Positions 1 through 64,000 of a stretch of DNA of 64,000 bases are shown here, in pieces. The translations under genes were made by a program, and so were the position numbers. The notes under the pieces were generated by a model. The model was given only the letters and a program-made list of their open reading frames with translations, ran no database searches and was not told the DNA's origin. The DNA comes from Methanosarcina sp. 2.H.T.1A.6 (lineage in GTDB: Archaea > Halobacteriota > Methanosarcinia > Methanosarcinales > Methanosarcinaceae), in NCBI RefSeq assembly GCF_000979455.1, contig NZ_JJOY01000045.1, positions 1 to 64,000 of the forward strand, in the 5' to 3' direction. Each line of letters starts with the position of its first letter. Within the stretch, counting starts at the first letter, position 1.

Positions 1-84
1 GACAAATCCTCGTCAGACAGAAAAAATAACTCCTGTCTCCATTAAAAGATGAAAGAGATTTTGAATTTCAACCCACACATTTGA

Positions 85-342
85 GCTGTGTGAGGGATAC
101 ATACAAGGCATTCCTTGTATATAAAGCTTTTCCCCACCTCGCATTTTTCAAAGCAGATCCGACGCAAAACGAAATTTTGCTTGAACCTACAAAGATTCTG
201 CAGCTCCAATCACCAAAGATCGGTAGCGGATGAGTCTCGCACAATTGCTGTGTGAGGAATTCATACAAGACGTTACTTGTATATAAAGCTTTTTGTCCAG
301 CAATCCACTTGCATACAGATTTTATTGCAAAAGTAATTTTGC
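85..342. repeat. Imperfect tandem duplication (~162 bp period) carrying inverted repeats and a TATA box
   Basis: Two copies of one unit lie in the first 360 bases. The best conserved part (85-131 and 247-293) matches at about 42 of 47 positions. Each copy has a perfect inverted repeat (ATACAAGG-4-CCTTGTAT at 101-120; ATACAAG-6-CTTGTAT at 263-282) that runs into a TATA-like TATATAAAG. A second hairpin follows 63-64 bases after the start of the first (GCAAAA...TTTTGC at 164-180 and 327-342). The TATA element reads as a perfect TTTATATA on the minus strand, so the promoter direction is open. No gene is recognisable in 1-914; the rest is A+T-rich leader. Confidence 0.75.
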
Positions 343-524
343 CATAAATCTACAAGTTCATTGCCGCCTGATCTCTCCTGATCAGGGAAATTCCTAAACG
401 CAGTACGTGGATAAATACTTTTTGGTTAAATTATCAAATAATCAGTTAAGAGGATTCAAACGGACCCTGAAAAAAACAGAAAATGAAATAGCATACAATA
501 CAGCATACAAGAAATGTATCTGCT

Positions 525-547
525 CCGCATCATCTCTTAAGATGCGG
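525..547 (+). other. Hairpin in the region upstream of mtaC
   Basis: CCGCATC (525-531) and GATGCGG (541-547) form a perfect 7-bp stem with a 9-base loop. It lies about 380 bases before the mtaC start and upstream of the two candidate TATA boxes, so it may end an upstream transcript or be part of a longer leader. Confidence 0.45.
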
Positions 548-682
548 GTACTACTGTGTACGCATTAAGTGCACAAATTAGTATTTTCTAGAGAGAAATC
601 CAACCCCATAAACGGAAAAACAGAGTACAAAGGAATGGGAAATACCTGTTTTCAGTCTTAGAACTTTAAACTTGCTCAGTGA

Positions 683-697
683 ATATTATATATATAG
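683..697 (+). promoter_or_regulatory. Candidate TATA box of mtaCB (distal)
   Basis: TTATATATATA at 686-696 is a strong archaeal TATA element. Transcription starting about 25 bases downstream would give an mtaC leader of roughly 210 bases; long 5' leaders are known for Methanosarcina mta operons. A second TATA-like element (CATATATAAG, 825-834) is closer to the gene. Which one is used cannot be decided from sequence. Confidence 0.4.
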
Positions 698-824
698 AAC
701 CACAATTAAATAAAGGGGAGTTAGAAGTCCTTTTAATAAATTAAGGAGAAATTAGGGATTTATACCTATTTAGACCACGTTTGGCTGTTTTTATTGAAAA
801 TGGAGGAATTAATAAACACTTGAA

Positions 825-834
825 CATATATAAG
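825..834 (+). promoter_or_regulatory. Candidate TATA box of mtaCB (proximal)
   Basis: CATATATAAG lies about 95 bases upstream of the preferred mtaC start. It is an alternative to the element at 686-696 and would give a leader of about 70 bases. Confidence 0.35.
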
Positions 835-929
835 ATCTTTTTAGGAACTATTTAGTTTTAACCCGGCTTTCGTCCTGTAAACAACAAGGGATTGGTTGCT
901 CCTCAAATGCTAAAATGGAGGTTAGACAT

Positions 930-1697
930 TTGATAGATATAGATCCCAGTGGTATTCTGGTTCGTTACAACGTACAACTTGAAAAGGAAATGACACCGGA
1001 AGATGCCGCAGAAGAGCTCTATCCAAAAGATTCAACGATTTACCCGATTGCAAAAGCTATCTTCGAAGGGGAAGAAGATGACGTTGTAGAGGGACTGAAA
1101 AAGGCCATTGCCGCCGGAAAGGACCCGATGGGCCTCATCAATGGAGCCTTAATGCCAGGAATGGGAGTTGTCTCCAGACTCTACGATGAAGGAGTCATTT
1201 TCCTTCCAAACGTTATGATGTCCGCTGACGCCATGCTTGAGGGCATCGAATTCCTTAAGCAAAAGGTTGGCAAAGCCCCCGAAGTCAAAGGAAAAATCAT
1301 CTGCCACGTCGCAGAAGGTGACGTTCACGACATCGGAAAGAACATTGTGGTTGCACTGCTAAGAGCAAACGGATACGATGTAGTGGACCTTGGAAGAGAT
1401 GTCCCTGTTGATGAAGTCCTGGACGCCGTGGAAAAGGAGAGCCCCCTGATGCTGACAGGTACAGCCCTCATGACCACAACCATGTATGCCTTTAAGGAGA
1501 TCAATGACAAGCTCATGGAGAAAGGTTACAGGATTCCCTTTGCATGCGGAGGCGGGGCCGTGAACCAGGACTTCGTGTCGCAGTATGAACTCGGGGTGTA
1601 CGGTGAAGAAGCATCTGATGCCCCTAAAATGGCCGATTTCATCAAGGCACATGGGGACAATATCGTAAAGCTGAGGGAGAAATTCCATAAACACTGA
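930..1697 (+). CDS. mtaC: Methanol corrinoid protein MtaC
   Basis: MtaC carries the cobamide that MtaB methylates with methanol and that MtaA demethylates to make methyl-coenzyme M; it is cytoplasmic. The sequence shows the helical cap domain followed by the B12-binding Rossmann domain. The base-off/His-on motif GDVHDIGKN gives the cobalt ligand (His133 from the start used here), with later LTGTALMTTT and ACGGGA stretches. Start choice: an upstream ATG at 915 is in frame, but GGAGGT (917-922) overlaps it and makes a proper ribosome binding site 7 bases before TTG at 930. The TTG start gives 255 residues, close to the roughly 258 of the family. mtaB follows after 13 bases, so the two are co-transcribed. 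It is confidently MtaC; which mtaC isoform it is cannot be told here. Confidence 0.96.
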   Translation: MIDIDPSGILVRYNVQLEKEMTPEDAAEELYPKDSTIYPIAKAIFEGEEDDVVEGLKKAIAAGKDPMGLINGALMPGMGVVSRLYDEGVIFLPNVMMSADAMLEGIEFLKQKVGKAPEVKGKIICHVAEGDVHDIGKNIVVALLRANGYDVVDLGRDVPVDEVLDAVEKESPLMLTGTALMTTTMYAFKEINDKLMEKGYRIPFACGGGAVNQDFVSQYELGVYGEEASDAPKMADFIKAHGDNIVKLREKFHKH

Positions 1698-1710
1698 GGA
1701 GGTGGAGTAG

Positions 1711-3096
1711 ATGGCAGTAACAAGATTCACTAAAATGGCTTATGCAAAAGCAGATGATATGGTCTTCGGAAAAGCTGTCAAGCCCGTCAAAGCAGGACTG
1801 GGACTTGAAATCGGCGCCGGCTACACAACCCCTGAAGTGAACTATGCCCCCAGACCGGAAGCAGGTGCATCCAAGGAAAAGCTCGTAAAGGAATATGAGA
1901 GGATTACCACTGACATCATGGCAAGGATGGTCCAGATAGGAGCTCCCGCCGTGGTACTTGAAACCGAACACGTCCAGCAGATGTCCAACAACCCTGAATG
2001 GGGAGCAGCTGTTGCCCATGCCCAGAAAACCATCATGGAAGACTACCATGATGAATATGGCATAAAGTGTGCTCTCCGCCACACCATCGGTGACATCCGT
2101 GAAGACCGTGACTACCTCAAGCTCAGAGGAGACAAGTACCCAGTCTTCCTCGAGGCTTTTGAACAGTGTGCCAAGTCCGGTGCTGATCTGCTTGCCGTTG
2201 AGTCAATGGGCGGTAAGGAAGTTTTCGACTATGCTATTCTCAGGAACGACATGGCAGGCATACTTTACGGCATAGGCGTTCTCGGCAGCATGGACATGGA
2301 GATGATCTGGCAAGACATTGCAGCAATTGCAAAGAAGACAGGAACTGTCGCAGCCGGAGACACGGACTGCGCCCAGGCAAACACTGCAATGTTCATTGCG
2401 GGCGGGCTGCTGGACAAGAACCTGGCCCACACAATTGCAATCATCGCCAGGTCGATTTCTGCAGCCAGGTCCCTCGTGGCCTATGAAGCAGGCGCAGTTG
2501 GCCCTGGAAAGGACTGCGGTTACGAAAACACTATCGTAAAGTCCGTTTCAGGTGTCCCGATAGCTCAGGAAGGTAAGACCTCAACCTGTGCCCACTCCGA
2601 CCTGATGGGGAACCTGACCATGCAGTGCTGTGACCTCTGGTCCAACGAATCCGTTGAATACCACGGCGAATTCGGCGGTACCACAGTTCAGTGCTGGTCC
2701 GAGACTCTTGCATACGACTGTTCCCTCATGAACGTCGCCCTCCAGTCTGGAAACGAAAAGGTCCTGAGAGACTTGTTTGTCGCCTCTGACAAGTACAGAG
2801 ACCCGCAGGGCTATGTGCTTGCCTATGACAACGCCTATAAAGTCGGGCAGGCAATTGCAAAGGACGGAAACGACATATACCTCCGCTCCAAGAATGCCGC
2901 TCTCGAATCCATCAAACTCGTCGAAGAAGGAGCAAAGGGAAAACTTACCCTCTCAAGGTTCGAAGCCAAGGCCCTTGCAGATGCAAAGGTAGCCTTTGAG
3001 GCCCTCACAGATGACAAGGACAAGTTCATGAGCGACTGCCTGGACAAATACAAGACGGAAGTCAAAGTCTTCCTGCCGGAGAACTACGGCCTTTAA
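1711..3096 (+). CDS. mtaB: Methanol:corrinoid methyltransferase MtaB
   Basis: MtaB is the zinc enzyme that activates methanol and transfers its methyl group to Co(I) of MtaC, the first step of methanogenesis from methanol. At 461 residues it has the usual full length. The three zinc ligands known for the family are in place: Glu164 (in LLAVESMGG), Cys220 (GDTDC) and Cys269 (GKDCGYE). Start ATG 1711 is preceded by GAGGAGGTGGAG. It is the second gene of the mtaCB operon. No in-frame amber codon is used, as expected because MtaB, unlike MtmB/MtbB/MttB, is not a pyrrolysine protein. Confidence 0.97.
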   Translation: MAVTRFTKMAYAKADDMVFGKAVKPVKAGLGLEIGAGYTTPEVNYAPRPEAGASKEKLVKEYERITTDIMARMVQIGAPAVVLETEHVQQMSNNPEWGAAVAHAQKTIMEDYHDEYGIKCALRHTIGDIREDRDYLKLRGDKYPVFLEAFEQCAKSGADLLAVESMGGKEVFDYAILRNDMAGILYGIGVLGSMDMEMIWQDIAAIAKKTGTVAAGDTDCAQANTAMFIAGGLLDKNLAHTIAIIARSISAARSLVAYEAGAVGPGKDCGYENTIVKSVSGVPIAQEGKTSTCAHSDLMGNLTMQCCDLWSNESVEYHGEFGGTTVQCWSETLAYDCSLMNVALQSGNEKVLRDLFVASDKYRDPQGYVLAYDNAYKVGQAIAKDGNDIYLRSKNAALESIKLVEEGAKGKLTLSRFEAKALADAKVAFEALTDDKDKFMSDCLDKYKTEVKVFLPENYGL

Positions 3097-3110
3097 ACGA
3101 GGCAGTTCTT

Positions 3111-3137
3111 CCAATTTTTATTTTTAAAAGATTTTTG
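3111..3137 (+). terminator. T-rich terminator after mtaB
   Basis: A run of T tracts (TTTTTATTTTT at 3115-3125, then TTTTT at 3132-3136) begins 15 bases after the mtaB stop. Archaeal RNA polymerase stops at such oligo-T tracts without needing a hairpin. Confidence 0.5.
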
Positions 3138-3716
3138 GATTTACAGCATCAAAGAACTATACGAAGGGATGGGCAGAAAACTGAATAAAAACTTAAGAGC
3201 GATATAAATTTATACCAGACATTGTAATTGATTACTCCCTTTCGCAGGCAAATATTCGTTAACATAGTTATGAAGTTTACACAAAATCAACTACATTGAT
3301 TCCGTAAACGGAGTTACACTGGAATACACATGTTGATTATATATAATTCATTGATTTTAGCCCATGCATTTATTTTGTAAATGCCATAATATAAAATACA
3401 ACAGTGCTTTTTTAACAATCACGTATATAAAAAGAGCGAGATTGATAAGATCAATACTGTTAGTTTTTTTGGTGTCGGTTATTATATTTATCTTTAGTGT
3501 AAATCTTTAATTGTGAAAAGGTGAAGATCCGGATTCTCCCCTAATTTTCACGTCTCTATTTTTCCATATTCCTATTTTTCACATTTGCAAGCCAATCAAT
3601 TGAATCAATTTGAGGTATGCAAAAAAGAAAGATGGGACTGACTATTTCGGGGAATTATTAACTGAATATTTCACGTAATCGTTGTTAGATCATAGAAATA
3701 ACGGAGTTGAAAAGAA
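3138..3716 (+). promoter_or_regulatory. Intergenic region with candidate promoters and a hairpin before the mtaA paralog
   Basis: About 580 non-coding bases separate mtaB from the next gene. Two TATA-like elements are seen: ATTATATATAATT around 3336-3348 and GTATATAAAAA around 3423-3433. Downstream, GTGAAAA (3513-3519) pairs with TTTTCAC (3545-3551) around an inner palindrome ATCCGGAT. The spacing and separate promoters suggest the mtaA-family gene can be transcribed independently of mtaCB with a long leader. Confidence 0.4.
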
Positions 3717-4751
3717 ATGGTCAATGAGATGACATCAAAGGAAAGGGTCCTTGCAATGCTCGACAGGAAACCTGTTGATAGGATCCCGGTAATCTCCGGC
3801 GTTGCAATGCTTAAGGAGTACATTGAAAAGACTGGGGCAGTTTGGCCTGACTACCACTCCAACGCAGAGATGATGGTCAACATCGCAAGCTGTGCCCCTA
3901 TGGAGACAGGTATCGATAACCTCGTCGTAGCCTTTGGCATGTTTGTTGAATCTGCTGCTACCGGGCTTGATGTGAAGATGGGAAGAGTTGACATTCACCC
4001 TTCAGTGAGAGGCATGTTTAAAAAACCGGAAGATGTGAAATATGATAACTTCCTTGAAAACAAGTTTGTCAGGACCACAATAGATGCAATTAAACTTGCA
4101 AAGGAAAGATACCCTGATGTTGCTACCTATGCTCTCATCGAAGCTCCGATTACCCTTCTCGGAGACTTGATGGGTGCCGAAAATCTTGCCATGCTTAGTT
4201 ACAGGTGCCTTCAGAAAGAAAAATTCATGGAGAAAATGCAGGACTGGCTTTCAGTGTCTCTTGAGATCAGCAAAATTTATGCTGAAGCCTGTGCTCAAGC
4301 TGGAGCTGACATTTTCTATTGTTCCGATGCATCAGCATCCCCGAACCTCCTGATGCCGGAGTTCTACTACAAAGTAGCAGGCCCATCAGAAAAGGAGCTT
4401 GGAGATTTCATCCACGAGAATGGATGCCCCTGGGAACTGCACATCTGTGGGAATACAACCTCGATTATTGAAGGTATGACCGCCACCGGAGCAGACAGCC
4501 TCAGTATCGATCAAACAGTCGATATGAGTGAAGCTACAAAGCTTGCACGTGACGTCCCTGTGGTTGGAAACGTGACCCCTCTCCTGATGGTCGATGGCAC
4601 GGAAGAACAGATCATTGCGGAAGTCAGGAAGGCCCTGGACAGCGGAGCAAAAGCAAGTAAGCTCGGATGTGGAACTCCACCTCTCAGCACATCTGACAGG
4701 CTCAAGACCTGGGTAAAAGCTGCAGGTGACTGGTCAGCAGAGAACCTGTGA
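3717..4751 (+). CDS. Methylcobamide:CoM methyltransferase family protein (divergent MtaA paralog)
   Basis: This belongs to the uroporphyrinogen-decarboxylase-like TIM-barrel family of MtaA/MtbA/CmtA, which moves a methyl group from a methylated corrinoid protein to coenzyme M. Zinc ligands are visible as His242 and Cys244 in LHICGN and Cys318 in KLGCGTPP. It is 344 residues long, similar to MtaA, but clearly divergent from the mtaA at 5300-6319 (for example VISGVAMLKEY against VCSVTQTGIVEL). It follows mtaCB in the same direction but 620 bases away. The gene order C-B-A recalls an mtaA2-type copy downstream of one mtaCB set in Methanosarcina. Substrate preference (methanol or methylamine corrinoid proteins) cannot be read from sequence. 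ATG 3717 has a weak GGAG about 11 bases upstream; ATG 3729 is an alternative start. Confidence 0.85.
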   Translation: MVNEMTSKERVLAMLDRKPVDRIPVISGVAMLKEYIEKTGAVWPDYHSNAEMMVNIASCAPMETGIDNLVVAFGMFVESAATGLDVKMGRVDIHPSVRGMFKKPEDVKYDNFLENKFVRTTIDAIKLAKERYPDVATYALIEAPITLLGDLMGAENLAMLSYRCLQKEKFMEKMQDWLSVSLEISKIYAEACAQAGADIFYCSDASASPNLLMPEFYYKVAGPSEKELGDFIHENGCPWELHICGNTTSIIEGMTATGADSLSIDQTVDMSEATKLARDVPVVGNVTPLLMVDGTEEQIIAEVRKALDSGAKASKLGCGTPPLSTSDRLKTWVKAAGDWSAENL

Positions 4752-4802
4752 AGTTGCACCTCAAAAAATTCAGGAGTAAAATTAGAGATTTTTATTTGAA
4801 CG

Positions 4803-4864
4803 ACCGGGATGCCTGATAAACCAGCACATCCAGATGGATGCCCGGGAATTTCCGGCACCCCGGT
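4803..4864 (+). terminator. Structured 3' hairpin after the mtaA paralog
   Basis: ACCGGGATGCC (4803-4813) pairs with GGCACCCCGGT (4854-4864) with one mismatch. An inner perfect hairpin CATCC-AGAT-GGATG lies at 4827-4840, and T tracts follow at 4886-4891 and beyond. It sits 51 bases after the stop codon. The remaining sequence up to 5261 holds only short unsupported ORFs. Confidence 0.5.
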
Positions 4865-5261
4865 TATTTCAAAACCTCATAATAATTTTTTAAGTGTTTT
4901 TCGTTTTTTCATAAAGTATACCACATTTTCGAGATTTATCTGCAACATATCCATATTTCTTTGTGTGCTTCCAAATGGCACATAATAACAATGCCCACTG
5001 TAAGCATCCTCCAGGACAAAACTTGCCCATAATTCAAGGCCGTCCTGCCGAAAAACTACAGCTTCTAATTGAGGACTTTTTCCTTTTCCTTTTCCTTAGT
5101 CTCAAGATTTATAGCCTGACGGAAGCTAAAGACCCGAGCCGAGACTTGAGAACTTTAAAAAACGAGGTCAGAAAAAAACAGTATCTCAATAATTAAAATT
5201 AAAAAAGTGAAAAGCAGAAACTTGTTTAAAAATTGGAAGAAAAGATTTCCATTTTTCAGCA

Positions 5262-5309
5262 TTTTCTTCAAGCGTACTTTTCTTCAAGCGTACTTTTCTT
5301 CAAGCGTAA
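5262..5309 (-). repeat. 16-bp tandem repeat containing the mtaA stop codon
   Basis: The unit TTTTCTTCAAGCGTAC (plus strand) occurs at 5262-5277 and 5278-5293, and again as 5294-5309 where the last base differs. On the minus strand each copy reads TACGCTTGA, so the last codons and the stop of mtaA have been copied twice into the 3' flank. Replication slippage is the simplest cause; the protein itself is not altered. Confidence 0.85.
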
Positions 5310-6319
5310 TATTCGTCTCTTGCTGCGACCATGGCTTTTATGTTCTCGAGAGGGGTCATGGGTGCAATTCCGCAACCAGGGGCAAGCACATCAACGCCGT
5401 CTGCAAGAGCCTGTTTGGATTCGGTTTTTATTTTGTCAACCGGGCCAGGAAGCAAAGTGAACGGGCTTGAAATGTTTCCTACGAGCCTTGCTCTGGTTCC
5501 GATGATTTCCTTTGCCTTCTTTACGCTGCCAATCTTTTCTTCAACGCTCAGCCCCTCGAAGCCGCAGTCTGCCATATAGTCCAGAATAGAGTTCACATTG
5601 CCGCAGATATGCAGGACTGTAACCGAGTTCACGCTGGCGGAGAACTTCTGCAGCCTTGGCTGGAGATACTGCTTGAAGGAGTCGGGGCTCATGAGGTCAG
5701 GGGATGCGACAGGGTCTGCAATGGCAATAATGTCTGCACCAGCTTCTACCATTGCATTTGCATAGATGATTGCGGCTTCGGTTGAGAGGTCCAGAGTCTG
5801 TTCGAAGAGTTCAATTTTTTTGATGGACCATTTCATGAAGGATTTTACACTTACAAGGTCGGAAGCGATTGTGATAGGACCTTCCATACCGCCAACGATT
5901 GGCACGTCAGGGCCTACTTTTTCCCTGATGATCTTGATTGCTTCAAGTACTGCTGGAATTCTGCCTTTCTGAAGGAGGTCTGCAGGGATTGCTGCGCCTT
6001 CGAGGTCTTTGGGGTAGGGGTGACCGGTAACGGAGGGCTGCCTGTTCTTGGTACCCATATTGATCTCACAGCCCATGGCTTCGACCAGGACAGTAAGGCA
6101 GTAGGGAACCCTTACAGCTTCAAGCCCGCTGAGCTCGTGGTTGGCGAGTGCCAGCTTTGCCATAAGCTCGGGGTCAGAGTGAGATTCCGGCCAGGGAGCT
6201 CCCACTTCATCCATTAATTCCACAATCCCTGTCTGGGTTACGGAACAAACAGGTACTTTGTCAACTTGCTTTCCTTCTAATGTGTTTAAAAGTCTCTCCT
6301 TAAGTGTCATGTTACTCAT
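5300..6319 (-). CDS. mtaA: Methylcobamide:coenzyme M methyltransferase MtaA
   Basis: MtaA transfers the methyl group from methyl-Co(III)-MtaC to coenzyme M, giving methyl-CoM for methyl-CoM reductase. The 339 residues match the family length, and the sequence follows the MtaA type closely (VCSVTQTGIVELMD near the N-terminus, PGCGIAPMTPLENIK near the C-terminus). Zinc/thiolate ligands are His237 and Cys239 in LHICGN and Cys316 in LAPGCGI. Start ATG at 6319 is supported by GGGGAGAT about 7 bases upstream. It faces the mtaCB/mtaA-paralog group tail to tail, so the window holds a complete methanol:CoM methyltransferase set. Assignment to MtaA rather than MtbA rests on recalled family sequences. 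Confidence 0.92.
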   Translation of the reverse strand: MSNMTLKERLLNTLEGKQVDKVPVCSVTQTGIVELMDEVGAPWPESHSDPELMAKLALANHELSGLEAVRVPYCLTVLVEAMGCEINMGTKNRQPSVTGHPYPKDLEGAAIPADLLQKGRIPAVLEAIKIIREKVGPDVPIVGGMEGPITIASDLVSVKSFMKWSIKKIELFEQTLDLSTEAAIIYANAMVEAGADIIAIADPVASPDLMSPDSFKQYLQPRLQKFSASVNSVTVLHICGNVNSILDYMADCGFEGLSVEEKIGSVKKAKEIIGTRARLVGNISSPFTLLPGPVDKIKTESKQALADGVDVLAPGCGIAPMTPLENIKAMVAARDEYYA

Positions 6320-6754
6320 GGTTTATCTCCCCATTGAAAATTATTCAGAGATTTACACCACTTGCTGTATATAACCAGGGTTAAAAATTAGCAAGGGTTA
6401 AGAAATTAGCCAGAGTTAAGAAATATGTCTAAGAAATTTTCTGGCTCGGTTTATTTTAGTCACTGGTTTATTTTAGCTATTTATACATTTGATCTTTCAG
6501 ATTGTAGGATCTTTAGATTAAATTTTTAACAGGATTGCCTCGGTTACCCCCAGAGGCACATAAGAGTTTTAGAGTTATTTAAGCGGGCAATTAAGCCTGC
6601 ATGCTACCGAAATCCCCTTTTTCGGTTGACTAATATAATCTATGTTTTATGCTATATCATTGTTTGGGAGCTTACGAATCAAAAAACTTTGACCTTTAAG
6701 AAAAAAAAACCATCCTATATGTAATAAATTTATCATGGAAAAAGGGCGAGCAGG
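6320..6754. other. Non-coding region upstream of mtaA
   Basis: No gene is seen. It contains small direct repeats (TTAGCAAGGGTTAAGAAATTAGCC around 6386-6412 is built of near copies) and A+T-rich promoter-like sequence for mtaA on the minus strand. No clear TATA box can be singled out. Confidence 0.4.
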
Positions 6755-6897
6755 ATAAGCCAGAAAAATAAGCCAGAAAAATAAGCCAGATAAATAAACC
6801 AGTCAAATAAGCCAGAAAAATAAGCCAGATAAATAAACCAGTCAAATAAACCAGTCAAATAAACCAGTCAAATAAGCCAGAAAAATAAGCTAGATAA
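6755..6897. repeat. 13-bp minisatellite, 11 copies
   Basis: Eleven head-to-tail 13-bp units fill exactly 143 bases. Three variants alternate: ATAAGCCAGAAAA (A), ATAAGCCAGATAA (B) and ATAAACCAGTCAA (C), in the order A A B C A B C C C A B (the last B has one change). The A-B-C blocks show that multi-unit segments were duplicated as well as single units. It lies between mtaA and the macro-domain gene and has no reading frame of its own. Confidence 0.9.
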
Positions 6898-6968
6898 ATC
6901 CCGAGCAAAATACCGGGAAAGCTCTGTAAAGAAGAATAAAAAGAAAAGAATCGAGTCAGGAACCGAGT

Positions 6969-7493
6969 ATGAAACTAAATCCGGATAGAATAAGGATATT
7001 CGAAGGGGATATCGTGAAAATGAAAGTTGATGCCATTGTCAATGCTGCAAACAATACACTTCTCGGAGGCGGTGGAGTAGATGGGGCTATCCACAGGGCT
7101 GCAGGTCCCGCGCTACTGGAAGAGTGTAGAACCCTTAACGGCTGCCCCACAGGAGAAGCAAAAATTACATCAGGACACCTTCTGCCTGCAAAATATGTTA
7201 TACATACTGTTGGCCCCGTATGGCAGGGTGGCAGAGGAGGAGAAGATGAACTTCTTGCTTCCTGCTACAGGAAGAGTCTTGAGCTTGCAAGAGAGCATAA
7301 AATAAAAACGATTGCATTTCCAGCCATAAGTACAGGAGCATACAGCTTTCCCTCCGAAAGAGCAGCTGGGATTGCAGTTTCCCAGGTAAGGAAGTTTCTT
7401 CAGAAAAATGAGCTGCCTGACATAGTTTTGCTTGTCTGCCATAATGAAGAAACCTGCGAAAGCATCAAAAAAGCCCTTGATGGGAATCTTTAA
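6969..7493 (+). CDS. Macro-domain ADP-ribose hydrolase (O-acetyl-ADP-ribose deacetylase type)
   Basis: This is a stand-alone macro domain of 174 residues, the usual length for MacroD/YmdB-type enzymes that remove acyl groups from O-acetyl-ADP-ribose or mono-ADP-ribose from proteins. The ADP-ribose site is clear: [19 protein letters not shown] near residues 25-43 (catalytic Asn/Asp and glycine loop), [20 protein letters not shown] near 62-81, and [13 protein letters not shown] in the last third. It stands alone between two minisatellites with no operon partner. ATG 6969 has only a weak purine-rich stretch (AGGAA) upstream. The substrate in this organism is unknown. Confidence 0.9.
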
Positions 7494-8124
7494 AATATAA
7501 TTTAGATTTAGAATTCTTTTTATATCTTCTTATAATATCTTCTTTTATAATGTAAACCTTCTTCGAAGAGACAACTTAAACGCTTAATAAACAATTTACA
7601 AAAAGCAGATTTTGAAAGTTTTCTCCCACTCTCACTTATGGGAGATTGTTTATATAGTATGTTAGAAAAATAGGTTTGAAATAAAAATTAGAATGACAGA
7701 AAATTCCGGATATCCAATAACAGCCCGTCTGAACAAAGAAAGCCGGGCTTAAAAAGACAGATAAAATATAAAAATATTAAATGTAATGCAAATTTGTCAG
7801 TATTAAAATTAAATCAGTATTAAAATTAAATCAGTATTAAAATTAAATCAGTATTAAAATTAAATCAGTATTAAAATTAAATCAGTATTTTAACTAAATC
7901 AGTATTAAAATTAAATCAGTATTTTAACTAAATCAGTATTCAAAGTATATCAGTATTGAAATTTATCAGTATTTCAACACTTATCAGCGTACATTTATCA
8001 ATGCAAATTTAATCAATGAAAATTTATCGACATACATTCACGGGCAAAATTTATAGATATACAAACACAGCCGGAAAAGAAAAGATCCGCGCTAAAAGAA
8101 AAGATTGACTTAAGTAATACTCAG
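7494..8124. repeat. Intergenic region with a 17-bp minisatellite upstream of the TPR gene
   Basis: From 7797 to about 7985 the unit TCAGTATTAAAATTAAA is repeated roughly eleven times. The first copies are identical and the later ones decay (TCAGTATTTTAACTAAA, TCAGTATTCAAAGTATA and so on). The remainder, 7494-7796, is A+T-rich with no gene and includes T tracts that may end the macro-domain transcript. No clear promoter for the TPR gene is seen. Confidence 0.85.
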
Positions 8125-11100
8125 ATGAACCTGCAGGATTATACCGAGAAAAGAGGGACAGGAGGAATAGTTATCATTCACGATGAAGCCTTTCAGAGAG
8201 GCCTTGACCTGGTTAAACGCAAAAGGTACGAGAAAGCCATTAACACATTCAATAAAATTCTGGACAAAAACCCAAGCCATAAGGGAGCCCTTTTCAACAG
8301 AGGGCTTGCTCTCCTTGAAACTGAAAAAACTCAGGAAGCCCTCAACTCATTTAATGAAGTCCTGCAGCTTGAACCTGGAAACTCCGAAGCCCTCTACAGA
8401 AAAGGAACCTCTCTTGCTATTCTCGAGAGATTTGAAGAAGCGCTTGAAGCCTATGAAAGTGCACTTGAAATTTCTCCGGATACCCCGGAAACCTGGTATA
8501 TGAGGGGGCTTGCTTTTGCCGAAATAGAAAGGACTGAAGCTTCAATCCTCTGCTTTGAAAAAGCCCTTGAACTTAAGCCTGAGTATACAGACGCCTGGTG
8601 TGCAATGGGGACAGTAGCCGGAAAAGCAGACAGGTATGAAGAAGCCCTGGGAAATTTTGGGCGTGCGCTTGAAATAAACCCCAGAAATTCAGAAGCCTGC
8701 TATGCAAAGGGCCTGATTCTTGCAAAGCTTGAAAAATACGAAAATGCACTCGAATGTTTTGATTCCCTTATCCGGGAAAAACCAAAAGATACGAATGCCC
8801 TTGAACAGAAATGTCTTGTCCTTGCAAAGCTCGGGAAAAAAGAAGAAGCTCTGCAGTCCCTTGAGGATTTTTTAAAGAAGTTTCCTGCAAGTGAAGCTGT
8901 CCTTTACCATAAAGCCATCCTTTTAAACGAACTTTCGAGGTACGAGGACGCAGAAAAAACCTTTTCAAAAGTATTGAAGCTCAACCCCGGACACAGAGAA
9001 GCCTGGTTCAGGAAAGGTTTCGCTCTTGTGCAACTGCTCAGGCTTAATGAAGCCATTGAGGCTTTTGAAGAAGCCATCCGGCTGGACCCGACTTATTTTG
9101 AAGCCTGGAATTATAAGTGCTTTGCACTCATGAAACTTGAGGCATACGAAGAAGCCCTCGAAGCCTTTGATGCCGTGCTTGAAGCCTATCCGGATATGAA
9201 GGAAATCTGGTACAACAGGGCACTTGCTCTTTTGAAACTGCAGAACTTTGAGGAAGCTGCCAGGTCCTTTGCCCGTGTTACGGAACTTGACCCCACCAAT
9301 ACGGATGCATGGTTCCAGCAGGGGCGCCTGCTTGCCAGAGCAGGAAAATATGAAGAAGCTCTTGAAACCCTTGACAGCCTGCTTGAACATGACCCTGATT
9401 TTATCGAAGCCCAGAAGTTCAGGGGCTCAGTGCTTGTAGGGCTCGGACGCTTCGACGGTGCTCTGGAATCCCTTACGAAAAGCCTTGAAAAGGACCCACA
9501 AAACTATGACATGTGGCTTCAAAAAGGGCTCATTCTCCTCGACAGCGGGAAATTCGAGCCTGCCCTGAAAGCTCTTGAAAATGCCGCAGACCTGAAGCCT
9601 GAAGACGAAATCTGCTGGATGAACAAAGGCTTTGTCCTCTATTCCCTGGAACGTTATGAAGAAGCTCTTGATGCCTTTAAGGAAGGCTTGCGGCTGAACC
9701 CCTATCTTGAGAAGGGCTGGAACAAGAAAGGAATAGTGCTTGCAAAGCTAGGAAAACCCGAAGAAGCCCTTGAAGCTTTAGAAGAAGCAATAAAACTCAG
9801 ACCGGACTTTGAGGATGCCTGGAAAAATAAAGGACTCTTGTTTTTTGCTTCAGAAGAGTACGAAAAAGCCGAAGAAGCCTTTGCCGAAGTCCTTAAAACA
9901 AACCCTGAAGATATCGATTCTCTTTACAACAGGGGCATATCCCTGCTCAGGCTGGGAAGAAAAGAAGCGGCACTCGAATACCTTGAAAAAGTCGTTTCCC
10001 TCAGTCCCGATTATCCTGACCTTTCCTACAGCATTGGGGTTGCATTGATGGAACTGGGAAAACAGGAAAAAGCCCTGGAAACCTTTGAGAAGCTTGCTGC
10101 AAAGAACCCGGATGATATGGAAATCCAGTGCAGGAAAGGAAAGCTTGCAATGGAGCTCGGGAAGCATGAAACTGCCCTGCAGGCATTCGAAAAGGTACTG
10201 GTTGAAAAACCCGAATCAAGAGAAGCCTGGTACAGGAAAGGGCTTGCCCTGCTGAAACTGGAACGCTTTGAAGATGCTGTAAAAGCCTTTTCCGAAGTAA
10301 TTACAAGGGACGCCGATTATGAAGACGCCGGAACCCTCAAGGGCTTTTCCCAGATGAAGCTCGGAAAATGCATTCCTGCCCTGGAAACCTTTGAAAGCGC
10401 ACTTGAGAGAAGACCTGATGCGGGCATGACCTGGTACTATAAGGGCCTGACCCTTTACAGCCTGCACAGGCAGGAAGAGGCAGCCAGGGCTTTTGAATCG
10501 GCTGTCCGCCTTAATCCGGAGCTGCATGATGCCATCGAATACAGGGCAAGCTGTCTCTTTGAAACCGGACAGTATGAAACTGCTCTCGAAGCTTTTGAGG
10601 CTGTACTGGAAAAAGACCCGGAAAACCTTTCAGCCCTGTACAACAAAGCGATTTGCTTCCTTGAACTGAAAAGGTATAAAGAAGCTGCTGAAGCCCTCTC
10701 AAACCTGCTTGAACTTGACCCGGACAGGGAAGAGACTAAGTTTAAGCTCGAAGAAGCAAAGTTCAAGCTCGAAGAGGCAAAGTTCAAGCTAGGGATTGAG
10801 CATTTCGAACTCGGCCAGTACAACGAAGCTCTTACCCTTTTTGAAGAAATTTCTCAGAAAAACGATTCCGTACTTTACTGGAAAGGGCTTGTGTTTATCC
10901 GGCAGGAAGCTTATGAAAAGGCACTTGAAGTCTTTTCAAGGCTCACTGAACAGGATTCGCAGTTTGCAGAAGGCTGGTACTTCATCGGGCTGTCCTGTTC
11001 AAAACTTGGGAAACATGAAGAAGCTTCCGGAGCCTTCAAAAAAGTCCTTGAAATCGACCCGGCATTCCGGGATATACACGATATATACTACCAGCTGGGC

Positions 11101-13608
11101 CTTTCCTGCTTTGAACTCAGGAACTTTGAAGATGCCCTGACAGCTTTTGAGGCAGCCCTTAAAATAGCTCCTGAAAATTCGGACATGACCCCGGACAAAG
11201 TCCGGAATGTTATGTATAAAAAGAGCCTCTCCCTGCTCAGGCTTGGAAGATATGAAGAAGCTGAACCGGGCTTTAAGGAAGTTCTTGCCAGAGACCCGGC
11301 AAATGCTGAAGCCCTTGCACACCTGAGCACTGCCTGTTTCAAGCAGGGCCATTATGAAGAAGCCCTGGATCTCTTTGAGAGGGTACTCATTCAGGCTCCG
11401 GGAAGAAAAACTATCCTTTTCAGAAAGGGGCTTGCCTTAAAAGCCCTTGGAAAAAAACAGGATGCTCTGGCTGCCTTTGACCTTGTCCTTAAACTGAAGC
11501 CTGCCTGCACATACGCCCTCGACCAGAGAGGATACACTCTTTTCGAACTTGAAAAATATGCCGAAGCAGCTGAAGCCTTTAAAGCTGCACTGGAGTACTG
11601 CCCGAAAAAGGCGTATCTGCAATATCTAAGGGCTATTTCCATTTTCAGGCTTGGAAACTTCAAAGAAGCCCCACAGGAATTTGAAAAAGCCCTTGACCTC
11701 GGGTGCCGGAAACCTGACATTCCCTATTATACAGGGCTTTCCTGCTTTGAAACAGGAGAGTATGCAGGAGCTGTAAAAGCCTTTGATATTGTCCTCAAGA
11801 CAGGAGTGCGGGACCCGGAAATCCTGCAAAAGAGGGCTCTTGCTCTTTTCGAACTCGGAAAGTCAGAAGAAGCCGTATCTGCAGTAAACGCCCTTCTTGA
11901 AATTTCCGCTGAAAACCTGACCGGAGAAAGTAGAAGAGAGACAAACGACAGAGACACAGGAGAAAACCCTCAGGTCTATCATGAGCTCCTTGAGAAATTT
12001 GCATCCGCCCTGATAGAACTTGGGAAACCTGAAGAAGCCCTGCTGCCCCTTGAGAAGCTTGCAAGAGACGGATTAGCTTCAAAAGAGGCCCTTTACAGCA
12101 GAGGGATAACGCTTCTGGAACTAGGAAGGCAGGAAGAAGCCTTTGAGGTCTTTTCAGAGATACTTGAGGCTTACCCGGACTTTAAGAGGGCGTGGTACGG
12201 GAAAGGACTTGTGCTGTTTTCACAGGAGCATTATGAAAAAGCCCTTGAAGCCTTTGAACAGGCTGTGCTTGAAAACCAGGAAAATGGGCCGAAAATAAAT
12301 GATCCGGAATCAGAAGACGCCTGGACCAAAATAGGGCTTTCCCAGCTCAAAACCGAAAGATATGAGGATGCCTATGAGACCTTTGAAAAGGTCCTTGAGA
12401 AAAAGCCGATGGCTGCAGACGTGTGGTACTTAAGCGGGCTTGTCATGAGAGGGCTTGACCAGAACGAGGAAGCCGTGGAAGCTTTTGAGAAAGCTCTCGA
12501 ACTCAACCCTGACATTACAGCTGCCCTTGAGCAGAAAGGATTTGCACTTCTTGCACTGTGCAGGTACGAAGAAGCCCGGAACGCCTTCAGTTCAGCCCTT
12601 GTCCGGAACCCTGAAAACGCGGATATCCTTTACAGCCGTGCAGTAGCCAGTTTCAAGCTCCGTAACTTCGAAGAAGCTGCAGGAAACCTTGAAAGGGTGC
12701 TCCTCTTTGCCCCTGATTTCCCGGACTATACCGAAGCCTGCTACAGGCTCGGGATTGCCAGCATCGAACTTCAGGACTACGAAAAAGCCCTGCAGGCACT
12801 TGACCAGGTCCTTGAACGCGAGCCCGAGCACAGGGAAGCACGCTCTAACATGGCTCTTGTGCTCTTCAACCTCGGAGAGTACGAAGAAGCTGCCGAGACC
12901 TTTGAACTGCTGCTCAAAACGTCCCCTGACGACCCTGAAAGCCTGAACTACCTGGGACTCTGCCTCCTTGAACTTGATAACCCGAAAGAAGCCTTGAAAG
13001 CCTTCGAAAAAGCTGCCCTTTTCAACCCGAAAAATGAAGAAGCCCTTTATAACGCAGCCACGACCCTTATTAAGTTAAACAGGACTCAGGAGTCCCTCGG
13101 CTACTTTGACCGCATCCTTGAGATCTCTCCTGAAAACTACGATGCCATGAACTACAAAGGAATTGCCTTCTGTATGCTTGAAAAGTACAGGGAAGCCCTG
13201 AGGTCCTTTGACGATGTGCTTGGAAAAGACCCGGATAATATCAAGGCAATTTATAACGTGGGAGTGGTCTGCTTCAAACAGAAACTCTACGAGACCGCAG
13301 CCAAAGCATTTAAGGAAGCCCTTGTTATCAACCCCTGGCACGAGCAGTCCCTCAGGCATCTCGGCCTCTCTCTTGCAAAAACCGGGGATTATGAAGAAGC
13401 CCTGAAAGCCTTCGAAAAGCTGCTCAGGATAGACCCCCAGGACGTCCAGTCCATGAACTACAGAGGAGTTATCCTCGGAAAGATGGAAAGATACGGGGAA
13501 GCCATAAAGGCTTTTGACGAGATCCTGCGTGTCTACCCGGATATGGCGGATGCGAGGAAAAAACTTGAGGTTTTAAAGTCCCTTGAAAATGAAGAAAGAT
13601 CCTATTAA
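8125..13608 (+). CDS. Giant tetratricopeptide-repeat protein
   Basis: The protein has 1,827 residues built almost wholly of 34-residue TPR units, roughly fifty of them, with the usual pattern (Y.EAL..F...L...P....AW..KG..L..L). It has no signal peptide, membrane segment or enzymatic domain, so it should be a cytoplasmic superhelical scaffold for protein binding. The register breaks near residues 870-890, where a 7-residue FKLEEAK element is repeated in tandem (DNA 10740-10790), and near 1270-1290, where a charged linker (SRRETNDRDTGENP) interrupts the repeats. ATG 8125 is used because it opens the frame; its ribosome binding site is weak. It is probably monocistronic. The binding partner cannot be inferred. 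Confidence 0.9.
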   Translation: MNLQDYTEKRGTGGIVIIHDEAFQRGLDLVKRKRYEKAINTFNKILDKNPSHKGALFNRGLALLETEKTQEALNSFNEVLQLEPGNSEALYRKGTSLAILERFEEALEAYESALEISPDTPETWYMRGLAFAEIERTEASILCFEKALELKPEYTDAWCAMGTVAGKADRYEEALGNFGRALEINPRNSEACYAKGLILAKLEKYENALECFDSLIREKPKDTNALEQKCLVLAKLGKKEEALQSLEDFLKKFPASEAVLYHKAILLNELSRYEDAEKTFSKVLKLNPGHREAWFRKGFALVQLLRLNEAIEAFEEAIRLDPTYFEAWNYKCFALMKLEAYEEALEAFDAVLEAYPDMKEIWYNRALALLKLQNFEEAARSFARVTELDPTNTDAWFQQGRLLARAGKYEEALETLDSLLEHDPDFIEAQKFRGSVLVGLGRFDGALESLTKSLEKDPQNYDMWLQKGLILLDSGKFEPALKALENAADLKPEDEICWMNKGFVLYSLERYEEALDAFKEGLRLNPYLEKGWNKKGIVLAKLGKPEEALEALEEAIKLRPDFEDAWKNKGLLFFASEEYEKAEEAFAEVLKTNPEDIDSLYNRGISLLRLGRKEAALEYLEKVVSLSPDYPDLSYSIGVALMELGKQEKALETFEKLAAKNPDDMEIQCRKGKLAMELGKHETALQAFEKVLVEKPESREAWYRKGLALLKLERFEDAVKAFSEVITRDADYEDAGTLKGFSQMKLGKCIPALETFESALERRPDAGMTWYYKGLTLYSLHRQEEAARAFESAVRLNPELHDAIEYRASCLFETGQYETALEAFEAVLEKDPENLSALYNKAICFLELKRYKEAAEALSNLLELDPDREETKFKLEEAKFKLEEAKFKLGIEHFELGQYNEALTLFEEISQKNDSVLYWKGLVFIRQEAYEKALEVFSRLTEQDSQFAEGWYFIGLSCSKLGKHEEASGAFKKVLEIDPAFRDIHDIYYQLGLSCFELRNFEDALTAFEAALKIAPENSDMTPDKVRNVMYKKSLSLLRLGRYEEAEPGFKEVLARDPANAEALAHLSTACFKQGHYEEALDLFERVLIQAPGRKTILFRKGLALKALGKKQDALAAFDLVLKLKPACTYALDQRGYTLFELEKYAEAAEAFKAALEYCPKKAYLQYLRAISIFRLGNFKEAPQEFEKALDLGCRKPDIPYYTGLSCFETGEYAGAVKAFDIVLKTGVRDPEILQKRALALFELGKSEEAVSAVNALLEISAENLTGESRRETNDRDTGENPQVYHELLEKFASALIELGKPEEALLPLEKLARDGLASKEALYSRGITLLELGRQEEAFEVFSEILEAYPDFKRAWYGKGLVLFSQEHYEKALEAFEQAVLENQENGPKINDPESEDAWTKIGLSQLKTERYEDAYETFEKVLEKKPMAADVWYLSGLVMRGLDQNEEAVEAFEKALELNPDITAALEQKGFALLALCRYEEARNAFSSALVRNPENADILYSRAVASFKLRNFEEAAGNLERVLLFAPDFPDYTEACYRLGIASIELQDYEKALQALDQVLEREPEHREARSNMALVLFNLGEYEEAAETFELLLKTSPDDPESLNYLGLCLLELDNPKEALKAFEKAALFNPKNEEALYNAATTLIKLNRTQESLGYFDRILEISPENYDAMNYKGIAFCMLEKYREALRSFDDVLGKDPDNIKAIYNVGVVCFKQKLYETAAKAFKEALVINPWHEQSLRHLGLSLAKTGDYEEALKAFEKLLRIDPQDVQSMNYRGVILGKMERYGEAIKAFDEILRVYPDMADARKKLEVLKSLENEERSY

Positions 13609-13649
13609 GGGATCTGCAAAGGAGATTAATTTTCGCAAAGGAGAGGATT

Positions 13650-13680
13650 CCCTCTGAGGAGGGGTCTTTTCCGAACCTTT
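13650..13680 (+). terminator. Hairpin/T-rich terminator after the TPR gene
   Basis: CCCTC-TGAG-GAGGG (13650-13663) is a perfect 5-bp hairpin followed by CTTTT and a T-rich stretch to about 13683. A second small palindrome (AGATCC...GGATCT, 13597-13615) overlaps the stop codon. Confidence 0.5.
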
Positions 13681-13703
13681 TTTCAAAACAGTAGAAGGTG
13701 CCC

Positions 13704-13734
13704 ACGCCAGCTCGTCTGGCGGTCCGTCAAAAAA
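13704..13734 (-). repeat. Palindromic repeat element, copy 1
   Basis: CGCCAG-CTCGT-CTGGCG followed by GTCCGTCAAAA. The same element recurs at 15091-15120. The rest of 13735-14098 shows no gene. Confidence 0.75.
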
Positions 13735-14098
13735 GAAATAAAAGTTACACCAGCATACCCCTCTGTGAGCAAAGAGATATGTAAAAGCAGAAAAAAGCCT
13801 TTAAATTTTTTTACAATGGTCTTATCCTGATCCGATCTTCTAATACAACAGCAAAATGCCCTTCCCAATCATCACGCGATCCTATTACTTTTACGAGAGT
13901 TTTCGCAATGCAGGCAGAAGAGGTCATAGGTACTCGAAAAAGAATTATTTCACTTGCTGCTGGCTGCTTCGTGCGGAAAGTCTGGTCTATGGAATGATCG
14001 AGTTCAGAAAAGCTTCGTAAAAATTGGTTTAAAATAAAAAGATAAATTTAGGAAGACGTGCCTAAGGTTAATCGTAAAGTGTTGAGAAAGGTGATTGA

Positions 14099-14578
14099 TT
14101 GGGTACTGAAAGTATTCAGACTTATAATAAAATCGAACCATCTTCATGTTCTATAAAAGATAGAATAATCCAAATTATCGGGTTCTCTGCTTTATTACTA
14201 TGGCTCGCAGTATACGCAATCCAAACAATCAATTTTAACGAATATGAAGACGGTTCATTACTTAACGACGGTTCATTAATAAAAGCATTATTATTTCTGG
14301 CCATATTTTCCTTTGCGTTGTCCATTCTTCTAGGAACGTGGATATACTACAAAATAAAACGCGCTTATTCCAATGATCCGTCAAACTGGATAATTAGATT
14401 AGTTAAGTGGTTTACATTAGGACTTCTTGTTTTCATGCTGTCAATTCTGTATACATTAGTCCCAGAATCCAACAGATTCTTTACGATATACTTAATTGCA
14501 TTGACGTTTGCAGTAAAATACGTAAGAGATGAAATGTTAAAAAAATGGAAAACAGAACACGAAAGAACATACATGTAA
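14099..14578 (+). CDS. Small integral membrane protein of unknown function
   Basis: The 159 residues contain four predicted membrane segments, near residues 25-45 (IIGFSALLLWLAVYAIQ), 62-83, 103-121 and 126-143, arranged as two hairpins. The C-terminal tail is charged and cytoplasmic (KKWKTEHERTYM). I do not recognise a family. The start is TTG 14099, placed after AAAGGTGA at 14087-14094. The gene is more A+T-rich than the TPR gene before it and lies between two copies of the palindromic repeat at 13704 and 15091, which may mark an acquired segment. Confidence 0.6.
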   Translation: MGTESIQTYNKIEPSSCSIKDRIIQIIGFSALLLWLAVYAIQTINFNEYEDGSLLNDGSLIKALLFLAIFSFALSILLGTWIYYKIKRAYSNDPSNWIIRLVKWFTLGLLVFMLSILYTLVPESNRFFTIYLIALTFAVKYVRDEMLKKWKTEHERTYM

Positions 14579-14628
14579 AAAGGAAAAAGCCGTCTAAAAT
14601 TTCAAAATATCCATGAGTAAATCCTGGC

Positions 14629-14709
14629 TTAACTTGAGAGTAAAGGATGGCTTGTTCTAAGCGCCTGCACTGCATCAAGAGGGATATTCTCGTTTGTCAG
14701 CAGCCGCAT
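14629..14709 (-). pseudogene. Truncated DUF5615-type toxin remnant
   Basis: A 26-codon frame starts at ATG 14709, overlapping the DUF433 stop by one base, and reads MRLLTNENIPLDAVQALR before running to TAA. This matches the N-terminus of DUF5615 PIN-like toxins, which normally follow DUF433 antitoxin genes and are about 110-120 residues long. The remaining three quarters, including later acidic catalytic residues, are absent in all frames downstream, so a deletion rather than a point mutation is likely. Confidence 0.7.
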
Positions 14710-14954
14710 CAGGCCCCTTCCTGAGAAATCTCAAAGGGATATACCTTCTCTGCCCTGAGCAAATCACTTGCATAGCTCAGACACGCCTGAATATCTTCAT
14801 AGGTAAGGCCCGGATAATTCCGCAGGATCTCGGACTCTGACCAGTCTCTGGCCAGCAGATCGATTATTAACTCGACTGCAAGGCGTGTCCCTTTAATTAC
14901 AGGCTTGCCCGCAAGAACTGCAGGATCAATAATGATACGTTCTCTCCAGGTCAT
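14709..14954 (-). CDS. DUF433 family antitoxin
   Basis: DUF433 proteins are small DNA-binding antitoxins paired with DUF5615 PIN-like toxins. The sequence has the family core: IIIDPAVLAGKPVIKGTRL, then a helical part (ELIIDLLARDWSESEILRN YPGLTYEDIQACLSYA). A longer frame opens at 15017, but the ATG at 14954 begins the recognised domain and has GGTG 10 bases upstream, giving 81 residues. The toxin gene that should follow is cut to 26 codons, so this antitoxin is orphaned. It may still act as a regulator. Confidence 0.8.
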   Translation of the reverse strand: MTWRERIIIDPAVLAGKPVIKGTRLAVELIIDLLARDWSESEILRNYPGLTYEDIQACLSYASDLLRAEKVYPFEISQEGA

Positions 14955-15017
14955 ATGATTGCACCTGATTAAAATATGAGCCTGCCATGTATTTAGGTTT
15001 AGGGTGACAACTATCAT

Positions 15018-15501
15018 GCCCGAAAAAAGAAGTAAGATAAACTCTCTTAACCCCGGAAATCGTATTTAATCCACAGATTATAAGATTCTTACGCCAGCTT
15101 GCCTGGCGGTCCGTCAAAAGAGAAGAAATCAGAAAATAGAGACTTGAAAAAGCAATAAAAAACAATAAAAATAGACATGGAACCCCCCCTACTTCTTATG
15201 TAACTTTTACTTTTGGGCTTTTCTTTTTTCATTGTAAGACCGCTCTCCTGCGTCGAGCGTGACAAGAACGAACCGGTATGGAGAATTACTGTTGTACTGG
15301 TCAGAAATTTTTGTAATTTAGTCCTCTTGAGCGCAGCGAAAAGGACTGCGGGATCCCAAGTCGCAATTCGGGAGAGTTGCAATTCGGGTGCCGAAGCGAA
15401 ACTCTGCTGGCGAAACTCGGATGAAAAACAAATAAAAAAAAGAAGTACCGGGCTGTCGTATTTTGCCCGGATACCATTTTTTAGTTAAATCAAAAGTCTT
15501 C
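15018..15501. other. Non-coding region with repeat copy 2 and hairpins
   Basis: The palindromic element recurs at 15091-15120 (CGCCAG-CTTGC-CTGGCG then GTCCGTCAAAA). Further on, 15210-15440 is more G+C-rich than other spacers and contains a hairpin AGTCCT...AGGACT (15320-15347) and a direct repeat of GCAATTCGGG about 16 bases apart near 15364-15390. No gene is supported. T-rich sequence at 15475-15490 could end a plus-strand transcript. Confidence 0.5.
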
Positions 15502-18402
15502 TTATTCTTCCTGCTTTGCCTCAATGTAAATCGCAGGCCTGAAAGGTTCTGCAAACCTGGACTTCTTCTGCGGGTCATACTCCGGAGAATCGGCGCTGTA
15601 GATTTCAACAGGGCAGCCGAGTTCTTTTTCCAGGAAGGAGGCTGATTCTTTCAGAAGGGCCTGTTCATCAAGGCCGAGGTAAGCAAAGGTCTCGTAGCGT
15701 TCTGCACCGCCGCTCTTGAACTCGGGCACTAATTTCTGCACGAACTTCGGGATCTCCTTGCCAAAACGCTTCAGGTCAGGGTTTGCCATCAGGGTTTTGA
15801 TCAGAGTACCGACTTCCAGAGGGGCTTCGATCTGCAGTTCGCAGGCGCACTTTATTGCTGCGGCTTTCCAGGCAGGAGAGGTATAGAGGTAGACCTTTTG
15901 AGGAGTTATCTTTGTAACCCTCAGGATCTCTTCAATATCGTCAAGGGTACTCTTTACAGACTCTTCCGCAAGTTCGGCTCCTTCGTCTATAAGGTCTTCA
16001 TTGTAGAGCGGGTACTGGGCAAGGGAGATTGAGTCTTCGTGCCCCATGGCTTCCCAGATCTCTTCACAGAGGTGAGGAGTGAAAGGAGCCATAAGCTTGA
16101 CCCAGTTGTCCAGCACGTAGTAAAGCAGATTTTCCCCGCCTCTCCTCTGATACCACCTGATATCGTTAAGGAGCAGGAAGAAGGAATTCTGGATGGCTTC
16201 CCGCGTCTGGATGGAGTCAAGGGCAGTGTTTGTTCCCCTGATATAGTTCTGCATCCTTGAAAGCATCCAGCGGTCGATCTGCTTTAGTTCGGTGCTCAGG
16301 TTTGCCCGTTTTCCGTTCTCGATTACATCCTTTGCAAAGGAGTAGAACCTGTCCACCTGCCTGCGGGCGGATTCTATTCCCGTATTCTGCCAGTCGGCGT
16401 CCTGGGTCTGTTCGGCTGATGAGAGGATATACATCCTTGTAATGTCTGCGCCGTAAGCGCTGACCGCGCTTTCCAGGGTAAGGATGGGACCTTTGGACTT
16501 GCTCATCTTCTGCCCTTCAAGGGAGACAAAACCATTTACTGCAAGAGCTCTTGGCCATTTATCTTCCTCAAAAAGGGCTACGTGATGGAAGAGGAAGAAG
16601 AGCAGGTGGTTAGGGACAAGGTCCTTTCCGGAAGAACGCAGGTCCACAGGATACCAGTAGTTAAAATCACGGCGGATTTCTTCAATGAGTCCGGAAGCAA
16701 GGCCTGTTTCTGCTGAAACCGCTGAAACGTCGCCTTTTCCGAGCAGGACATAATCAAAGAAGGAAAGGGTAAGCTGCTCAAGGGCAAGGTCGCCTCTCTC
16801 GATGAACCTGGCAATTATATAATAGCTCATGTAGATTGTCGAATCCCCGAGGGACTCGATCAGCCATTCCTTATCAAAGGGAAGGCGGGTCCCAAGGCCT
16901 TTCCTGCGGGCACATGCCTTATCCTTGAGCCAGTCGACCTTGTTTTCGAACTCTACCCTGTACTCTTCGGGAATAATCCGCATCTGGCTGAGGCATTTGT
17001 AAACCTTTGCTTTCCATTCGGGGTCTGAATAGTTAAGGAACCACTGTCCTTTGACCATGTTCACAACACAGGGAGTACCGCAGCGGCAGACCACGGGTTC
17101 ACTGAATTCATAGAAGGATTCTCCTGCGTTTGAGGCAATGAAATCCCTGGTAAGTATGTCTTTGACCTTGGAGACCGGGTACCCGGTATATTTCCCTGTG
17201 AGCTCCTTAAGGACTCCACCGTGGAACTCTCTCCTGTACACGATCTTTGTGGCTTCCTCGGCTTTCGGGTCTTTCTGGTTTGCAATTCCCATACTTTCTA
17301 CGATCTCTTTTGCAGGGAATTCCCCGAATTCGGGGACCTTGATAAGGGAAATCAGTTCGATTTTTTTGAGGTCCTCGGTAATCCCGTACTCGCTCAGGTC
17401 TGCATCATAGAGGTCACGCAGGGCAAGGTAGTCAAAAGGTGCATGTGCAGGCACGCTCATTACTATTCCGCTTCCGTTTTCAGGCCTTACGAAGGATGCA
17501 GGAAGAGAAATTACTTCATCTCCGGTTATCGGGTTTGTGAGTTTTATCCCTATGACGGATTTTGCAGGCACGTCCTCGATGTATTCCACGGTCCTGTCCG
17601 TAAAGGTCAGTTTTCTGAAAGCTTCCTTGCTGACAACCCAGAACTCTTCGTTTCCGTCTTTTTCGACTCTGGCCTTTACGTAATCCACTTTGGGGTTGAC
17701 CCAGAGGTTTGTCACTCCATAGGTGGTTTCCGGCCGGAGGGTAGCACAGGGGAGAACCAGGTCTTTGTACCTGAATTTTATCAGGGTGTATTCCACAATT
17801 GTGGCTTCTTCCCCATGCAGGATATCATGGTCTTCTACAGGGTTGTTGTCGTTCGGGCACCATTTCACGGGGTGGGAGCCTTTCCCGATCAGACCCTTTT
17901 CTTCAAGCCGGACATACTGCCATTCAATGAACTTTTTGTAGGTCGGGTCAGTTGTTGTGAATTTGCGCCTCCAGTCAATGGAGTACCCGATCATGCGCAT
18001 GGCTTTCTCGGCTTCCTGCTTGAAATAGTCAACGATTTTTTCAGGGGTATCGAGGGTCGGCAGGATATCTCCGGGAATCCCGTGGAGGCGTTCGTAAACG
18101 TCCATGGTCTGAGGGTCACGGCTTGCAATCAGCTCAGCAAGCCCCACAATGGGTGTGCCTGTTACGTGAAAGCCCATCGGGTAAAGCACATTGTATCCGA
18201 GCATCCTTTTGTACCTTGCCACGACGTCCCCTATAGTAAAAGTCCGAGTGTGCCCTGCATGCAGGTTCCCGTTCAGGTAAGGGTAAGGAATTGTTATGAA
18301 ATACTTTTCCCGCTTATCTGGCTCAGGCTGGAAAATCCGGCTCTCATTCCATTTTTTCTGCCATTTATTTTCGATCTCATGAGGTTTATAATCCTGCTCC
18401 AT
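15502..18402 (-). CDS. leuS: Leucyl-tRNA synthetase
   Basis: LeuS charges tRNA-Leu with leucine. It is a class I synthetase of archaeal type, 966 residues. The HIGH signature appears as HAGH (residues 48-51, in LNGNLHAGHTRTF) and the KMSKS loop at about residues 632-636 (GQKMSKSKGP). Between them lie the editing (CP1) domain with its Thr-rich LRPETTYGVTNLW motif and the archaeal-type insert; the anticodon-binding domain and C-terminal tail follow. ATG 18402 gives MEQDYKPHEIENKWQKKW, the normal archaeal start. It appears monocistronic; thrC lies 330 bases upstream on the same strand. Confidence 0.97.
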   Translation of the reverse strand: MEQDYKPHEIENKWQKKWNESRIFQPEPDKREKYFITIPYPYLNGNLHAGHTRTFTIGDVVARYKRMLGYNVLYPMGFHVTGTPIVGLAELIASRDPQTMDVYERLHGIPGDILPTLDTPEKIVDYFKQEAEKAMRMIGYSIDWRRKFTTTDPTYKKFIEWQYVRLEEKGLIGKGSHPVKWCPNDNNPVEDHDILHGEEATIVEYTLIKFRYKDLVLPCATLRPETTYGVTNLWVNPKVDYVKARVEKDGNEEFWVVSKEAFRKLTFTDRTVEYIEDVPAKSVIGIKLTNPITGDEVISLPASFVRPENGSGIVMSVPAHAPFDYLALRDLYDADLSEYGITEDLKKIELISLIKVPEFGEFPAKEIVESMGIANQKDPKAEEATKIVYRREFHGGVLKELTGKYTGYPVSKVKDILTRDFIASNAGESFYEFSEPVVCRCGTPCVVNMVKGQWFLNYSDPEWKAKVYKCLSQMRIIPEEYRVEFENKVDWLKDKACARRKGLGTRLPFDKEWLIESLGDSTIYMSYYIIARFIERGDLALEQLTLSFFDYVLLGKGDVSAVSAETGLASGLIEEIRRDFNYWYPVDLRSSGKDLVPNHLLFFLFHHVALFEEDKWPRALAVNGFVSLEGQKMSKSKGPILTLESAVSAYGADITRMYILSSAEQTQDADWQNTGIESARRQVDRFYSFAKDVIENGKRANLSTELKQIDRWMLSRMQNYIRGTNTALDSIQTREAIQNSFFLLLNDIRWYQRRGGENLLYYVLDNWVKLMAPFTPHLCEEIWEAMGHEDSISLAQYPLYNEDLIDEGAELAEESVKSTLDDIEEILRVTKITPQKVYLYTSPAWKAAAIKCACELQIEAPLEVGTLIKTLMANPDLKRFGKEIPKFVQKLVPEFKSGGAERYETFAYLGLDEQALLKESASFLEKELGCPVEIYSADSPEYDPQKKSRFAEPFRPAIYIEAKQEE

Positions 18403-18641
18403 TCGTGTTCACGCCCACCGATGAGTATGATAAAAGAATCTGAAGAAATCCTGGGGATATGAATAATAATCCTGAGGATATGAATAATAACAGTAAAGCA
18501 GTTTCAAGAAGCCAATTTGCGGCCTCAAGAATCCTGAATTGATTAAAGGATACCGGAATCCACTCATGTCAATCACCCGACATAAATAGATCAACTGTTT
18601 GCGGTTCCGGCACGTAAATATTTATCTTCCGACTTCTCTTT

Positions 18642-18718
18642 AATCGAATTCGCAAATCAAACTATCTGAGAATCAAATTCGCAAATCAAACTATCTGAGA
18701 ATCAAATTCGCAAATCAG
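18642..18718. repeat. 29-bp tandem repeat between thrC and leuS
   Basis: The unit begins AATCAAATTCGCAAATCAAA and ends CTATCTGAG. It is present at 18642-18670 (one change), 18671-18699 and partly at 18700-18718. A smaller direct repeat (GGATATGAATAATAA) occurs near 18455-18490. The rest of 18403-18733 is non-coding. Confidence 0.85.
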
Positions 18719-18733
18719 ATCCGTTTTCAGGTT

Positions 18734-19951
18734 TTATTTCGCCTTTCCGAAGATTGCTTCCCGGATGGCATCGATATTTGCGTCCACTAAAGTAGGCTCC
18801 TCGCAGATATCGATCACGGTCTGAGGGTCTTTAAGGAGATGCCCCGTAGTAATGCATACAACGGTTTCGTCTCTGCCAATGACACCCATATCAACAAGTT
18901 TCTTAAGCCCTGCTACAGAGGCTGCACTTGCAGGTTCGACGCCTATGCCTTCAAGCCTTGCGAGGTCCTTCTGGGCTGCAAGGATTTCGTCATCATTAAC
19001 AGACTCTGCAGTCCCGTGGGATTCCCGGATTGCGCTGAGGGCTTTTGTAGCGTTTACAGGGTTTCCAATCCTGATTGCAGTTGCAACGGTCTCGGGGTGC
19101 TCTTCCGGAGTGATTGCAGGAGCCCCGCTTTTGATGGCTTTTACGATGGGGCAGGAACCTTCAGCCTGGATTCCGGTCATTTTCGGGAGAGAATCGGTTA
19201 TTCCAAGTATTTTGAACTCCCTGAAACCCTTATATATTGCAGTAATATTTCCTGCGTTTCCTACGGGCAGGACAACTCTGTCAGGCACTTTGAAGCCGAG
19301 CTGGTCTGCAATCTCAAAGCCGATGGTTTTCTGGCCTTCAAGCCTGTACGGGTTGATGGAGTTTAACAGGTAGATCTTTTCCTGGGAACAGAGCGTGCGC
19401 ACAAGAGCAAGGGCATCGTCAAAGTTTCCACGGATGCTGAGGACCTTTGCTCCGTGCATGAGGGCCTGGGCTACTTTACCAAGGGCTACTTTCCCTGCCG
19501 GAAGCAGCACTATAACAGGGATTCCTGCTTTTGCCCCGTAGATTGCAAGAGATGCGGAGGTGTTTCCTGTAGATGCACAGGCAACGGTCTTCATCCCGAG
19601 CTCAAGCGCTTTCGTAACTCCAACAGTCATACCCCTGTCCTTGAAGGAACCGGTGGGGTTCATGCCCTCGTGTTTTACGTAGAGTTCTTTAATCCCTATC
19701 TTTTCGGCCAGGCGGTCGCATTTGTATAAAGGAGTCCCGCCTTCCCTGATGGTCACAGGCTCCCTTTCGATCGGGAGGAGTTTTGCGTACTTCCAGACCG
19801 AAGGGCATTCGGTCTTCAGTTTTTCCATGTCAAGTTTAATTGAGGAATAGTCATAAATAACATCAAGCAGCCCGTTACATTTGCTGCAGGTATAGATTAC
19901 TTCATCTTTGGAATACTCTGCACCGCATTCGATACATTTCAGATGATACAT
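18734..19951 (-). CDS. thrC: Threonine synthase
   Basis: ThrC is a PLP enzyme that turns O-phosphohomoserine into threonine. The 405 residues begin with a rubredoxin-like zinc ribbon (CIECG, Cys6/Cys9, and CSKCNG, Cys22/Cys25), as in many archaeal ThrC proteins. The PLP lysine is Lys104 in NPTGSFKDRG, and the phosphate-cup/serine loop is ACASTGNTSASLA. The glycine-rich LPVGNAGN follows in the second half. ATG 19951 matches the start of the zinc ribbon. No other threonine genes are adjacent. Confidence 0.95.
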   Translation of the reverse strand: MYHLKCIECGAEYSKDEVIYTCSKCNGLLDVIYDYSSIKLDMEKLKTECPSVWKYAKLLPIEREPVTIREGGTPLYKCDRLAEKIGIKELYVKHEGMNPTGSFKDRGMTVGVTKALELGMKTVACASTGNTSASLAIYGAKAGIPVIVLLPAGKVALGKVAQALMHGAKVLSIRGNFDDALALVRTLCSQEKIYLLNSINPYRLEGQKTIGFEIADQLGFKVPDRVVLPVGNAGNITAIYKGFREFKILGITDSLPKMTGIQAEGSCPIVKAIKSGAPAITPEEHPETVATAIRIGNPVNATKALSAIRESHGTAESVNDDEILAAQKDLARLEGIGVEPASAASVAGLKKLVDMGVIGRDETVVCITTGHLLKDPQTVIDICEEPTLVDANIDAIREAIFGKAK

Positions 19952-20562
19952 TAAATTGCTCCTGTGTCTGATTATTTAGAATTATTCGGATACCGGGTTT
20001 CAAGTAGTACCCAATTTCATGCTAGTATCTATTACATGATTTCATGTTATTACACGATTTCATGTTATTACACGATTTCATGATATTACACGATTTCATG
20101 ATATTACACGATTTCATGTTATTACACGATTTCATGTTATTACACGATTTCATGTTATTACACGATTTCATGTTATTACACGATTTCATGTTAGTTTATT
20201 AATACAACCCGGAGTTCGGGTCAGCATAATCTTGATTTCGGATTAGTATAATATTAGAGTTTAATAATATTTTGTATCCTTAACACTTTACTTGCTTTTA
20301 AATTATACTATTTTTAAAATTGTACTGTATTCGGGCTTTATAATAGCTCCGTAACAGCAGTCTTATAAAGCATACTCGTCCCCACGAGAATTCATCAACC
20401 CCGGAAGGTACTGAAAAGGACTTACAGATATTTAGATTTATATTTATATTTATATTTGTTTTATTAGGAAGAATTCGGGACCGAAAAGACAGAGAAAGTT
20501 AGAGGTGTTAAAAGATGAAGAAAGTTCAGGCATCTTGCAGGATCAGGTTTTTCAACTCTGTT
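19952..20562. repeat. 18-bp minisatellite upstream of thrC and flanking spacer
   Basis: From about 20039 to 20192 the unit GATTTCATGTTATTACAC is repeated nearly nine times with almost no change (two copies carry ATG-ATATT instead of ATG-TTATT). A decayed copy precedes it at 20014-20038. It lies directly upstream of thrC on the minus strand, so it could sit in or near that promoter. The rest, to 20562, is A+T-rich and without a supported gene; a short plus-strand frame starting at 20515 is the shadow of the next gene. Confidence 0.9.
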
Positions 20563-20937
20563 TCAATCCAGCCGATATTCCGAAACTTCCTTGCTGAGGA
20601 AATAGCCAAGGACCGTCCTTATCAACACAACCGTACCCAGCAGAAGCAGTTCTTCCTGCGAGGGGTTCCTTACGGTTTCCAGGATGTCTGCTGCGATGAA
20701 AAACTCAAGCCCGAAGACAATTTTGTTTGTAAGCTCTTTTCTTACCTGCTGGTAGCTATAAGGTCTCTTCAAAACTTCAAGCAGGATAATCTCTGAAATT
20801 GCCCTGAGCCCGCCGTAGATAATGAGAAGAGAGCCCACAATATTGAACAGAGCAGAGAATGCGTCCAGAAACAAGCCTTCAAAATATTCAAATGTCCTTT
20901 TACCACCCCTTAAAAGCCGGATATTGAAATCCGACAA
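20563..20937 (-). CDS. DUF1622 family membrane protein
   Basis: A 124-residue membrane protein with three hydrophobic segments: LFNIVGSLLIIYGGLRAI near residues 31-48, IVFGLEFFIAADILETV near 72-89, and LLLLGTVVLIRTVLGYFLS near 97-115. The pattern and the polar loop LKRPYSYQQVRKELTNK match the DUF1622 family, whose role is unknown. The start is TTG 20937 with GGGAG 4-5 bases upstream. It stands alone. Confidence 0.75.
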   Translation of the reverse strand: MSDFNIRLLRGGKRTFEYFEGLFLDAFSALFNIVGSLLIIYGGLRAISEIILLEVLKRPYSYQQVRKELTNKIVFGLEFFIAADILETVRNPSQEELLLLGTVVLIRTVLGYFLSKEVSEYRLD

Positions 20938-21095
20938 AAAGCTCCCAAATAACGTTTATAACATTTCCTTTCCCCCGGATAAATATTCTTCCTGCATCTG
21001 TCCTTCAAATAAGATTTCAGGCCTCAATTCTATTACAGGGAATATTTTCAAGTGGGGCAGAACTTCGTACTTCTTTTTTGCGGAAGCACAGCTAT

Positions 21096-21131
21096 GAAAC
21101 ATGAGTAGAAACATGAGTAGAAACATGAGTA
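21096..21131. repeat. 12-bp tandem repeat, three copies
   Basis: GAAACATGAGTA is repeated three times without change in the spacer between the DUF1622 gene and the M1 peptidase gene. Confidence 0.85.
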
Positions 21132-21207
21132 TATAGAAGAGCTCCAGGAAAACAAAATCTGAAGCTCAATAATCAGAAACCCAATAAATAGGTACAAAAA
21201 AGCAAAG

Positions 21208-21287
21208 GTCCGGAAGAATAGCGCTATTTCCGATCCCTTCCGGGCCGAATTATCGGATCAGGTTCGGGGCAATCAGTTCTTCCGGAC
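21208..21287 (-). ncRNA. Candidate structured RNA or elaborate 3' hairpin after the M1 peptidase gene
   Basis: A perfect 11-bp pair, GTCCGGAAGAA (21208-21218) with TTCTTCCGGAC (21277-21287), encloses a second 6-bp pair, TCCGAT (21229-21234) with ATCGGA (21252-21257). Read on the minus strand the innermost loop is CCC-GGAA-GGG, a GNRA-type tetraloop; on the plus strand it is not. It begins 37 bases after the M1 peptidase stop, on that gene's strand, so it may be its 3' end structure or a separate small RNA. Confidence 0.4.
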
Positions 21288-21323
21288 AGACTTATTTGTT
21301 GAGTAGTTTACTCCTGCGAGATT

Positions 21324-24194
21324 TCACTTCGTTTCCGGTTTTTCCGACTTCAAAGCCTTAATTTCTCCATGCTCTATGCCGTATGTTTTGACAGCTTTCG
21401 GGGCTCCGAGAAGGAGTTTTCGGATCCTGTTATAGACGCTCGGGAATTTCTGGGAATCCAGTTCTCCCAGGAGGTCTGCCAGGATCTTTACCAGTGGGAT
21501 ATGATACTTTGATTCCATCTGGTCTATGTTTGCAAAGGCGTTGAGCATATTGACGGTGCTGAATTCGTTTACAGAAGCCAGCTTTGTCAGGATTTCTGCA
21601 AAGAGAGCCCTGCCTTCTTCGGTCTGGAGGGATTTCTTGCGGTTGCGGGCAAAGCTTCCGTAAAGGGCACGCTGGTCATTTGTCTGTTCGATCCTGAAGG
21701 CAGGTGACCTTTCCATTTCCCGGACCAGTTCGACTGCATCAATACTGCTGTTATTTCCGATTACTGCAAGGAAGGTTTCCCAGGCAACAAGGTTCTGCTT
21801 TGATTCCGCTTCAAAGGCTCTCAGGACTTCAATCTTGTCCGGAGCCGAACTGTTAAGGTATGCGGCAAATGCGCTCAATCTGTCTGTTGCACAGGCTGCG
21901 GTCTCAAACTGCTGTTTTATCAGGGCATGGATATCAGGGGTATCGAGGGTTGCAAGTACTCCGAGACAGACATTTTTAGCCTGCCTGCTCTTGATCACCC
22001 TTGCTGATTCTTCAAGGGAAGCGTCCCGTGAAACCGAAGTATTCTCAAAGAAGTGGTAGGAAGAAATAAGGGAGTTCCTGTATTTCCAGGCAACCGCTTG
22101 CAAGAGTGTCTTCTTTACGTCAAAAAGAGCCTGATAGTGATGGGCAAACTCCTCATCTTCTACGGACTCAAAAATGGCCAGGAACTGCCCTCCAGCCCTT
22201 TCGAGAAGCTGCCGGTCATTAAAGAGCCTGTAGTAGAGTTCTATAAAGTCTTCAGAGGGGGCTGCACCCGGAACTTTAAGGAGCCTCAGCTTTTCCCGGT
22301 CCACAAGGGTATAGAAGGCGGTAAACCTGCCTGTGATGTCGCTGTCCTTCCGGACCTGCAGCAGGAGCTCTTCCTGGCTCGCCCTGTAAACGAGTTTTCC
22401 ATAGAAAGAAGACTCTCTGTTCAGGGAAAGGAAAGAAGGCATGTCCACGTTTTCAACCGTAATTTCTGCAGTTTCCCCACTTATTCTTTCCAGGACTTCG
22501 GCAAGGTCATTTCCGTTTTCGTCCACAAGGGCTGCCTTGAAGGGGAACTCCCAGGGCTTTCCTCCGGCAGGGACCTGCTGTTTGAGGAAGAAAGTAAACT
22601 TCCGGGAAGGCAGGTCATATTCGGCTGAGACCTCGACTACAGGGAACTTTGTCTGCTTCAGCCAGGTTTCGGCCATTTCCTTTAAAGGCTGCCCGCTTTC
22701 TTCTTCCATGGCTTCGATCCAGTCCTGCGTGGCCGCGTTTGAGTGACTGAACTTTTTGAAGTAGCGGTCCAGGCCCCGGACAAAAGTGTCCTTGCCTATG
22801 AGAGTCTCGACCATGCGCACGTATTCGGGGGATTTTACATACGTAACGGCAGTGATCAGGTCATTTGGGTCATTGAAGCCGTCCGGGATGATGGGCATGG
22901 ATGCAGCGCCCGAGTCCAGGGCAAAAGTCCCCGATGCCGGGGCAAACAGGTCAAGCAGCCTGCCGATCCTCTGGTAATCCTCTCCGAAGAGGAAAGCGTG
23001 GTACTGCTCTTCCACATGCACGGTCACAGCTTCGTTCAGCCAGATCTCAAAGGGGCTTTTTCCCGTAACCTCGGACCCGTTCTGGTTGTGGTAATATTCG
23101 TGCACCTTAACCCTGATCATGTACTCGAAAGCCGGGTCAGTGATCTGCCGGCTAGGCATTATACGGTTTGTGGTAATCGTGGTGTTCCCGACGTTTTCCA
23201 TGCCCCCGAAGTCCGAGTTCTGCATCCCTATTTCCCTGTAGACAGTTCCCGTGTATTTGTACCCCGGAGTGATGGCCCCGTTGAGTTCTGCAAGCTCGCC
23301 CCTGACCTTCAGGAGTTCTTCTTCCAGAGGGGATTCGGACTTTGCATCAAGTTTTATTTTCTCTCGCTTGCGGACAAGCTCCCAGAGCTCCTTCCTGATA
23401 AGCAGCTTATCTTCATCGAACTGCTCGGCCCCTGTAAAGAGATAGACCCACATAGCCGAATCATGCAGGATGTCAAGCGCTTTTTCGGCAGCTTCTGCGT
23501 TTGAGCCGGGCGGCACAAGCAGTTCCAGCATGAAAGTATCTCCATCAGGGTACTCAAATTCCCTGCTAAAAGTCGCATATGTCCCCACGCCGAGGAAAAA
23601 GAGATATGGCGCCATCGGAGTGACGGAGTTGTCATAGACGATTTTGTCCCTCCCCGGCTTTACGGTATGCCTTGCAACAACGACGTCCCCGTTTGTGATA
23701 AGGTTCGTGTACCTCGAATCTGCAATGATGGTTGTCCTGTACGTGCACTTTGCGCACATGTCGTCAATGCAGGGCACGATCCTCTGGAACCCCCACTGCT
23801 GGCACTGCGTGATCTGCTGCGGAGGAGCCCCTGCCGGCGTTTCATCGTAATACAGCCCCTCAAGGACATTTTTGGTAGGCCTGCAAACCGTATCCGTAAC
23901 AACCGCAATCTCAGTATGCGGAGGAATCACGTCCCTGAAATTGATTTCGAGAATCGCATCGTCCTGCCTGTACCTGTATGAAACCTCAGACTGTATGCAG
24001 CTCACAGCCCGGATCTCAAGGTCCCTGCAGTTTAATTCCAGCGTCTCAATAGGAGCGTCCTTTGTCCTGACCCTGAGCAGGGATTTCACATTGGTTTTGT
24101 CATCATAGACCTCAAACACCAGGTTCATATGTAAAACGTCAACAGTAAGCTCCCCGAAATCTTCAGGATAATATTTGTACAGCCTATTTTTCAT
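21324..24194 (-). CDS. M1 family zinc aminopeptidase-like protein
   Basis: The protein has 956 residues. The gluzincin signature is complete: HEYYH at residues 365-369 and the third zinc ligand Glu388 exactly 18 residues later (LNEAV). The M1 substrate-binding motif usually written GAMEN is GGMEN here (331-335 region). The N-terminal beta domain and the long C-terminal helical domain (from about residue 590) agree with PepN-like enzymes, which remove N-terminal amino acids from peptides in the cytoplasm. An extra coiled stretch, LWELVRKREKIKLDAKSES, lies before the catalytic domain. ATG 24194 opens the frame. It stands alone, and its 5' end faces the DISARM-like island. Confidence 0.9.
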   Translation of the reverse strand: MKNRLYKYYPEDFGELTVDVLHMNLVFEVYDDKTNVKSLLRVRTKDAPIETLELNCRDLEIRAVSCIQSEVSYRYRQDDAILEINFRDVIPPHTEIAVVTDTVCRPTKNVLEGLYYDETPAGAPPQQITQCQQWGFQRIVPCIDDMCAKCTYRTTIIADSRYTNLITNGDVVVARHTVKPGRDKIVYDNSVTPMAPYLFFLGVGTYATFSREFEYPDGDTFMLELLVPPGSNAEAAEKALDILHDSAMWVYLFTGAEQFDEDKLLIRKELWELVRKREKIKLDAKSESPLEEELLKVRGELAELNGAITPGYKYTGTVYREIGMQNSDFGGMENVGNTTITTNRIMPSRQITDPAFEYMIRVKVHEYYHNQNGSEVTGKSPFEIWLNEAVTVHVEEQYHAFLFGEDYQRIGRLLDLFAPASGTFALDSGAASMPIIPDGFNDPNDLITAVTYVKSPEYVRMVETLIGKDTFVRGLDRYFKKFSHSNAATQDWIEAMEEESGQPLKEMAETWLKQTKFPVVEVSAEYDLPSRKFTFFLKQQVPAGGKPWEFPFKAALVDENGNDLAEVLERISGETAEITVENVDMPSFLSLNRESSFYGKLVYRASQEELLLQVRKDSDITGRFTAFYTLVDREKLRLLKVPGAAPSEDFIELYYRLFNDRQLLERAGGQFLAIFESVEDEEFAHHYQALFDVKKTLLQAVAWKYRNSLISSYHFFENTSVSRDASLEESARVIKSRQAKNVCLGVLATLDTPDIHALIKQQFETAACATDRLSAFAAYLNSSAPDKIEVLRAFEAESKQNLVAWETFLAVIGNNSSIDAVELVREMERSPAFRIEQTNDQRALYGSFARNRKKSLQTEEGRALFAEILTKLASVNEFSTVNMLNAFANIDQMESKYHIPLVKILADLLGELDSQKFPSVYNRIRKLLLGAPKAVKTYGIEHGEIKALKSEKPETK

Positions 24195-24304
24195 AAAAAT
24201 GTCACCGAGTAAAAGTTATGAAAGTTATATTGTGGAATAGGAAAGGGAGGTATGGGATTTAAAGGTGTAGTTTGAGTGGGATAGGAGAAATCCAAAGTTT
24301 TAAA

Positions 24305-24352
24305 ATCAGATGATTCACATCAACATGTTAATATATTCCAATTTCATCTGAT
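24305..24352 (+). promoter_or_regulatory. Inverted repeat around the promoter of the methyltransferase gene
   Basis: ATCAGATGA (24305-24313) and TCATCTGAT (24344-24352) form a perfect 9-bp inverted repeat centred on a TATA-like TTAATATATTCC (24328-24339). It lies 50-110 bases before the methyltransferase start and is well placed to be an operator controlling the island. Confidence 0.5.
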
Positions 24353-24414
24353 GTTAATCGTTTTTTAGAGAATGAACAAAGTAAAAAAGAAAAACAGTTT
24401 CGGTGAATTTCTGG

Positions 24415-25686
24415 ATGAAACCAAAATACACAGTTCTTGATATGTTTTCTGGTGCAGGAGGACTCTCAGAGGGTTTCTTTCAGCAGGGATTTAAATTTGT
24501 ATCTCATATAGAGAAAAGTAATCATGCAAGGAATTCTCTCGAAACTAGAGCGATTTACCATTCTCTGAAAGATTCCAGTAATGAAGGAATTTATAGAGAT
24601 TATATTTCAGGAAATCTCAACAGAGATGAATTTATCCAAAAATTCGAAGAGCTTGACCTCCCTCCAGCTGGATTGTTACAGGGAGAAGTGGCTGAATCAA
24701 AAGAAACTACTATGATAAAAGAAATTCAAGAACATTTAAAAGTCATTGATAGTGATTCTGTTGATGTAGTCATAGGAGGGCCACCATGTCAGGCTTATTC
24801 TGTTGCTGGGAGAGGCAGGAAGCCAAAGGAAATGAAGGAAGATCCCCGTAATTATCTATACAGGCATTACGTTTCATTCTTAAAAAGCTTTGAGCCAAAA
24901 ATTTTTGTATTCGAAAACGTTCCGGGAATTAAAAGTGCTATAGATGGGATTATTTACTCAAATTTGCATGAGGAATTGAAAAAACTTGGATATACAACAG
25001 AAGCCCATATACTGAATGCAAAAGATTTTAGTGTACTTCAGGAAAGAAACCGGATAATATTTATTGGCTGGAAAGATGAGTATGATCTTTCATATCCGGA
25101 CTTTTTAAAAACTCCTCTCAGCAGGTTCCATGTCTCATCCCTTTTGAAAGACCTTCCCCCATTACAAGCCGGTGAAGGTACTGATAGTCCTGCAAAATAT
25201 ACAAAGCCATTCTCATGGTCATCTGAATATCTTCAAAGATTTAAGATTAGAGAAAAGAAAGATATACTCATTCAACACAACGCAAGAATACATAATTCCA
25301 GAGATCGTACCATATACAGACGTGCAATTGAAAAATGGGATAAAGAAAGAAAACGGCTGAAATATGATGAACTACCTCAGGAACTCCAGACACATAAAAA
25401 TAAAACGTCGTTTCTGGACAGATTTAAGGTGGTCAATCAGTATGGTTACTCCCATGCCATACTTGCTCACATATCAAAGGATGGCCACTATTTCATTCAT
25501 CCTGATATCAAACAGGCAAGATCTCTGACAGTTAGAGAAGTGGCAAGAATACAGTCATTTCCTGATAATTATAAATTCGAAGGCCCTCGAATCGCGCAGT
25601 ATGCACAGATTGGCAATGCTGTGCCTCCTCTTATGGCTAAAGGGATAGCAGTTGAAATAGAGAAGATGCTTGAAGAGATTTCATGA
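24415..25686 (+). CDS. drmMII: DNA (cytosine-5)-methyltransferase, DrmMII-like
   Basis: This enzyme methylates cytosine at C5 in a specific DNA sequence, most likely to mark self DNA for the island. The motifs come in normal order: I (VLDMFSGAGGLSEGF), IV with the catalytic Cys (GGPPCQAYSVAGRGR), VI (FVFENVPG), VIII (QERNRIIFIG), IX (RSLTVREVARIQSFPD) and X (QIGNAVPPLMA). The variable target-recognition region lies between VIII and IX. ATG 24415 is preferred, with GGTGA at 24402-24406; an in-frame GTG at 24403 is possible. Its last four bases overlap the next gene (ATGA). Identification as DrmMII rests on the drmA-drmB-drmC cluster that follows. Confidence 0.93.
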   Translation: MKPKYTVLDMFSGAGGLSEGFFQQGFKFVSHIEKSNHARNSLETRAIYHSLKDSSNEGIYRDYISGNLNRDEFIQKFEELDLPPAGLLQGEVAESKETTMIKEIQEHLKVIDSDSVDVVIGGPPCQAYSVAGRGRKPKEMKEDPRNYLYRHYVSFLKSFEPKIFVFENVPGIKSAIDGIIYSNLHEELKKLGYTTEAHILNAKDFSVLQERNRIIFIGWKDEYDLSYPDFLKTPLSRFHVSSLLKDLPPLQAGEGTDSPAKYTKPFSWSSEYLQRFKIREKKDILIQHNARIHNSRDRTIYRRAIEKWDKERKRLKYDELPQELQTHKNKTSFLDRFKVVNQYGYSHAILAHISKDGHYFIHPDIKQARSLTVREVARIQSFPDNYKFEGPRIAQYAQIGNAVPPLMAKGIAVEIEKMLEEIS

Positions 25687-26357
25687 ATACAGTTACCAGA
25701 GATAAAGAATATTTCTCAAAAATAAAAATAATAAGAACTGAACTTCTTATATGGGGAGAGGAAAATCTCAGGAAATTTCCATGGAGAGAAACCTCTGATC
25801 CCCATAAAATTACCGTTGCTGAAGTGATGCTTCACAGAACGAAAGCTAATCAGGTAAAAGATATTTACGAACAGTTTATTATTAAATATCCTGATTTTGA
25901 GTCAATTGTTAAAGCTGGCCGTGAAGCAATAAAAGATGATTTAAAATCCCTTGGACTTTTCTGGCGTGCAGATTTACTTTACGATATGGCCGTTGAAGTT
26001 GTAGAAAAATATGGTGGAAAACTGCCTCTGGAAAGGAAAAAATTGATGGCAATGCCTGGAGTAGGAAATTATATCTCAGCGGCCATCCTATGTTTTGGAT
26101 ATAACCTTCCCGAACCAGTACTCGATACAAATACTGTGCGTGTTTTAGGAAGAATTTTTGGGTTGAAAATTACAGATTCCTCAAGGAGAAGCAAACTTTT
26201 CTATGGAATTATGTATGATCTTGTTAATTTCTGGGATCCCAGAACCGTTTCTTTCGCTTTAATTGATTTTTCAAATGCGGTTTGTATTCCTAGAGATAAA
26301 CCTAGATGTGAAATTTGTAGTCTTAGAGACATCTGTATATATTACTTAGAACTGTAA
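25683..26357 (+). CDS. Thymine-DNA glycosylase of the Mig/HhH-GPD family
   Basis: This is a 224-residue endonuclease III superfamily protein. The helix-hairpin-helix is LMAMPGVGNYISAAIL with catalytic Asp148 in VLDTNTVRVLGR. A 4Fe-4S site is formed by Cys201, Cys209, Cys212 and Cys218. The position that is Lys in endonuclease III and Ser in MutY is Tyr130 here, as in Mig.MthI, the T:G mismatch thymine glycosylase encoded beside a C5 methyltransferase in Methanothermobacter. It overlaps the methyltransferase stop by 4 bases, so translation is coupled. The expected role is to remove thymine left by deamination of the island's 5-methylcytosine. MutY-like A:G activity is the alternative. Confidence 0.88.
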   Translation: MNTVTRDKEYFSKIKIIRTELLIWGEENLRKFPWRETSDPHKITVAEVMLHRTKANQVKDIYEQFIIKYPDFESIVKAGREAIKDDLKSLGLFWRADLLYDMAVEVVEKYGGKLPLERKKLMAMPGVGNYISAAILCFGYNLPEPVLDTNTVRVLGRIFGLKITDSSRRSKLFYGIMYDLVNFWDPRTVSFALIDFSNAVCIPRDKPRCEICSLRDICIYYLEL

Positions 26358-26401
26358 ATCCCTTACAATTACGATTCTTAATTCCTTTTTATCTAAATTC
26401 T

Positions 26402-26462
26402 TTTTTGAATATAGTTATTCAAAAATAAATGTAATATATTCATTTAGGACTATATGAATATA
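26402..26462 (+). promoter_or_regulatory. Two inverted repeats upstream of drmA
   Basis: TTTTTGAATA-TAGT-TATTCAAAAA (26402-26425) is a perfect 10-bp stem. TATATTCAT (26435-26443) and ATGAATATA (26454-26462) form a perfect 9-bp inverted repeat just after it. Both share the half-site TGAATA. The first may end the methyltransferase-glycosylase transcript; together they may be operators of a separate drmA promoter, since about 240 bases separate the two units. Confidence 0.5.
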
Positions 26463-26599
26463 GAGAAACAATTCTATCGAAAAATATTTAAACCAATTTT
26501 AGAATACTAACTTAGTATAATAGTCTTGAATATTTAACAGATCAGATCTTTGATAATTCATTTTGATTGAATATTTATTGGACTGGACGGAGTGAGAAT

Positions 26600-29500
26600 G
26601 TGCGGGAAAAATATATTGAAGAGTTGATAAAAGAAGTTTTAGGACCAAGAAATGGATCTGAAGAAACAATAATTGGAGCAGATCCTTATACAGAATACAT
26701 CACTGGAGTTATTATTCCAAAGGATTGCAAACAAAGAGAACTTGGTCCAGATTCGGAAATTCTCAATATTGAGGGGGATGATAAGGGGGCAGAAGACACT
26801 GATTCACGAGAAAAAACGCTTTCAATCCTCCCATCTGAGCTTGATCCTCGTGTAAGATCCAAATCATTTGGAATATCTTTTTTAGTTAAGGGTAAAGATC
26901 CTTATTTGAAAGTCTGTGTAACTTGGGGAAGATATTTCAAAAAAGAACTTACTTCAGAAAATTCTGATAGAAAGAAAGTTACAGAAACGGAAATTTTTTG
27001 GAAACGAAAACCTTATTGTAAAATTATTAATCTCAATATGTCTGGAGAATCCTCTAAAGAAATAACTGTTTACGAGGGAATAGATGGAAAAATTGTATTG
27101 AATAGTCGGGGGATAAAGGTCAATGATTCACTCCATATTATTCTGAGTCTTATAAATGAGTTAAAGATCGGAGATTGTTATGGAGACAAAGTGATTGAAT
27201 CGTCTCTTTATCAGCCTTCTATACGTGTCATTCTTGGAAATAATTGCAAACTAGAGTCAATTGATTCCGAAGAAAATGATGAGCTTAACTTTATTTACAG
27301 AGAAAATCCTGTTATCGCAAGAGGTCACATGTGTTCCTCGATATGGAAGGATGTCGATTATCAAAATAAACTTGACATAAAAGTATTATGGCCTGATGGT
27401 ATTCATTTTGATGATTGTCATGAATTCACAACATGTGATGTAAGAAGTGAGTTTGTTCCTCTTTATCCAAATCCAGCACCTCTTTTTGAATGGATAAATT
27501 CTGAAATCTCGAATTCTCCAGTCTTCTCAGCTTTAAAATTATCCGAAATGTGGGATGAAACAGAAATAAAAGATTATTTAAATCCTATCCTAAAAAGTTA
27601 TGAAAAATGGATTCAAAAGAATGAAACTTCACTTGAGGATTTTTCAGATAAGGATAAAATTATCGCAAAAAAAATCATAGATAAACAAAAAATTTGCCTT
27701 AAAAGGATTAATGGAGGAATAGAATGTCTTCAAAAAGATACAGATATTCTTTTGTCATTTTGCTTTGCCAATAAAGTTATATGGTTACAAAATCTCTGGA
27801 AAAAGGACGGAAAACTGGAGGAAAGTGATATTGATTTTGTTTGGAGACCATTCCAACTTGCATTTTTCTTAATGAATCTGGAATCTCTATCCAATAAAGA
27901 CTCTGGATTCAGAGACTACGTTGATTTACTGTGGGTACCTACAGGAGGAGGAAAAACAGAGTCTTATCTTGCAATGATGGCCTTTGTTATGGCTTTAAGA
28001 AGAAGGAATGCACAGGCAAGACTTCGGAATGGAGATAAAGATAACAAAGATATAACTGGGGCAGGAACGTCCATAATTTCCAGGTATACATTACGTCTGT
28101 TAACTGTCCAACAATTTAGAAGAACACTTGTTATGATTACGGCAGCAGAATACCTACGTGTTTTGAATAAGCAGGGACTTTCTGGATGGAGGCCACAAAA
28201 GTGTTCTATATCCGAAGATTGGCTATACGGAACGGTAAGATTTTCTGTGGGAATGTGGGTAGGAGGAGGGGTATCTCCTAACCATCTCCGTGGTGAACAA
28301 GGAGCGATTAAGGCATTACAAAACAGTTCATCGTCAGAAGGTGAACCTGCTCAGATAGTAAAATGTCCAGTATGTGGCAGTTGGCTTGCTGTTCCCAGTT
28401 CGGGTTTACCAGCTGGGGTTAATAAAATATATCTCGTAATTAAGTATGAAAAAACTCTCTCTGAATTGAAGAGTCACGTTTCAAAGCTTATATCAGTTTC
28501 TGATTTGGTTACGGAAATTCAAGTTTCAGATAATAGATGCCTTAGCAACTGTTTCATAATGTATATTGCACTTGACAGCTCCAGAAAAGTTGACGAAAAA
28601 GAGTTTGATGATATTATTTCGAAACTTGAAAAAGAGCTTAAAGTTAAAGTTGTCTCTTTCAGACCGTCACGACCTGGTTATTTCCCTTCATACAATGAAG
28701 TTGGAAGAAAAAAAGACTCACCTGTTGATTTTGAAATTTTTTGCCCGAATCCTGAATGTGATCTTAACAGTGATGTTAATTATAAGGAAGGTGTGCCCTC
28801 AAATGTTTCTGGAAATTCAAAAAAGAAATTACCAGACGGTCTGTTTGTGAAGGACAATTCTTCCCCATTTGCTGAAAATTCACATATTCCTATTCCAGCA
28901 TATACAGTTGATGAACAGATATACCATAGATGTCCAACTATTATTGTAAGTACAGCAGATAAAATAGCAAGACTGGCTTTTGAGCCCAGGTCTAGTTCTA
29001 TATTTGGAAACGTGAAAAAATATAATGGATTTTATGGTTACTATCGTGATGATTCAGAAGAATTATTACCAAACAATTACACCAAAAGTGCAATTTCAAA
29101 GTATTCCACTAATGTAAATCCATTCCTTCCGCCTGATATGATAGTACAGGATGAACTTCATTTAATGGATGGGCCCTTGGGTAGTATGTTTGGTATTTAT
29201 GAGTGTATTGTTGATGGTCTTATCCGTGAATCAGGCGGAATTCCAAAGTATATTGCATCTTCTGCAACTGTTAATGATGCAGCGATTCAAGTTAAAAGTC
29301 TTTTTAATAGACCGTTATTCCAGTTTCCGGCATACGGTCTAACTTTCAAAGATAGTTTTTTTGTAAGAATGCCTGTCTGGTCATCTGGATGGGATGAAAA
29401 TAGACCCGGAAGAGTTTACATGGGGATCTATGCACCAGGAAGAGGTCCGTTGACACCAATTATAAGAATATGGTCAAGGATGCTGCAGACTGGTGAAGAG

Positions 29501-30412
29501 AATTGCTCTGAAAAGGACATTATAAATTTCTGGACTCTTGTAGGTTACTTTAATTCCATTAGGGAGTTAGGAGGGAATAGATCACTTTTTAGAGAAGACA
29601 TTATTGAAAGGTTAAATAATATTTCCAAAGGTTCAGTTCGAAATTTGGATGCAGAAAAGGTTGTTGAACTTTCAAGCCGGATAAACTCTACTGATATTCC
29701 ACAGCTACTTGAAGAACTGGAACAGGGAAAGAAACGCACTATTAATGAAAACCCTGATGCTATATTCACCACATCAATGTTTGGAACTGGTGTAGATATT
29801 CCTCACTTATCCTTGATGGTTGTAAACGGGCAACCCAAAACAACATCTCAGTACATTCAGGCAACTGGTCGCGTGGGAAGAGATCATGGAGCTCTGGTTG
29901 TCACATTTTATAAAGCTGGGAGAGCAAGAGATCTTAGCCATTATGAAATATTTACAGGGTACCATCATAGAATAAACATCGAGGTAGAACCTGCTTCTGT
30001 TTCTCCTTTTTCAGACGGATGTTTAGAGAAAGCAGCGGGTCCTGCAATTGTTTCTTTTCTAAGAAATATGCCTGATCCCAGTTCTAGATGGTTTGTTGAA
30101 TCAGGTCATATTATTCAAAGTGAGGAGTCATTGAATGACTTCGAAAGGTTTTTGAGTAGATGCTTACCTCGTGATGTTTCCAAAAAAGCGATCCAGTGTT
30201 TCCGTTCTCAGTATGATCGATGGCTTGGAATCTCACAAAAGCTTGGTTTCACTAAAAATTTGGTTTATAATGAGTATACTCTATATAGGCCTCCTGAAAA
30301 AAATGTAATACTTGGAGATCCAGCACATGAAAAGGTTGGTTTATGTGTTGTTTACAAAAACGCTCCACAATCTCTTCGTGAAATAGAAGAAACTACTGCG
30401 TTTGAGGTATAA
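26600..30412 (+). CDS. drmA: DISARM-type helicase DrmA
   Basis: A very large superfamily 2 helicase-like protein (1,271 residues). Walker A is WVPTGGGKTES (about residues 445-455), the DEAH-like box is QDELH (about 850-854), and motif VI is YIQATGRVGRDHG. Between the first two lies an insert of some 400 residues with two Cys pairs (CPVCGSW and CPNPECD) that could bind zinc. This layout, followed directly by DUF1998 and PLD genes, is that of DrmA, the DNA-remodelling helicase of DISARM. Start: the open frame reaches TTG 26567, but GTG 26600 has GGAG at 26589-26592, 7 bases away, and is preferred. Its stop is 2 bases before drmB. Confidence 0.88.
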   Translation: MREKYIEELIKEVLGPRNGSEETIIGADPYTEYITGVIIPKDCKQRELGPDSEILNIEGDDKGAEDTDSREKTLSILPSELDPRVRSKSFGISFLVKGKDPYLKVCVTWGRYFKKELTSENSDRKKVTETEIFWKRKPYCKIINLNMSGESSKEITVYEGIDGKIVLNSRGIKVNDSLHIILSLINELKIGDCYGDKVIESSLYQPSIRVILGNNCKLESIDSEENDELNFIYRENPVIARGHMCSSIWKDVDYQNKLDIKVLWPDGIHFDDCHEFTTCDVRSEFVPLYPNPAPLFEWINSEISNSPVFSALKLSEMWDETEIKDYLNPILKSYEKWIQKNETSLEDFSDKDKIIAKKIIDKQKICLKRINGGIECLQKDTDILLSFCFANKVIWLQNLWKKDGKLEESDIDFVWRPFQLAFFLMNLESLSNKDSGFRDYVDLLWVPTGGGKTESYLAMMAFVMALRRRNAQARLRNGDKDNKDITGAGTSIISRYTLRLLTVQQFRRTLVMITAAEYLRVLNKQGLSGWRPQKCSISEDWLYGTVRFSVGMWVGGGVSPNHLRGEQGAIKALQNSSSSEGEPAQIVKCPVCGSWLAVPSSGLPAGVNKIYLVIKYEKTLSELKSHVSKLISVSDLVTEIQVSDNRCLSNCFIMYIALDSSRKVDEKEFDDIISKLEKELKVKVVSFRPSRPGYFPSYNEVGRKKDSPVDFEIFCPNPECDLNSDVNYKEGVPSNVSGNSKKKLPDGLFVKDNSSPFAENSHIPIPAYTVDEQIYHRCPTIIVSTADKIARLAFEPRSSSIFGNVKKYNGFYGYYRDDSEELLPNNYTKSAISKYSTNVNPFLPPDMIVQDELHLMDGPLGSMFGIYECIVDGLIRESGGIPKYIASSATVNDAAIQVKSLFNRPLFQFPAYGLTFKDSFFVRMPVWSSGWDENRPGRVYMGIYAPGRGPLTPIIRIWSRMLQTGEENCSEKDIINFWTLVGYFNSIRELGGNRSLFREDIIERLNNISKGSVRNLDAEKVVELSSRINSTDIPQLLEELEQGKKRTINENPDAIFTTSMFGTGVDIPHLSLMVVNGQPKTTSQYIQATGRVGRDHGALVVTFYKAGRARDLSHYEIFTGYHHRINIEVEPASVSPFSDGCLEKAAGPAIVSFLRNMPDPSSRWFVESGHIIQSEESLNDFERFLSRCLPRDVSKKAIQCFRSQYDRWLGISQKLGFTKNLVYNEYTLYRPPEKNVILGDPAHEKVGLCVVYKNAPQSLREIEETTAFEV

Positions 30413-30414
30413 AT

Positions 30415-32217
30415 ATGACAAGGGAATTTCAGCATATAAGCAGATCGCAGTTTGTTCTTACTTATGGTCCGGGTTCCGTAATTGAAACTAAAAAAGGACC
30501 TCGGATTATTCCATCTCTGGAAAAAGGACTTGGTGAGAACTTTAACCCGGATACTTTTCGAAGATTTGAAATCGCAGAGACAAGGATTTCCAAGTACATT
30601 AAAAGCAGATCGGAAGAAAAAACGAATATTCGCATATTAGCTTTGCCTACAAACGCTGGACTTGGAAAGCAAAGCAATTATCGCGTTTACTCAACATATG
30701 TTTTCCCAGTGTGGAAAGTCTGCTATGGAAGAAGAGGAAATCATGCCCCCATTTTGTATAACGGATCTAAATGTCCTCTATGTGAAACTAACGATGAATC
30801 TTCTGCAGTTAGATTTGTTGCAGCATGTCCAGATGGTCACCTCGATGAAGTAAACTGGAATTATGCTGTCCATAAAAGCTCATCATGTAAACCAGACTAC
30901 TTCCGCTGGAAAGCAAACGGAAGTTCTCTAGAAGATATTATCATAGAATGCCCTATTTGTAGAGCTAGAAAAAATATGAAGGAAATTTACAAAATGAATT
31001 TTTTCTGTAAGGGAAGAATTCCTGAAAGAGAATCTCCTTCTAGCGATTATTTTCCCATTTATACCAAGCCTGATAGGTCAAAAAATTGTGAAAAAATAAT
31101 GAAAATAATGCAGAGGCAGTCAACTTCACTCAGGGTTCCTGAAACAATGACCCTTTTGACAATTCCAGAATTCGATAATCAGATATCAAGAATTCTTCAA
31201 AGGTATGATGTTTCAATAGCTCTTGATACAATGGTGAAAATGCCTTCCGATATTTTACTTAGGATGGATGCTAATACTGTTATAGACTGGATTACAAGTA
31301 GTTTAAAAGGAAGAATTCCTGATGATTCGCTTGAAGTTATAAGTAAAGAAATTAGAGAAAAAGGTGTATTAGAATTCTGTGATCTTTATAAACGCTTAAA
31401 CGATGAAAACAAATCTTTCATGAGTTTAATGTATGAAGAATTTGATTCACTGCTATCAGGAGCAGGAAGTTCAACCAAAAATTTTGTTATGGGGCATCCA
31501 AAAAAGATAATCTCAACCTCACCTCTCATTCCTGAATTGCTTGTTCACCCGATTAGTAAGATCAGAACAATCACAGTTCAGCTTGGCTACAGACGTATAG
31601 TATCAACTGCAGATGAAAGTGAACCCCAATTATTAGTCTCATCAGGTGTGTATTTGCCTTCGGATGGAAGTATCTGGTATCCAGGGTATGAAGGATTTGG
31701 TGAAGGTATATTCATTACATTTGGTGAAAGAAAAGTGCCTGATCTAACCTCAAAACCTGCTTACAACCTATGGAAAGAATATGCAGCGTCGGGTATGAAG
31801 TCTGATTCAGGATGGTCGGAGGTTTCTGCTGAACCCGAATTTGTCTGGCTCCATACACTTTCTCATGCAATCATCAGAGCTTTATCCTCACACACCGGTT
31901 ATTCAGCAGTTTCACTGAGGGAAAGAGTTTACATATCTCGTGATGGAAAAAATGGGGGTATTCTTATTTATAATACATCTCCAGGAGAAGATGGAGGGAT
32001 GGGGGGACTTGTAGGATCAGTAGATATATTCCACGAAATTATCAATAGTGCAGTTGGGAATATTTTGCTTTGTTCTAATGATCCACTTTGCTGTGATGTA
32101 ACTAAATCAGCAGAATGTGTAAATGGAGCGGCGTGTTATAGTTGTCTTTTGATTTCTGAAACTTCATGTGAACATAGAAACCTTTGGCTTGATAGGCATC
32201 TTCTCATTGGAGATTGA
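30415..32217 (+). CDS. drmB: DISARM protein DrmB (DUF1998)
   Basis: The 600-residue protein starts with SQFVLTYGPGSVIETKKGPR, typical of the DrmB/DUF1998 N-terminus, and has a Cys cluster (CPLCET at about 120-125, CPDGH at about 139-143). The C-terminal DUF1998 part has LHTLSHAIIRAL, then GEDGGMGGLVGSVD and a second Cys cluster (CCDVTKSAEC...CYSCLL...C). In DISARM, DrmB forms a complex with DrmA that engages DNA. The gene follows drmA by 2 bases, with GAGGTAT inside the end of drmA as ribosome binding site. Confidence 0.88.
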   Translation: MTREFQHISRSQFVLTYGPGSVIETKKGPRIIPSLEKGLGENFNPDTFRRFEIAETRISKYIKSRSEEKTNIRILALPTNAGLGKQSNYRVYSTYVFPVWKVCYGRRGNHAPILYNGSKCPLCETNDESSAVRFVAACPDGHLDEVNWNYAVHKSSSCKPDYFRWKANGSSLEDIIIECPICRARKNMKEIYKMNFFCKGRIPERESPSSDYFPIYTKPDRSKNCEKIMKIMQRQSTSLRVPETMTLLTIPEFDNQISRILQRYDVSIALDTMVKMPSDILLRMDANTVIDWITSSLKGRIPDDSLEVISKEIREKGVLEFCDLYKRLNDENKSFMSLMYEEFDSLLSGAGSSTKNFVMGHPKKIISTSPLIPELLVHPISKIRTITVQLGYRRIVSTADESEPQLLVSSGVYLPSDGSIWYPGYEGFGEGIFITFGERKVPDLTSKPAYNLWKEYAASGMKSDSGWSEVSAEPEFVWLHTLSHAIIRALSSHTGYSAVSLRERVYISRDGKNGGILIYNTSPGEDGGMGGLVGSVDIFHEIINSAVGNILLCSNDPLCCDVTKSAECVNGAACYSCLLISETSCEHRNLWLDRHLLIGD

Positions 32218-32219
32218 CG

Positions 32220-32687
32220 ATGATTGAAGAAATTGTTCCTGTGGCTACAGGTGAAAAATGGGTTGGATACGGGATAAGATCATTTAGATCGGTAATCAAT
32301 GATCTGATTTCGAATTCCACTAATGAACTTTCTCTTACAGCTTATGTTCTCACAGATATGAGCATTGTGAATAAATTGAGAAAGGCATTAGAAAGAGGAG
32401 TCAAGGTTGAAATATACTTATACGGTGATGAATTTGCGATAAGAAACGAGGCTGTAGATTATATACTAAATCTACAAAAAGAATTTAATTATCTAAAAAT
32501 ACACAGAGTTGAAGATGAAATACTTCATGCTAAAGTTCTTGTTGCTGATGGCAAAAAAGTTCTTTCTGGATCGGCTAATTTTACATTTAGTGGAATGACA
32601 AATAATTATGAGCTTGGTTTTCTAGTAGAGGATCCATCTATAGCGCTCCAGATTTTAAAATTAATAAAAAAGTTGGAGAAGAAATGA
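32220..32687 (+). CDS. drmC: DISARM phospholipase-D-like protein DrmC
   Basis: A 155-residue protein with one PLD motif: LHAKVLVADGKKVLSGSAN holds the His, Lys and Asp of HxKx4D and the GSxN tail. Single-motif PLD proteins usually dimerise to make one active site and act as nucleases. In DISARM the drmC gene lies after drmB and is reported as not essential. The frame opens at a TTG (32214) overlapping the drmB stop, but ATG 32220, with GGAG at 32209-32212, is the better start. The stop overlaps the next gene by 4 bases. Confidence 0.85.
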   Translation: MIEEIVPVATGEKWVGYGIRSFRSVINDLISNSTNELSLTAYVLTDMSIVNKLRKALERGVKVEIYLYGDEFAIRNEAVDYILNLQKEFNYLKIHRVEDEILHAKVLVADGKKVLSGSANFTFSGMTNNYELGFLVEDPSIALQILKLIKKLEKK

Positions 32688-35600
32688 GAACTTATTACCA
32701 TTTTGCTTATACTTGTCCCAATTGTCATGAACCTCACGTAACTGGGAAACCAATTGAATTTATTGACAAGAAACATCTTAGATGTTCTTCTTGCAATGCA
32801 TTATTCTATACTGAAGTAAATATTTTCACAGAATCATTTCCCGAAACTGTAAAGTATGTTACAGAAAAGGAAGGAAAGAGATCGGAAAATTATCTTTCCC
32901 ATTTGCCTCTTATATGGAAAGTTGTGCCAAATGACATCGAAAAATCTTATCTTGACTGGATAAAAGATAATCCTAAAGGAATATTCCTTGTCACTTGGCC
33001 ATGGAATGACCTTCGTTTCATCCCCCTTCTCGCATCAGAATATCTTTTAACTTTCCCTAACAGAAAAGTTGCAGTCATTGGAAATTACTCAACAAATAAT
33101 GAAAGTAAATATTATGTACCTACATATTCTTCGTATGATGTATTTAGTAAGACTGTTTATATTGAGGGTGAAGATAATTTTTTTCCACCTAAATTAAAAC
33201 AAGAAAGCAACAATCTTAAAAGGGAAATGATTTTCGAAAAAGAAGATGTTGTAGAAGTTAAATATAGAAAGTTTGGTGAAAATGAAACAAGAAATAAATT
33301 ATGTCACGGTACTGTAAGAAAGTGTAAAAATTCAATCCTTAGAGAAGCAAAAGAACTTGGAGATAATTTTTTAAGAGAAATTTCTGTTCCTAAAAACGAT
33401 GGAAAAAAAATTGAAGTTATAAATGAAAATGGAGAATGGAATGTTTCTCTTGAAAAGCAAACTCGATGGACAGGGAGTCTTAACTATAAGAAGATATGGC
33501 TTTGGGAACTCCTTGTTAACTCTACAAAATTAAAAAATTGTGGAACGGAAATTGAGTCGTTTTTTCACGATGAAGAAGCTGCTGAAGAAATTCTTGATAA
33601 AAAAATCAAGTTACACTTTTTTTCAATTGAATCTGAAATTTCGGAGGTACTTAGAAGCATAAAAATAGTATCTCCTGATGTTCTTATAATTGAAAATATG
33701 GATGAAATCATCTCGGATTCCAGGTACGTTGGCCCTAGAACGGAAAAGTTAATGGAGTTTTTGAGAAAAACTGATATCAGCACAGTTCTGATGTTTTCGA
33801 CTAATCCAGATATCCGTCACTTATATAGAATTGGTGCAAATGAAACCGTTTTTGGTTCTATCAGGGTATTATTTCACACTTGGGATTCCCCCACTTTTCT
33901 TGGTGATCTGAATCCTGATAGTGATTCAAGACATCCAAATCCTTTGTCTTCAAAAATGGAACAAATGCCTAAAGAAAAGCTTAGAGAAATTAAGCCAGAA
34001 TACATTTCGATTGATTCTTACGATGAGATTTCTGAGTTATTGGGGAAATGCTTGAAGAGTATCGATGAGGAAACTAAGAAAGATGTAAAGCTGTATTTTT
34101 CTAGAGTTTTTTCAACACTTTTAAATGTGGTCGGAGAATACGGAAAACCTGAAATCCTATCTGTGATGAAGCAATGGAATTACCCATTGACTTATGATAT
34201 TTTATTTACTGATCTCAGCCAGAAAATTGAACAAGAACTCTTCACTTCTTTAAATGATTCTATAAGAAAAGTTTTCTATACTGATTCATATATTCAGAGG
34301 AATCCCCTTAGAGAAAAAATGCGGGATATTGTCAGGGATATATTCAAGAAAAATAATGGGTGTTACATTACGATAATTGTTCCTCGCTTTGAATCCAAAG
34401 GAGCTGAACGTTTACTTCGTCAAGAGGATTCAATACCAGAACAAATTTCATCTTTTCTAACTGTGTGTAGTTGGGAGAAATTAGGAAGTATTGAAAGGAT
34501 TGTTCCAGAGGGCTTCAAACATTTTGTACTATCTACAGGATATCCATCTTTAAGTTATAATTTGCATTCTTCTGATGTTGATAAATTTTTCTTTGTTGGA
34601 ACTAATAAAACAATCGGAAGGATAAAAGAAATCATAGACAAGAGACTACTTGAGATAAACGCCTATCCTGTTGTCAGAATTTATGATGACACTCCTGCAC
34701 CTTGCCTGCTAAGAGGTCTTTTGTCTAAAGTTAACTTTGATGAAAATGAAAAATTACAATATATTGATGATATTGAATTGGGCGAGGAAGAGTATTCTAT
34801 GCCTTATTCTGGAGTGAGTATTTATGGAAAAACTTCAGATATTATAGATGAATATAATAATTATTATAAGTTAACTTGTGGAGAGACAGCTATTCTGTGC
34901 ATTGATTCTCAAAATAGAGGTTTATTTCTTCCTCTTGATAGAGATATTATGCTTAAGGATGGAAATTCTTTCAGAGAAATATCCTTTAGTCTTGACTCTT
35001 CCACTTCCTCGATGAAGAGAGAATTAATTAATACGGAAGTTATTCTCAATCGTTTGGGTTTCTATCAATCGTTTAGATCTATATTTTTTAAATTCATGAT
35101 GAAATGGGGAGACAAACTTCAATTCCAGAAAGGACCGTTTGAGTGGAAGGGATTTAAACAATTATTCAATGATTCGATTCTATGGATTGATCTTCTGGAG
35201 CGAACAATTGAAACTTTTGCAGAACAGAATAGTATCTCTCCCCAAAAGTCAAAGGATGAAATTGCAAAGATTCTAGCAGATTCAGGAATTACCGCAAAGA
35301 ATCCTGATTACATTTCTAGTTGGTGGACAAATTATGAAGAAGTTATGGTTGATTCTGAAACATATAAATTGTATCGAACAGAACATCCCTTCACTCCTCA
35401 AGATATGAGAATTATTTTTAAATATATATCTGAAATATCCTCTTTTTTAACAGCTGATACAATGATTGCGGAGAAATCATACGCAGCTGCTCTTACAATT
35501 CAAAATTTAAGGCGAAATGTGTTTAAGAGCTCTAATAAAAAGGAGGATAAGTACTCATATATATACTCAAAACTTGAAAAGCAAATGAGTCAACTTATAA

Positions 35601-35713
35601 GAGATGCAGAATTATTCAAGGTTGATTTCGTTGAAAAGGTTAATGTCTCAAAAGAAATTGAAGCGATGAAAGTAATCTATGACTATAACGATTTTTTTGA
35701 AAGCTTGAATTGA
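32684..35713 (+). CDS. Large zinc-ribbon, helicase-like protein in the DrmE position
   Basis: A 1,009-residue protein. The N-terminus is a zinc ribbon (Cys11, Cys14, Cys34, Cys37). IFLVTWPWNDLRFIPLLASE (about 95-114) stands where a helicase has motif I, but there is no GKT/S. DVLIIENMDEII (about 332-343) followed by STVLMFSTNP (about 366-375) resembles Walker B and the next helicase motif. VLSTGYPSLSY and FFFVGTNKTIGRIKEII near 615-650 may belong to the second lobe. Class 2 DISARM carries a poorly characterised protein, DrmE; this gene, coupled to drmC by an ATGA overlap, fills that slot, but I cannot confirm homology. It could be a novel component. Confidence 0.65.
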   Translation: MRTYYHFAYTCPNCHEPHVTGKPIEFIDKKHLRCSSCNALFYTEVNIFTESFPETVKYVTEKEGKRSENYLSHLPLIWKVVPNDIEKSYLDWIKDNPKGIFLVTWPWNDLRFIPLLASEYLLTFPNRKVAVIGNYSTNNESKYYVPTYSSYDVFSKTVYIEGEDNFFPPKLKQESNNLKREMIFEKEDVVEVKYRKFGENETRNKLCHGTVRKCKNSILREAKELGDNFLREISVPKNDGKKIEVINENGEWNVSLEKQTRWTGSLNYKKIWLWELLVNSTKLKNCGTEIESFFHDEEAAEEILDKKIKLHFFSIESEISEVLRSIKIVSPDVLIIENMDEIISDSRYVGPRTEKLMEFLRKTDISTVLMFSTNPDIRHLYRIGANETVFGSIRVLFHTWDSPTFLGDLNPDSDSRHPNPLSSKMEQMPKEKLREIKPEYISIDSYDEISELLGKCLKSIDEETKKDVKLYFSRVFSTLLNVVGEYGKPEILSVMKQWNYPLTYDILFTDLSQKIEQELFTSLNDSIRKVFYTDSYIQRNPLREKMRDIVRDIFKKNNGCYITIIVPRFESKGAERLLRQEDSIPEQISSFLTVCSWEKLGSIERIVPEGFKHFVLSTGYPSLSYNLHSSDVDKFFFVGTNKTIGRIKEIIDKRLLEINAYPVVRIYDDTPAPCLLRGLLSKVNFDENEKLQYIDDIELGEEEYSMPYSGVSIYGKTSDIIDEYNNYYKLTCGETAILCIDSQNRGLFLPLDRDIMLKDGNSFREISFSLDSSTSSMKRELINTEVILNRLGFYQSFRSIFFKFMMKWGDKLQFQKGPFEWKGFKQLFNDSILWIDLLERTIETFAEQNSISPQKSKDEIAKILADSGITAKNPDYISSWWTNYEEVMVDSETYKLYRTEHPFTPQDMRIIFKYISEISSFLTADTMIAEKSYAAALTIQNLRRNVFKSSNKKEDKYSYIYSKLEKQMSQLIRDAELFKVDFVEKVNVSKEIEAMKVIYDYNDFFESLN

Positions 35714-35808
35714 GTATTTATGCTCTCTATTAGGTCATTCATTTTTCGGTTTTAAGTATCATCCCAATACTGACAAAAATAAAAACTGAGTCTTGAAAGT
35801 CTTCTCTC

Positions 35809-36692
35809 TTATGAATGAAGCGTAGGCAGCAACTTATAAAATCGTGGCCAGTTTTCCTGAATACGTCCAAGACAGTGCCAGAATCTCCACAAACATCCTC
35901 TACTTTTATATTTGATAGGACTTACGCAGATGAACAAAAAACCAGTATTGGGAAGTACCAAACGGTCTACAGCACAATATTCTTGGTAAGCCCTTATGTG
36001 CTTGGTTTTACTTATCAAGTGCGTAACTCCTATTTGAGAATCCCTAGAATACGGTTTATGGTAAAAGAACATTTCAAGGATGTCTGTAAATATTGCTTCC
36101 ATGCTTGTCCTTTCAGTGTGTCTGATTATCCTGGCATTAGTGGTTTCAAAGTGGTTTAACTCCCATTCGAGGAAGTCTTTGGCGTCTTCAAAGCTTTCAA
36201 AATTCCCAATCAGGTAGGTCTCACCGTCTGCTGTAGACGCCGCTTCGATACCATAAGAATCAATATATTTCGGCTCTTCTTTAAAAGCCGCAGTTTCTTC
36301 GCGGCTCCCTCCACTCTCCCCAGAGATCGGATGCTCCGGATTTTCATCTCCGTAAGCAGCCACATTAAAGTTTTTCCCGCCTTCTTCTCCTGACCCTTCT
36401 CCCACCAATTTGTCCAGCTTTTCGGAAACAATAAACCTTTCGAGCATCAGGATAATTTTTGCTTTCGGGCTGCTGGGATTTAACTGGTAAAACCGGATGT
36501 TTCCTGCTCTGCCTTTCTCTTCGACAATTCCTTCTGCAACTAATTTATTCAGATGCTTGTAGACGGTTGCTTTTGAAACGCCCGTCATCCGGACTATATC
36601 GGCAATATACAGTTTGTCGTCATGGTTTCTGCAAATACTTCAATTATCTTTGCCTGGGGACAGTCCCCGAAGATTTCAGATAAAACAGACAT
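35809..36692 (-). pseudogene. HTH regulator, frameshifted and extended through a mobile element
   Basis: The original protein starts at ATG 36692 (MSVLSEIFGDCPQAKIIEVF). After about 22 codons the frame is lost at an AAA run (36626-36628 on the plus strand); one added A restores ENHDDKLYIADIVRMTGVSK, a winged-helix domain that binds DNA, followed by NIRFYQLNP. The second frame continues through a polar linker to RDSQI, where a small inverted-repeat element has inserted. Without the element the next codon would be TAA, giving roughly 220 residues; with it the frame runs on about 75 more codons to 35809. It is probably a broken regulator unless the frameshift is a sequencing error. It lies just after the DISARM-like island, on the opposite strand. 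Confidence 0.75.
35917..36031. mobile_element. 115-bp MITE-like element
   Basis: The terminal inverted repeats are AGGACTTACGCA (35917-35928) and TGCGTAACTCCT (36020-36031), 11 of 12 matching. The similarity continues inward (GAACAAAAAACCAG against the complement of GGTTTTACTTATC). It is flanked by ATTTGAT (35910-35916) and ATTTGAG (36032-36038), a likely target-site duplication with one later change. It encodes no transposase, so it would be moved in trans by a full-length relative outside this window. Confidence 0.7.
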
Positions 36693-36699
36693 GGTTTCG

Positions 36700-36712
36700 C
36701 CTATAGTATAGG
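36700..36712 (-). promoter_or_regulatory. Palindrome directly upstream of the HTH regulator
   Basis: CCTATA-G-TATAGG is a perfect inverted repeat ending 7 bases before the regulator's ATG. The position fits an autoregulatory operator, or a TATA-proximal site. The stretch 36713-37040 has no recognisable gene. Confidence 0.4.
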
Positions 36713-37040
36713 ATTTAGCCTTTAGCGTATAATAATTAGACGCTTTTATTGTTTTTTAGTTTTTTGAATTGCTGAAAAAATGGTAAAGAAGTTGCGCGGA
36801 GGACTTTATTTCGATCTCGGGTTTTTGTTGCTTTTATAAATCAGTTAATGAAATTTCCGCCCAACGTTTTGCTTTTTCGCTTAATATTAACGAAGGCAGC
36901 TCCGGGAAAGTTCTGAGCAGCCGCCCACAGCCAAAAAATAAAAATTATTTCTTGAAAATCCCGCCCGGAGGAAGTGATATTCTGCTTTTTCTCTTCGGTT
37001 GTGCAGGAATCTGAAGGGGGAGACTAAAAATAAAATATAA

Positions 37041-37199
37041 GTCCTAAAAATCTCCCGCCGCCGGAAAAGATTCCAGCTTCGCAAATTAGATCCCGGAGAA
37101 ACCGGGGATTCTGATGACTTTTTCAACTGGTATGCGGCAAAAAGAAGCCTTGCCATCCAGGATGAAAGGCTAAAAATTATCCTGGGAATTGACGTATGA
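37041..37199 (+). pseudogene. Remnant of the 96-residue WYAAKR family
   Basis: A 52-residue open stretch without a start codon ends at TGA 37197-37199. Its sequence GDSDDFFNWYAAKRSL followed by RLKIILGIDV matches the C-terminal half of the intact genes at 38237 and 43338 (GDESDFFDWYAAKRGL, RFEILSGISL). The N-terminal half with IRSALEHEKH is missing upstream in all frames. Confidence 0.7.
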
Positions 37200-37255
37200 T
37201 CTCAAAACCTCAAAATGAGAAACGGGTTCAAGCTCAGCAGTACCCACCCTCCCCT

Positions 37256-37270
37256 CGAAAGTTATATATA
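37256..37270 (+). promoter_or_regulatory. Candidate promoter (BRE-TATA)
   Basis: CGAAAGTTATATATA is a good archaeal BRE/TATA pair. It would start a transcript near 37295 with a leader of about 300 bases to the gene at 37597. A 67-codon frame inside that leader (37335-37538) lacks a ribosome binding site. Confidence 0.5.
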
Positions 37271-37596
37271 CCATCCATAACAAATAGTAAGATTGTATAA
37301 AAGTCTCTAAATTGGAGCGTGTTTTTTCATATAAATGTTGCACCAGAGGATCAATGTAACTGAACCTTCAGATGCATCTGTTGAAGTTTTCAGCTTTTTG
37401 TCTCGTTTTAAAAGCTTCAGAGAAGCTAGTTGCTATGCTGTAAAGCCGGGGGGACTATTTAATTTGAGCTGGTTGAAAACTGCCTTCAGTAAAAAGCAGA
37501 ATCAAGTAAAAAACACAAACCAAAATAAAATAAAATAAAAAACAAACTAAATATAAAAAAACCTTTAGCACTTTTATTTGCGAGGTCCGAAACAAA

Positions 37597-37836
37597 ATGT
37601 CAGAAGAATCAGATGATCCAGACAGTAGTGATAGTAGCAGTCGTCAGAAAATGTTCACCGCAGCCGGAATGTTCCTGTGTGTAATACAATTTACCTTCTT
37701 CATGTACATGATATTAATGTTCATGGAAATGGACTTTGCCCAGGGCTTTAAGTTCATGCTGCTTGCATACTCCTCAGCATTCATTTATAAGAACATGGAG
37801 AACTCCGGGATAATCCGTATCGTAACCCGAAACTGA
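37597..37836 (+). CDS. Small acidic-tailed membrane protein, unknown function
   Basis: A 79-residue protein. The first 17 residues are Ser/Asp/Glu-rich (EESDDPDSSDSSS). Two hydrophobic segments follow, MFTAAGMFLCVIQFTFFMYMILMF split near residues 20-43 and FMLLAYSSAFIYKNM near 53-66, so it should be a membrane hairpin. The family is not recognised. AGGT lies 11 bases before ATG 37597, and a clear terminator follows, which supports it being expressed. Confidence 0.65.
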   Translation: MSEESDDPDSSDSSSRQKMFTAAGMFLCVIQFTFFMYMILMFMEMDFAQGFKFMLLAYSSAFIYKNMENSGIIRIVTRN

Positions 37837-37840
37837 TGAC

Positions 37841-37931
37841 GGTGTAGGTTTAATATCCAAATCCACACTTTCTACACCTATCTGTTCTGAATTTTTTTAT
37901 TTTTTTATTTTCCCTTATTTCTTTTTATTTT
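37841..37931 (+). terminator. Hairpin and poly-T terminator
   Basis: GGTGTAG (37841-37847) pairs perfectly with CTACACC (37872-37878). Long T tracts follow (37892-37898, 37900-37906 and more to about 37931). They begin right after the stop of the small membrane protein. The rest of 37932-38236 shows no gene. Confidence 0.65.
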
Positions 37932-38236
37932 TACTAACTCATTCATTCCGGCTTTTTTGGTCTCAATTCGCAGGTGGACCTGAATTCTGCCCCAATCTAA
38001 AAAGCGTATTCTGAAGATCACAGACCCTGAGACAACGGAAGGAACTCTGTCCGATAAATTTTCAAGTTATGTGATTGTGATAAAATACTTAGATTTTTGA
38101 ATCTTAGCCTTATGCTTCCGATATTCCCTGGATTCCGGAGGATGCAACTCATAATAAATAGAAAAAGAGATATAGGATCAATTTTTAGTATCAGCAACAT
38201 TTTTAGAACTATCAACAATTCTTCTATGGGATAAAC

Positions 38237-38527
38237 ATGGACCTTACATTGCAGATTGACACCGATTACTCGCTACAGGAAGTAAGCGAGGTTATTCGCT
38301 CAGCTCTGGAACATGAGAAACATCTTGCAAAATACAAGGTATATCGCTATTCCATGATCTGCGATGAATTTGAAGACCAGTACGACCTGATCTCCACAGA
38401 CTTTATACAAAAATTTGAAGCCGGTGAATATATAGACGACGACAAATATTTTGACTGGTACGCCGCAAAAAGAGGGCTTGACCACTGGAAGCAAAAACTG
38501 GCTGTCCTTGATGCTATCAGGTTCTAA
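38237..38527 (+). CDS. Conserved 96-residue protein, WYAAKR family, copy 1
   Basis: Unknown function. The protein is soluble, acidic and probably alpha/beta. It shares long blocks with the gene at 43338-43628: IRSALEHEKH (about residues 21-30), AKYKV.RYS.IC (31-43) and FDWYAAKRGLDHW (71-83). Both copies and the remnant at 37041 lie in the same accessory stretch. ATG 38237 is preceded only by a weak GGGATA. The conserved His, Tyr and Trp residues could form a binding or catalytic site, but nothing known can be assigned. Confidence 0.75.
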   Translation: MDLTLQIDTDYSLQEVSEVIRSALEHEKHLAKYKVYRYSMICDEFEDQYDLISTDFIQKFEAGEYIDDDKYFDWYAAKRGLDHWKQKLAVLDAIRF

Positions 38528-38601
38528 CTGGCAGAATGCCACTCGCTGCAAGAATCATACCCTTTCCGGCAGCCTTTGTTGTCCGAACCTGTAGAATATT
38601 T

Positions 38602-38731
38602 TTTTCATTCTCCTTGTTTCATTTTCCATCCTTGTTTCATTTTCCATCCTTGTTTCATTTTCCATCCTTGTTTCATTTTCCGTCCTTGTTTCATTTTCCT
38701 TCCTCCTTTCATTTTCCATCCTTGTTTCATT
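38602..38731. repeat. 18-bp minisatellite, about seven copies
   Basis: The unit is TTTCATTTTCCATCCTTG. The first copy is shortened and copies five and six carry changes (CCGTCC, CCTTCCTCC). On the minus strand it reads as NETRME repeats, but there is no start site or domain to support a gene. It sits between copy 1 of the WYAAKR family and the Msr-type regulator. Confidence 0.9.
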
Positions 38732-38829
38732 TTTTCGTACACACCATGAGACGGTTAAAATTTTATGACAATGTATAAATAGCTGTTCTGCCATCTAAAC
38801 ATCATTGGTGTTTTCTTTACGGTGTTTTG

Positions 38830-39621
38830 ATGAAGGAGCAAGTCAAATTAATAGAGCTGGTTTTTCTCTCTGAGAAAAGGAAGAAACTTCTTTTGTTTCT
38901 GAAAGATAAGCCACGGAGTATGGCTGAAATTCAGAAAAACCTTTCCGTAGGCCCTGTTTCAATCCTCCCTCAGATCAAAAAATTGAAAGAATGTAATCTC
39001 GTTATACAGAAGGGGCATACCTATGAACTTTCTCCAATGGGAATTATAATCGCGGACAAAATGCCGCCTTTTCTGGACACCCTGGAAGTCCTGGAAGAAA
39101 ATTTTGATTACTGGACGAAAAGAAACCTTGAAGGAATTCCTCCTTTTTTACGCAAAAGACTTTATGAACTGAAGAACTGCAAACTCATCCTTCCGGAGGT
39201 GAGCCACATGTTCGAACTTAACCCTGAATTTGTAGAAAAGCTTCATCTCTCCACGCATATTTTCGGTTTTGCTTCCTATTTCCACCCTTCTTTTACCACA
39301 CTCTACCCGGAACTTGCAAAAAAAGGAGTGGAAATTTCTTTGATGTTTACAGAGCCAGTGTTCCAGAGGTTCAAAACGGATTACAGGGAAGAACTGTGCA
39401 CTTTCCTGAATTTTGGAAACGTCAGGGTGTTTATCTTCCCGCAAGATCCTAAAATTGCAGACCTTACAGTGACAGATAGGTTTTTTCTGCTCACTCTTTT
39501 CCCAGGGGAGAAATTCTTTGAACACGAAAGCCTGATAAGTTCCGAACCTGAAGCCCTTAAGTGGGGTACCGACCTTTTCTCGCACATGCTAAAAGAAGCA
39601 ATCCAGGTAAAAGAGATTTGA
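38830..39621 (+). CDS. Methanogenesis regulatory protein, Msr/FilR1 family (HTH + DUF1724)
   Basis: A 263-residue regulator. The N-terminal winged helix (residues about 1-75) contains RKKLLLFLKDKPRSMAEIQK and a recognition helix in VGPVSILPQIKKLK. The rest is the FilR1 middle domain (DUF1724), with GIPPFLRKRLYELKNCKLI and PEVSHMFELNPEF. Methanosarcina Msr proteins of this build control mta and mts methyltransferase genes, often from nearby loci; here the nearest mta genes are 34 kb away. ATG 38830 is chosen with GGTG at 38821-38824; a TTG three bases upstream is also open. A TATA-like TGTATAAATA lies at 38771-38780. The target genes are unknown. Confidence 0.85.
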   Translation: MKEQVKLIELVFLSEKRKKLLLFLKDKPRSMAEIQKNLSVGPVSILPQIKKLKECNLVIQKGHTYELSPMGIIIADKMPPFLDTLEVLEENFDYWTKRNLEGIPPFLRKRLYELKNCKLILPEVSHMFELNPEFVEKLHLSTHIFGFASYFHPSFTTLYPELAKKGVEISLMFTEPVFQRFKTDYREELCTFLNFGNVRVFIFPQDPKIADLTVTDRFFLLTLFPGEKFFEHESLISSEPEALKWGTDLFSHMLKEAIQVKEI

Positions 39622-39630
39622 ATTTCATAG

Positions 39631-39816
39631 GGTTCTCTAATCAGTTCTCTTATCGGTTCTCTTATCGGTTCTCTAATCAGTTCTTTTATCGGTTCTTTTA
39701 TCGGTTCTTTTATCGGTTCTTTTATCGGTTCTTTTATCGGTTCTCTTATCGGTTCTCTTATCGGTTCTCTAATCAGTTCTCTAATCAGTTCTCTTATCAG
39801 TTCTCTTATCGGTTCT
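39631..39816. repeat. 12-bp minisatellite, about 15 copies
   Basis: The unit is GGTTCTCTTATC with variants GGTTCTTTTATC, GGTTCTCTAATC and CAGTTCTCTTAT-type changes. The 12-bp period keeps a reading frame open (FSYR-like peptide repeats), which explains a spurious plus-strand ORF. It starts 10 bases after the Msr-type regulator stop. Confidence 0.9.
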
Positions 39817-40495
39817 TCTCACCAATTTTTCCTTTGCAGTTCTCTTTATTAATCCCGGTTGACACCTCCCCTCACTTTCCCTTTTCTTTAAGCCATAAAT
39901 TCGTACTAAAGGTAAAAAGCTACTTTAAAAAACTCGGAAACTATCATATTCCATCCCTGAGCGCACCGAATACATTATATGCGAACTCCCGAGGTGAAGA
40001 GCGGTTCGTTGTCATAGTTATTAATATAAAAACGGATTTATCAAAATATGACGTTAGATGCTATGAAAAAAAGATGCCCGGATGGTCTTAAATCAAAAAG
40101 CTTATATTTCGGATAGTAATTTCCATTTAAAATGTTAGTTTATTTATATAAGATAATCTTGGTAATATATTGTAAGAGAAGAATACTTCAGTCTTATAAG
40201 TAATACTTCAATCTTATAAGTAAACCTTACAGACTTTTGGACTTAAGGCCAGCTTAACAGTTTATGAGATTTACTTTTCCAGAAGAAATTCAAAAAAGAA
40301 AAGTAACTCTACCTGGATTTAGTGATGGGGTGACTTAGTTTACAGCAGAAGGGCTTCAAATTACCAGTTCCAAATACCAATGAGGCTCTATAGAAAATTC
40401 GGGGTAATGTAAATTAAATAGTTACAAATCCGGTTAAAATTAGCTTAAAGTTCTTTTCCAAACAGCCAGCTGAATATGCCTTATGGAGTAGTGGT
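39817..40495 (+). promoter_or_regulatory. Spacer with candidate promoter upstream of the PKD protein gene
   Basis: No gene is supported. TTTATATAAG at 40143-40152 is a good TATA box about 345 bases before the PKD gene. A 20-bp direct repeat (ATACTTCA-TCTTATAAGTA) follows at about 40183-40221. The PKD mRNA would have a long leader. Confidence 0.4.
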
Positions 40496-43174
40496 ATGTC
40501 AGTAGAAAAGCGGTCAGCAGAAACGCGAAAAGTAAATAGGGTGTGTGAATTGAAAAAAATAACGGCATTGATATTTCTATTTTTAATATCTTCGGCATTG
40601 TCGGTAGTTGTGGGTTCGGATTTGAGCTCTGCTGCCGATGGTGAAAATGAAACAATTATTGCGGACTTTCTAGCTTCCAAGGTATCAGGAGACGCTCCAC
40701 TAACAGTACAATTTGAAGACCGCTCAAGCGGGAGTCCGACCGCCTGGGAATGGGACTTTGATTCTGACGGAAACCCGGATTCAACTAAACAAAATCCGAG
40801 CTACATATTTGAAAATCCGGGAACCTATACCGTAACTCTGAAAGCAGGTGATGGCACTACCTCAAACAGTGCTGTCAAGAACAATTATATTACTGTTAAA
40901 GAAAAAACCGTAGTTCCTGTTGTAGTAGCCAGTTTCAACTCCAACGTAACTTCAGGCAAAACTCCTCTCACAGTCAAGTTTAGGGACAGTTCAAGCGGCG
41001 GGCCGACATCCTGGAAGTGGGACTTTAATTCGGACGAAAAGGTAGATTCAACCGTACAGAACCCGGTTTACTCGTATGCAACTGCCGGGACCTATTCAGT
41101 CACCCTCACGGCAATCAATGGCACTGTCAAGAATACTATCAAAAAAATTAATTACATTACTGCCGGAAACGGGCCGACAGCAAGTTTTACCGCTTCTACG
41201 CGCGAGGGAGAAGCTCCGCTTACCGTCAAGTTTACTGACACCTCTACAGGGTCAATTACTTCCAGGCTCTGGGAATTCGGAGACGGCACCACATCAAAAG
41301 ACAAAACCCCTTCACACACATACACTACAGCAGGGACATATACAGTGAAACTGACTGTAACAAATACTTACGGGTCCCATACTCTTGAAGTTCCGTCTTA
41401 TATCCGCACATATTCAATAGCCGCTCCAGTAGCTGATTTCACATCTGATTTAACCTCAGGCGCAGCCCCTCTTGCCGTTCAGTTTACGGACCTGAGTTCT
41501 AACAATCCCACCGCCTGGGAATGGGACTTTAACAGTGATGGAAAAATTGACTCAACTGAACAGAACCCTGTTTATGTGTACAAAGCTCCGGGGACTTATT
41601 CTGTCATCCTGAATGCAGTCAACGACACTGCTCGGGGCAATATGGCAAAACCCAACTACATTACAGTCGGAGATTCGCCGATAGCTGCTTTTACCGCATC
41701 TCCGCAAGAAGGGAATGCCCCACTTACAGTTCAATTTACTGACACCTCTACCGGAAACGTGAATTCCTGGCTCTGGGACTTTGGAGACGGCGAGACTTCC
41801 AAATCTCAGAGCCCTACTCACATCTATTCCGGCTCCGGGACTTATACCGTAAGATTAACAGTAACAAATGCCTTTGGGTCTAACACCCTTGAGGCCCCTT
41901 CTTCTGTAAACGTATTTTCAGTCTCTGCACCAGTTCCTGATTTTAAATCAAACATAACTTCCGGCAAAGCTCCTCTTATTGTCCGGTTTGAAGACCTATC
42001 CACCGGCGGCCCTACGGCCTGGGAATGGGACTTTAACTCGGACGGGACCATAGATTCAACGGAACAAAACCCTGTTTACAAGTTTAAGGACAACGGGTTC
42101 TATACAGTAACTTTACGGGCAGGTAATGGTACTGCATGGGACAATATTACCAAATCCAACTATATTATGGTCGGAGAGGGGCTTCATGCTTCTTTTATCG
42201 CCTTACCGCGGACAGGGGATGTCCCCCTTACCGTTCAGTTTAACGATACTTCCACAGGCAACATTACCTCCTGGCTCTGGGACTTCGGAGACGGCGACGC
42301 TTCCACCTCCCAGAACCCGAGCCACGAGTATTCGAAATCCGGAAGTTATTCCGTAACCCTCAATGTCAGCAATGCTTACGGATATAGCGCTGTGACCTGG
42401 ACTGACTACATTAAAGTAGGGGACGAAGCAGACAGCAGTGGATCAGGAGGCTCTAGCGGAACATCATCAGGCGGAGGAGGCGGCTCTCCTGAACCTGCAA
42501 GTAATGTTGAAGTCAAGGAACTTGCTCAGGAGTTTATTACAAATGGGGATCGCATAAGGTTCGAGTTCGCTAAAAATGCCACTTCTATTATGTATGTGAA
42601 GTTCGATTCAAAGAGAAACTTCGGAAAGACCACAGCCATAATCGAACAGCTTAAAGGCAGGTCTGTCCTGACCCCAAAAGATCCCTCCGGAATTGTCTAC
42701 AGGTACCTGAACATCTGGGTAGGAAATGAAGGCTTTGCAACTCCCGAGAACATTGCCAACGCTGTCATAGGGTTCAGAGTCAACAGGGCAGAGATCACAG
42801 AAAACGAGACTGAAGGCCCATCAGTATTCATGTACAGGTATTCAGGCGGGAAATGGAATGCCCTTCCTACGCGTAAAACGGGAGAAGACAACCATTATAT
42901 GTATTTTGAATCCAGAACCCCGGGTTTCTCTCCGTTTGCAATCATAACAGGCAAGAAAGCTGTTGAGTATAAAGAAGGGGAACCCGAAAAATCCACGGAA
43001 CCTTTAGAGCTCTCCATAGGCAGCCGGCAGGAGATGCCTGAAACATCTTCATGGTCCTTACCAGTGGCTGAAGATAAAGACTGGTCAGGAACTTCCACGG
43101 CCATCAAGGTTCTTGTCGGGTTTATGGTAATACTTCTGATAGGGATTGCTGTAACGGAGAAAAAGAAACGATAA
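40496..43174 (+). CDS. Cell-surface protein with seven PKD domains and a PGF-pre-PGF domain
   Basis: The 892-residue protein has a signal segment (ALIFLFLISSALSVVVG, about residues 24-40). Seven PKD beta-sandwich domains follow, each with WDF.SDG or WDFGDG and PGTYTVTL-type motifs, covering about residues 55-645. Domains alternate between a WDFNSDG type and a WDFGDG type, so they arose by duplicating a pair. After a Gly/Ser linker (about 650-670) comes a PGF-pre-PGF domain (VYRYLNIWVGNEGF, GKWNALPT), common in Methanosarcina envelope proteins, and a C-terminal membrane anchor (VLVGFMVILLIGIAVTEKKKR). It is likely an adhesion or S-layer-associated protein. ATG 40496 has GGAG 7 bases upstream. 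Confidence 0.9.
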   Translation: MSVEKRSAETRKVNRVCELKKITALIFLFLISSALSVVVGSDLSSAADGENETIIADFLASKVSGDAPLTVQFEDRSSGSPTAWEWDFDSDGNPDSTKQNPSYIFENPGTYTVTLKAGDGTTSNSAVKNNYITVKEKTVVPVVVASFNSNVTSGKTPLTVKFRDSSSGGPTSWKWDFNSDEKVDSTVQNPVYSYATAGTYSVTLTAINGTVKNTIKKINYITAGNGPTASFTASTREGEAPLTVKFTDTSTGSITSRLWEFGDGTTSKDKTPSHTYTTAGTYTVKLTVTNTYGSHTLEVPSYIRTYSIAAPVADFTSDLTSGAAPLAVQFTDLSSNNPTAWEWDFNSDGKIDSTEQNPVYVYKAPGTYSVILNAVNDTARGNMAKPNYITVGDSPIAAFTASPQEGNAPLTVQFTDTSTGNVNSWLWDFGDGETSKSQSPTHIYSGSGTYTVRLTVTNAFGSNTLEAPSSVNVFSVSAPVPDFKSNITSGKAPLIVRFEDLSTGGPTAWEWDFNSDGTIDSTEQNPVYKFKDNGFYTVTLRAGNGTAWDNITKSNYIMVGEGLHASFIALPRTGDVPLTVQFNDTSTGNITSWLWDFGDGDASTSQNPSHEYSKSGSYSVTLNVSNAYGYSAVTWTDYIKVGDEADSSGSGGSSGTSSGGGGGSPEPASNVEVKELAQEFITNGDRIRFEFAKNATSIMYVKFDSKRNFGKTTAIIEQLKGRSVLTPKDPSGIVYRYLNIWVGNEGFATPENIANAVIGFRVNRAEITENETEGPSVFMYRYSGGKWNALPTRKTGEDNHYMYFESRTPGFSPFAIITGKKAVEYKEGEPEKSTEPLELSIGSRQEMPETSSWSLPVAEDKDWSGTSTAIKVLVGFMVILLIGIAVTEKKKR

Positions 43175-43337
43175 AAAGAAACGATAAAAAAACGATAAAA
43201 AAAATAAGGTAGTTATGAAAATAAGCTCGTGAAATGGAAGGTCTGAGAAAGAGATTTTTCAGGTAATAAACCTGTCCAATTGTTTATTTTCTAATTACTT
43301 TATATGAAATAGGAGACTATTCTTAATAGGGATAGAC

Positions 43338-43628
43338 ATGAGTTTCACACTTAATATAGAGACTGATTTCTCAACTCAGGAAGTATGTGAGGCTATCCGT
43401 TCGGCTCTTGAACATGAAAAGCATGTTGCAAAATACAAGGTCAAGCGGTATTCTATAATCTGTGAGGATTTTGAAACAAAGTTCGGGTACAGCTCAAGTG
43501 AGCTAAGAGCAAGGTTCGAAGCCGGAAACATGGGAGATGAAAGTGATTTCTTCGACTGGTATGCGGCAAAAAGGGGACTCGACCACTGGAACAAAAGGTT
43601 TGAGATCCTTTCAGGGATTTCCCTGTGA
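43338..43628 (+). CDS. Conserved 96-residue protein, WYAAKR family, copy 2
   Basis: Paralog of 38237-38527 with the same length and the same conserved blocks (IRSALEHEKH, AKYKVKRYSIIC, FFDWYAAKRGLDHWNKRFEIL). The N-terminal LNIETDFSTQEV also matches. The variable part is the acidic loop at residues about 45-68. No partner gene is attached; it follows the PKD gene after a 163-base spacer with its own leader. Function unknown. Confidence 0.75.
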   Translation: MSFTLNIETDFSTQEVCEAIRSALEHEKHVAKYKVKRYSIICEDFETKFGYSSSELRARFEAGNMGDESDFFDWYAAKRGLDHWNKRFEILSGISL

Positions 43629-44166
43629 AAAGCAGTTTTAAATTAATCTCTTTTTTCGAAAAAATCTCCATTCCTGTTTCCAAAATGAGTTTTGAAACCC
43701 GGAGTACTTTTGAAACCCGGAGTACTCTCCTACGGGATCGTATTTTTATTCCTTATCTTTTGCTGTTGACCACACGATCAAGTTCAAGATGTCACCCTTC
43801 TTTTGCAGACATGCACCCCATAGTCCGATTATGAGGCAGGAAGAGTCTGGCTCTCCGGGCAATAATTCCATCTACTCCCGATCCTATGTAAAAGCCATTC
43901 TGTTACAGGGACAAAGTTTCTCCGGGAAAAAGTTTCAAAGCAAAAGATTCTGGACAAAATATATCTATAGGCAAGGGCAGGGAACTAACAAATTATTTAT
44001 TTATGTTTAAAAGTATTAAAGGTTAATTTATTCTCTACATATGGAAACAGCCTTACTCTCTCCTGCCCCATTATCATAACATCATCAAAATATCAGTAAA
44101 TATCTCTTTCAGGAAAGGGAGTAGGTACGATTTTTCCTTTGTAGAAATAGACTTGAGGTGTTGAAA
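43629..44166. other. Spacer before fae, with a small direct repeat
   Basis: TTTGAAACCCGGAGTACT occurs twice in tandem (43691-43708, 43709-43726). No gene is supported. A+T-rich sequence around 43985-44040 probably holds the fae promoter, but no single TATA box stands out. Confidence 0.45.
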
Positions 44167-44673
44167 TTGATAAAAACTGTTTTAAAAAGCATGATCGGAG
44201 AAGCCCTCATTGGTTCAGGCCCGGAAATTGCACACATCGACCTTATCATCGGACCAAGAGGAGGACCTGTAGAGGCAGCGTTTATGAATTCCCTTGCAAT
44301 GCCCAGGCAGGGCCACACCCCGCTCCTTGCTGTCCTTGAACCGAATCTCCAGCCAAAACCTGCAACCCTGCTTGTAAACAAGGTAACGATCAAGAATGTG
44401 GCACAGGCTGCCCTTATGTTCGGGCCGGCACAGGCTGCAGTTGCAAAAGCGGTTATGGACTCGGTAGCTGCCGGAATACTGCCTGAAGAGCAGGCAGATG
44501 ACATTTTCATAATTGTTTCTGTCTTTATCGAATGGGATGCAAAAGACAAAGATAAAGTCTACGAATATAACTATGAAGCTACAAAGCTTGCAATATCCCG
44601 TGCAATGGAGAGCAGTCCGACAGTAAAAGAGGCGCTGGCCAAAAAGGATTCAGCAAAACATCCGTTCGCATAA
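44167..44673 (+). CDS. fae: Formaldehyde-activating enzyme
   Basis: Fae condenses formaldehyde with tetrahydromethanopterin (tetrahydrosarcinapterin here) to methylene-H4MPT. The family core is unmistakable: GEALIGSGPEIAHIDLIIG with the conserved His, GHTPLLAVLEPNL, KPATLLVNKVTIKN and MFGPAQAAVAKAV. It is a stand-alone Fae (168 residues), not the Fae-Hps fusion. The start is probably TTG 44167: GAGGTG at 44155-44160 is a ribosome binding site 6 bases before it and overlaps the in-frame GTG at 44158. The C-terminal part from about residue 125 (DKDKVYEYNYEATKLAISRA) is an extension typical of archaeal copies. Confidence 0.93.
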   Translation: MIKTVLKSMIGEALIGSGPEIAHIDLIIGPRGGPVEAAFMNSLAMPRQGHTPLLAVLEPNLQPKPATLLVNKVTIKNVAQAALMFGPAQAAVAKAVMDSVAAGILPEEQADDIFIIVSVFIEWDAKDKDKVYEYNYEATKLAISRAMESSPTVKEALAKKDSAKHPFA

Positions 44674-44811
44674 AGTAAACTGTTTAAGGTTTTCCTGGTT
44701 TTACAGAAATATCCGGGCTGAAATCCGATAAACTCTAAAATTCGAAAAACCTTATTTACTTACTTTAATGCAGGCGGGATACCTGAGGAGATCTCCAGAT
44801 TTTCCAGGCCG

Positions 44812-44833
44812 TACCCGGAATATCATCCGGGTA
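44812..44833. terminator. Bidirectional hairpin between fae and the nitrilase-family gene
   Basis: TACCCGG-AATATCAT-CCGGGTA is a perfect 7-bp hairpin between two convergent genes, so it can serve both transcripts. Confidence 0.6.
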
Positions 44834-44869
44834 TCTCTCATTTTTCAAGAGCAGCTCTGCTTTAGCCTA

Positions 44870-45739
44870 TCAATAAAGCTCCATTCTCCGGTCTTCAAAA
44901 ATAGGAATAGCCTTTCGAATATCTTCTTTTCCCTCAAGGTCAAGGTCACAGACAATCACACATTCTTTGCTGCCGGCATCGGCTTTTACCTCACCCCATG
45001 CGTCGATTATCATTGAGTTTCCAAAGTAGTTGCAGTCGGGAGCAGAACCTATCCTGTTGCAGGCGATGTGAGGAATCTGATTTTCGATTGCTCTTGCCTT
45101 TGCAAGGGTTTTCCAGTGCTCAGACCGGGGGTTAGGAAAGGCGGCTGTGGTCACAAGCAGGTCAGAGCCTGCAAGGGAAAGTTTTCTTGCAACCTCGGGA
45201 AAACGGAGCTCATAGCAGATTTCAAACCCGATTTTCAGACTCTGTTTTTTAAGGGAAATGGGCTCAATAGAACTGCCTTTTGAGAAATACCTGTTTTCGG
45301 CTTTGAAGGGGTGGGTCTTCCGGTAGGTGCCGGCAAGGTTTCCGGACTCAAAACAGAAGCCAAGGTTATAGTAAAGAGCAGAATTCTTACTTTCCGCAAA
45401 ATTCTTACTTTCCGGAATATCTTTCCCGGAAGAAACCTTTTCTCCGTTCTTAAAACCGTATTCTCCACTATCTTCTCCACGATCCATTTGAATAATTGAA
45501 CCCAGGATAATGCAGTCATTTGCTTCGGAAAAACACGCAAGGTTCTCAAGAGTAGGGGATGGAAGGCTTTCTGCTGCATGGCTGAAGTTTTCATAGCAAA
45601 AACCTGTGGAAAAGACCTCCGGAAAAACAATTAACTCGGCTCCTTTCTCAACGGCTTTGAGAGCCATGTAAAGGGCTTTTTCAAGGTTTTCCTGCTTCCT
45701 GCAGTGAAGCACATCCATCTGGATACAGGCAACTTTCAT
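44870..45739 (-). CDS. Carbon-nitrogen hydrolase (nitrilase superfamily)
   Basis: The catalytic triad of the superfamily is present: Glu41 (VFPEVFSTG), Lys141 (TYRKTHPF) and Cys175 (GFEICYELRFPE). Such enzymes hydrolyse amides, often omega-amides such as ketoglutaramate, or act in amidase repair. The length (289) is a little above the usual 260-270 because of a Ser/Glu/Lys-rich insert at about residues 87-119. That insert includes a duplicated SKNFAESKNS segment, encoded by a short direct repeat (45384-45420). ATG 45739 gives MKVACIQMDV, the normal start. The substrate cannot be assigned. Confidence 0.87.
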   Translation of the reverse strand: MKVACIQMDVLHCRKQENLEKALYMALKAVEKGAELIVFPEVFSTGFCYENFSHAAESLPSPTLENLACFSEANDCIILGSIIQMDRGEDSGEYGFKNGEKVSSGKDIPESKNFAESKNSALYYNLGFCFESGNLAGTYRKTHPFKAENRYFSKGSSIEPISLKKQSLKIGFEICYELRFPEVARKLSLAGSDLLVTTAAFPNPRSEHWKTLAKARAIENQIPHIACNRIGSAPDCNYFGNSMIIDAWGEVKADAGSKECVIVCDLDLEGKEDIRKAIPIFEDRRMELY

Positions 45740-45823
45740 ATTCGGACCAACATGTCTGCTATTTGAATCCTGATTGTAATTCTGATTTGCTAAAAGGCTT
45801 TCAGGATAGGGAATAAAAGTGTT

Positions 45824-46627
45824 TCAGGACACCAGAGTAGTTTGCTTGCTTTTTGCTACCAGCCCTTCGAGGTCCATCCTGTGTTTAATCATCCCTGCAA
45901 GCACATCGTTTGCAAACCTGGTTACTTCTTCCCTGTTTTCCCGGATTTCGTATGCAGGGTCATCTAAAGGAATCTCTATTTTTGTAATATCTGCCCGGGC
46001 TTTTTTCAGGTATGAGTCAGGGACTTCGCAAACCATTCCGGGTTTTTCCATATACCGGTCAAGGTGTTTCTGGGTGATTCCTACAAGTTTTAACTCCCTG
46101 CGGAAACAGGGCCTTTCAAACAGTCTGGAAATTACATAAACACCAACAGGAATCCGGAAATCCAGATCGATTTTAAGGAGCTGTGCCCTGAAAATGAGAT
46201 AAATATCTTCAGAATCAGAGGGATCTGCCGGACTGAGTTCCCTGCCCTTTTCTGGCAGAGGCTCCTTGCCGTTTTCAGGCAAAGAATAGATTTTGGAAGG
46301 GGGAACTTCGATTTCCTCCAGAAGTTCAAGATCCCTGAGTGCCCTGAGGTAGCCGGTCAGAACCAGCCGGTGTTCTTCTATACCTCCGGCTTTCAGTTCC
46401 CGTGAGAGTCCGCTGATTGAGAGCTGCCTGCTGTCAAGCAATTCCATAACTTTAAGGTTGAGTTTCTCTGCCATTTTCTCTGCCTTTATATAGACATCCG
46501 GGTTAATTAATGGTAGTTCGGTTTTCAGGCCCGAGGCCAGAAAAACATAATCTCCTGCTACAATAACGCGTATAATCAGGTCCGCATTTCCGAAAGCTTC
46601 CGGAGAAAACTGAATTTTTCCTATCAT
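45824..46627 (-). CDS. Conserved hypothetical protein with a winged-helix-like segment
   Basis: About 267 residues from ATG 46627. The open frame continues upstream to 46810, but that part (FFYFFILLLRLSRFYF) comes from a low-complexity A-rich spacer and is not likely to be translated. KVMELLDSRQLSISGLSREL followed by LTGYLRALRDLELLEEI looks like a DNA-binding winged helix. A Glu/Pro-rich linker and an alpha-helical C-terminal part (DVLAGMIKHRMDLEGLV) follow. I do not recognise the family. It could be a regulator; the ribosome binding site is weak. Confidence 0.65.
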   Translation of the reverse strand: MIGKIQFSPEAFGNADLIIRVIVAGDYVFLASGLKTELPLINPDVYIKAEKMAEKLNLKVMELLDSRQLSISGLSRELKAGGIEEHRLVLTGYLRALRDLELLEEIEVPPSKIYSLPENGKEPLPEKGRELSPADPSDSEDIYLIFRAQLLKIDLDFRIPVGVYVISRLFERPCFRRELKLVGITQKHLDRYMEKPGMVCEVPDSYLKKARADITKIEIPLDDPAYEIRENREEVTRFANDVLAGMIKHRMDLEGLVAKSKQTTLVS

Positions 46628-47063
46628 TAAAAGGCTGTGGACAGGAAAATTGCAAGGAGTAACACACGATGTAATTATCCTGCATGATATAAAGCTTATG
46701 AGAGATTTTGCAAAAGGGCTGAAAAAATAGAAGAATTTCAGTAAAAGAAAGTAAAAGCGAGATAATCTCAGTAAGAGAATGAAAAAGTAAAAGAATATTA
46801 GAAGTAACATATTAATTTTGAGTAAATTAATTTATAGGGCAGATTGAATAAAAGTAAAAGAACTTCATATTGAAAAAATGCATGTAAAAATCTCCTGACA
46901 AAATCCATTTAAATATAAAAGTACAGATATAAATTTATACAGTCCACTAATGCCTGAAGAAACGGGAATTGAACTTTTTCCAGCAAAATTGAAGGGCAAC
47001 GCTTAAAAATGATAATTGCTATTTCAATTAAGTTCAAATTGATGACTTCTCAAGGATGCAAAG

Positions 47064-47561
47064 ATGATCACAAAGTTAATTCCAAGAAAAGTATTCTTCA
47101 CAAGTGGAGTTGGCACACACCCCGAACAACTTGAATCATTTGAGGTTTCACTCCGGGATGCGGGCATTGAAAAATTTAACCTTGTAACTGTAAGTTCTAT
47201 TCTGCCTCCAAAATGTGAAATTGTGACAAAGGAAGAAGGTCTGGAAGAACTGAGCCCTGGAGAGGTAGTTTTCTGTGTGATGTCCAGAATCTCTTCCAAT
47301 GAGCCAAGAAGAACGTTAAGCACTTCCGTCGGATGCGCACTTCCCAGGGATATAAGCAAGCACGGTTATATTTCCGAGTATCATGCTTACGGAGAAAACG
47401 CACATGATGTAGGGGAACATGCCATAAAACTTGCCGGAAGCATGTACAGCACCTGGACAAATGAAGCACCCCTCAAAACCTTCAGCACCCCCAGATCATC
47501 GTCCGTACACGAAAGCGGAGACTGGATGACTGTAATATCCGCAGCAGTTTTTATTATTTAA
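47064..47561 (+). CDS. pdaD: Pyruvoyl-dependent arginine decarboxylase
   Basis: PdaD decarboxylates arginine to agmatine, the first step of archaeal polyamine synthesis. The proenzyme cleaves itself before a serine to make the pyruvoyl group; the site is in VTVSSILPPKCE (about residues 46-57), with the SSI/LPP motif of the family. EPRRTLSTSVGCALP and EYHAYGENAHDVGEHA are also family blocks. Its 165 residues equal the usual length. AAGGATG precedes ATG 47064. The next gene downstream on the same strand is deoxyhypusine synthase, which uses the spermidine derived from this pathway. Confidence 0.95.
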   Translation: MITKLIPRKVFFTSGVGTHPEQLESFEVSLRDAGIEKFNLVTVSSILPPKCEIVTKEEGLEELSPGEVVFCVMSRISSNEPRRTLSTSVGCALPRDISKHGYISEYHAYGENAHDVGEHAIKLAGSMYSTWTNEAPLKTFSTPRSSSVHESGDWMTVISAAVFII

Positions 47562-47590
47562 AAGAGGAGTTTCATACAGGAACTCCAGTT

Positions 47591-47621
47591 AATACTATTG
47601 CTTCATATACATAATAGTATT
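47591..47621 (+). terminator. Hairpin after pdaD
   Basis: AATACTATT (47591-47599) pairs perfectly with AATAGTATT (47613-47621) with a 13-base loop, 30 bases after the pdaD stop. A T-containing tract follows. Confidence 0.45.
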
Positions 47622-48050
47622 ATTTACAGACAGACTCATTTACAGATATCATCTATTTACAACATCTATTTACAACATCTATTTACAACATCATCTGTTT
47701 ACTGATACTACATCATCTGTTTACTGATACTATCCCTAATACCCACTCACCAGACCGCAACTATCAAGCACCTAATCATCATTGAATCCGGTCATTATTA
47801 GAAACGGTCTTATAAACGATCTATTACACATCTTTCCCTCTTAACTCATAACTCTTATACACAGCAAATCAGTCTTCCTTCGGAGAAGCCTGTCTCTGTA
47901 AGGAATCGTCAGGCGAGATAGTCTGCATATATTGATATTTAATAAAAAATATATAATCCTAAACGTTATTTGCGTCTCTTACCATCTATTGTCGGGTACC
48001 TCCAGACAGGATATTAGGGTCACAGGCAAACCTATCACGATCTGCTTATT
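47622..48050 (+). repeat. Spacer with two tandem repeats and the dys promoter
   Basis: ATCTATTTACAAC (13 bp) is repeated three times at 47651-47689, followed by CATCATCTGTTTACTGATACTA (22 bp, given as its two halves CATCATCTGTT and TACTGATACTA) repeated twice at 47689-47732. At 47876-47925 a C-TTCG-G capped hairpin (CTTCC-TTCG-GAGAAG) and a GCCTG/CAGGC pair are seen. AAAAATATATAAT (47945-47957) is a good TATA box that would give dys a leader of about 70 bases. Confidence 0.6.
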
Positions 48051-49100
48051 ATGGAGAATGGCATGCATCACAATGTATTTACAAATAACCCAACAGTTCC
48101 AATTGATGTGAAAGACAGGTCTGTAAGTGAATTGATGGACGGAATGCTCAAAACCGGCTTTCAGGGCAGGAAGCTGGCAGAGTCAGTCCAGGCCTGGCAT
48201 AACATGCTCAAAGAGAAGAACACAACAGTGCTTATGGGCTTATCCGGGGCCATGGTCCCTGCCGGCATGCGCAGAGTTCTTTCCTATATGATCCGGGAAA
48301 GAATGATCGATTGCCTTGTAAGCACAGGGGCAAACCTGTTCCATGACTGTCACGAAGCCCTCGGCAGGAAGCACTATGTGGGCTCACATCTTGCTAATGA
48401 TGAAAAACTTTTTGAGCACGGTGTGGACAGGATTTATGATGTCTTTGCAGTGGAAGAAGAGTTCAGGACCGCAGATAACCTGATTGCAGATTTTGCAGAG
48501 GATATTGGAGAGATTTCCTGTTCCTCAAGGGAATTCATGTACCTTCTTGGAAAGGAGCTTGTAAAGAAAGGAGCTGCTGAAGACTCAATAGTTGTAAGCG
48601 CGTACAGGCACAATGTCCCGATTTTTGTACCTGCACTGTCGGACAGTTCCATAGGGATAGGGCTTACCATTGCAAGGAGAAGAGGGCTGAAACTTGAAAT
48701 TGACCAGATAAAAGACGTTGACGAGATCACACAGATTGTGGAAAAATCAGAAAGGACAGGCGTTGTTTATGTAGGAGGCGGAGTCCCGAAGAACTTCATC
48801 CAGCAGACCGAGGTAATAGCTTCGATTCTTGGAATGGATATTGGCGGGCATGACTATGCAATCCAGTATACTTCCGATTCTCCACACTGGGGAGGACTCT
48901 CAGGATGCACTTTTGACGAAGCAGTTTCATGGGGAAAGATCGCACCTCAGGCAAAAAAAGTACAGGTTTTTGTGGATGCTACCATCGCCCTTCCAATTGT
49001 TATCCATGCCCTGCATGAAAAATCACGTGATATGAAGCGTGCTGCTCCTGTTTTTAACTGGGATAAGCCCGAAGGGCTTGATATCGCTTATAACGAATAA
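48051..49100 (+). CDS. dys: Deoxyhypusine synthase
   Basis: This enzyme transfers the aminobutyl group of spermidine to a lysine of initiation factor aIF5A, using NAD+. It has 349 residues. The active-site lysine is Lys296 in EAVSWGKIAPQAK. NAD-binding stretches are LSGAMVPAGMRR, STGANLFHDCHE, and DSSIGIGL; HDYAIQYTSDSPHWGGLSG belongs to the spermidine pocket. The N-terminal MHHNVF segment is somewhat variable. ATG 48051 follows a weak purine-rich site; ATG 48063 is an alternative start. Its neighbour pdaD supplies the polyamine pathway. Confidence 0.94.
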   Translation: MENGMHHNVFTNNPTVPIDVKDRSVSELMDGMLKTGFQGRKLAESVQAWHNMLKEKNTTVLMGLSGAMVPAGMRRVLSYMIRERMIDCLVSTGANLFHDCHEALGRKHYVGSHLANDEKLFEHGVDRIYDVFAVEEEFRTADNLIADFAEDIGEISCSSREFMYLLGKELVKKGAAEDSIVVSAYRHNVPIFVPALSDSSIGIGLTIARRRGLKLEIDQIKDVDEITQIVEKSERTGVVYVGGGVPKNFIQQTEVIASILGMDIGGHDYAIQYTSDSPHWGGLSGCTFDEAVSWGKIAPQAKKVQVFVDATIALPIVIHALHEKSRDMKRAAPVFNWDKPEGLDIAYNE

Positions 49101-49163
49101 TCACATCACAAATCTTTATTATATTGAAAGCCGATAACATAAGGCGAGAAGGAGAGGACATAA

Positions 49164-49685
49164 ATGGGTAAACGAACTCGAATAATTAACGATCCTTCCT
49201 ATTTAGTACCATTACTCAGGACTTTTGGATCCAGAACCCATAAAAAAATATTCGATGCACTTTCTAACAAATGGATGACCAGAACAGAAATCGATGAGTT
49301 CATAGGTTCGGATTCATCAAAAAACCTTCATATTCTGAAAAAAGCCGGGCTCCTTGAAAGCCAGTGGAGAGTCCCTGAAGCGGGACAAAAACCCTCAAAA
49401 GAATACCACAGTTCTTATTCAAAGGTTCAGGTGAACTTTCAGTGCTCCTTTGAAGACCTCAGTGACATCATTATGCTGACATTCAAGCCGTATGAAGAGG
49501 TGAAGGATGCCATGGAGGAACTGGAAAGACTGGTAGAAGAGGGCAACACCTCAATGAGTAACCTTACACGGACTCTTAACAAGAACCCATTTTATATTTG
49601 CGCCGTTGCCCGCCGGTCCGAAAGGCTTTCAGTAATGGGGCAAAGGTTAAAAATAATTGAAGATGTTGAGGAGAATTACGATTGA
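49164..49685 (+). CDS. ArsR-like winged-helix transcriptional regulator
   Basis: A 173-residue regulator. The winged helix lies in residues about 15-65 (LLRTFGSRTHKKIFDALSN, then TRTEIDEFIG and SSKNLHILKKAGLLES), a typical ArsR-like fold. The C-terminal part, from about 85, is a helical domain (LEELERLVEEGN-like) of unknown ligand. GGAGAGG lies 8 bases before ATG 49164. The gene overlaps the next regulator by one base (TGATG), so the two are made together, perhaps as partners. Confidence 0.8.
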   Translation: MGKRTRIINDPSYLVPLLRTFGSRTHKKIFDALSNKWMTRTEIDEFIGSDSSKNLHILKKAGLLESQWRVPEAGQKPSKEYHSSYSKVQVNFQCSFEDLSDIIMLTFKPYEEVKDAMEELERLVEEGNTSMSNLTRTLNKNPFYICAVARRSERLSVMGQRLKIIEDVEENYD

Positions 49686-50473
49686 TGATTAAAATCCTCC
49701 AGACCAAGAGCGGAGTCACCAAATTTCAGGTCCTTATCGAGATTGCCGCCCATCAGCCCAATGTCAGGCAAAAGGAGATTGCCGCAAAGATAGGAATAAC
49801 CCCCCAGGCTGTTTCCGAATACATCAAAGAGCTTGTAAATGACGGGCTTATTGTAACCGAGGGTCGCGTCCGGTACAGGATAACAAAAGAAGGCGTAGAG
49901 TGGGTCCTTGAAAACGCCGCCGAAATGAAGCGGTACGCCCGCTTTGTCATGGAGGACATAATCAGCCATGTCTCAACCTGGACAGCCATCACAAAAGAGG
50001 AAGTCAAGGAAGGCCAGCAGGTTTACCTGAAAATGGATCACGGGCTTCTCTATGTAAGCAGCACGGAAAAGACAGGCGCATCAGGCACTGTCATATCTGA
50101 TGCCTCCCAGGGGGATGATGTGGGAGTAACCAGCCTCAAAGGCCTTATAGATCTGGAAAACGCAACCATCACGATCTGCAAGGTTCCCAGGGTCGAGCGC
50201 GGAGGGTCAAGAAAAGTGGACCTCGAGCGCCTGAAGACGCTGGCAAACTCAAAACCCTATATCGCAGCAATAGGCGTAGAATCGTTAATCGCTCTTCGCA
50301 AGATCGGCATAAGCCCCAATGTCATGTTCGGGACAAACGAATCCGTTATCGAGGCTGCATACCACGGACTTTCATCCCTGGTAGTTTCAGTGGATGAACA
50401 GGTCTCTGCACTCCTTAACAGGTTAGAAACCGAGAACCTTGAGTACGAACTTGTTGACCTGACAATCGAATAA
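49685..50473 (+). CDS. MarR-type winged-helix protein with C-terminal ligand domain
   Basis: A 262-residue protein. The N-terminal winged helix (residues about 12-75) has QKEIAAKIGITPQAVSEYIK and a wing ending YRITKEGVEWVL. The remainder, about residues 95-260, is a conserved archaeal domain with TVISDASQGDDVGVTSL, KPYIAAIGVESLIALRKIGI and FGTNESVIEAAYHGLSSLV, which looks like a small-molecule or nucleotide-binding fold. The frame opens at TTG 49682, but ATG 49685 is likelier. It is co-transcribed with the ArsR-like gene. Confidence 0.8.
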   Translation: MIKILQTKSGVTKFQVLIEIAAHQPNVRQKEIAAKIGITPQAVSEYIKELVNDGLIVTEGRVRYRITKEGVEWVLENAAEMKRYARFVMEDIISHVSTWTAITKEEVKEGQQVYLKMDHGLLYVSSTEKTGASGTVISDASQGDDVGVTSLKGLIDLENATITICKVPRVERGGSRKVDLERLKTLANSKPYIAAIGVESLIALRKIGISPNVMFGTNESVIEAAYHGLSSLVVSVDEQVSALLNRLETENLEYELVDLTIE

Positions 50474-50698
50474 CTTTCCTGAGTTTTAGCTTCCGGTTCG
50501 AGGTATTCCTGACTCACGGGTTTGGAATTCGAACCTTTTATTTTTCCATAAACAGCATCGGTTTTTTGTGTTTTTCAGGTTTAACTGTAATTTTTCAGGT
50601 TTAACTGTAATAACCCTCTCTAATTACGCTGCACATTTTTATCTTAATATCTTAGTATATTAATATTAGATAATCATCTGATAATCCGGAGGTATTCC

Positions 50699-51247
50699 AT
50701 GAAGCTGATCGCACTTTCCGACACCCACCTTAAGAAAGGAGAAATCCCCCCGCAACTTCAAAGCATTCTCAAAGACTGTGACCTGATTGTCCATGCAGGG
50801 GATTTCAGTACTGTAGAAGCATATAAGGCATTCAATGCCAGCGGCAAGCTGAAAGCCGTTTATGGAAATGATGATACCTTAGAACTCCGGAAGCTCCTTC
50901 CCGAAAGGCTGAAATTTGAGGTTGAAGGGATCAAAGTAGGGGTAATACATGAAGGAGGGCTTTCAGTAATGGATACAACTGCCCAGGGTTACCTCGCAAA
51001 AGAAATGGGAGTAGATGTCCTGATTTTCGGGCACCTTCACCGCCCCTTGATTGAAAAGAAAGATGTTATGCTGGTCTGTCCGGGTTCTCCGACAAAACCC
51101 CGGATGTCAAATCCAGGTGTTGTGGAACTAATAATTGAAAAAGGAAGTATTAACGGCAGGATACTTACCCTTGAAGGAGAGAGCTGTGAATATATCAAAT
51201 TCCGGGATGACCTGAAAAAACAAAAACAGGAAGAGAATCATAAATAA
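50699..51247 (+). CDS. Metallophosphoesterase, YfcE/MJ0936 type
   Basis: A small calcineurin-like phosphodiesterase, 182 residues. All metal ligands can be seen: Asp8 and His10 (SDTH), Asp35 (HAGD), Asn57 (YGNDD), His84 (VIHEGG), and His112/His114 (GHLHRP). MJ0936 and YfcE, the closest models, hydrolyse bis-p-nitrophenyl phosphate in vitro, and the true substrate is not known. GGAGG lies 8 bases before ATG 50699. It is monocistronic, with an A+T-rich promoter region (TTAGTATATTAATATT) about 35-50 bases upstream. Confidence 0.92.
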   Translation: MKLIALSDTHLKKGEIPPQLQSILKDCDLIVHAGDFSTVEAYKAFNASGKLKAVYGNDDTLELRKLLPERLKFEVEGIKVGVIHEGGLSVMDTTAQGYLAKEMGVDVLIFGHLHRPLIEKKDVMLVCPGSPTKPRMSNPGVVELIIEKGSINGRILTLEGESCEYIKFRDDLKKQKQEENHK

Positions 51248-51401
51248 TAAATAAAAAGAAGCCTGAGCGCCTGAAGCCGACCAGCAAATCCTGAAAAAGT
51301 AATACGCAGGAACCTGCTAAGGGTTTTTATTGTAAGAACTCAGGCACATGCCTCGCTAGGCGAGGTCTCTGGAACTATATATTTGGCGAACTCCTGTCAG
51401 T

Positions 51402-51623
51402 TCACATGGTCTCCAGTTTGAACATTACACCTGTTCCCTGAAGGCTCAGGTAGACTTTATCTCCAAACTCGAGAATCTTCTCGACACCAACATTGCTGTT
51501 CCAGTTATATACAAAATCGTAGCTGCCCTGCGTGGGCTCAAAACCCAGGGACAACAGTCTCTGATTGACCTCAGACGGGCGAACTCCTTCACTACTAAAC
51601 CAGACCACAAGATAGGTTTTCAC
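51402..51623 (-). CDS. Conserved small protein, unknown function
   Basis: A 73-residue protein with an alpha/beta ferredoxin-like look (KTYLVVWFSSEG, then a helix SEVNQRLLSLGFEPTQG, then DKVYLSLQGTGVMFKLETM). The family is not recognised, but the regular secondary structure pattern and balanced codon use support a real gene. The start is GTG 51623 with GGGATGATC just upstream. It may bind a small ligand or partner; nothing more can be said. Confidence 0.65.
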   Translation of the reverse strand: MKTYLVVWFSSEGVRPSEVNQRLLSLGFEPTQGSYDFVYNWNSNVGVEKILEFGDKVYLSLQGTGVMFKLETM

Positions 51624-51985
51624 AGGATCATCCCATATGCCAATTCATTAACTTATTTTAGCGTTGACTCTTATTCAATTACTCATTGCTCATTTTATAT
51701 CATGTTTCGTTTATTTATCTATATTTTGCCTCTTATGCCCTAATACCATGAAAAAAGGAAAAACTTATTCAACACATTAAAATTTAGAAGTGAACTATCT
51801 GAAAAGAAATAGGAAAAAACAAAACAAAAGCAAGAGAAAAAAGGATTTAGAAAAAATAAAGAAGCAAAGAGCTTCCTAATTTAAAAGTGTGAATTCAGAG
51901 TAAAATGTCCCTGAATTTCACGACCCCTAAGGTAGGATGCCCGTCACTTTTGACGACTACCAATTACGGCTACTTTTTGCAATTC
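51624..51985 (-). other. A+T-rich spacer; terminator of the RPA operon
   Basis: CGTCA-CTTT-TGACG (51942-51955) is a small hairpin 30 bases after the RPA-associated gene's stop on the minus strand. The rest is low-complexity A-rich sequence (51760-51880) with no gene. It also contains the promoter region of the 73-residue gene. Confidence 0.4.
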
Positions 51986-52555
51986 TCAGGCATTGTCTTT
52001 AAGGGACTCAAGGGCTTTTTTAACCATTTCACGATAAATCTCAGTATCAGTGGAATAGTGCTCCTTTGCAAGCTTTGAGTTCGGGTCTTCCTGTGCCTCA
52101 ACTGCCCTTATCCTCTCAAGAGTCTGCTTTGCAGTATCGAGTACCCACAGATTTCTTGTCAGCTCATCTACCTGCTGGATAGATTCCGGACGGATAGAGG
52201 TCAGGACGTTTCCATCATCGGTGGTATAGGTGCTGGTTTTACCGATGACCGCTACGAAAGCAGGCAGTTCGCACTCAGCAAGGAACTGAGCGGCTTCGGG
52301 CTGGTACTGTCCTGCATAGACAAGGAAGGAACCTGTCGGGTCTGAAACCCTGCCTCTCCAGTATTCGGAGTCAGTACCAATATCCTCCTTTTCTATAAGA
52401 GTCCCCACAATGAAGATACGGTTCACCTTCGCCCCTGTTGGAGTAAGGAGATACTGAGGGGCATACTGGTCACTTTCGTCCCTGGATGTGAGGTTTGAGT
52501 CTTTCAGTTCCTGGGAAAAAACCCTGCGCGATACTTCTCTAAAGAAGCCTGCCAT
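51986..52555 (-). CDS. RPA-associated OB-fold protein (RPAP, COG3390 type)
   Basis: A 189-residue protein with one OB-fold (residues about 40-125: VNRIFIVGTLIEKED, WRGRVSDPTGSFLVYAGQY, AFVAVIGKTSTY) and a helical tail. It belongs to the RPA-associated proteins encoded next to archaeal RPA, which act with it in single-stranded DNA metabolism. Its ATG immediately follows the TAA of the RPA gene (TAAATG), and the ribosome binding site GGAGGTGG lies inside the end of that gene. Translational coupling supports a stable complex. Confidence 0.88.
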   Translation of the reverse strand: MAGFFREVSRRVFSQELKDSNLTSRDESDQYAPQYLLTPTGAKVNRIFIVGTLIEKEDIGTDSEYWRGRVSDPTGSFLVYAGQYQPEAAQFLAECELPAFVAVIGKTSTYTTDDGNVLTSIRPESIQQVDELTRNLWVLDTAKQTLERIRAVEAQEDPNSKLAKEHYSTDTEIYREMVKKALESLKDNA

Positions 52556-53809
52556 TTAAGCCACCTCCAGTTCAGAAAGCAATTTATCAAGGAGTTCCCT
52601 GTCCAGGGAACTCGTTGGAGTAAAGGAATCCACAAGGATATAGCGGTCAAGCTTGTGTCCGCTAATAGTATAATACCTGCCGACAAGCTCGTGTTTTAAT
52701 TTATCCAGTACTACTCCGGGATCAAGGGCATCTGCAGCCATTGCAATGGCGCTGTCAAGAGAGATCCCGGCAATCTCTTCAGTAAGCTCCCGGTTAATCA
52801 GGGCGTCCTGGGTGGAAGTCCCCGAGTCAAGGACTGCCTTTATCCGGAGGTCATATTCTCCTTTGACCTTCCCGTGCTCTGCACAGGCGCCTTTAACCAG
52901 GGCCCTTTTGCATTCAGGACACCGCTTTATAAGTCCTGAGCCTGTCTGAATGTCAATCATTGCCCCGAAATATGTAAAAGCAGAAGTCCCAACTTCGATA
53001 TCTTCATCGAGTGTTTCTATGGAGCTTGACCTGTTAAGCTGAATCTGGACCTTGCCGTTCCACTCGTTAATGACCACGTTTTTCAGCATGTAACTTTTGC
53101 CTTCTTCCATATCAGGAAGTTCGGAACTTGCCCAGTTAGTGAATTTAATGACACCGGTCTCATCTCCTATAAGCCCTGCCTGTTCTATCGACTCATGGGA
53201 GTTTTCCCAGAGCTGGACCACTTTCCCTCTTACGGTAGCCCACTGGTTTCCCACAAGATCAACAATATTTTGGAGTTCGGCCTCTCTTGCTGAAGGAATG
53301 AAATCGCCGCCTCCTACTTCAACAGGCTCGGAAAGCTTCTCTATGGAACTGTTTTTGTTAACCTGGACCTGAAACCTTTCGTTGTATTCTCCGACAACGA
53401 CACTTCTGAGAAGGTAGCTCTCTCCCTGCTCAAGGGGAGGAAGTTCGGCATTTTTCCAGGTGGTAAACTTTATGATTCCAGTTTCATCTCCAAGGAGCCC
53501 AACCTGAGATATGGATTCATGAGTATTTTCCCAGAGCTGAACAACCTTTGCCTTAAGGTTTGCCCACTGCCCATTCTCCGTAACATCCGCAATTTTGGTG
53601 AGCTGGGGTTCAGCCTGCCTGACATAAAACTCATTTTTAGGAATGGAATATTTCTTCAAAAAATAGTTTGTTACGCTGCGTTGCGCCTCGTTTGAAGGCA
53701 CTTTGAACTTCGTAATCAACTCGTCGAGTCTGCTTTCGATGTCCTCGACAGGCACATCGATGCCAAGTTTCATAAACCGGTCTCTAATGGATTCTGCAGT
53801 CTGTTTCAT
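52556..53809 (-). CDS. Single-stranded DNA-binding replication protein A, two OB-folds and zinc finger
   Basis: RPA coats single-stranded DNA in replication and repair. The 417 residues hold two related OB-folds, about 72-160 and 183-275, each with the motif KVVQLWEN.HES followed by GDETG.IKF..W. A zinc finger follows (CPECKRALVKGACAEHG, a C3H type at about 300-316), then a C-terminal domain. The N-terminal helical part (MKQTAESIRDRFMKLGI) is typical. This is the architecture of the Methanosarcina RPA2/RPA3 proteins. On the minus strand a TATA box, TTTATATTC, lies at 53878-53886. It forms an operon with the RPA-associated gene. Confidence 0.92.
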   Translation of the reverse strand: MKQTAESIRDRFMKLGIDVPVEDIESRLDELITKFKVPSNEAQRSVTNYFLKKYSIPKNEFYVRQAEPQLTKIADVTENGQWANLKAKVVQLWENTHESISQVGLLGDETGIIKFTTWKNAELPPLEQGESYLLRSVVVGEYNERFQVQVNKNSSIEKLSEPVEVGGGDFIPSAREAELQNIVDLVGNQWATVRGKVVQLWENSHESIEQAGLIGDETGVIKFTNWASSELPDMEEGKSYMLKNVVINEWNGKVQIQLNRSSSIETLDEDIEVGTSAFTYFGAMIDIQTGSGLIKRCPECKRALVKGACAEHGKVKGEYDLRIKAVLDSGTSTQDALINRELTEEIAGISLDSAIAMAADALDPGVVLDKLKHELVGRYYTISGHKLDRYILVDSFTPTSSLDRELLDKLLSELEVA

Positions 53810-54120
53810 TTTAATTCTACCTCAAGCCTCATGGTTAGTTTCATATTTTGGGAGGCACTCTAAAGTACCGCGGCAGAGAATATAAAGCTGAGTGAAGCGG
53901 GGTGAAAGTATTCAGTTATTATACAGTCCGCCCTTCCCCGCAGGGAAAAACCCGGGAAAAGAGAATCAGAGTGGCTACCCCTTCCGTGTATGTTTATCAC
54001 AGCAAGGGAGAGCTTCATCTTCCTTTCTAAACCTGAATCCATGATGCAAAATTACTTTCTCTGTTTTTGTATTCCCAGTAAGTGTATTATCGAAAAGTAT
54101 ACCCCACAAAGTACTTAAAA
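53810..54120 (-). promoter_or_regulatory. Spacer with the RPA promoter
   Basis: AGCTTTATATTC on the minus strand (about 53878-53889) is a good TATA box, giving a leader of some 45 bases. TTCCC-CGCA-GGGAA (53934-53947) is a small hairpin that could end the antiporter transcript upstream. No gene is seen. Confidence 0.5.
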
Positions 54121-55959
54121 TTATTTGTGAAGTATGCCTGCGGTCCGCTTGGCTGCATCCCCTTCCCCAATAACGGTTACGATATCTTCATATTCAAGCA
54201 CAAGGCTCCCATGCGCGATAATCGAATCACTGCCCCGCTGAACCATAACCAGGAGACTCTTTTCAGGGAACTGGATGTCCTTGATGGCTTTCCCGACTAC
54301 CCCGGGGTTCGTGACCTTGACTTCCATCATGTCCCCTTCGCCCCCTACCTCGCACATGGAAAAGAGATGAGGCCTTCCGATCATGTTGTCAAGCACCACT
54401 GCAGTAGTCGTGGCCGGGCTCATGGCGCGGATGCCCAGATTCCAGAAAGCCTGAAGGTTTTCGATCTCGTTTACCCTGGCCACCAGCTGGTCACCCCTGA
54501 ATCCGAAAGAAACTTTAGCAATCTGGCAGAAGAGAAGGTTTGTGTTATCTTGATTGGTTGTAGCAACCACATATTTGGCATTCCCTATCCCTGCCTTTTT
54601 CAGGACATTTACATCCCCTGCATCACCCTGGACAACCCGGATCCCGAGTTCCATGCATTTTTTGCAGTTGCTTTCGGAAATGTCCACAACAACTACATTT
54701 TCTCCTCTTTTGTCAAAACGTTCGGCAAGAATCCTGCCTACCTTTCCGCCACCAATAATAAGAATTTCCATAGGGATTACCTCCAGCATCTCTGCCACTT
54801 TTTTTGACAGGCTGCCACTCATGAAGACCGTGATGATAACTGTAAGGAAGACAAGCCCCACAAGGGCCTGCCCTCCCGGAATGCCCATCGAATCGAGCTT
54901 GATTGCAAAATAGGTCGCAACTGAAGTCGGCACAACGCCCCTGGGCCCAACAAAGGAGATGAAAAGTTTCTCATTCGTGCCGATCTGCGAGTTCCACATC
55001 GAAACGAAGACCGCCACAGGGCGGATGAGGAATATGAGAAGCAGTACAAGGACTATCCCGCTTACCCCTATTCTCTGGATATCTTCAAATTTAAGCATTG
55101 CAGCAAGCAGGATGAAAATCAGGGAAAGCATCACAATTACAATGTCACTCTTGAATTCCTTGATAGTATCCTTGTAAGGGAATTCAGAAGTCCCGAGGAT
55201 GATCCCGAAGACGGCCACCGCCAGAATCCCGGACTCGTTGCCCAGGTATTCTGAAAGAACGAAGCAAGCAAATACGGCGGTCAGGGAAACCAGCCTTGCG
55301 GTCCGATTGCTGATCACCGTTCCCCGAGTGAAGAACCAGCGGAGGGCAAACCCGCTCAAAGACCCCAGTGCAATTCCTATCCCCAATCTGTAAAGGATAA
55401 AGATCACAGCATCAGTCCCGGAAAGCTCTGCTGCGACCCATTCGAAGACCATGGCTGCAAGGATCACACTAGCAGCGTCATTCAGGACCCCCTCAAGTTC
55501 CAGGATCTTGCCAAGCTTGTGGCTAATCTGGATATTCCTTACAATGGGAGTTATCACAGTCGGCCCTGTTGCCGTGACAAGGGCTCCGAAAAGGGCAGCG
55601 AGTTCGAGAGGGATGTCTATCAGGAGGCTGGTCAGAACCGTGGCTCCCAGGAAGGTCACAAAGACCCCTATTGTTGTCAGCTTAAGGACACTTTCCTGAA
55701 CCATCCTTATATGCTTCAGGTCAATATGAAGCCCCCCGTCAAAAACAATCACGGATACCGAGATTGCCACGATAGCACTTAGCCCCTCGATATAGAGGGC
55801 AGGGTCCAGCAGGTTAAGGACCTCAGGCCCTACGATGATTCCTTCGATCAACAGGAAAACGATAAAAGGAATCCGGAAATAGCAGCTGAGGGCCTGTGCG
55901 ACAAGGGACATAATAAGTACGGCAACTACCAGTCCAAGTAGAAGTATCGGATCAAGCAT
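54121..55959 (-). CDS. CPA1-type Na+/H+ antiporter with C-terminal RCK (TrkA) domains
   Basis: The 612-residue protein has about 12 membrane segments in residues 1-395 (LLGLVVAVLIMSLVAQAL to VFLTVIITVFMSG). The exchanger core motifs are VTATGPTVITPIV and ELEGVLNDAASVILA, with the Asn-Asp pair of CPA transporters, plus FVGPRGVVPTSVA. From about 400 a TrkA-N Rossmann domain follows (ILIIGGGKVGRILAE, VVQGDAGDVNVLKKAGI, VVATTNQDNTNLL) that binds NAD(H) or nucleotides, then a TrkA-C domain. It exports Na+ (or K+) against protons. A strong minus-strand TATA box at 56101-56109 gives a leader near 120 bases. Confidence 0.92.
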   Translation of the reverse strand: MLDPILLLGLVVAVLIMSLVAQALSCYFRIPFIVFLLIEGIIVGPEVLNLLDPALYIEGLSAIVAISVSVIVFDGGLHIDLKHIRMVQESVLKLTTIGVFVTFLGATVLTSLLIDIPLELAALFGALVTATGPTVITPIVRNIQISHKLGKILELEGVLNDAASVILAAMVFEWVAAELSGTDAVIFILYRLGIGIALGSLSGFALRWFFTRGTVISNRTARLVSLTAVFACFVLSEYLGNESGILAVAVFGIILGTSEFPYKDTIKEFKSDIVIVMLSLIFILLAAMLKFEDIQRIGVSGIVLVLLLIFLIRPVAVFVSMWNSQIGTNEKLFISFVGPRGVVPTSVATYFAIKLDSMGIPGGQALVGLVFLTVIITVFMSGSLSKKVAEMLEVIPMEILIIGGGKVGRILAERFDKRGENVVVVDISESNCKKCMELGIRVVQGDAGDVNVLKKAGIGNAKYVVATTNQDNTNLLFCQIAKVSFGFRGDQLVARVNEIENLQAFWNLGIRAMSPATTTAVVLDNMIGRPHLFSMCEVGGEGDMMEVKVTNPGVVGKAIKDIQFPEKSLLVMVQRGSDSIIAHGSLVLEYEDIVTVIGEGDAAKRTAGILHK

Positions 55960-56396
55960 GAGATTCCCTGTAATGATGAGTTAACTTGCTAAAAATGATT
56001 CGTAAACATCCGAGAGAAATTGAAAGGAAAGATATGTCAAGGTTGTATTGCCAAAAAAGCACAAAATGTTTGGTACTGTATACATAATCATACAATTGTG
56101 ATATATAAATTTGACTCCTGATTGTTAACCCCTGAACACTTTCTTCTCGATAACTCTCATTTATATCTAAATGAGAAAGGCAGTTCCCAAAGAAAGAACA
56201 GTTTTTCACAACACCTGCAAATCAATTTCAGGAAAGTATTCCCGGAATCTTTTCAATTTGAAAGCCTGTTACTTTGAGGTCCGGATACAAAAATTCTTAA
56301 AAGGCTGCATAATCAAAAGACCATTAGACAAAAACCCTAAAAACTGCAAAAACAGGAGCGTATGAGTTATATTCTTTGTACTCTTTAAAGGACGCC
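55960..56396 (-). promoter_or_regulatory. Divergent spacer with the antiporter promoter
   Basis: CAAATTTATATATCAC on the minus strand (56101-56112 region) has the BRE and TATA form of an archaeal promoter and points to the antiporter. The rest, to 56396, has short unsupported frames and ends with the AAGGA ribosome binding site of the cation exchanger. Confidence 0.55.
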
Positions 56397-57344
56397 ATGG
56401 ACTTGCTTTTGATCTTTCTTTTTCTGCTCAGCCTTGCTATGATAAGCAAAGGTTCGGACTGGTTCATTGAAGCTGCGATTGTAATATCAAACAAAAGCGG
56501 GATCCCAAAAATGCTTATAGGGGCTACGATTGTGAGTTTTGCAACCACAGCTCCGGAGTTTGCAGTTTCTGCAACGGCAGCTTATATCGGGCATACAGAT
56601 GTAACAATAGGAAATGCAGTGGGTTCGGTCATATGCAACACCGGGCTTGTACTGGGTTCGATTATAGCTGTAAAAGCAATCCCTATGAAGGATGATACGT
56701 TTCCCATTAAAAGTGGGCTTATGCTCCTTTCAGGAATTGTCCTTATCATAATCAGTCGCGACGGAAGTGTGAACCGGCTTGATGGGATTATACTTCTGCT
56801 GGTGTTTTTTGCTTTCCTCTTCCATGCTTCAAAGACCCAGCGCGTGTTGTTTGAAGATAATGAAACAGGTAGACAAAAACTAAAAATCAAAGATATCCGG
56901 AAAGATATAGCTTTCTTCGTTCTCGGCTCCCTTTCCGTAGTTATAGGAAGCAGGATCCTGGTAGATTCAGGAATAAAAATAGCCGAATGGATGGGCATCC
57001 CTGAAGTAATAATAGCCCTGACGGCGGTCGCTATAGGAACATCCCTTCCCGAACTTGCAACTGCAATTACCTCCCTTAAGAAAGGGCACCAGGACCTCTC
57101 CATAGGAAACATTCTCGGGGCAAATACAATGGATATTGCCATGATCCTCGGGGCATCATCCCAGATTCGCGTGCTCCCTGTATCGGAACAGCTTGCAGGA
57201 TACGATTTCCCGTTCATGTTCCTGATATCTCTCGCCCTTATAATCTTCGGGATCACTGGAAAAAAGCTGGAAAGATGGGAAGGAGGCGTAATTCTCGGGG
57301 CATATCTGGTTTATGTGGCAGGGCTTTTTATCCTCTATAGATAA
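56397..57344 (+). CDS. Sodium/calcium exchanger family membrane protein (CaCA, YrbG type)
   Basis: The 315 residues form about ten membrane segments with the two inverted alpha repeats of the CaCA family: SFATTAPEFAVSATAA plus GNAVGSVICNTGLVLG in the first half, and AIGTSLPELATAITS plus GNILGANTMDIAMILG in the second. The acidic Glu of each PE motif binds the cation. It exchanges Ca2+ (or another cation) for Na+ or H+. A TTG at 56376 is in frame, but ATG 56397 with AAGGA upstream gives the normal N-terminus. It is the neighbour of the Na+/H+ antiporter, divergently transcribed. Confidence 0.9.
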   Translation: MDLLLIFLFLLSLAMISKGSDWFIEAAIVISNKSGIPKMLIGATIVSFATTAPEFAVSATAAYIGHTDVTIGNAVGSVICNTGLVLGSIIAVKAIPMKDDTFPIKSGLMLLSGIVLIIISRDGSVNRLDGIILLLVFFAFLFHASKTQRVLFEDNETGRQKLKIKDIRKDIAFFVLGSLSVVIGSRILVDSGIKIAEWMGIPEVIIALTAVAIGTSLPELATAITSLKKGHQDLSIGNILGANTMDIAMILGASSQIRVLPVSEQLAGYDFPFMFLISLALIIFGITGKKLERWEGGVILGAYLVYVAGLFILYR

Positions 57345-57452
57345 GCCTGCACCCCAACTTTAAAAAGTAAGAACCTCTTCACGTTTCGAATTCAGGATTT
57401 TTACTTTTTATATATTTTTCACTTAATACATAATACATATTAGTCTCATTAT

Positions 57453-57542
57453 ACATATTTTTATATTTGTACAGATTATTCTCTATTTACATATTTTTAT
57501 ATTTGTACAGATTATTTTCTATTTACATATTATTCTCTATTT
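57453..57542. repeat. 36-bp tandem repeat upstream of the glm operon
   Basis: The unit (starting ACATATTTTTATATTTGTAC) occurs at 57453-57488 and 57489-57524 (one change), with a shortened copy at 57525-57542. TTTTTTTATAAGC at about 57590-57602 downstream is a TATA candidate for the glm operon. The rest of 57345-57672 is non-coding, A+T-rich. Confidence 0.85.
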
Positions 57543-57672
57543 ATAGGCCACATATTCACTAATAAATTATGTACAATGTGAAGAATCATCTTTTTTTATA
57601 AGCATATTTTTATATTCATCTTATATCTTCTGAAGGCAATGTATAAATTCTAAAAAAAGGTTCTTTAACTCT

Positions 57673-58890
57673 ATGAAAGCTATTATCCTCGCAGCAGGAG
57701 AAGGACTGCGCTGCAGGCCTCTTACTCTTACCCGTTCCAAAGTGATGCTTCCTGTAGCCAACAGGCCCATTCTGGAACATGTCATATCATCTCTTGAGAA
57801 AAACGGAATCAATGAGATCATACTGATTGTCGGGTATGAAAAAGAACGCATAATGAACTATTTTGAAGACGGGCTGAATTTCGGGGTCAATATAAAATAT
57901 GTCGAGCAAAAAGCCCAGCTCGGGACAGCACATGCAATTGAACAGGCAAAAAAACTAATACTTCCTGAGGATTCCGAATTCCTTGTCCTGAACGGGGACA
58001 ACCTGGTAGAACCAAAAACCATAGCTGATATCCTTAACAATTATGAAGGAGACGCGAGCCTTTTAACCGTAAGAATGAAGGACACGGCAGGTTATGGAGT
58101 GGTACTGAAAGAAAAGAAGAGAGTTACCCAGATTCTGGAAAAAAGACCCGGAGATTTAAGCCATCTTGTAAACACGGGAATTTATATTTTTACGCCGCAG
58201 GTCTTTGAAACTATTGAAAAAACTCCTATATCCGAAAACGGAGAATATGCGATAACCGATACCCTCCAGCTCATGATTGACGAAGGAAAAGTAGTCACTT
58301 CAATCTCAACCGAATCCAAGTGGCTGGATGCGGTCCATGCCTGGGATCTCCTGAAAGCAAACTCAATTGTATTAAACTCCTCCAGAAACCTGAAGCAAGA
58401 AGGAGAACTTGAAGAAGGAGTAATAATTCGCGGAAAGGTTGAAATCGGAAAAAACACAAAAATCCGTGCCGGGACCTATATTGTAGGTCCGGTAGTAATC
58501 GGGGAAAACTGTGATATAGGACCTAATGTAGTAATTCTGCCCTCCACTACCATAGGAGACAATGTGTCCATAAGGTCCTTTACCGAAATCCAGAACAGCA
58601 TCATAATGAATGACTGCCGGATTTCTTCCCAAGGGCAGATCTCCAATTGCATAATTGGAAGCAACAATACCCTTGGCCCGGGTTTTACTGCAGAGGAAAA
58701 AGAAAACCTTGAGATAAACATTAACTGCAGGATCCACAAAGCTCCAAAACTCGGCACGATAATTGGGGACGATAACCGGATAGGAGGCAGAGTGCTCGTG
58801 AAAGCCGGAGTAATGATTGCTGTCAACTGTCAGGTAGAGTCTGGAAACATTATTTACAGAGACCTGCCCCGTGATTCGGTGGTCCTCTGA
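57673..58890 (+). CDS. Sugar-1-phosphate nucleotidylyltransferase/acetyltransferase, divergent GlmU-like
   Basis: A 405-residue protein: nucleotidyltransferase domain (about 1-235), then a left-handed beta-helix of hexapeptide repeats (about 250-400: [35 protein letters not shown]). It is built like GlmU of archaea (glucosamine-1-P acetylation and UDP transfer). The usual signature GxGTR-x2-PLT-x3-PK is changed to GEGLRCRPLT...SK here, with Leu for Thr and Ser for Pro, unlike the paralog at 62165. It may act on another sugar or have weaker activity. First gene of the UDP-GlcNAc operon; glmS follows after 23 bases. Confidence 0.88.
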   Translation: MKAIILAAGEGLRCRPLTLTRSKVMLPVANRPILEHVISSLEKNGINEIILIVGYEKERIMNYFEDGLNFGVNIKYVEQKAQLGTAHAIEQAKKLILPEDSEFLVLNGDNLVEPKTIADILNNYEGDASLLTVRMKDTAGYGVVLKEKKRVTQILEKRPGDLSHLVNTGIYIFTPQVFETIEKTPISENGEYAITDTLQLMIDEGKVVTSISTESKWLDAVHAWDLLKANSIVLNSSRNLKQEGELEEGVIIRGKVEIGKNTKIRAGTYIVGPVVIGENCDIGPNVVILPSTTIGDNVSIRSFTEIQNSIIMNDCRISSQGQISNCIIGSNNTLGPGFTAEEKENLEININCRIHKAPKLGTIIGDDNRIGGRVLVKAGVMIAVNCQVESGNIIYRDLPRDSVVL

Positions 58891-58913
58891 GCTCTTAAGA
58901 AGGAGATAAAAAA

Positions 58914-60770
58914 ATGTGTGGAATTGTCGGATATGCAGGAAGAAATGCTGCTGCACCGGTTCTTATAGAATCTCTCAAAAAACTTGAATATAGGGGATAT
59001 GACTCCGCAGGGATTACCGTTCTTGGCAGTGGAATTGAAACTTATAAGGCAGTCGGGAAAATCATAAATCTCGAATCCGAAATCCCAAAGAAACTCGGAG
59101 GAACTGTCGGAATAGGACACACCCGCTGGGCAACCCATGGACGCCCAAATACGGAAAATGCCCACCCTCATAACTCGGGAGTAAACCCGGAAAAAATCTC
59201 GATCGTGCATAACGGGATTATTGAAAATTACATGGCATTGAAAGAGCGGCTTATTGGAGAGGGTTACCAATTCAAATCCGAAACCGATACAGAAGTGATC
59301 GCACATCTTCTGCACAAACACATCTATGGGAAACCGGATGGAAAAGAAGCTCAATGCGAACTTCTTGTAGGACTTAGAGAAGCCTTAAAAGAGATTGAAG
59401 GATCATATGCTCTTGGAATAATCTCTGCGGATGAACAGGGAAAACTCTTGCTTGCCCGCAAGGATAGCCCTCTCGTCATAGGGCTCGGGAAAGGGGAAAA
59501 TTTTGCTGCATCTGATGTAACCGCTTTTCTAAACCATACCAGGGATGTTATCTTTGTAGATGACTTTGAGACAGCAGTGCTGAGCCCTTCAGGTGTGGAG
59601 ATATTTGACAGGGAAGGAAATCTCAAGGAAAAGAAGATAGAAAAGATAGAATGGGACTTTGAGGCTGCAGAAAAAGCAGGTTATGAACATTTCATGCTGA
59701 AAGAGATTCATGAACAGGTCACTGCAATCCACGACACCCTGGCAGGCAAAGTCTCTGAACTTGAAGGAGCTATATACTTAAACGAACTGAACCTCAGTGA
59801 AGACGAAATAAGGAAACTTTCAAGGGTTCAGATCCTGGCATGCGGAACTTCCTGGCATGCAGGCTTACTTGGGAAATACCTGTTTGAACAGCTGGCAGGA
59901 ATCCACTGCGATATTGATATCTGTTCGGAGTACAGGTACAGAAACCCTGTGATGAATGAAGGGACCCTTGCCATTGCGATTACTCAATCAGGAGAAACTG
60001 CAGATACCCTTGCAGCCGTGCGGGAGATTATGTCTTACAACTGTCCCACGCTTGCAATTACGAATGTTGTGGGAAGCACGATTACAAGAGAGGCAAACAG
60101 CGTACTCTATACGCGGGCAGGACCCGAAATAGGAGTCGCTGCCACAAAGACCTTCAGTACCCAGATTACCCTTATATATCTCCTCGCTGTAAAGTTCGCT
60201 CTTGTAAGGGGCAAGTTAAGCCATGATTATGTAAAGAGTTTCATTACGGAAATCCGGAAAGTCCCGGGAGAGATCCAGCAGATCCTTAACCAGAAGGAAG
60301 CGATAAAGGAATGTGCTGAGAACTTTGCCCATGCAAAGAGCTACTTCTTCCTTGGCAGGCACCTTAACTACCCTATAGCTCTCGAAGGAGCACTGAAACT
60401 CAAAGAGATCTCATATGTGCATGCCGAAGGCTTTGCTGCAGGAGAACTTAAACACGGACCTATTGCCCTTCTTGACGAGGGAACTCCTGTAGTTGCAATT
60501 GCCACCAGGGGGCAGACTTATGAAAAGATGCTCAGCAATATTAAAGAAGTGAAAGCCAGGGATGCTGTTGTGATTGCGGTTGCCGACAGTAAGGACACGG
60601 AAATAGGAAAGTATGCAGATATTGTCCTCAGAGTCCCCCAGAGCGATGAACTGCTGGCTCCCCTTCTGAGTATTGTCGTGCTTCAGTTGCTTTCTTATTA
60701 CACTGCTCTAGCCAGAAACTGCTCTATTGACAAACCCCGCAATCTTGCAAAGAGTGTTACTGTCGAATGA
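58914..60770 (+). CDS. glmS: Glucosamine-fructose-6-phosphate aminotransferase (isomerizing)
   Basis: GlmS makes glucosamine-6-phosphate from fructose-6-phosphate and glutamine. The 618 residues start with the nucleophile Cys2 (MCGIVGYAG) of the glutaminase domain (to about 235, with GIGHTRWATHG and HNGIIENY). Two SIS domains follow: LACGTSWHAGL, ITQSGETADTLAA, and the C-terminal loop ending SVTVE with RNLAKSVTVE. GAGATAAAA precedes ATG 58914, and the gene lies 23 bases after the GlmU-like gene. It is part of the same operon as glmM and glmU. Confidence 0.96.
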   Translation: MCGIVGYAGRNAAAPVLIESLKKLEYRGYDSAGITVLGSGIETYKAVGKIINLESEIPKKLGGTVGIGHTRWATHGRPNTENAHPHNSGVNPEKISIVHNGIIENYMALKERLIGEGYQFKSETDTEVIAHLLHKHIYGKPDGKEAQCELLVGLREALKEIEGSYALGIISADEQGKLLLARKDSPLVIGLGKGENFAASDVTAFLNHTRDVIFVDDFETAVLSPSGVEIFDREGNLKEKKIEKIEWDFEAAEKAGYEHFMLKEIHEQVTAIHDTLAGKVSELEGAIYLNELNLSEDEIRKLSRVQILACGTSWHAGLLGKYLFEQLAGIHCDIDICSEYRYRNPVMNEGTLAIAITQSGETADTLAAVREIMSYNCPTLAITNVVGSTITREANSVLYTRAGPEIGVAATKTFSTQITLIYLLAVKFALVRGKLSHDYVKSFITEIRKVPGEIQQILNQKEAIKECAENFAHAKSYFFLGRHLNYPIALEGALKLKEISYVHAEGFAAGELKHGPIALLDEGTPVVAIATRGQTYEKMLSNIKEVKARDAVVIAVADSKDTEIGKYADIVLRVPQSDELLAPLLSIVVLQLLSYYTALARNCSIDKPRNLAKSVTVE

Positions 60771-60863
60771 TTGTAAAGGCTGAGAATATCAGGATTTAAA
60801 TATAACAACAGAATACGGGATTTCAGAACAGAATAAAACTTCATGAAATATGGAGTGGGATTT

Positions 60864-62168
60864 ATGAAACTCTTCGGATCTTCAGGAATTAGAGGCATAG
60901 TTAATAAAGAAGTTACACCCGAACTTGCACTGCAGGTAGGGCTTGTGTTAGGAAGCCGGAAAAAGACCGCAGTTATCGGGAGGGACCCCAGGGTTTCGGC
61001 GCCTATGATAGAGCATGCCCTGGTCGCCGGGCTGACTGCTGCAGGCTGTGATGTTACAAAGGTGGGCATGGTAACTACTCCGACTCTGGCATATGCAGCC
61101 AGAGAATATGAGTGCGGAGTAATGGTTACAGCTTCACATAACCCCTCAGAGTATGTGGGGATAAAGTTATGGAACCCTGACGGCATGGCTTTTGACTCAG
61201 CCCAGCAGGAAGAAATTGAAGAAGCTATAGAAAAAGAAAACTTTTCGCGAGTTACCTGGGACTTTATAGGGAAAATTGCTGAAGACGAAAACGCCATTCG
61301 GGACCACATGGATAGGATCGAGGGTCTTGTAGGGAATTCCGGGCTGCGCGTGGTTCTCGACTGCGGATGCGGAGCAGGAAGTACAATCACCCCATATCTC
61401 CTGCAGGAACTTGGCTGTCAGGTAATAACCCTGAATTCCCAGCCTGACGGACATTTCCCGGCAAGGAACCCTGAACCCAATGATCAAAACCTCTCATTGC
61501 TTAAAAAGGCAGTTGTGGCGTTCGAAGCCGACCTCGGAATAGCCCATGACGGAGATGCGGACAGGATGATGGCAGTCGACGAAAAAGGTAACTTCGTATC
61601 CGGAGATGACCTGCTTGCAATATTCGGGCGTTTTGAATGCGGAGATAAAAAAGGAGCTGTGGTCGTACCTGTGGACACCTCCATGATGGTTGATGATTAT
61701 CTTGAAGGTTCTAAAATCATAAGGACAAGAGTTGGGGATGTCTATGTTGCAGAGGGCATAAAGCAATATAGAGCCATCTACGGTGGAGAGCCTTCGGGCA
61801 GCTGGATTTTCCCGAAGATTTCCTACTGCCCTGACGGGATCTATGCAGCTGCAAAGCTTGTTGAGATTGTCAGGGAAAAGAAGTTAAGCGAACTCAGGGC
61901 AGAACTTCCTGTTTATGCTACAAAAAGGGGTGCTCTTCCATGTGCAAACGAAAAGAAAGCAGAGTTCATGGAAAAGGTAAAAACAAGGCTTGAACCCCTT
62001 GGAAAAGTCCTTGACATTGACGGGATCCGCGTGGAACTTGAAAACGGCTGGGTGCTTGTCCGCCCCTCGGGCACGGAAGCGAAGGTAAGGATTACGGCAG
62101 AGGCCCGGGAAAACGTAGATGAGATCTACGACATGGCAGAAAAAATAGTGAAGGAGGCGCTTAAATGA
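60864..62168 (+). CDS. glmM: Phosphoglucosamine mutase
   Basis: GlmM converts glucosamine-6-phosphate to glucosamine-1-phosphate. The 434 residues from ATG 60864 begin [10 protein letters not shown], the normal family start, with GGAGTGGG 4-11 bases upstream; an in-frame ATG at 60843 would add seven residues. The phosphoserine is Ser91 in [12 protein letters not shown], the metal loop is [12 protein letters not shown], the sugar loop is [11 protein letters not shown], and the phosphate loop is [13 protein letters not shown]. The final bases overlap glmU (ATGA), giving coupled translation. Confidence 0.94.
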
Positions 62169-63358
62169 AAGCAGTTGTCCTTGTGGCAGGCAAAGGCACA
62201 AGGATGGAACCTCTCACCTCCGACTGCCCTAAAGTAATGCTTCAGGTTGCAAACAAACCGATACTTGAACATATCCTGAATTCAGCCGTAGAAGCAGGTA
62301 TCGAGGGTTTTGTCTTCATTACGGGATACCTGGAAGAGCAAATAAAAGCTCACTTCGGGGACGGAAGCAAATGGGGAGTGAGCATTGAGTATGTGCAGCA
62401 AAAAGAGCAGCTGGGAACTGCAAATGCTATTGGCTATGCCAGGGGACACGTTGAAGGGACATTCATCGTACTTAACGGGGACATGCTCATCGGGCAGGAG
62501 GACTTAAAATCCCTGGTTACCAGGAAAGAAGAAGCTGTCATCTGCGTAAAAGAGGTGGAAAACCCTTCGGATTTCGGAGTTCTTGAGACCGAGAATAATA
62601 AAGTAGTCAGGATAATTGAAAAACCGAAAAATCCCCCGACCAACCTTGCAAATGCCGGGATTTACCTTTTCAGGGAGTCCATATTTGATTTCATTGACAA
62701 AACCCAGCCCTCTGTAAGAAATGAACTTGAGATAACGGACTCCATTCAGATGCTGATCGACAGTGGAGCGCCTGTGGGTTACAGCCCCCTTGAAGGCAGG
62801 TGGATTGACATAGGATATCCCTGGGACCTCCTGAAAGCAAACGAACACCTATTAAAAGACCTCAAGGGCAGCTGTGAAGGCACCGTGGAGCCAAATGCAA
62901 CCATAAAAGGTGAAGTTGCAATCGGAAAAGGTACTCTCATCCGAAACGGTTCCTATATCGAAGGGCCTGTAGTAATAGGTGAGAACTGCGATATAGGGCC
63001 CAACTGCTTTATTCGCCCTTCAACTGCAATAGGCAACCGTGTCAGAATCGGAAATGCCGTGGAAGTAAAAAACACAATTGTTATGGAAGGCACTCATGTG
63101 GGGCACCTGAGTTATGTAGGAGACAGCGTCATCGGGCGCCGCTGTAATTTTGGAGCCGGTACGAAGGTTGCAAACCTCCGTCACGATGGAAAGAACATAA
63201 AGGTGATGCTGAAAAGCAGGATTCTTGACTCCGGCAGAAGAAAACTCGGCGTGATCATGGGAGATGATGTGCATACCGGCATCAATACGAGCATAAATAT
63301 AGGCGTGATAATGCACAAAGGAAGAGCCACCCTTCCCGGAGAAGTAGTAAAACACTGA
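62165..63358 (+). CDS. glmU: Bifunctional GlmU: glucosamine-1-P acetyltransferase/UDP-GlcNAc pyrophosphorylase
   Basis: This enzyme completes UDP-GlcNAc synthesis. The nucleotidyltransferase domain has the intact signature [19 protein letters not shown] and LNGDMLIG, and ends near residue 230. The hexapeptide beta-helix follows ([36 protein letters not shown], then [20 protein letters not shown] and [12 protein letters not shown]) and matches the archaeal GlmU type. The 397 residues overlap glmM by 4 bases. UDP-GlcNAc made here feeds N-glycans, S-layer and other glycoconjugates. It is a paralog of the gene that opens the operon at 57673. Confidence 0.94.
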
Positions 63359-63391
63359 GACGGCATTAAAGTAAGAAAATGAATCAGGACT

Positions 63392-63423
63392 CCCCTCCTT
63401 TTCCTGGTGGCACAGGAGAGGAA
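63392..63423. terminator. Possible bidirectional terminator after glmU
   Basis: TCCTG...CAGGA within a Y-rich/R-rich stretch (about 63395-63423) can fold as a short hairpin between the convergent glmU and the gene at the right edge. T-rich repeats follow. Confidence 0.4.
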
Positions 63424-63439
63424 ATCCCGATATTTTTTT

Positions 63440-63525
63440 GTTTGAATCTATGTTCTTTATTTTCTGTATTTGAATCTATTTTATTTATTTGAATCTATTT
63501 TATTTATTTGAATCTATTTTATCGC
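63440..63525. repeat. 18-19 bp tandem repeat
   Basis: TTTGAATCTATTTTATTTA-like units recur about four times, the first two diverged (TTTGAATCTATGTTCTTTA). It lies right after the stop of the partial gene on the minus strand. Confidence 0.75.
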
Positions 63526-64000
63526 TTATGAATACAGCTGCTTTATGCTCCAGAACACTGTTTTTCGGAAAAATCCTTCCACCTCTACCGTGAGAGAGCC
63601 ATCATTCATCTTTTCTACAGCTTTCCTTAAAGGATCATCTGAAGCAATTATCTCTCTGATAGTCTCTTCGTCGGATTCCACAGTTATGGAGGGACCGAAC
63701 TTTGAATTTGGATCATTGGGAGTATCATACCTGTAAAACTCCCCTACTTTTCCACCCCTCATAAGTAAAGTTACGTAGAGCATCTCACCATTTTCAAGTT
63801 CAATTCTCCCCGCAACCTCTTCACTTGCCACCAGTCTTTTAACAAGGGATGGCACGTTATCAAAGTTCTCGTTATAGAGCTCCATCTGCGCACTTAATTC
63901 GGAAAAAAGATCGTTCTCCGTACTGGAATTAACAGAAGTTGTAAATAATTCAGCTGCTGTAACATTACCCGCACTGGAAGCATTACCCACACTGGAAGCA
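63526..64000 (-). CDS. Hypothetical protein, 5' part beyond the window
   Basis: The frame is open to the right edge (64000), so the N-terminus lies outside. A GTG at 63990 could start it but is internal to a repeated GNASSAGN-type stretch, encoded by an 18-bp direct repeat (TGGGTAATGCTTCCAGTG). The visible part has a Ser/Asn/Thr-rich segment, then a soluble domain (GRIELENGEMLYVTLLMRGG, FYRYDTPNDPNSKFGPSITV, GSLTVEVEGFFRKTVFW). The low-complexity start suggests a stalk after a signal peptide or lipobox, so it may be a surface protein. The family is not recognised. Confidence 0.65.
   Translation of the reverse strand, partial: ASSVGNASSAGNVTAAELFTTSVNSSTENDLFSELSAQMELYNENFDNVPSLVKRLVASEEVAGRIELENGEMLYVTLLMRGGKVGEFYRYDTPNDPNSKFGPSITVESDEETIREIIASDDPLRKAVEKMNDGSLTVEVEGFFRKTVFWSIKQLYS

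What the first reader, a model, noticed from the sequence alone, without database searches (positions are those of the whole stretch)
24415..35713. Class 2 DISARM-like defence island with an embedded DNA glycosylase
Seen: C5 methyltransferase, HhH-GPD glycosylase, SF2 helicase with large zinc-binding insert, DUF1998 protein, single-motif PLD protein and a 1,009-residue zinc-ribbon protein, all on one strand with 2-4 base junctions inside each unit. Known: DISARM class 2 consists of drmMII, drmA, drmB, drmC and drmE. Inference: this is a DISARM variant in a methanogen in which a base-excision-repair enzyme has become a regular part.
Basis: partly seen in the sequence, partly recalled or inferred. 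Interest (0 to 1): 0.85.

Follow-up and report, generated by a model that had tools for sequence, protein, structure and literature searches.

The report
DISARM variant with built-in methylation repair
A methane-producing archaeon carries an antiviral DISARM operon that includes a repair enzyme predicted to undo the mutations its own DNA-methylating enzyme causes, plus a large protein (a likely dead helicase) that takes the place of the usual subunit and matches no model in the family libraries searched.

Summary
Six intact same-strand genes encode DrmMII, a Mig-like HhH-GPD glycosylase, long DrmA, DrmB, a short DrmC and a 1,009-aa protein (here 'X'). DrmA, DrmB, DrmC and DrmMII are confirmed by dedicated HMMs. 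X is not DrmE: no DrmE model matches it. 'Class 2' is therefore only half right.

The glycosylase is not a local oddity. It lies between the C5 methyltransferase and drmA in ten other sampled DISARM loci (archaea, Aquificota, Chloroflexota) and forms one supported clade. It follows the methyltransferase, not DISARM. At the same chromosomal site in another genus, the same methyltransferase-glycosylase pair (85%/80% identical) precedes an Mza module instead of drmA-B-C-X. Other DISARM loci carry Vsr beside the methyltransferase instead, never both. Its pocket matches Mig.Mth T/G glycosylase, not MutY.

Best reading: a swappable 'methylate and repair' cassette joined to a DISARM effector module. 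The glycosylase removes T from T:G mismatches left by deaminated m5C in host DNA. X arose once within the long-DrmA branch. It has a zinc ribbon and a helicase-like fold without ATPase motifs, and is probably a DNA-binding or regulatory partner of DrmAB. This is a new variant of a known system. No enzyme activity was tested.

The parts
24415..25686 (+). drmMII, C5-cytosine DNA methyltransferase (alternative GTG start 24403)
   Evidence: PDLC02649 DrmMII 709 bits; PF00145; TIGR00675 dcm; start chosen from the alignment of relatives
25683..26357 (+). Mig-like HhH-GPD [4Fe-4S] DNA glycosylase, predicted T:G (m5C deamination) mismatch glycosylase
   Evidence: PF00730; PDLC03398; best solved relative 1kea Mig.Mth; Mig pocket residues; DISARM/Mza-linked clade 97/94
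26600..30412 (+). drmA, long form, YprA-type SF2 helicase (alternative TTG start 26567)
   Evidence: NF038326 1855 bits over cut-off; PDLC02571 1999 bits; solved relative DrmA 7s9v
30415..32217 (+). drmB, DUF1998/MZB partner of DrmA
   Evidence: NF038324 488 bits over cut-off; PDLC02583 854 bits; PF09369
32214..32687 (+). drmC, single-motif PLD nuclease (157 aa, aligns only to the PLD part of longer DrmC models)
   Evidence: PDLC02614 216 bits; NF038319 93 bits, below cut-off 133; HKD motif
32684..35713 (+). X: 1,009-aa protein, N-terminal zinc ribbon (CPNC...CSSC) plus predicted SF2-helicase-like fold lacking Walker A, DExH, SAT and motif VI
   Evidence: single origin within the long-DrmA branch; no Pfam/NCBIfam/PADLOC family; AlphaFold2 and Foldseek; motif scan
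24300..24357 (.). 14-nt inverted repeat (TTAAAATCAGATGA/TCATCTGATGTTAA, 30 nt apart) in the upstream region of drmMII; candidate operator, function untested
26358..26599 (+). intergenic gap between the MII-GLY and A-B-C-X units, conserved in three Methanosarcina-type loci; likely separate promoter and module boundary

Best explanation
The island is a DISARM system built from two modules. Module 1 is a C5 methyltransferase (DrmMII) translationally coupled to a Mig-type glycosylase. The methyltransferase marks host sites, and the glycosylase excises T from the T:G mismatches left when the resulting m5C deaminates, so keeping the marks is not mutagenic; host AP endonuclease and polymerase complete the repair. 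Module 2 is the restriction side: DrmA-DrmB loads on unmodified or end-bearing foreign DNA, DrmC is the nuclease, and X, a zinc-ribbon protein with a helicase-like but ATPase-dead fold, acts as an accessory DNA-binding or gating subunit in the place of DrmE. Shown here: gene content and family membership, the recurrent MTase-glycosylase pairing, module swapping with Mza, the alternative use of Vsr, the pocket residues, the single origin of X and its lack of ATPase motifs. Inferred: T:G activity in vivo, that the glycosylase acts on self and not viral DNA, and every function of X.
For: DISARM HMMs. MII-GLY-A-B-C-X order in Methanosarcinaceae, two further Halobacteriota families, Aciduliprofundum and a Bathyarchaeota-labelled contig. 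GLY-A-B-C without X in Anaerolineae, Hydrogenothermus and an unnamed archaeon; the methyltransferase beside it is always C5. Glycosylase clade support 97/94 with the two Mza-linked copies nested inside. G320 shares both flanks of the window (threonine-synthase-like gene 94%, aminopeptidase 76%, downstream HTH gene 62%) and MII 85%/GLY 80%, but has MzaB/MzaC/DUF4420 in place of drmA-B-C-X. GLY divergence tracks MII and not DrmA: window-G279 MII 58, GLY 61, A 57; window-G155 MII 39, GLY 42, A 57. Vsr (PF03852) stands beside the C5 methyltransferase in other DISARM loci, including Methanolobus, which has X but no glycosylase; never both. Mig.Mth residues F27, R47, A50, Y126 and D144 are kept and MutY's V45/Q182 are not (PMC2714593). 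The archetype mig lies near the cytosine methyltransferase on plasmid pFV1. DrmAB ATPase is reduced by methylated DNA (PMC9142583).
Against: No biochemistry; Tyr in the catalytic position also occurs in some MutY enzymes (PMC2714593), and L187 of Mig is Phe here. Some DISARM loci with a C5 methyltransferase show neither Vsr nor glycosylase (e.g. L060, L065, L069), so the repair partner is not obligatory. The model of X has mean pLDDT 68 and pTM 0.49, so the fold assignment is moderate and the domain arrangement unknown. Some MAG contigs may be mis-binned.
Confidence: 0.78

Rival explanations
1. The glycosylase is itself an antiviral effector: it excises a modified or mismatched base from viral DNA, making abasic sites that DrmC or host enzymes turn into breaks, like Brig1/Brig3 or the PabI restriction glycosylases.
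For: Antiviral DNA glycosylases exist (PMC11078745, PMC13160076, PMC10273834); the gene lies in a defence operon.
Against: Brig1 and Brig3 belong to the uracil-DNA glycosylase superfamily, not HhH-GPD. This gene follows the methyltransferase across different effector modules and is replaced by Vsr, which fits repair. Its pocket is that of Mig.
Confidence: 0.12
2. The glycosylase is a MutY-type adenine glycosylase or generic Nth repair gene parked in the island, with no functional tie to methylation.
For: TIGR01084 mutY scores 146 bits.
Against: That score is below the cut-off of 286.5 bits; there is no C-terminal 8-oxoG domain (224 aa); MutY specificity residues V45/Q182 are absent; the genome's two Nth-like genes are distant; the pairing with C5 methyltransferases recurs.
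Confidence: 0.06
3. X is a highly diverged DrmE, so the system is an ordinary class 2 DISARM.
For: In two archaeal DISARM loci (L213, L214) the DrmE-like gene also lies downstream, after drmC or drmB. hhalign places X 527-651 on DrmE 357-483.
Against: hhalign probability is only 4%. No DrmE model of PADLOC or NCBIfam hits any X member tested, while the Planomicrobium DrmE scores 677 and 975 bits with them and has the Pfam DrmE_C domain, which the window X lacks. The DrmE fold model was too poor to compare (pLDDT 50).
Confidence: 0.2

Closest known systems
DISARM class 2 (DrmE-DrmA-DrmB-DrmC-DrmMII; Ofir et al. 2018, from own knowledge)
   Same: DrmA, DrmB, DrmC and the C5 methyltransferase DrmMII are present, adjacent and intact
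   Different: no DrmE; long DrmA branch (NF038326); short DrmC; extra glycosylase; extra protein X; two transcription-unit-like modules
Mig.Mth T/G mismatch glycosylase on plasmid pFV1, near the plasmid's restriction-modification genes (solved as 1kea)
   Same: family, pocket residues, neighbourhood of a C5 methyltransferase
   Different: 38% identical over the match; here directly overlapping the methyltransferase gene and inside DISARM
Dcm-Vsr type pairing of a C5 methyltransferase with a T:G repair enzyme
   Same: same predicted task; Vsr stands in the equivalent place in other DISARM loci
   Different: Vsr is a nicking endonuclease, unrelated in fold to this glycosylase
Mza system (MzaB/MzaC, DUF4420)
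   Same: uses the same MII-GLY cassette at the same chromosomal site in another genus
   Different: entirely different effector genes
XPF/Hef SF2 helicase domains
   Same: best Foldseek matches of X (E 6e-7 and 2e-6)
   Different: about 10% identity, low TM-score, no helicase motifs and no XPF nuclease established in X

Membership tests
DISARM | DrmA-family SF2 helicase | tested here: met
   NF038326 1855 bits, cut-off 999; PDLC02571; tree
DISARM | separate DUF1998 protein DrmB next to DrmA | tested here: met
   NF038324 488 bits, cut-off 240; PF09369
DISARM | PLD nuclease DrmC | tested here: met
   PDLC02614 216 bits; HKD motif; NF038319 is below its cut-off
DISARM | anti-phage activity repressed by host methylation | not testable with these tools
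   needs experiments
DISARM class 2 | C5 methyltransferase DrmMII | tested here: met
   PDLC02649 709 bits
DISARM class 2 | DrmE | tested here: not met
   no DrmE model hits X; none in this genome with PDLC02635
DISARM class 1 | DrmD (SNF2-like) and adenine methyltransferase DrmMI | tested here: not met
   none among the six proteins
Mig T/G mismatch glycosylase | HhH-GPD with catalytic Asp, Tyr126 and C-terminal [4Fe-4S] Cys | tested here: met
   Tyr130, Asp148, Cys201/209/212/218 invariant in A3
Mig T/G mismatch glycosylase | A50 and L187 in place of MutY V45 and Q182 | tested here: inconclusive
   A50 kept; position 187 is Phe here (Leu or Tyr in relatives), never Gln
Mig T/G mismatch glycosylase | excision of T opposite G | not testable with these tools
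   needs an enzyme assay
MutY adenine glycosylase | V45/Q182 determinants and C-terminal 8-oxoG domain | tested here: not met
   Ala/Phe at these positions; 224 aa, below the mutY cut-off
SF2 helicase (for X) | Walker A, DExH, SAT, motif VI | tested here: not met
   none found by motif scan; fold-level similarity only

The most novel reading that the evidence does not exclude
X is a sequence-recognition or gating subunit that must match the methyltransferase's target, a specificity partner of DrmAB like an HsdS or a methyl-reader, which would give this DISARM branch site-specific self/non-self discrimination. In one relative (L055) the methyltransferase (75% identity, lowest over residues about 160-320) and X (62%) have diverged while DrmA, B and C stay near 90%, and X is less conserved than DrmA in every pair compared.
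Probability: 0.15. Interest if true: 0.75.

Novelty: new variant of a known kind. Interest (0 to 1): 0.52.

Why it matters
It shows that a DISARM branch treats the mutagenic cost of its own self-marking as part of the system, by carrying a T:G repair enzyme (Mig-type here, Vsr elsewhere), and that the 'methylate and repair' cassette can be exchanged between unrelated defence systems at one chromosomal site. It also defines a large DISARM subunit missing from PADLOC, Pfam and NCBIfam, which would let annotators recognise this archaeal branch and lets the unsolved role of the DrmE slot be tested.

Tried and rejected
X in plasmids and viral contigs: no relatives. X against solved structures by sequence: nothing credible. 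AlphaFold2 of DrmE for fold comparison: mean pLDDT 50, so no fold search was made. X versus DrmE, DrmA and DrmB by hhalign: probabilities 4%, 1% and 8%, no homology claimed. X-like fragments in G058, G195 and G284 lack DISARM genes on the stretches held, so they were treated as remnants or contig-edge pieces. Restriction-glycosylase and Brig-like readings were considered and ranked lower. No held paper has DISARM, glycosylase and drmA together.

Full report
WHAT IS THERE. The window holds six intact genes on one strand at 24403-35713. PADLOC and NCBIfam models name five of them: DrmMII (709 bits), an HhH-GPD glycosylase (PDLC03398, 157 bits; mutY model 146 bits against a cut-off of 286.5), DrmA of the long type (NF038326, 1855 bits, cut-off 999), DrmB (NF038324, 488 bits, cut-off 240) and DrmC (PDLC02614, 216 bits). 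The sixth, 1,009 aa, here called X, matches no family in Pfam, NCBIfam, PADLOC or PHROGs beyond noise. Motifs of the methyltransferase, helicase, PLD nuclease and glycosylase are intact. The genes form two units, MII-GLY (4-base overlap) and A-B-C-X (2-base gap, then two 4-base overlaps), separated by 210-243 bases whose sequence is conserved in three Methanosarcina-type loci. The island is GC-poor and stands next to an aminopeptidase-like gene (flanking gene names are my reading of the sequences).

HOW GENERAL IT IS. Among 393 genomes of the phylum, seven have a long DrmA over cut-off; six of these also encode X, and the seventh, on a cut contig, has A-B-C without X. Five of the six carry MII-GLY-A-B-C-X; one (G153) has A-B-C-X-MII without the glycosylase. 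A scan of one genome per species with DrmA returned 80 loci (cap reached). None of the short-DrmA loci has it within the DISARM operon; on one such contig (G113) a Mig-like gene lies about 13 kb from DrmA beside another C5 methyltransferase. In L061, L066 and L067 the methyltransferase is a different, shorter PF00145 protein, X is absent, but the glycosylase is still there. In the glycosylase tree the DISARM-linked copies and two Mza-linked copies form one group (97/94). In the DrmA tree all X-bearing rows form one group (100/100).

WHAT THE GLYCOSYLASE FOLLOWS. Two genomes of another genus in the family (G320, G232) have glycosylases nearly as similar but no long DrmA. In both, the neighbour on one side is the same methyltransferase type and on the other an Mza-like system (in G320 MzaB 416 bits, MzaC 652 bits, DUF4420; genes of similar size and sequence start in G232). 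G320 is at the same chromosomal site as the window: threonine-synthase-like gene 94%, aminopeptidase 76%, methyltransferase 85%, glycosylase 80% upstream, and the HTH gene of window 35809-36588 (62% over 110 aa) downstream. So one site keeps the methyltransferase-glycosylase pair and exchanges the effector module. In other species the site holds BREX genes (G139: BrxC 1950, PglX 1483, PglZ 1049 bits) or different genes. More widely, in 20 non-DISARM neighbourhoods of the next-best glycosylase matches in the phylum, 14 have a C5 methyltransferase within 3.5 kb and two more at about 4 kb on the same strand. Pairwise identities show the glycosylase tracking the methyltransferase rather than DrmA (window-G279: MII 58, GLY 61, A 57; window-G155: 39, 42, 57).

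THE VSR ALTERNATIVE. Other DISARM loci have a Vsr endonuclease (PF03852, confirmed for six of them) beside the C5 methyltransferase: Methanolobus L056 (which has A-B-C-X but no glycosylase), L052, L054, L071, L105, L126, L171, L212 and others. No locus has both enzymes; some have neither. In bacteria Vsr repairs T:G from deaminated m5C and its characterised genes are usually linked to C5 methyltransferase genes (PMC12907096). Two unrelated T:G enzymes in the same place is the strongest argument for what the glycosylase does.

WHICH BASE. The best solved relative is 1kea, Mig of Methanothermobacter, and the best plasmid match is mig of pFV1, near that plasmid's cytosine methyltransferase. PMC2714593 names the residues that separate Mig from MutY. 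The window protein keeps F27, R47, A50, Y126 and D144 of Mig; position 187 (Leu in Mig, Gln in MutY) is Phe here and Leu or Tyr in relatives; MutY of Listeria shows Val/Gln. Two bacterial DISARM copies (L061, L066) have Val or Ser at position 50, so the signature is not perfect across the clade. Tyr in the catalytic position argues for a monofunctional enzyme (inference). T:G activity remains a prediction.

X. It starts with a zinc ribbon (C11/C14, C34/C37, invariant in nine sequences). The AlphaFold2 model is moderate (pLDDT 68, pTM 0.49). Foldseek matches are SF2 helicases, led by XPF and Hef (E 6e-7 and 2e-6) with low TM-scores. By the order of elements, strand 99-104 and helix 113-123 surround TWPWNDLRF where a Walker A would be, and IIENMDEI and MFSTN stand where DExH and SAT would be (inference); regular-expression scans find none of the four motifs. 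X is therefore predicted to bind DNA or partners without hydrolysing ATP. DrmE models score 677 and 975 bits on a true DrmE and nothing on X; hhalign gives 4%. X is less conserved than DrmA in every pair measured, and in L055 it and the methyltransferase are the two genes that have clearly diverged; this single case is the basis of the novel reading, held at low probability.

VERDICT. A genuine DISARM variant, not strictly class 2, with a methyltransferase-linked repair glycosylase and a new accessory protein. No held paper mentions DISARM, glycosylase and drmA together, and the recent survey of YprA-family systems mentions neither a glycosylase nor DrmE. Subscription papers and supplements were not available, so earlier notice cannot be excluded.

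LIMITS. Several loci are from metagenome bins; the Bathyarchaeota contig is 85% identical in DrmA to a Halobacteriota one, so it may be recent transfer or mis-binning. No activity was measured.

Noticed in passing
window 24194-24403 side of the aminopeptidase gene; L218 (G139), L219-L224, L181, L182: The site upstream of the M1 aminopeptidase-like gene looks like a defence hot spot in Methanosarcinaceae: DISARM here, Mza in G320 and G232, BREX (BrxC, PglX, PglZ) in G139, a two-gene set with a weak type II REase match in G227 (similar pair in G125, G158 and G355).
   Followed up: partly
window 24300-24357: A 14-nt inverted repeat flanking an AT-rich stretch in the upstream region of drmMII; both arms are kept in G148, only the left arm clearly in L055 and G320. 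Candidate operator or autoregulatory site.
   Followed up: partly
L055 828-2108 and 9102-12128: In Methanosarcina sp. UBA11020 the methyltransferase (75%) and X (62%) diverge from the window while DrmA, B and C stay at 88-90%.
   Followed up: partly
L047 13575-14705 (G058), L048 10599-10958 (G195), L049 1-252 (G284): Fragments of X without DISARM genes on the stretches held; the G195 match contains a stop codon and G284 is at a contig edge. Probably remnants of lost islands.
   Followed up: no
window 32214-32687: DrmC here (157 aa) and in relatives (151-178 aa) aligns only to the PLD part of longer DrmC models; the N-terminal four-helix bundle described for most DISARM PLD proteins (PMC12458937) seems absent in this branch.
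   Followed up: no
L057 (Desulfuromonas sp. SDB contig): A bacterial-labelled contig carries a 55% identical DrmA-B-C-X set, cut within X; either transfer into bacteria or a mis-binned contig.
   Followed up: no
L187, L188, L189 (G368, G009, G233): Mig-like glycosylases beside large genes resembling Z1/DUF4420-type islands, with no C5 methyltransferase on the stretch held.
   Followed up: no
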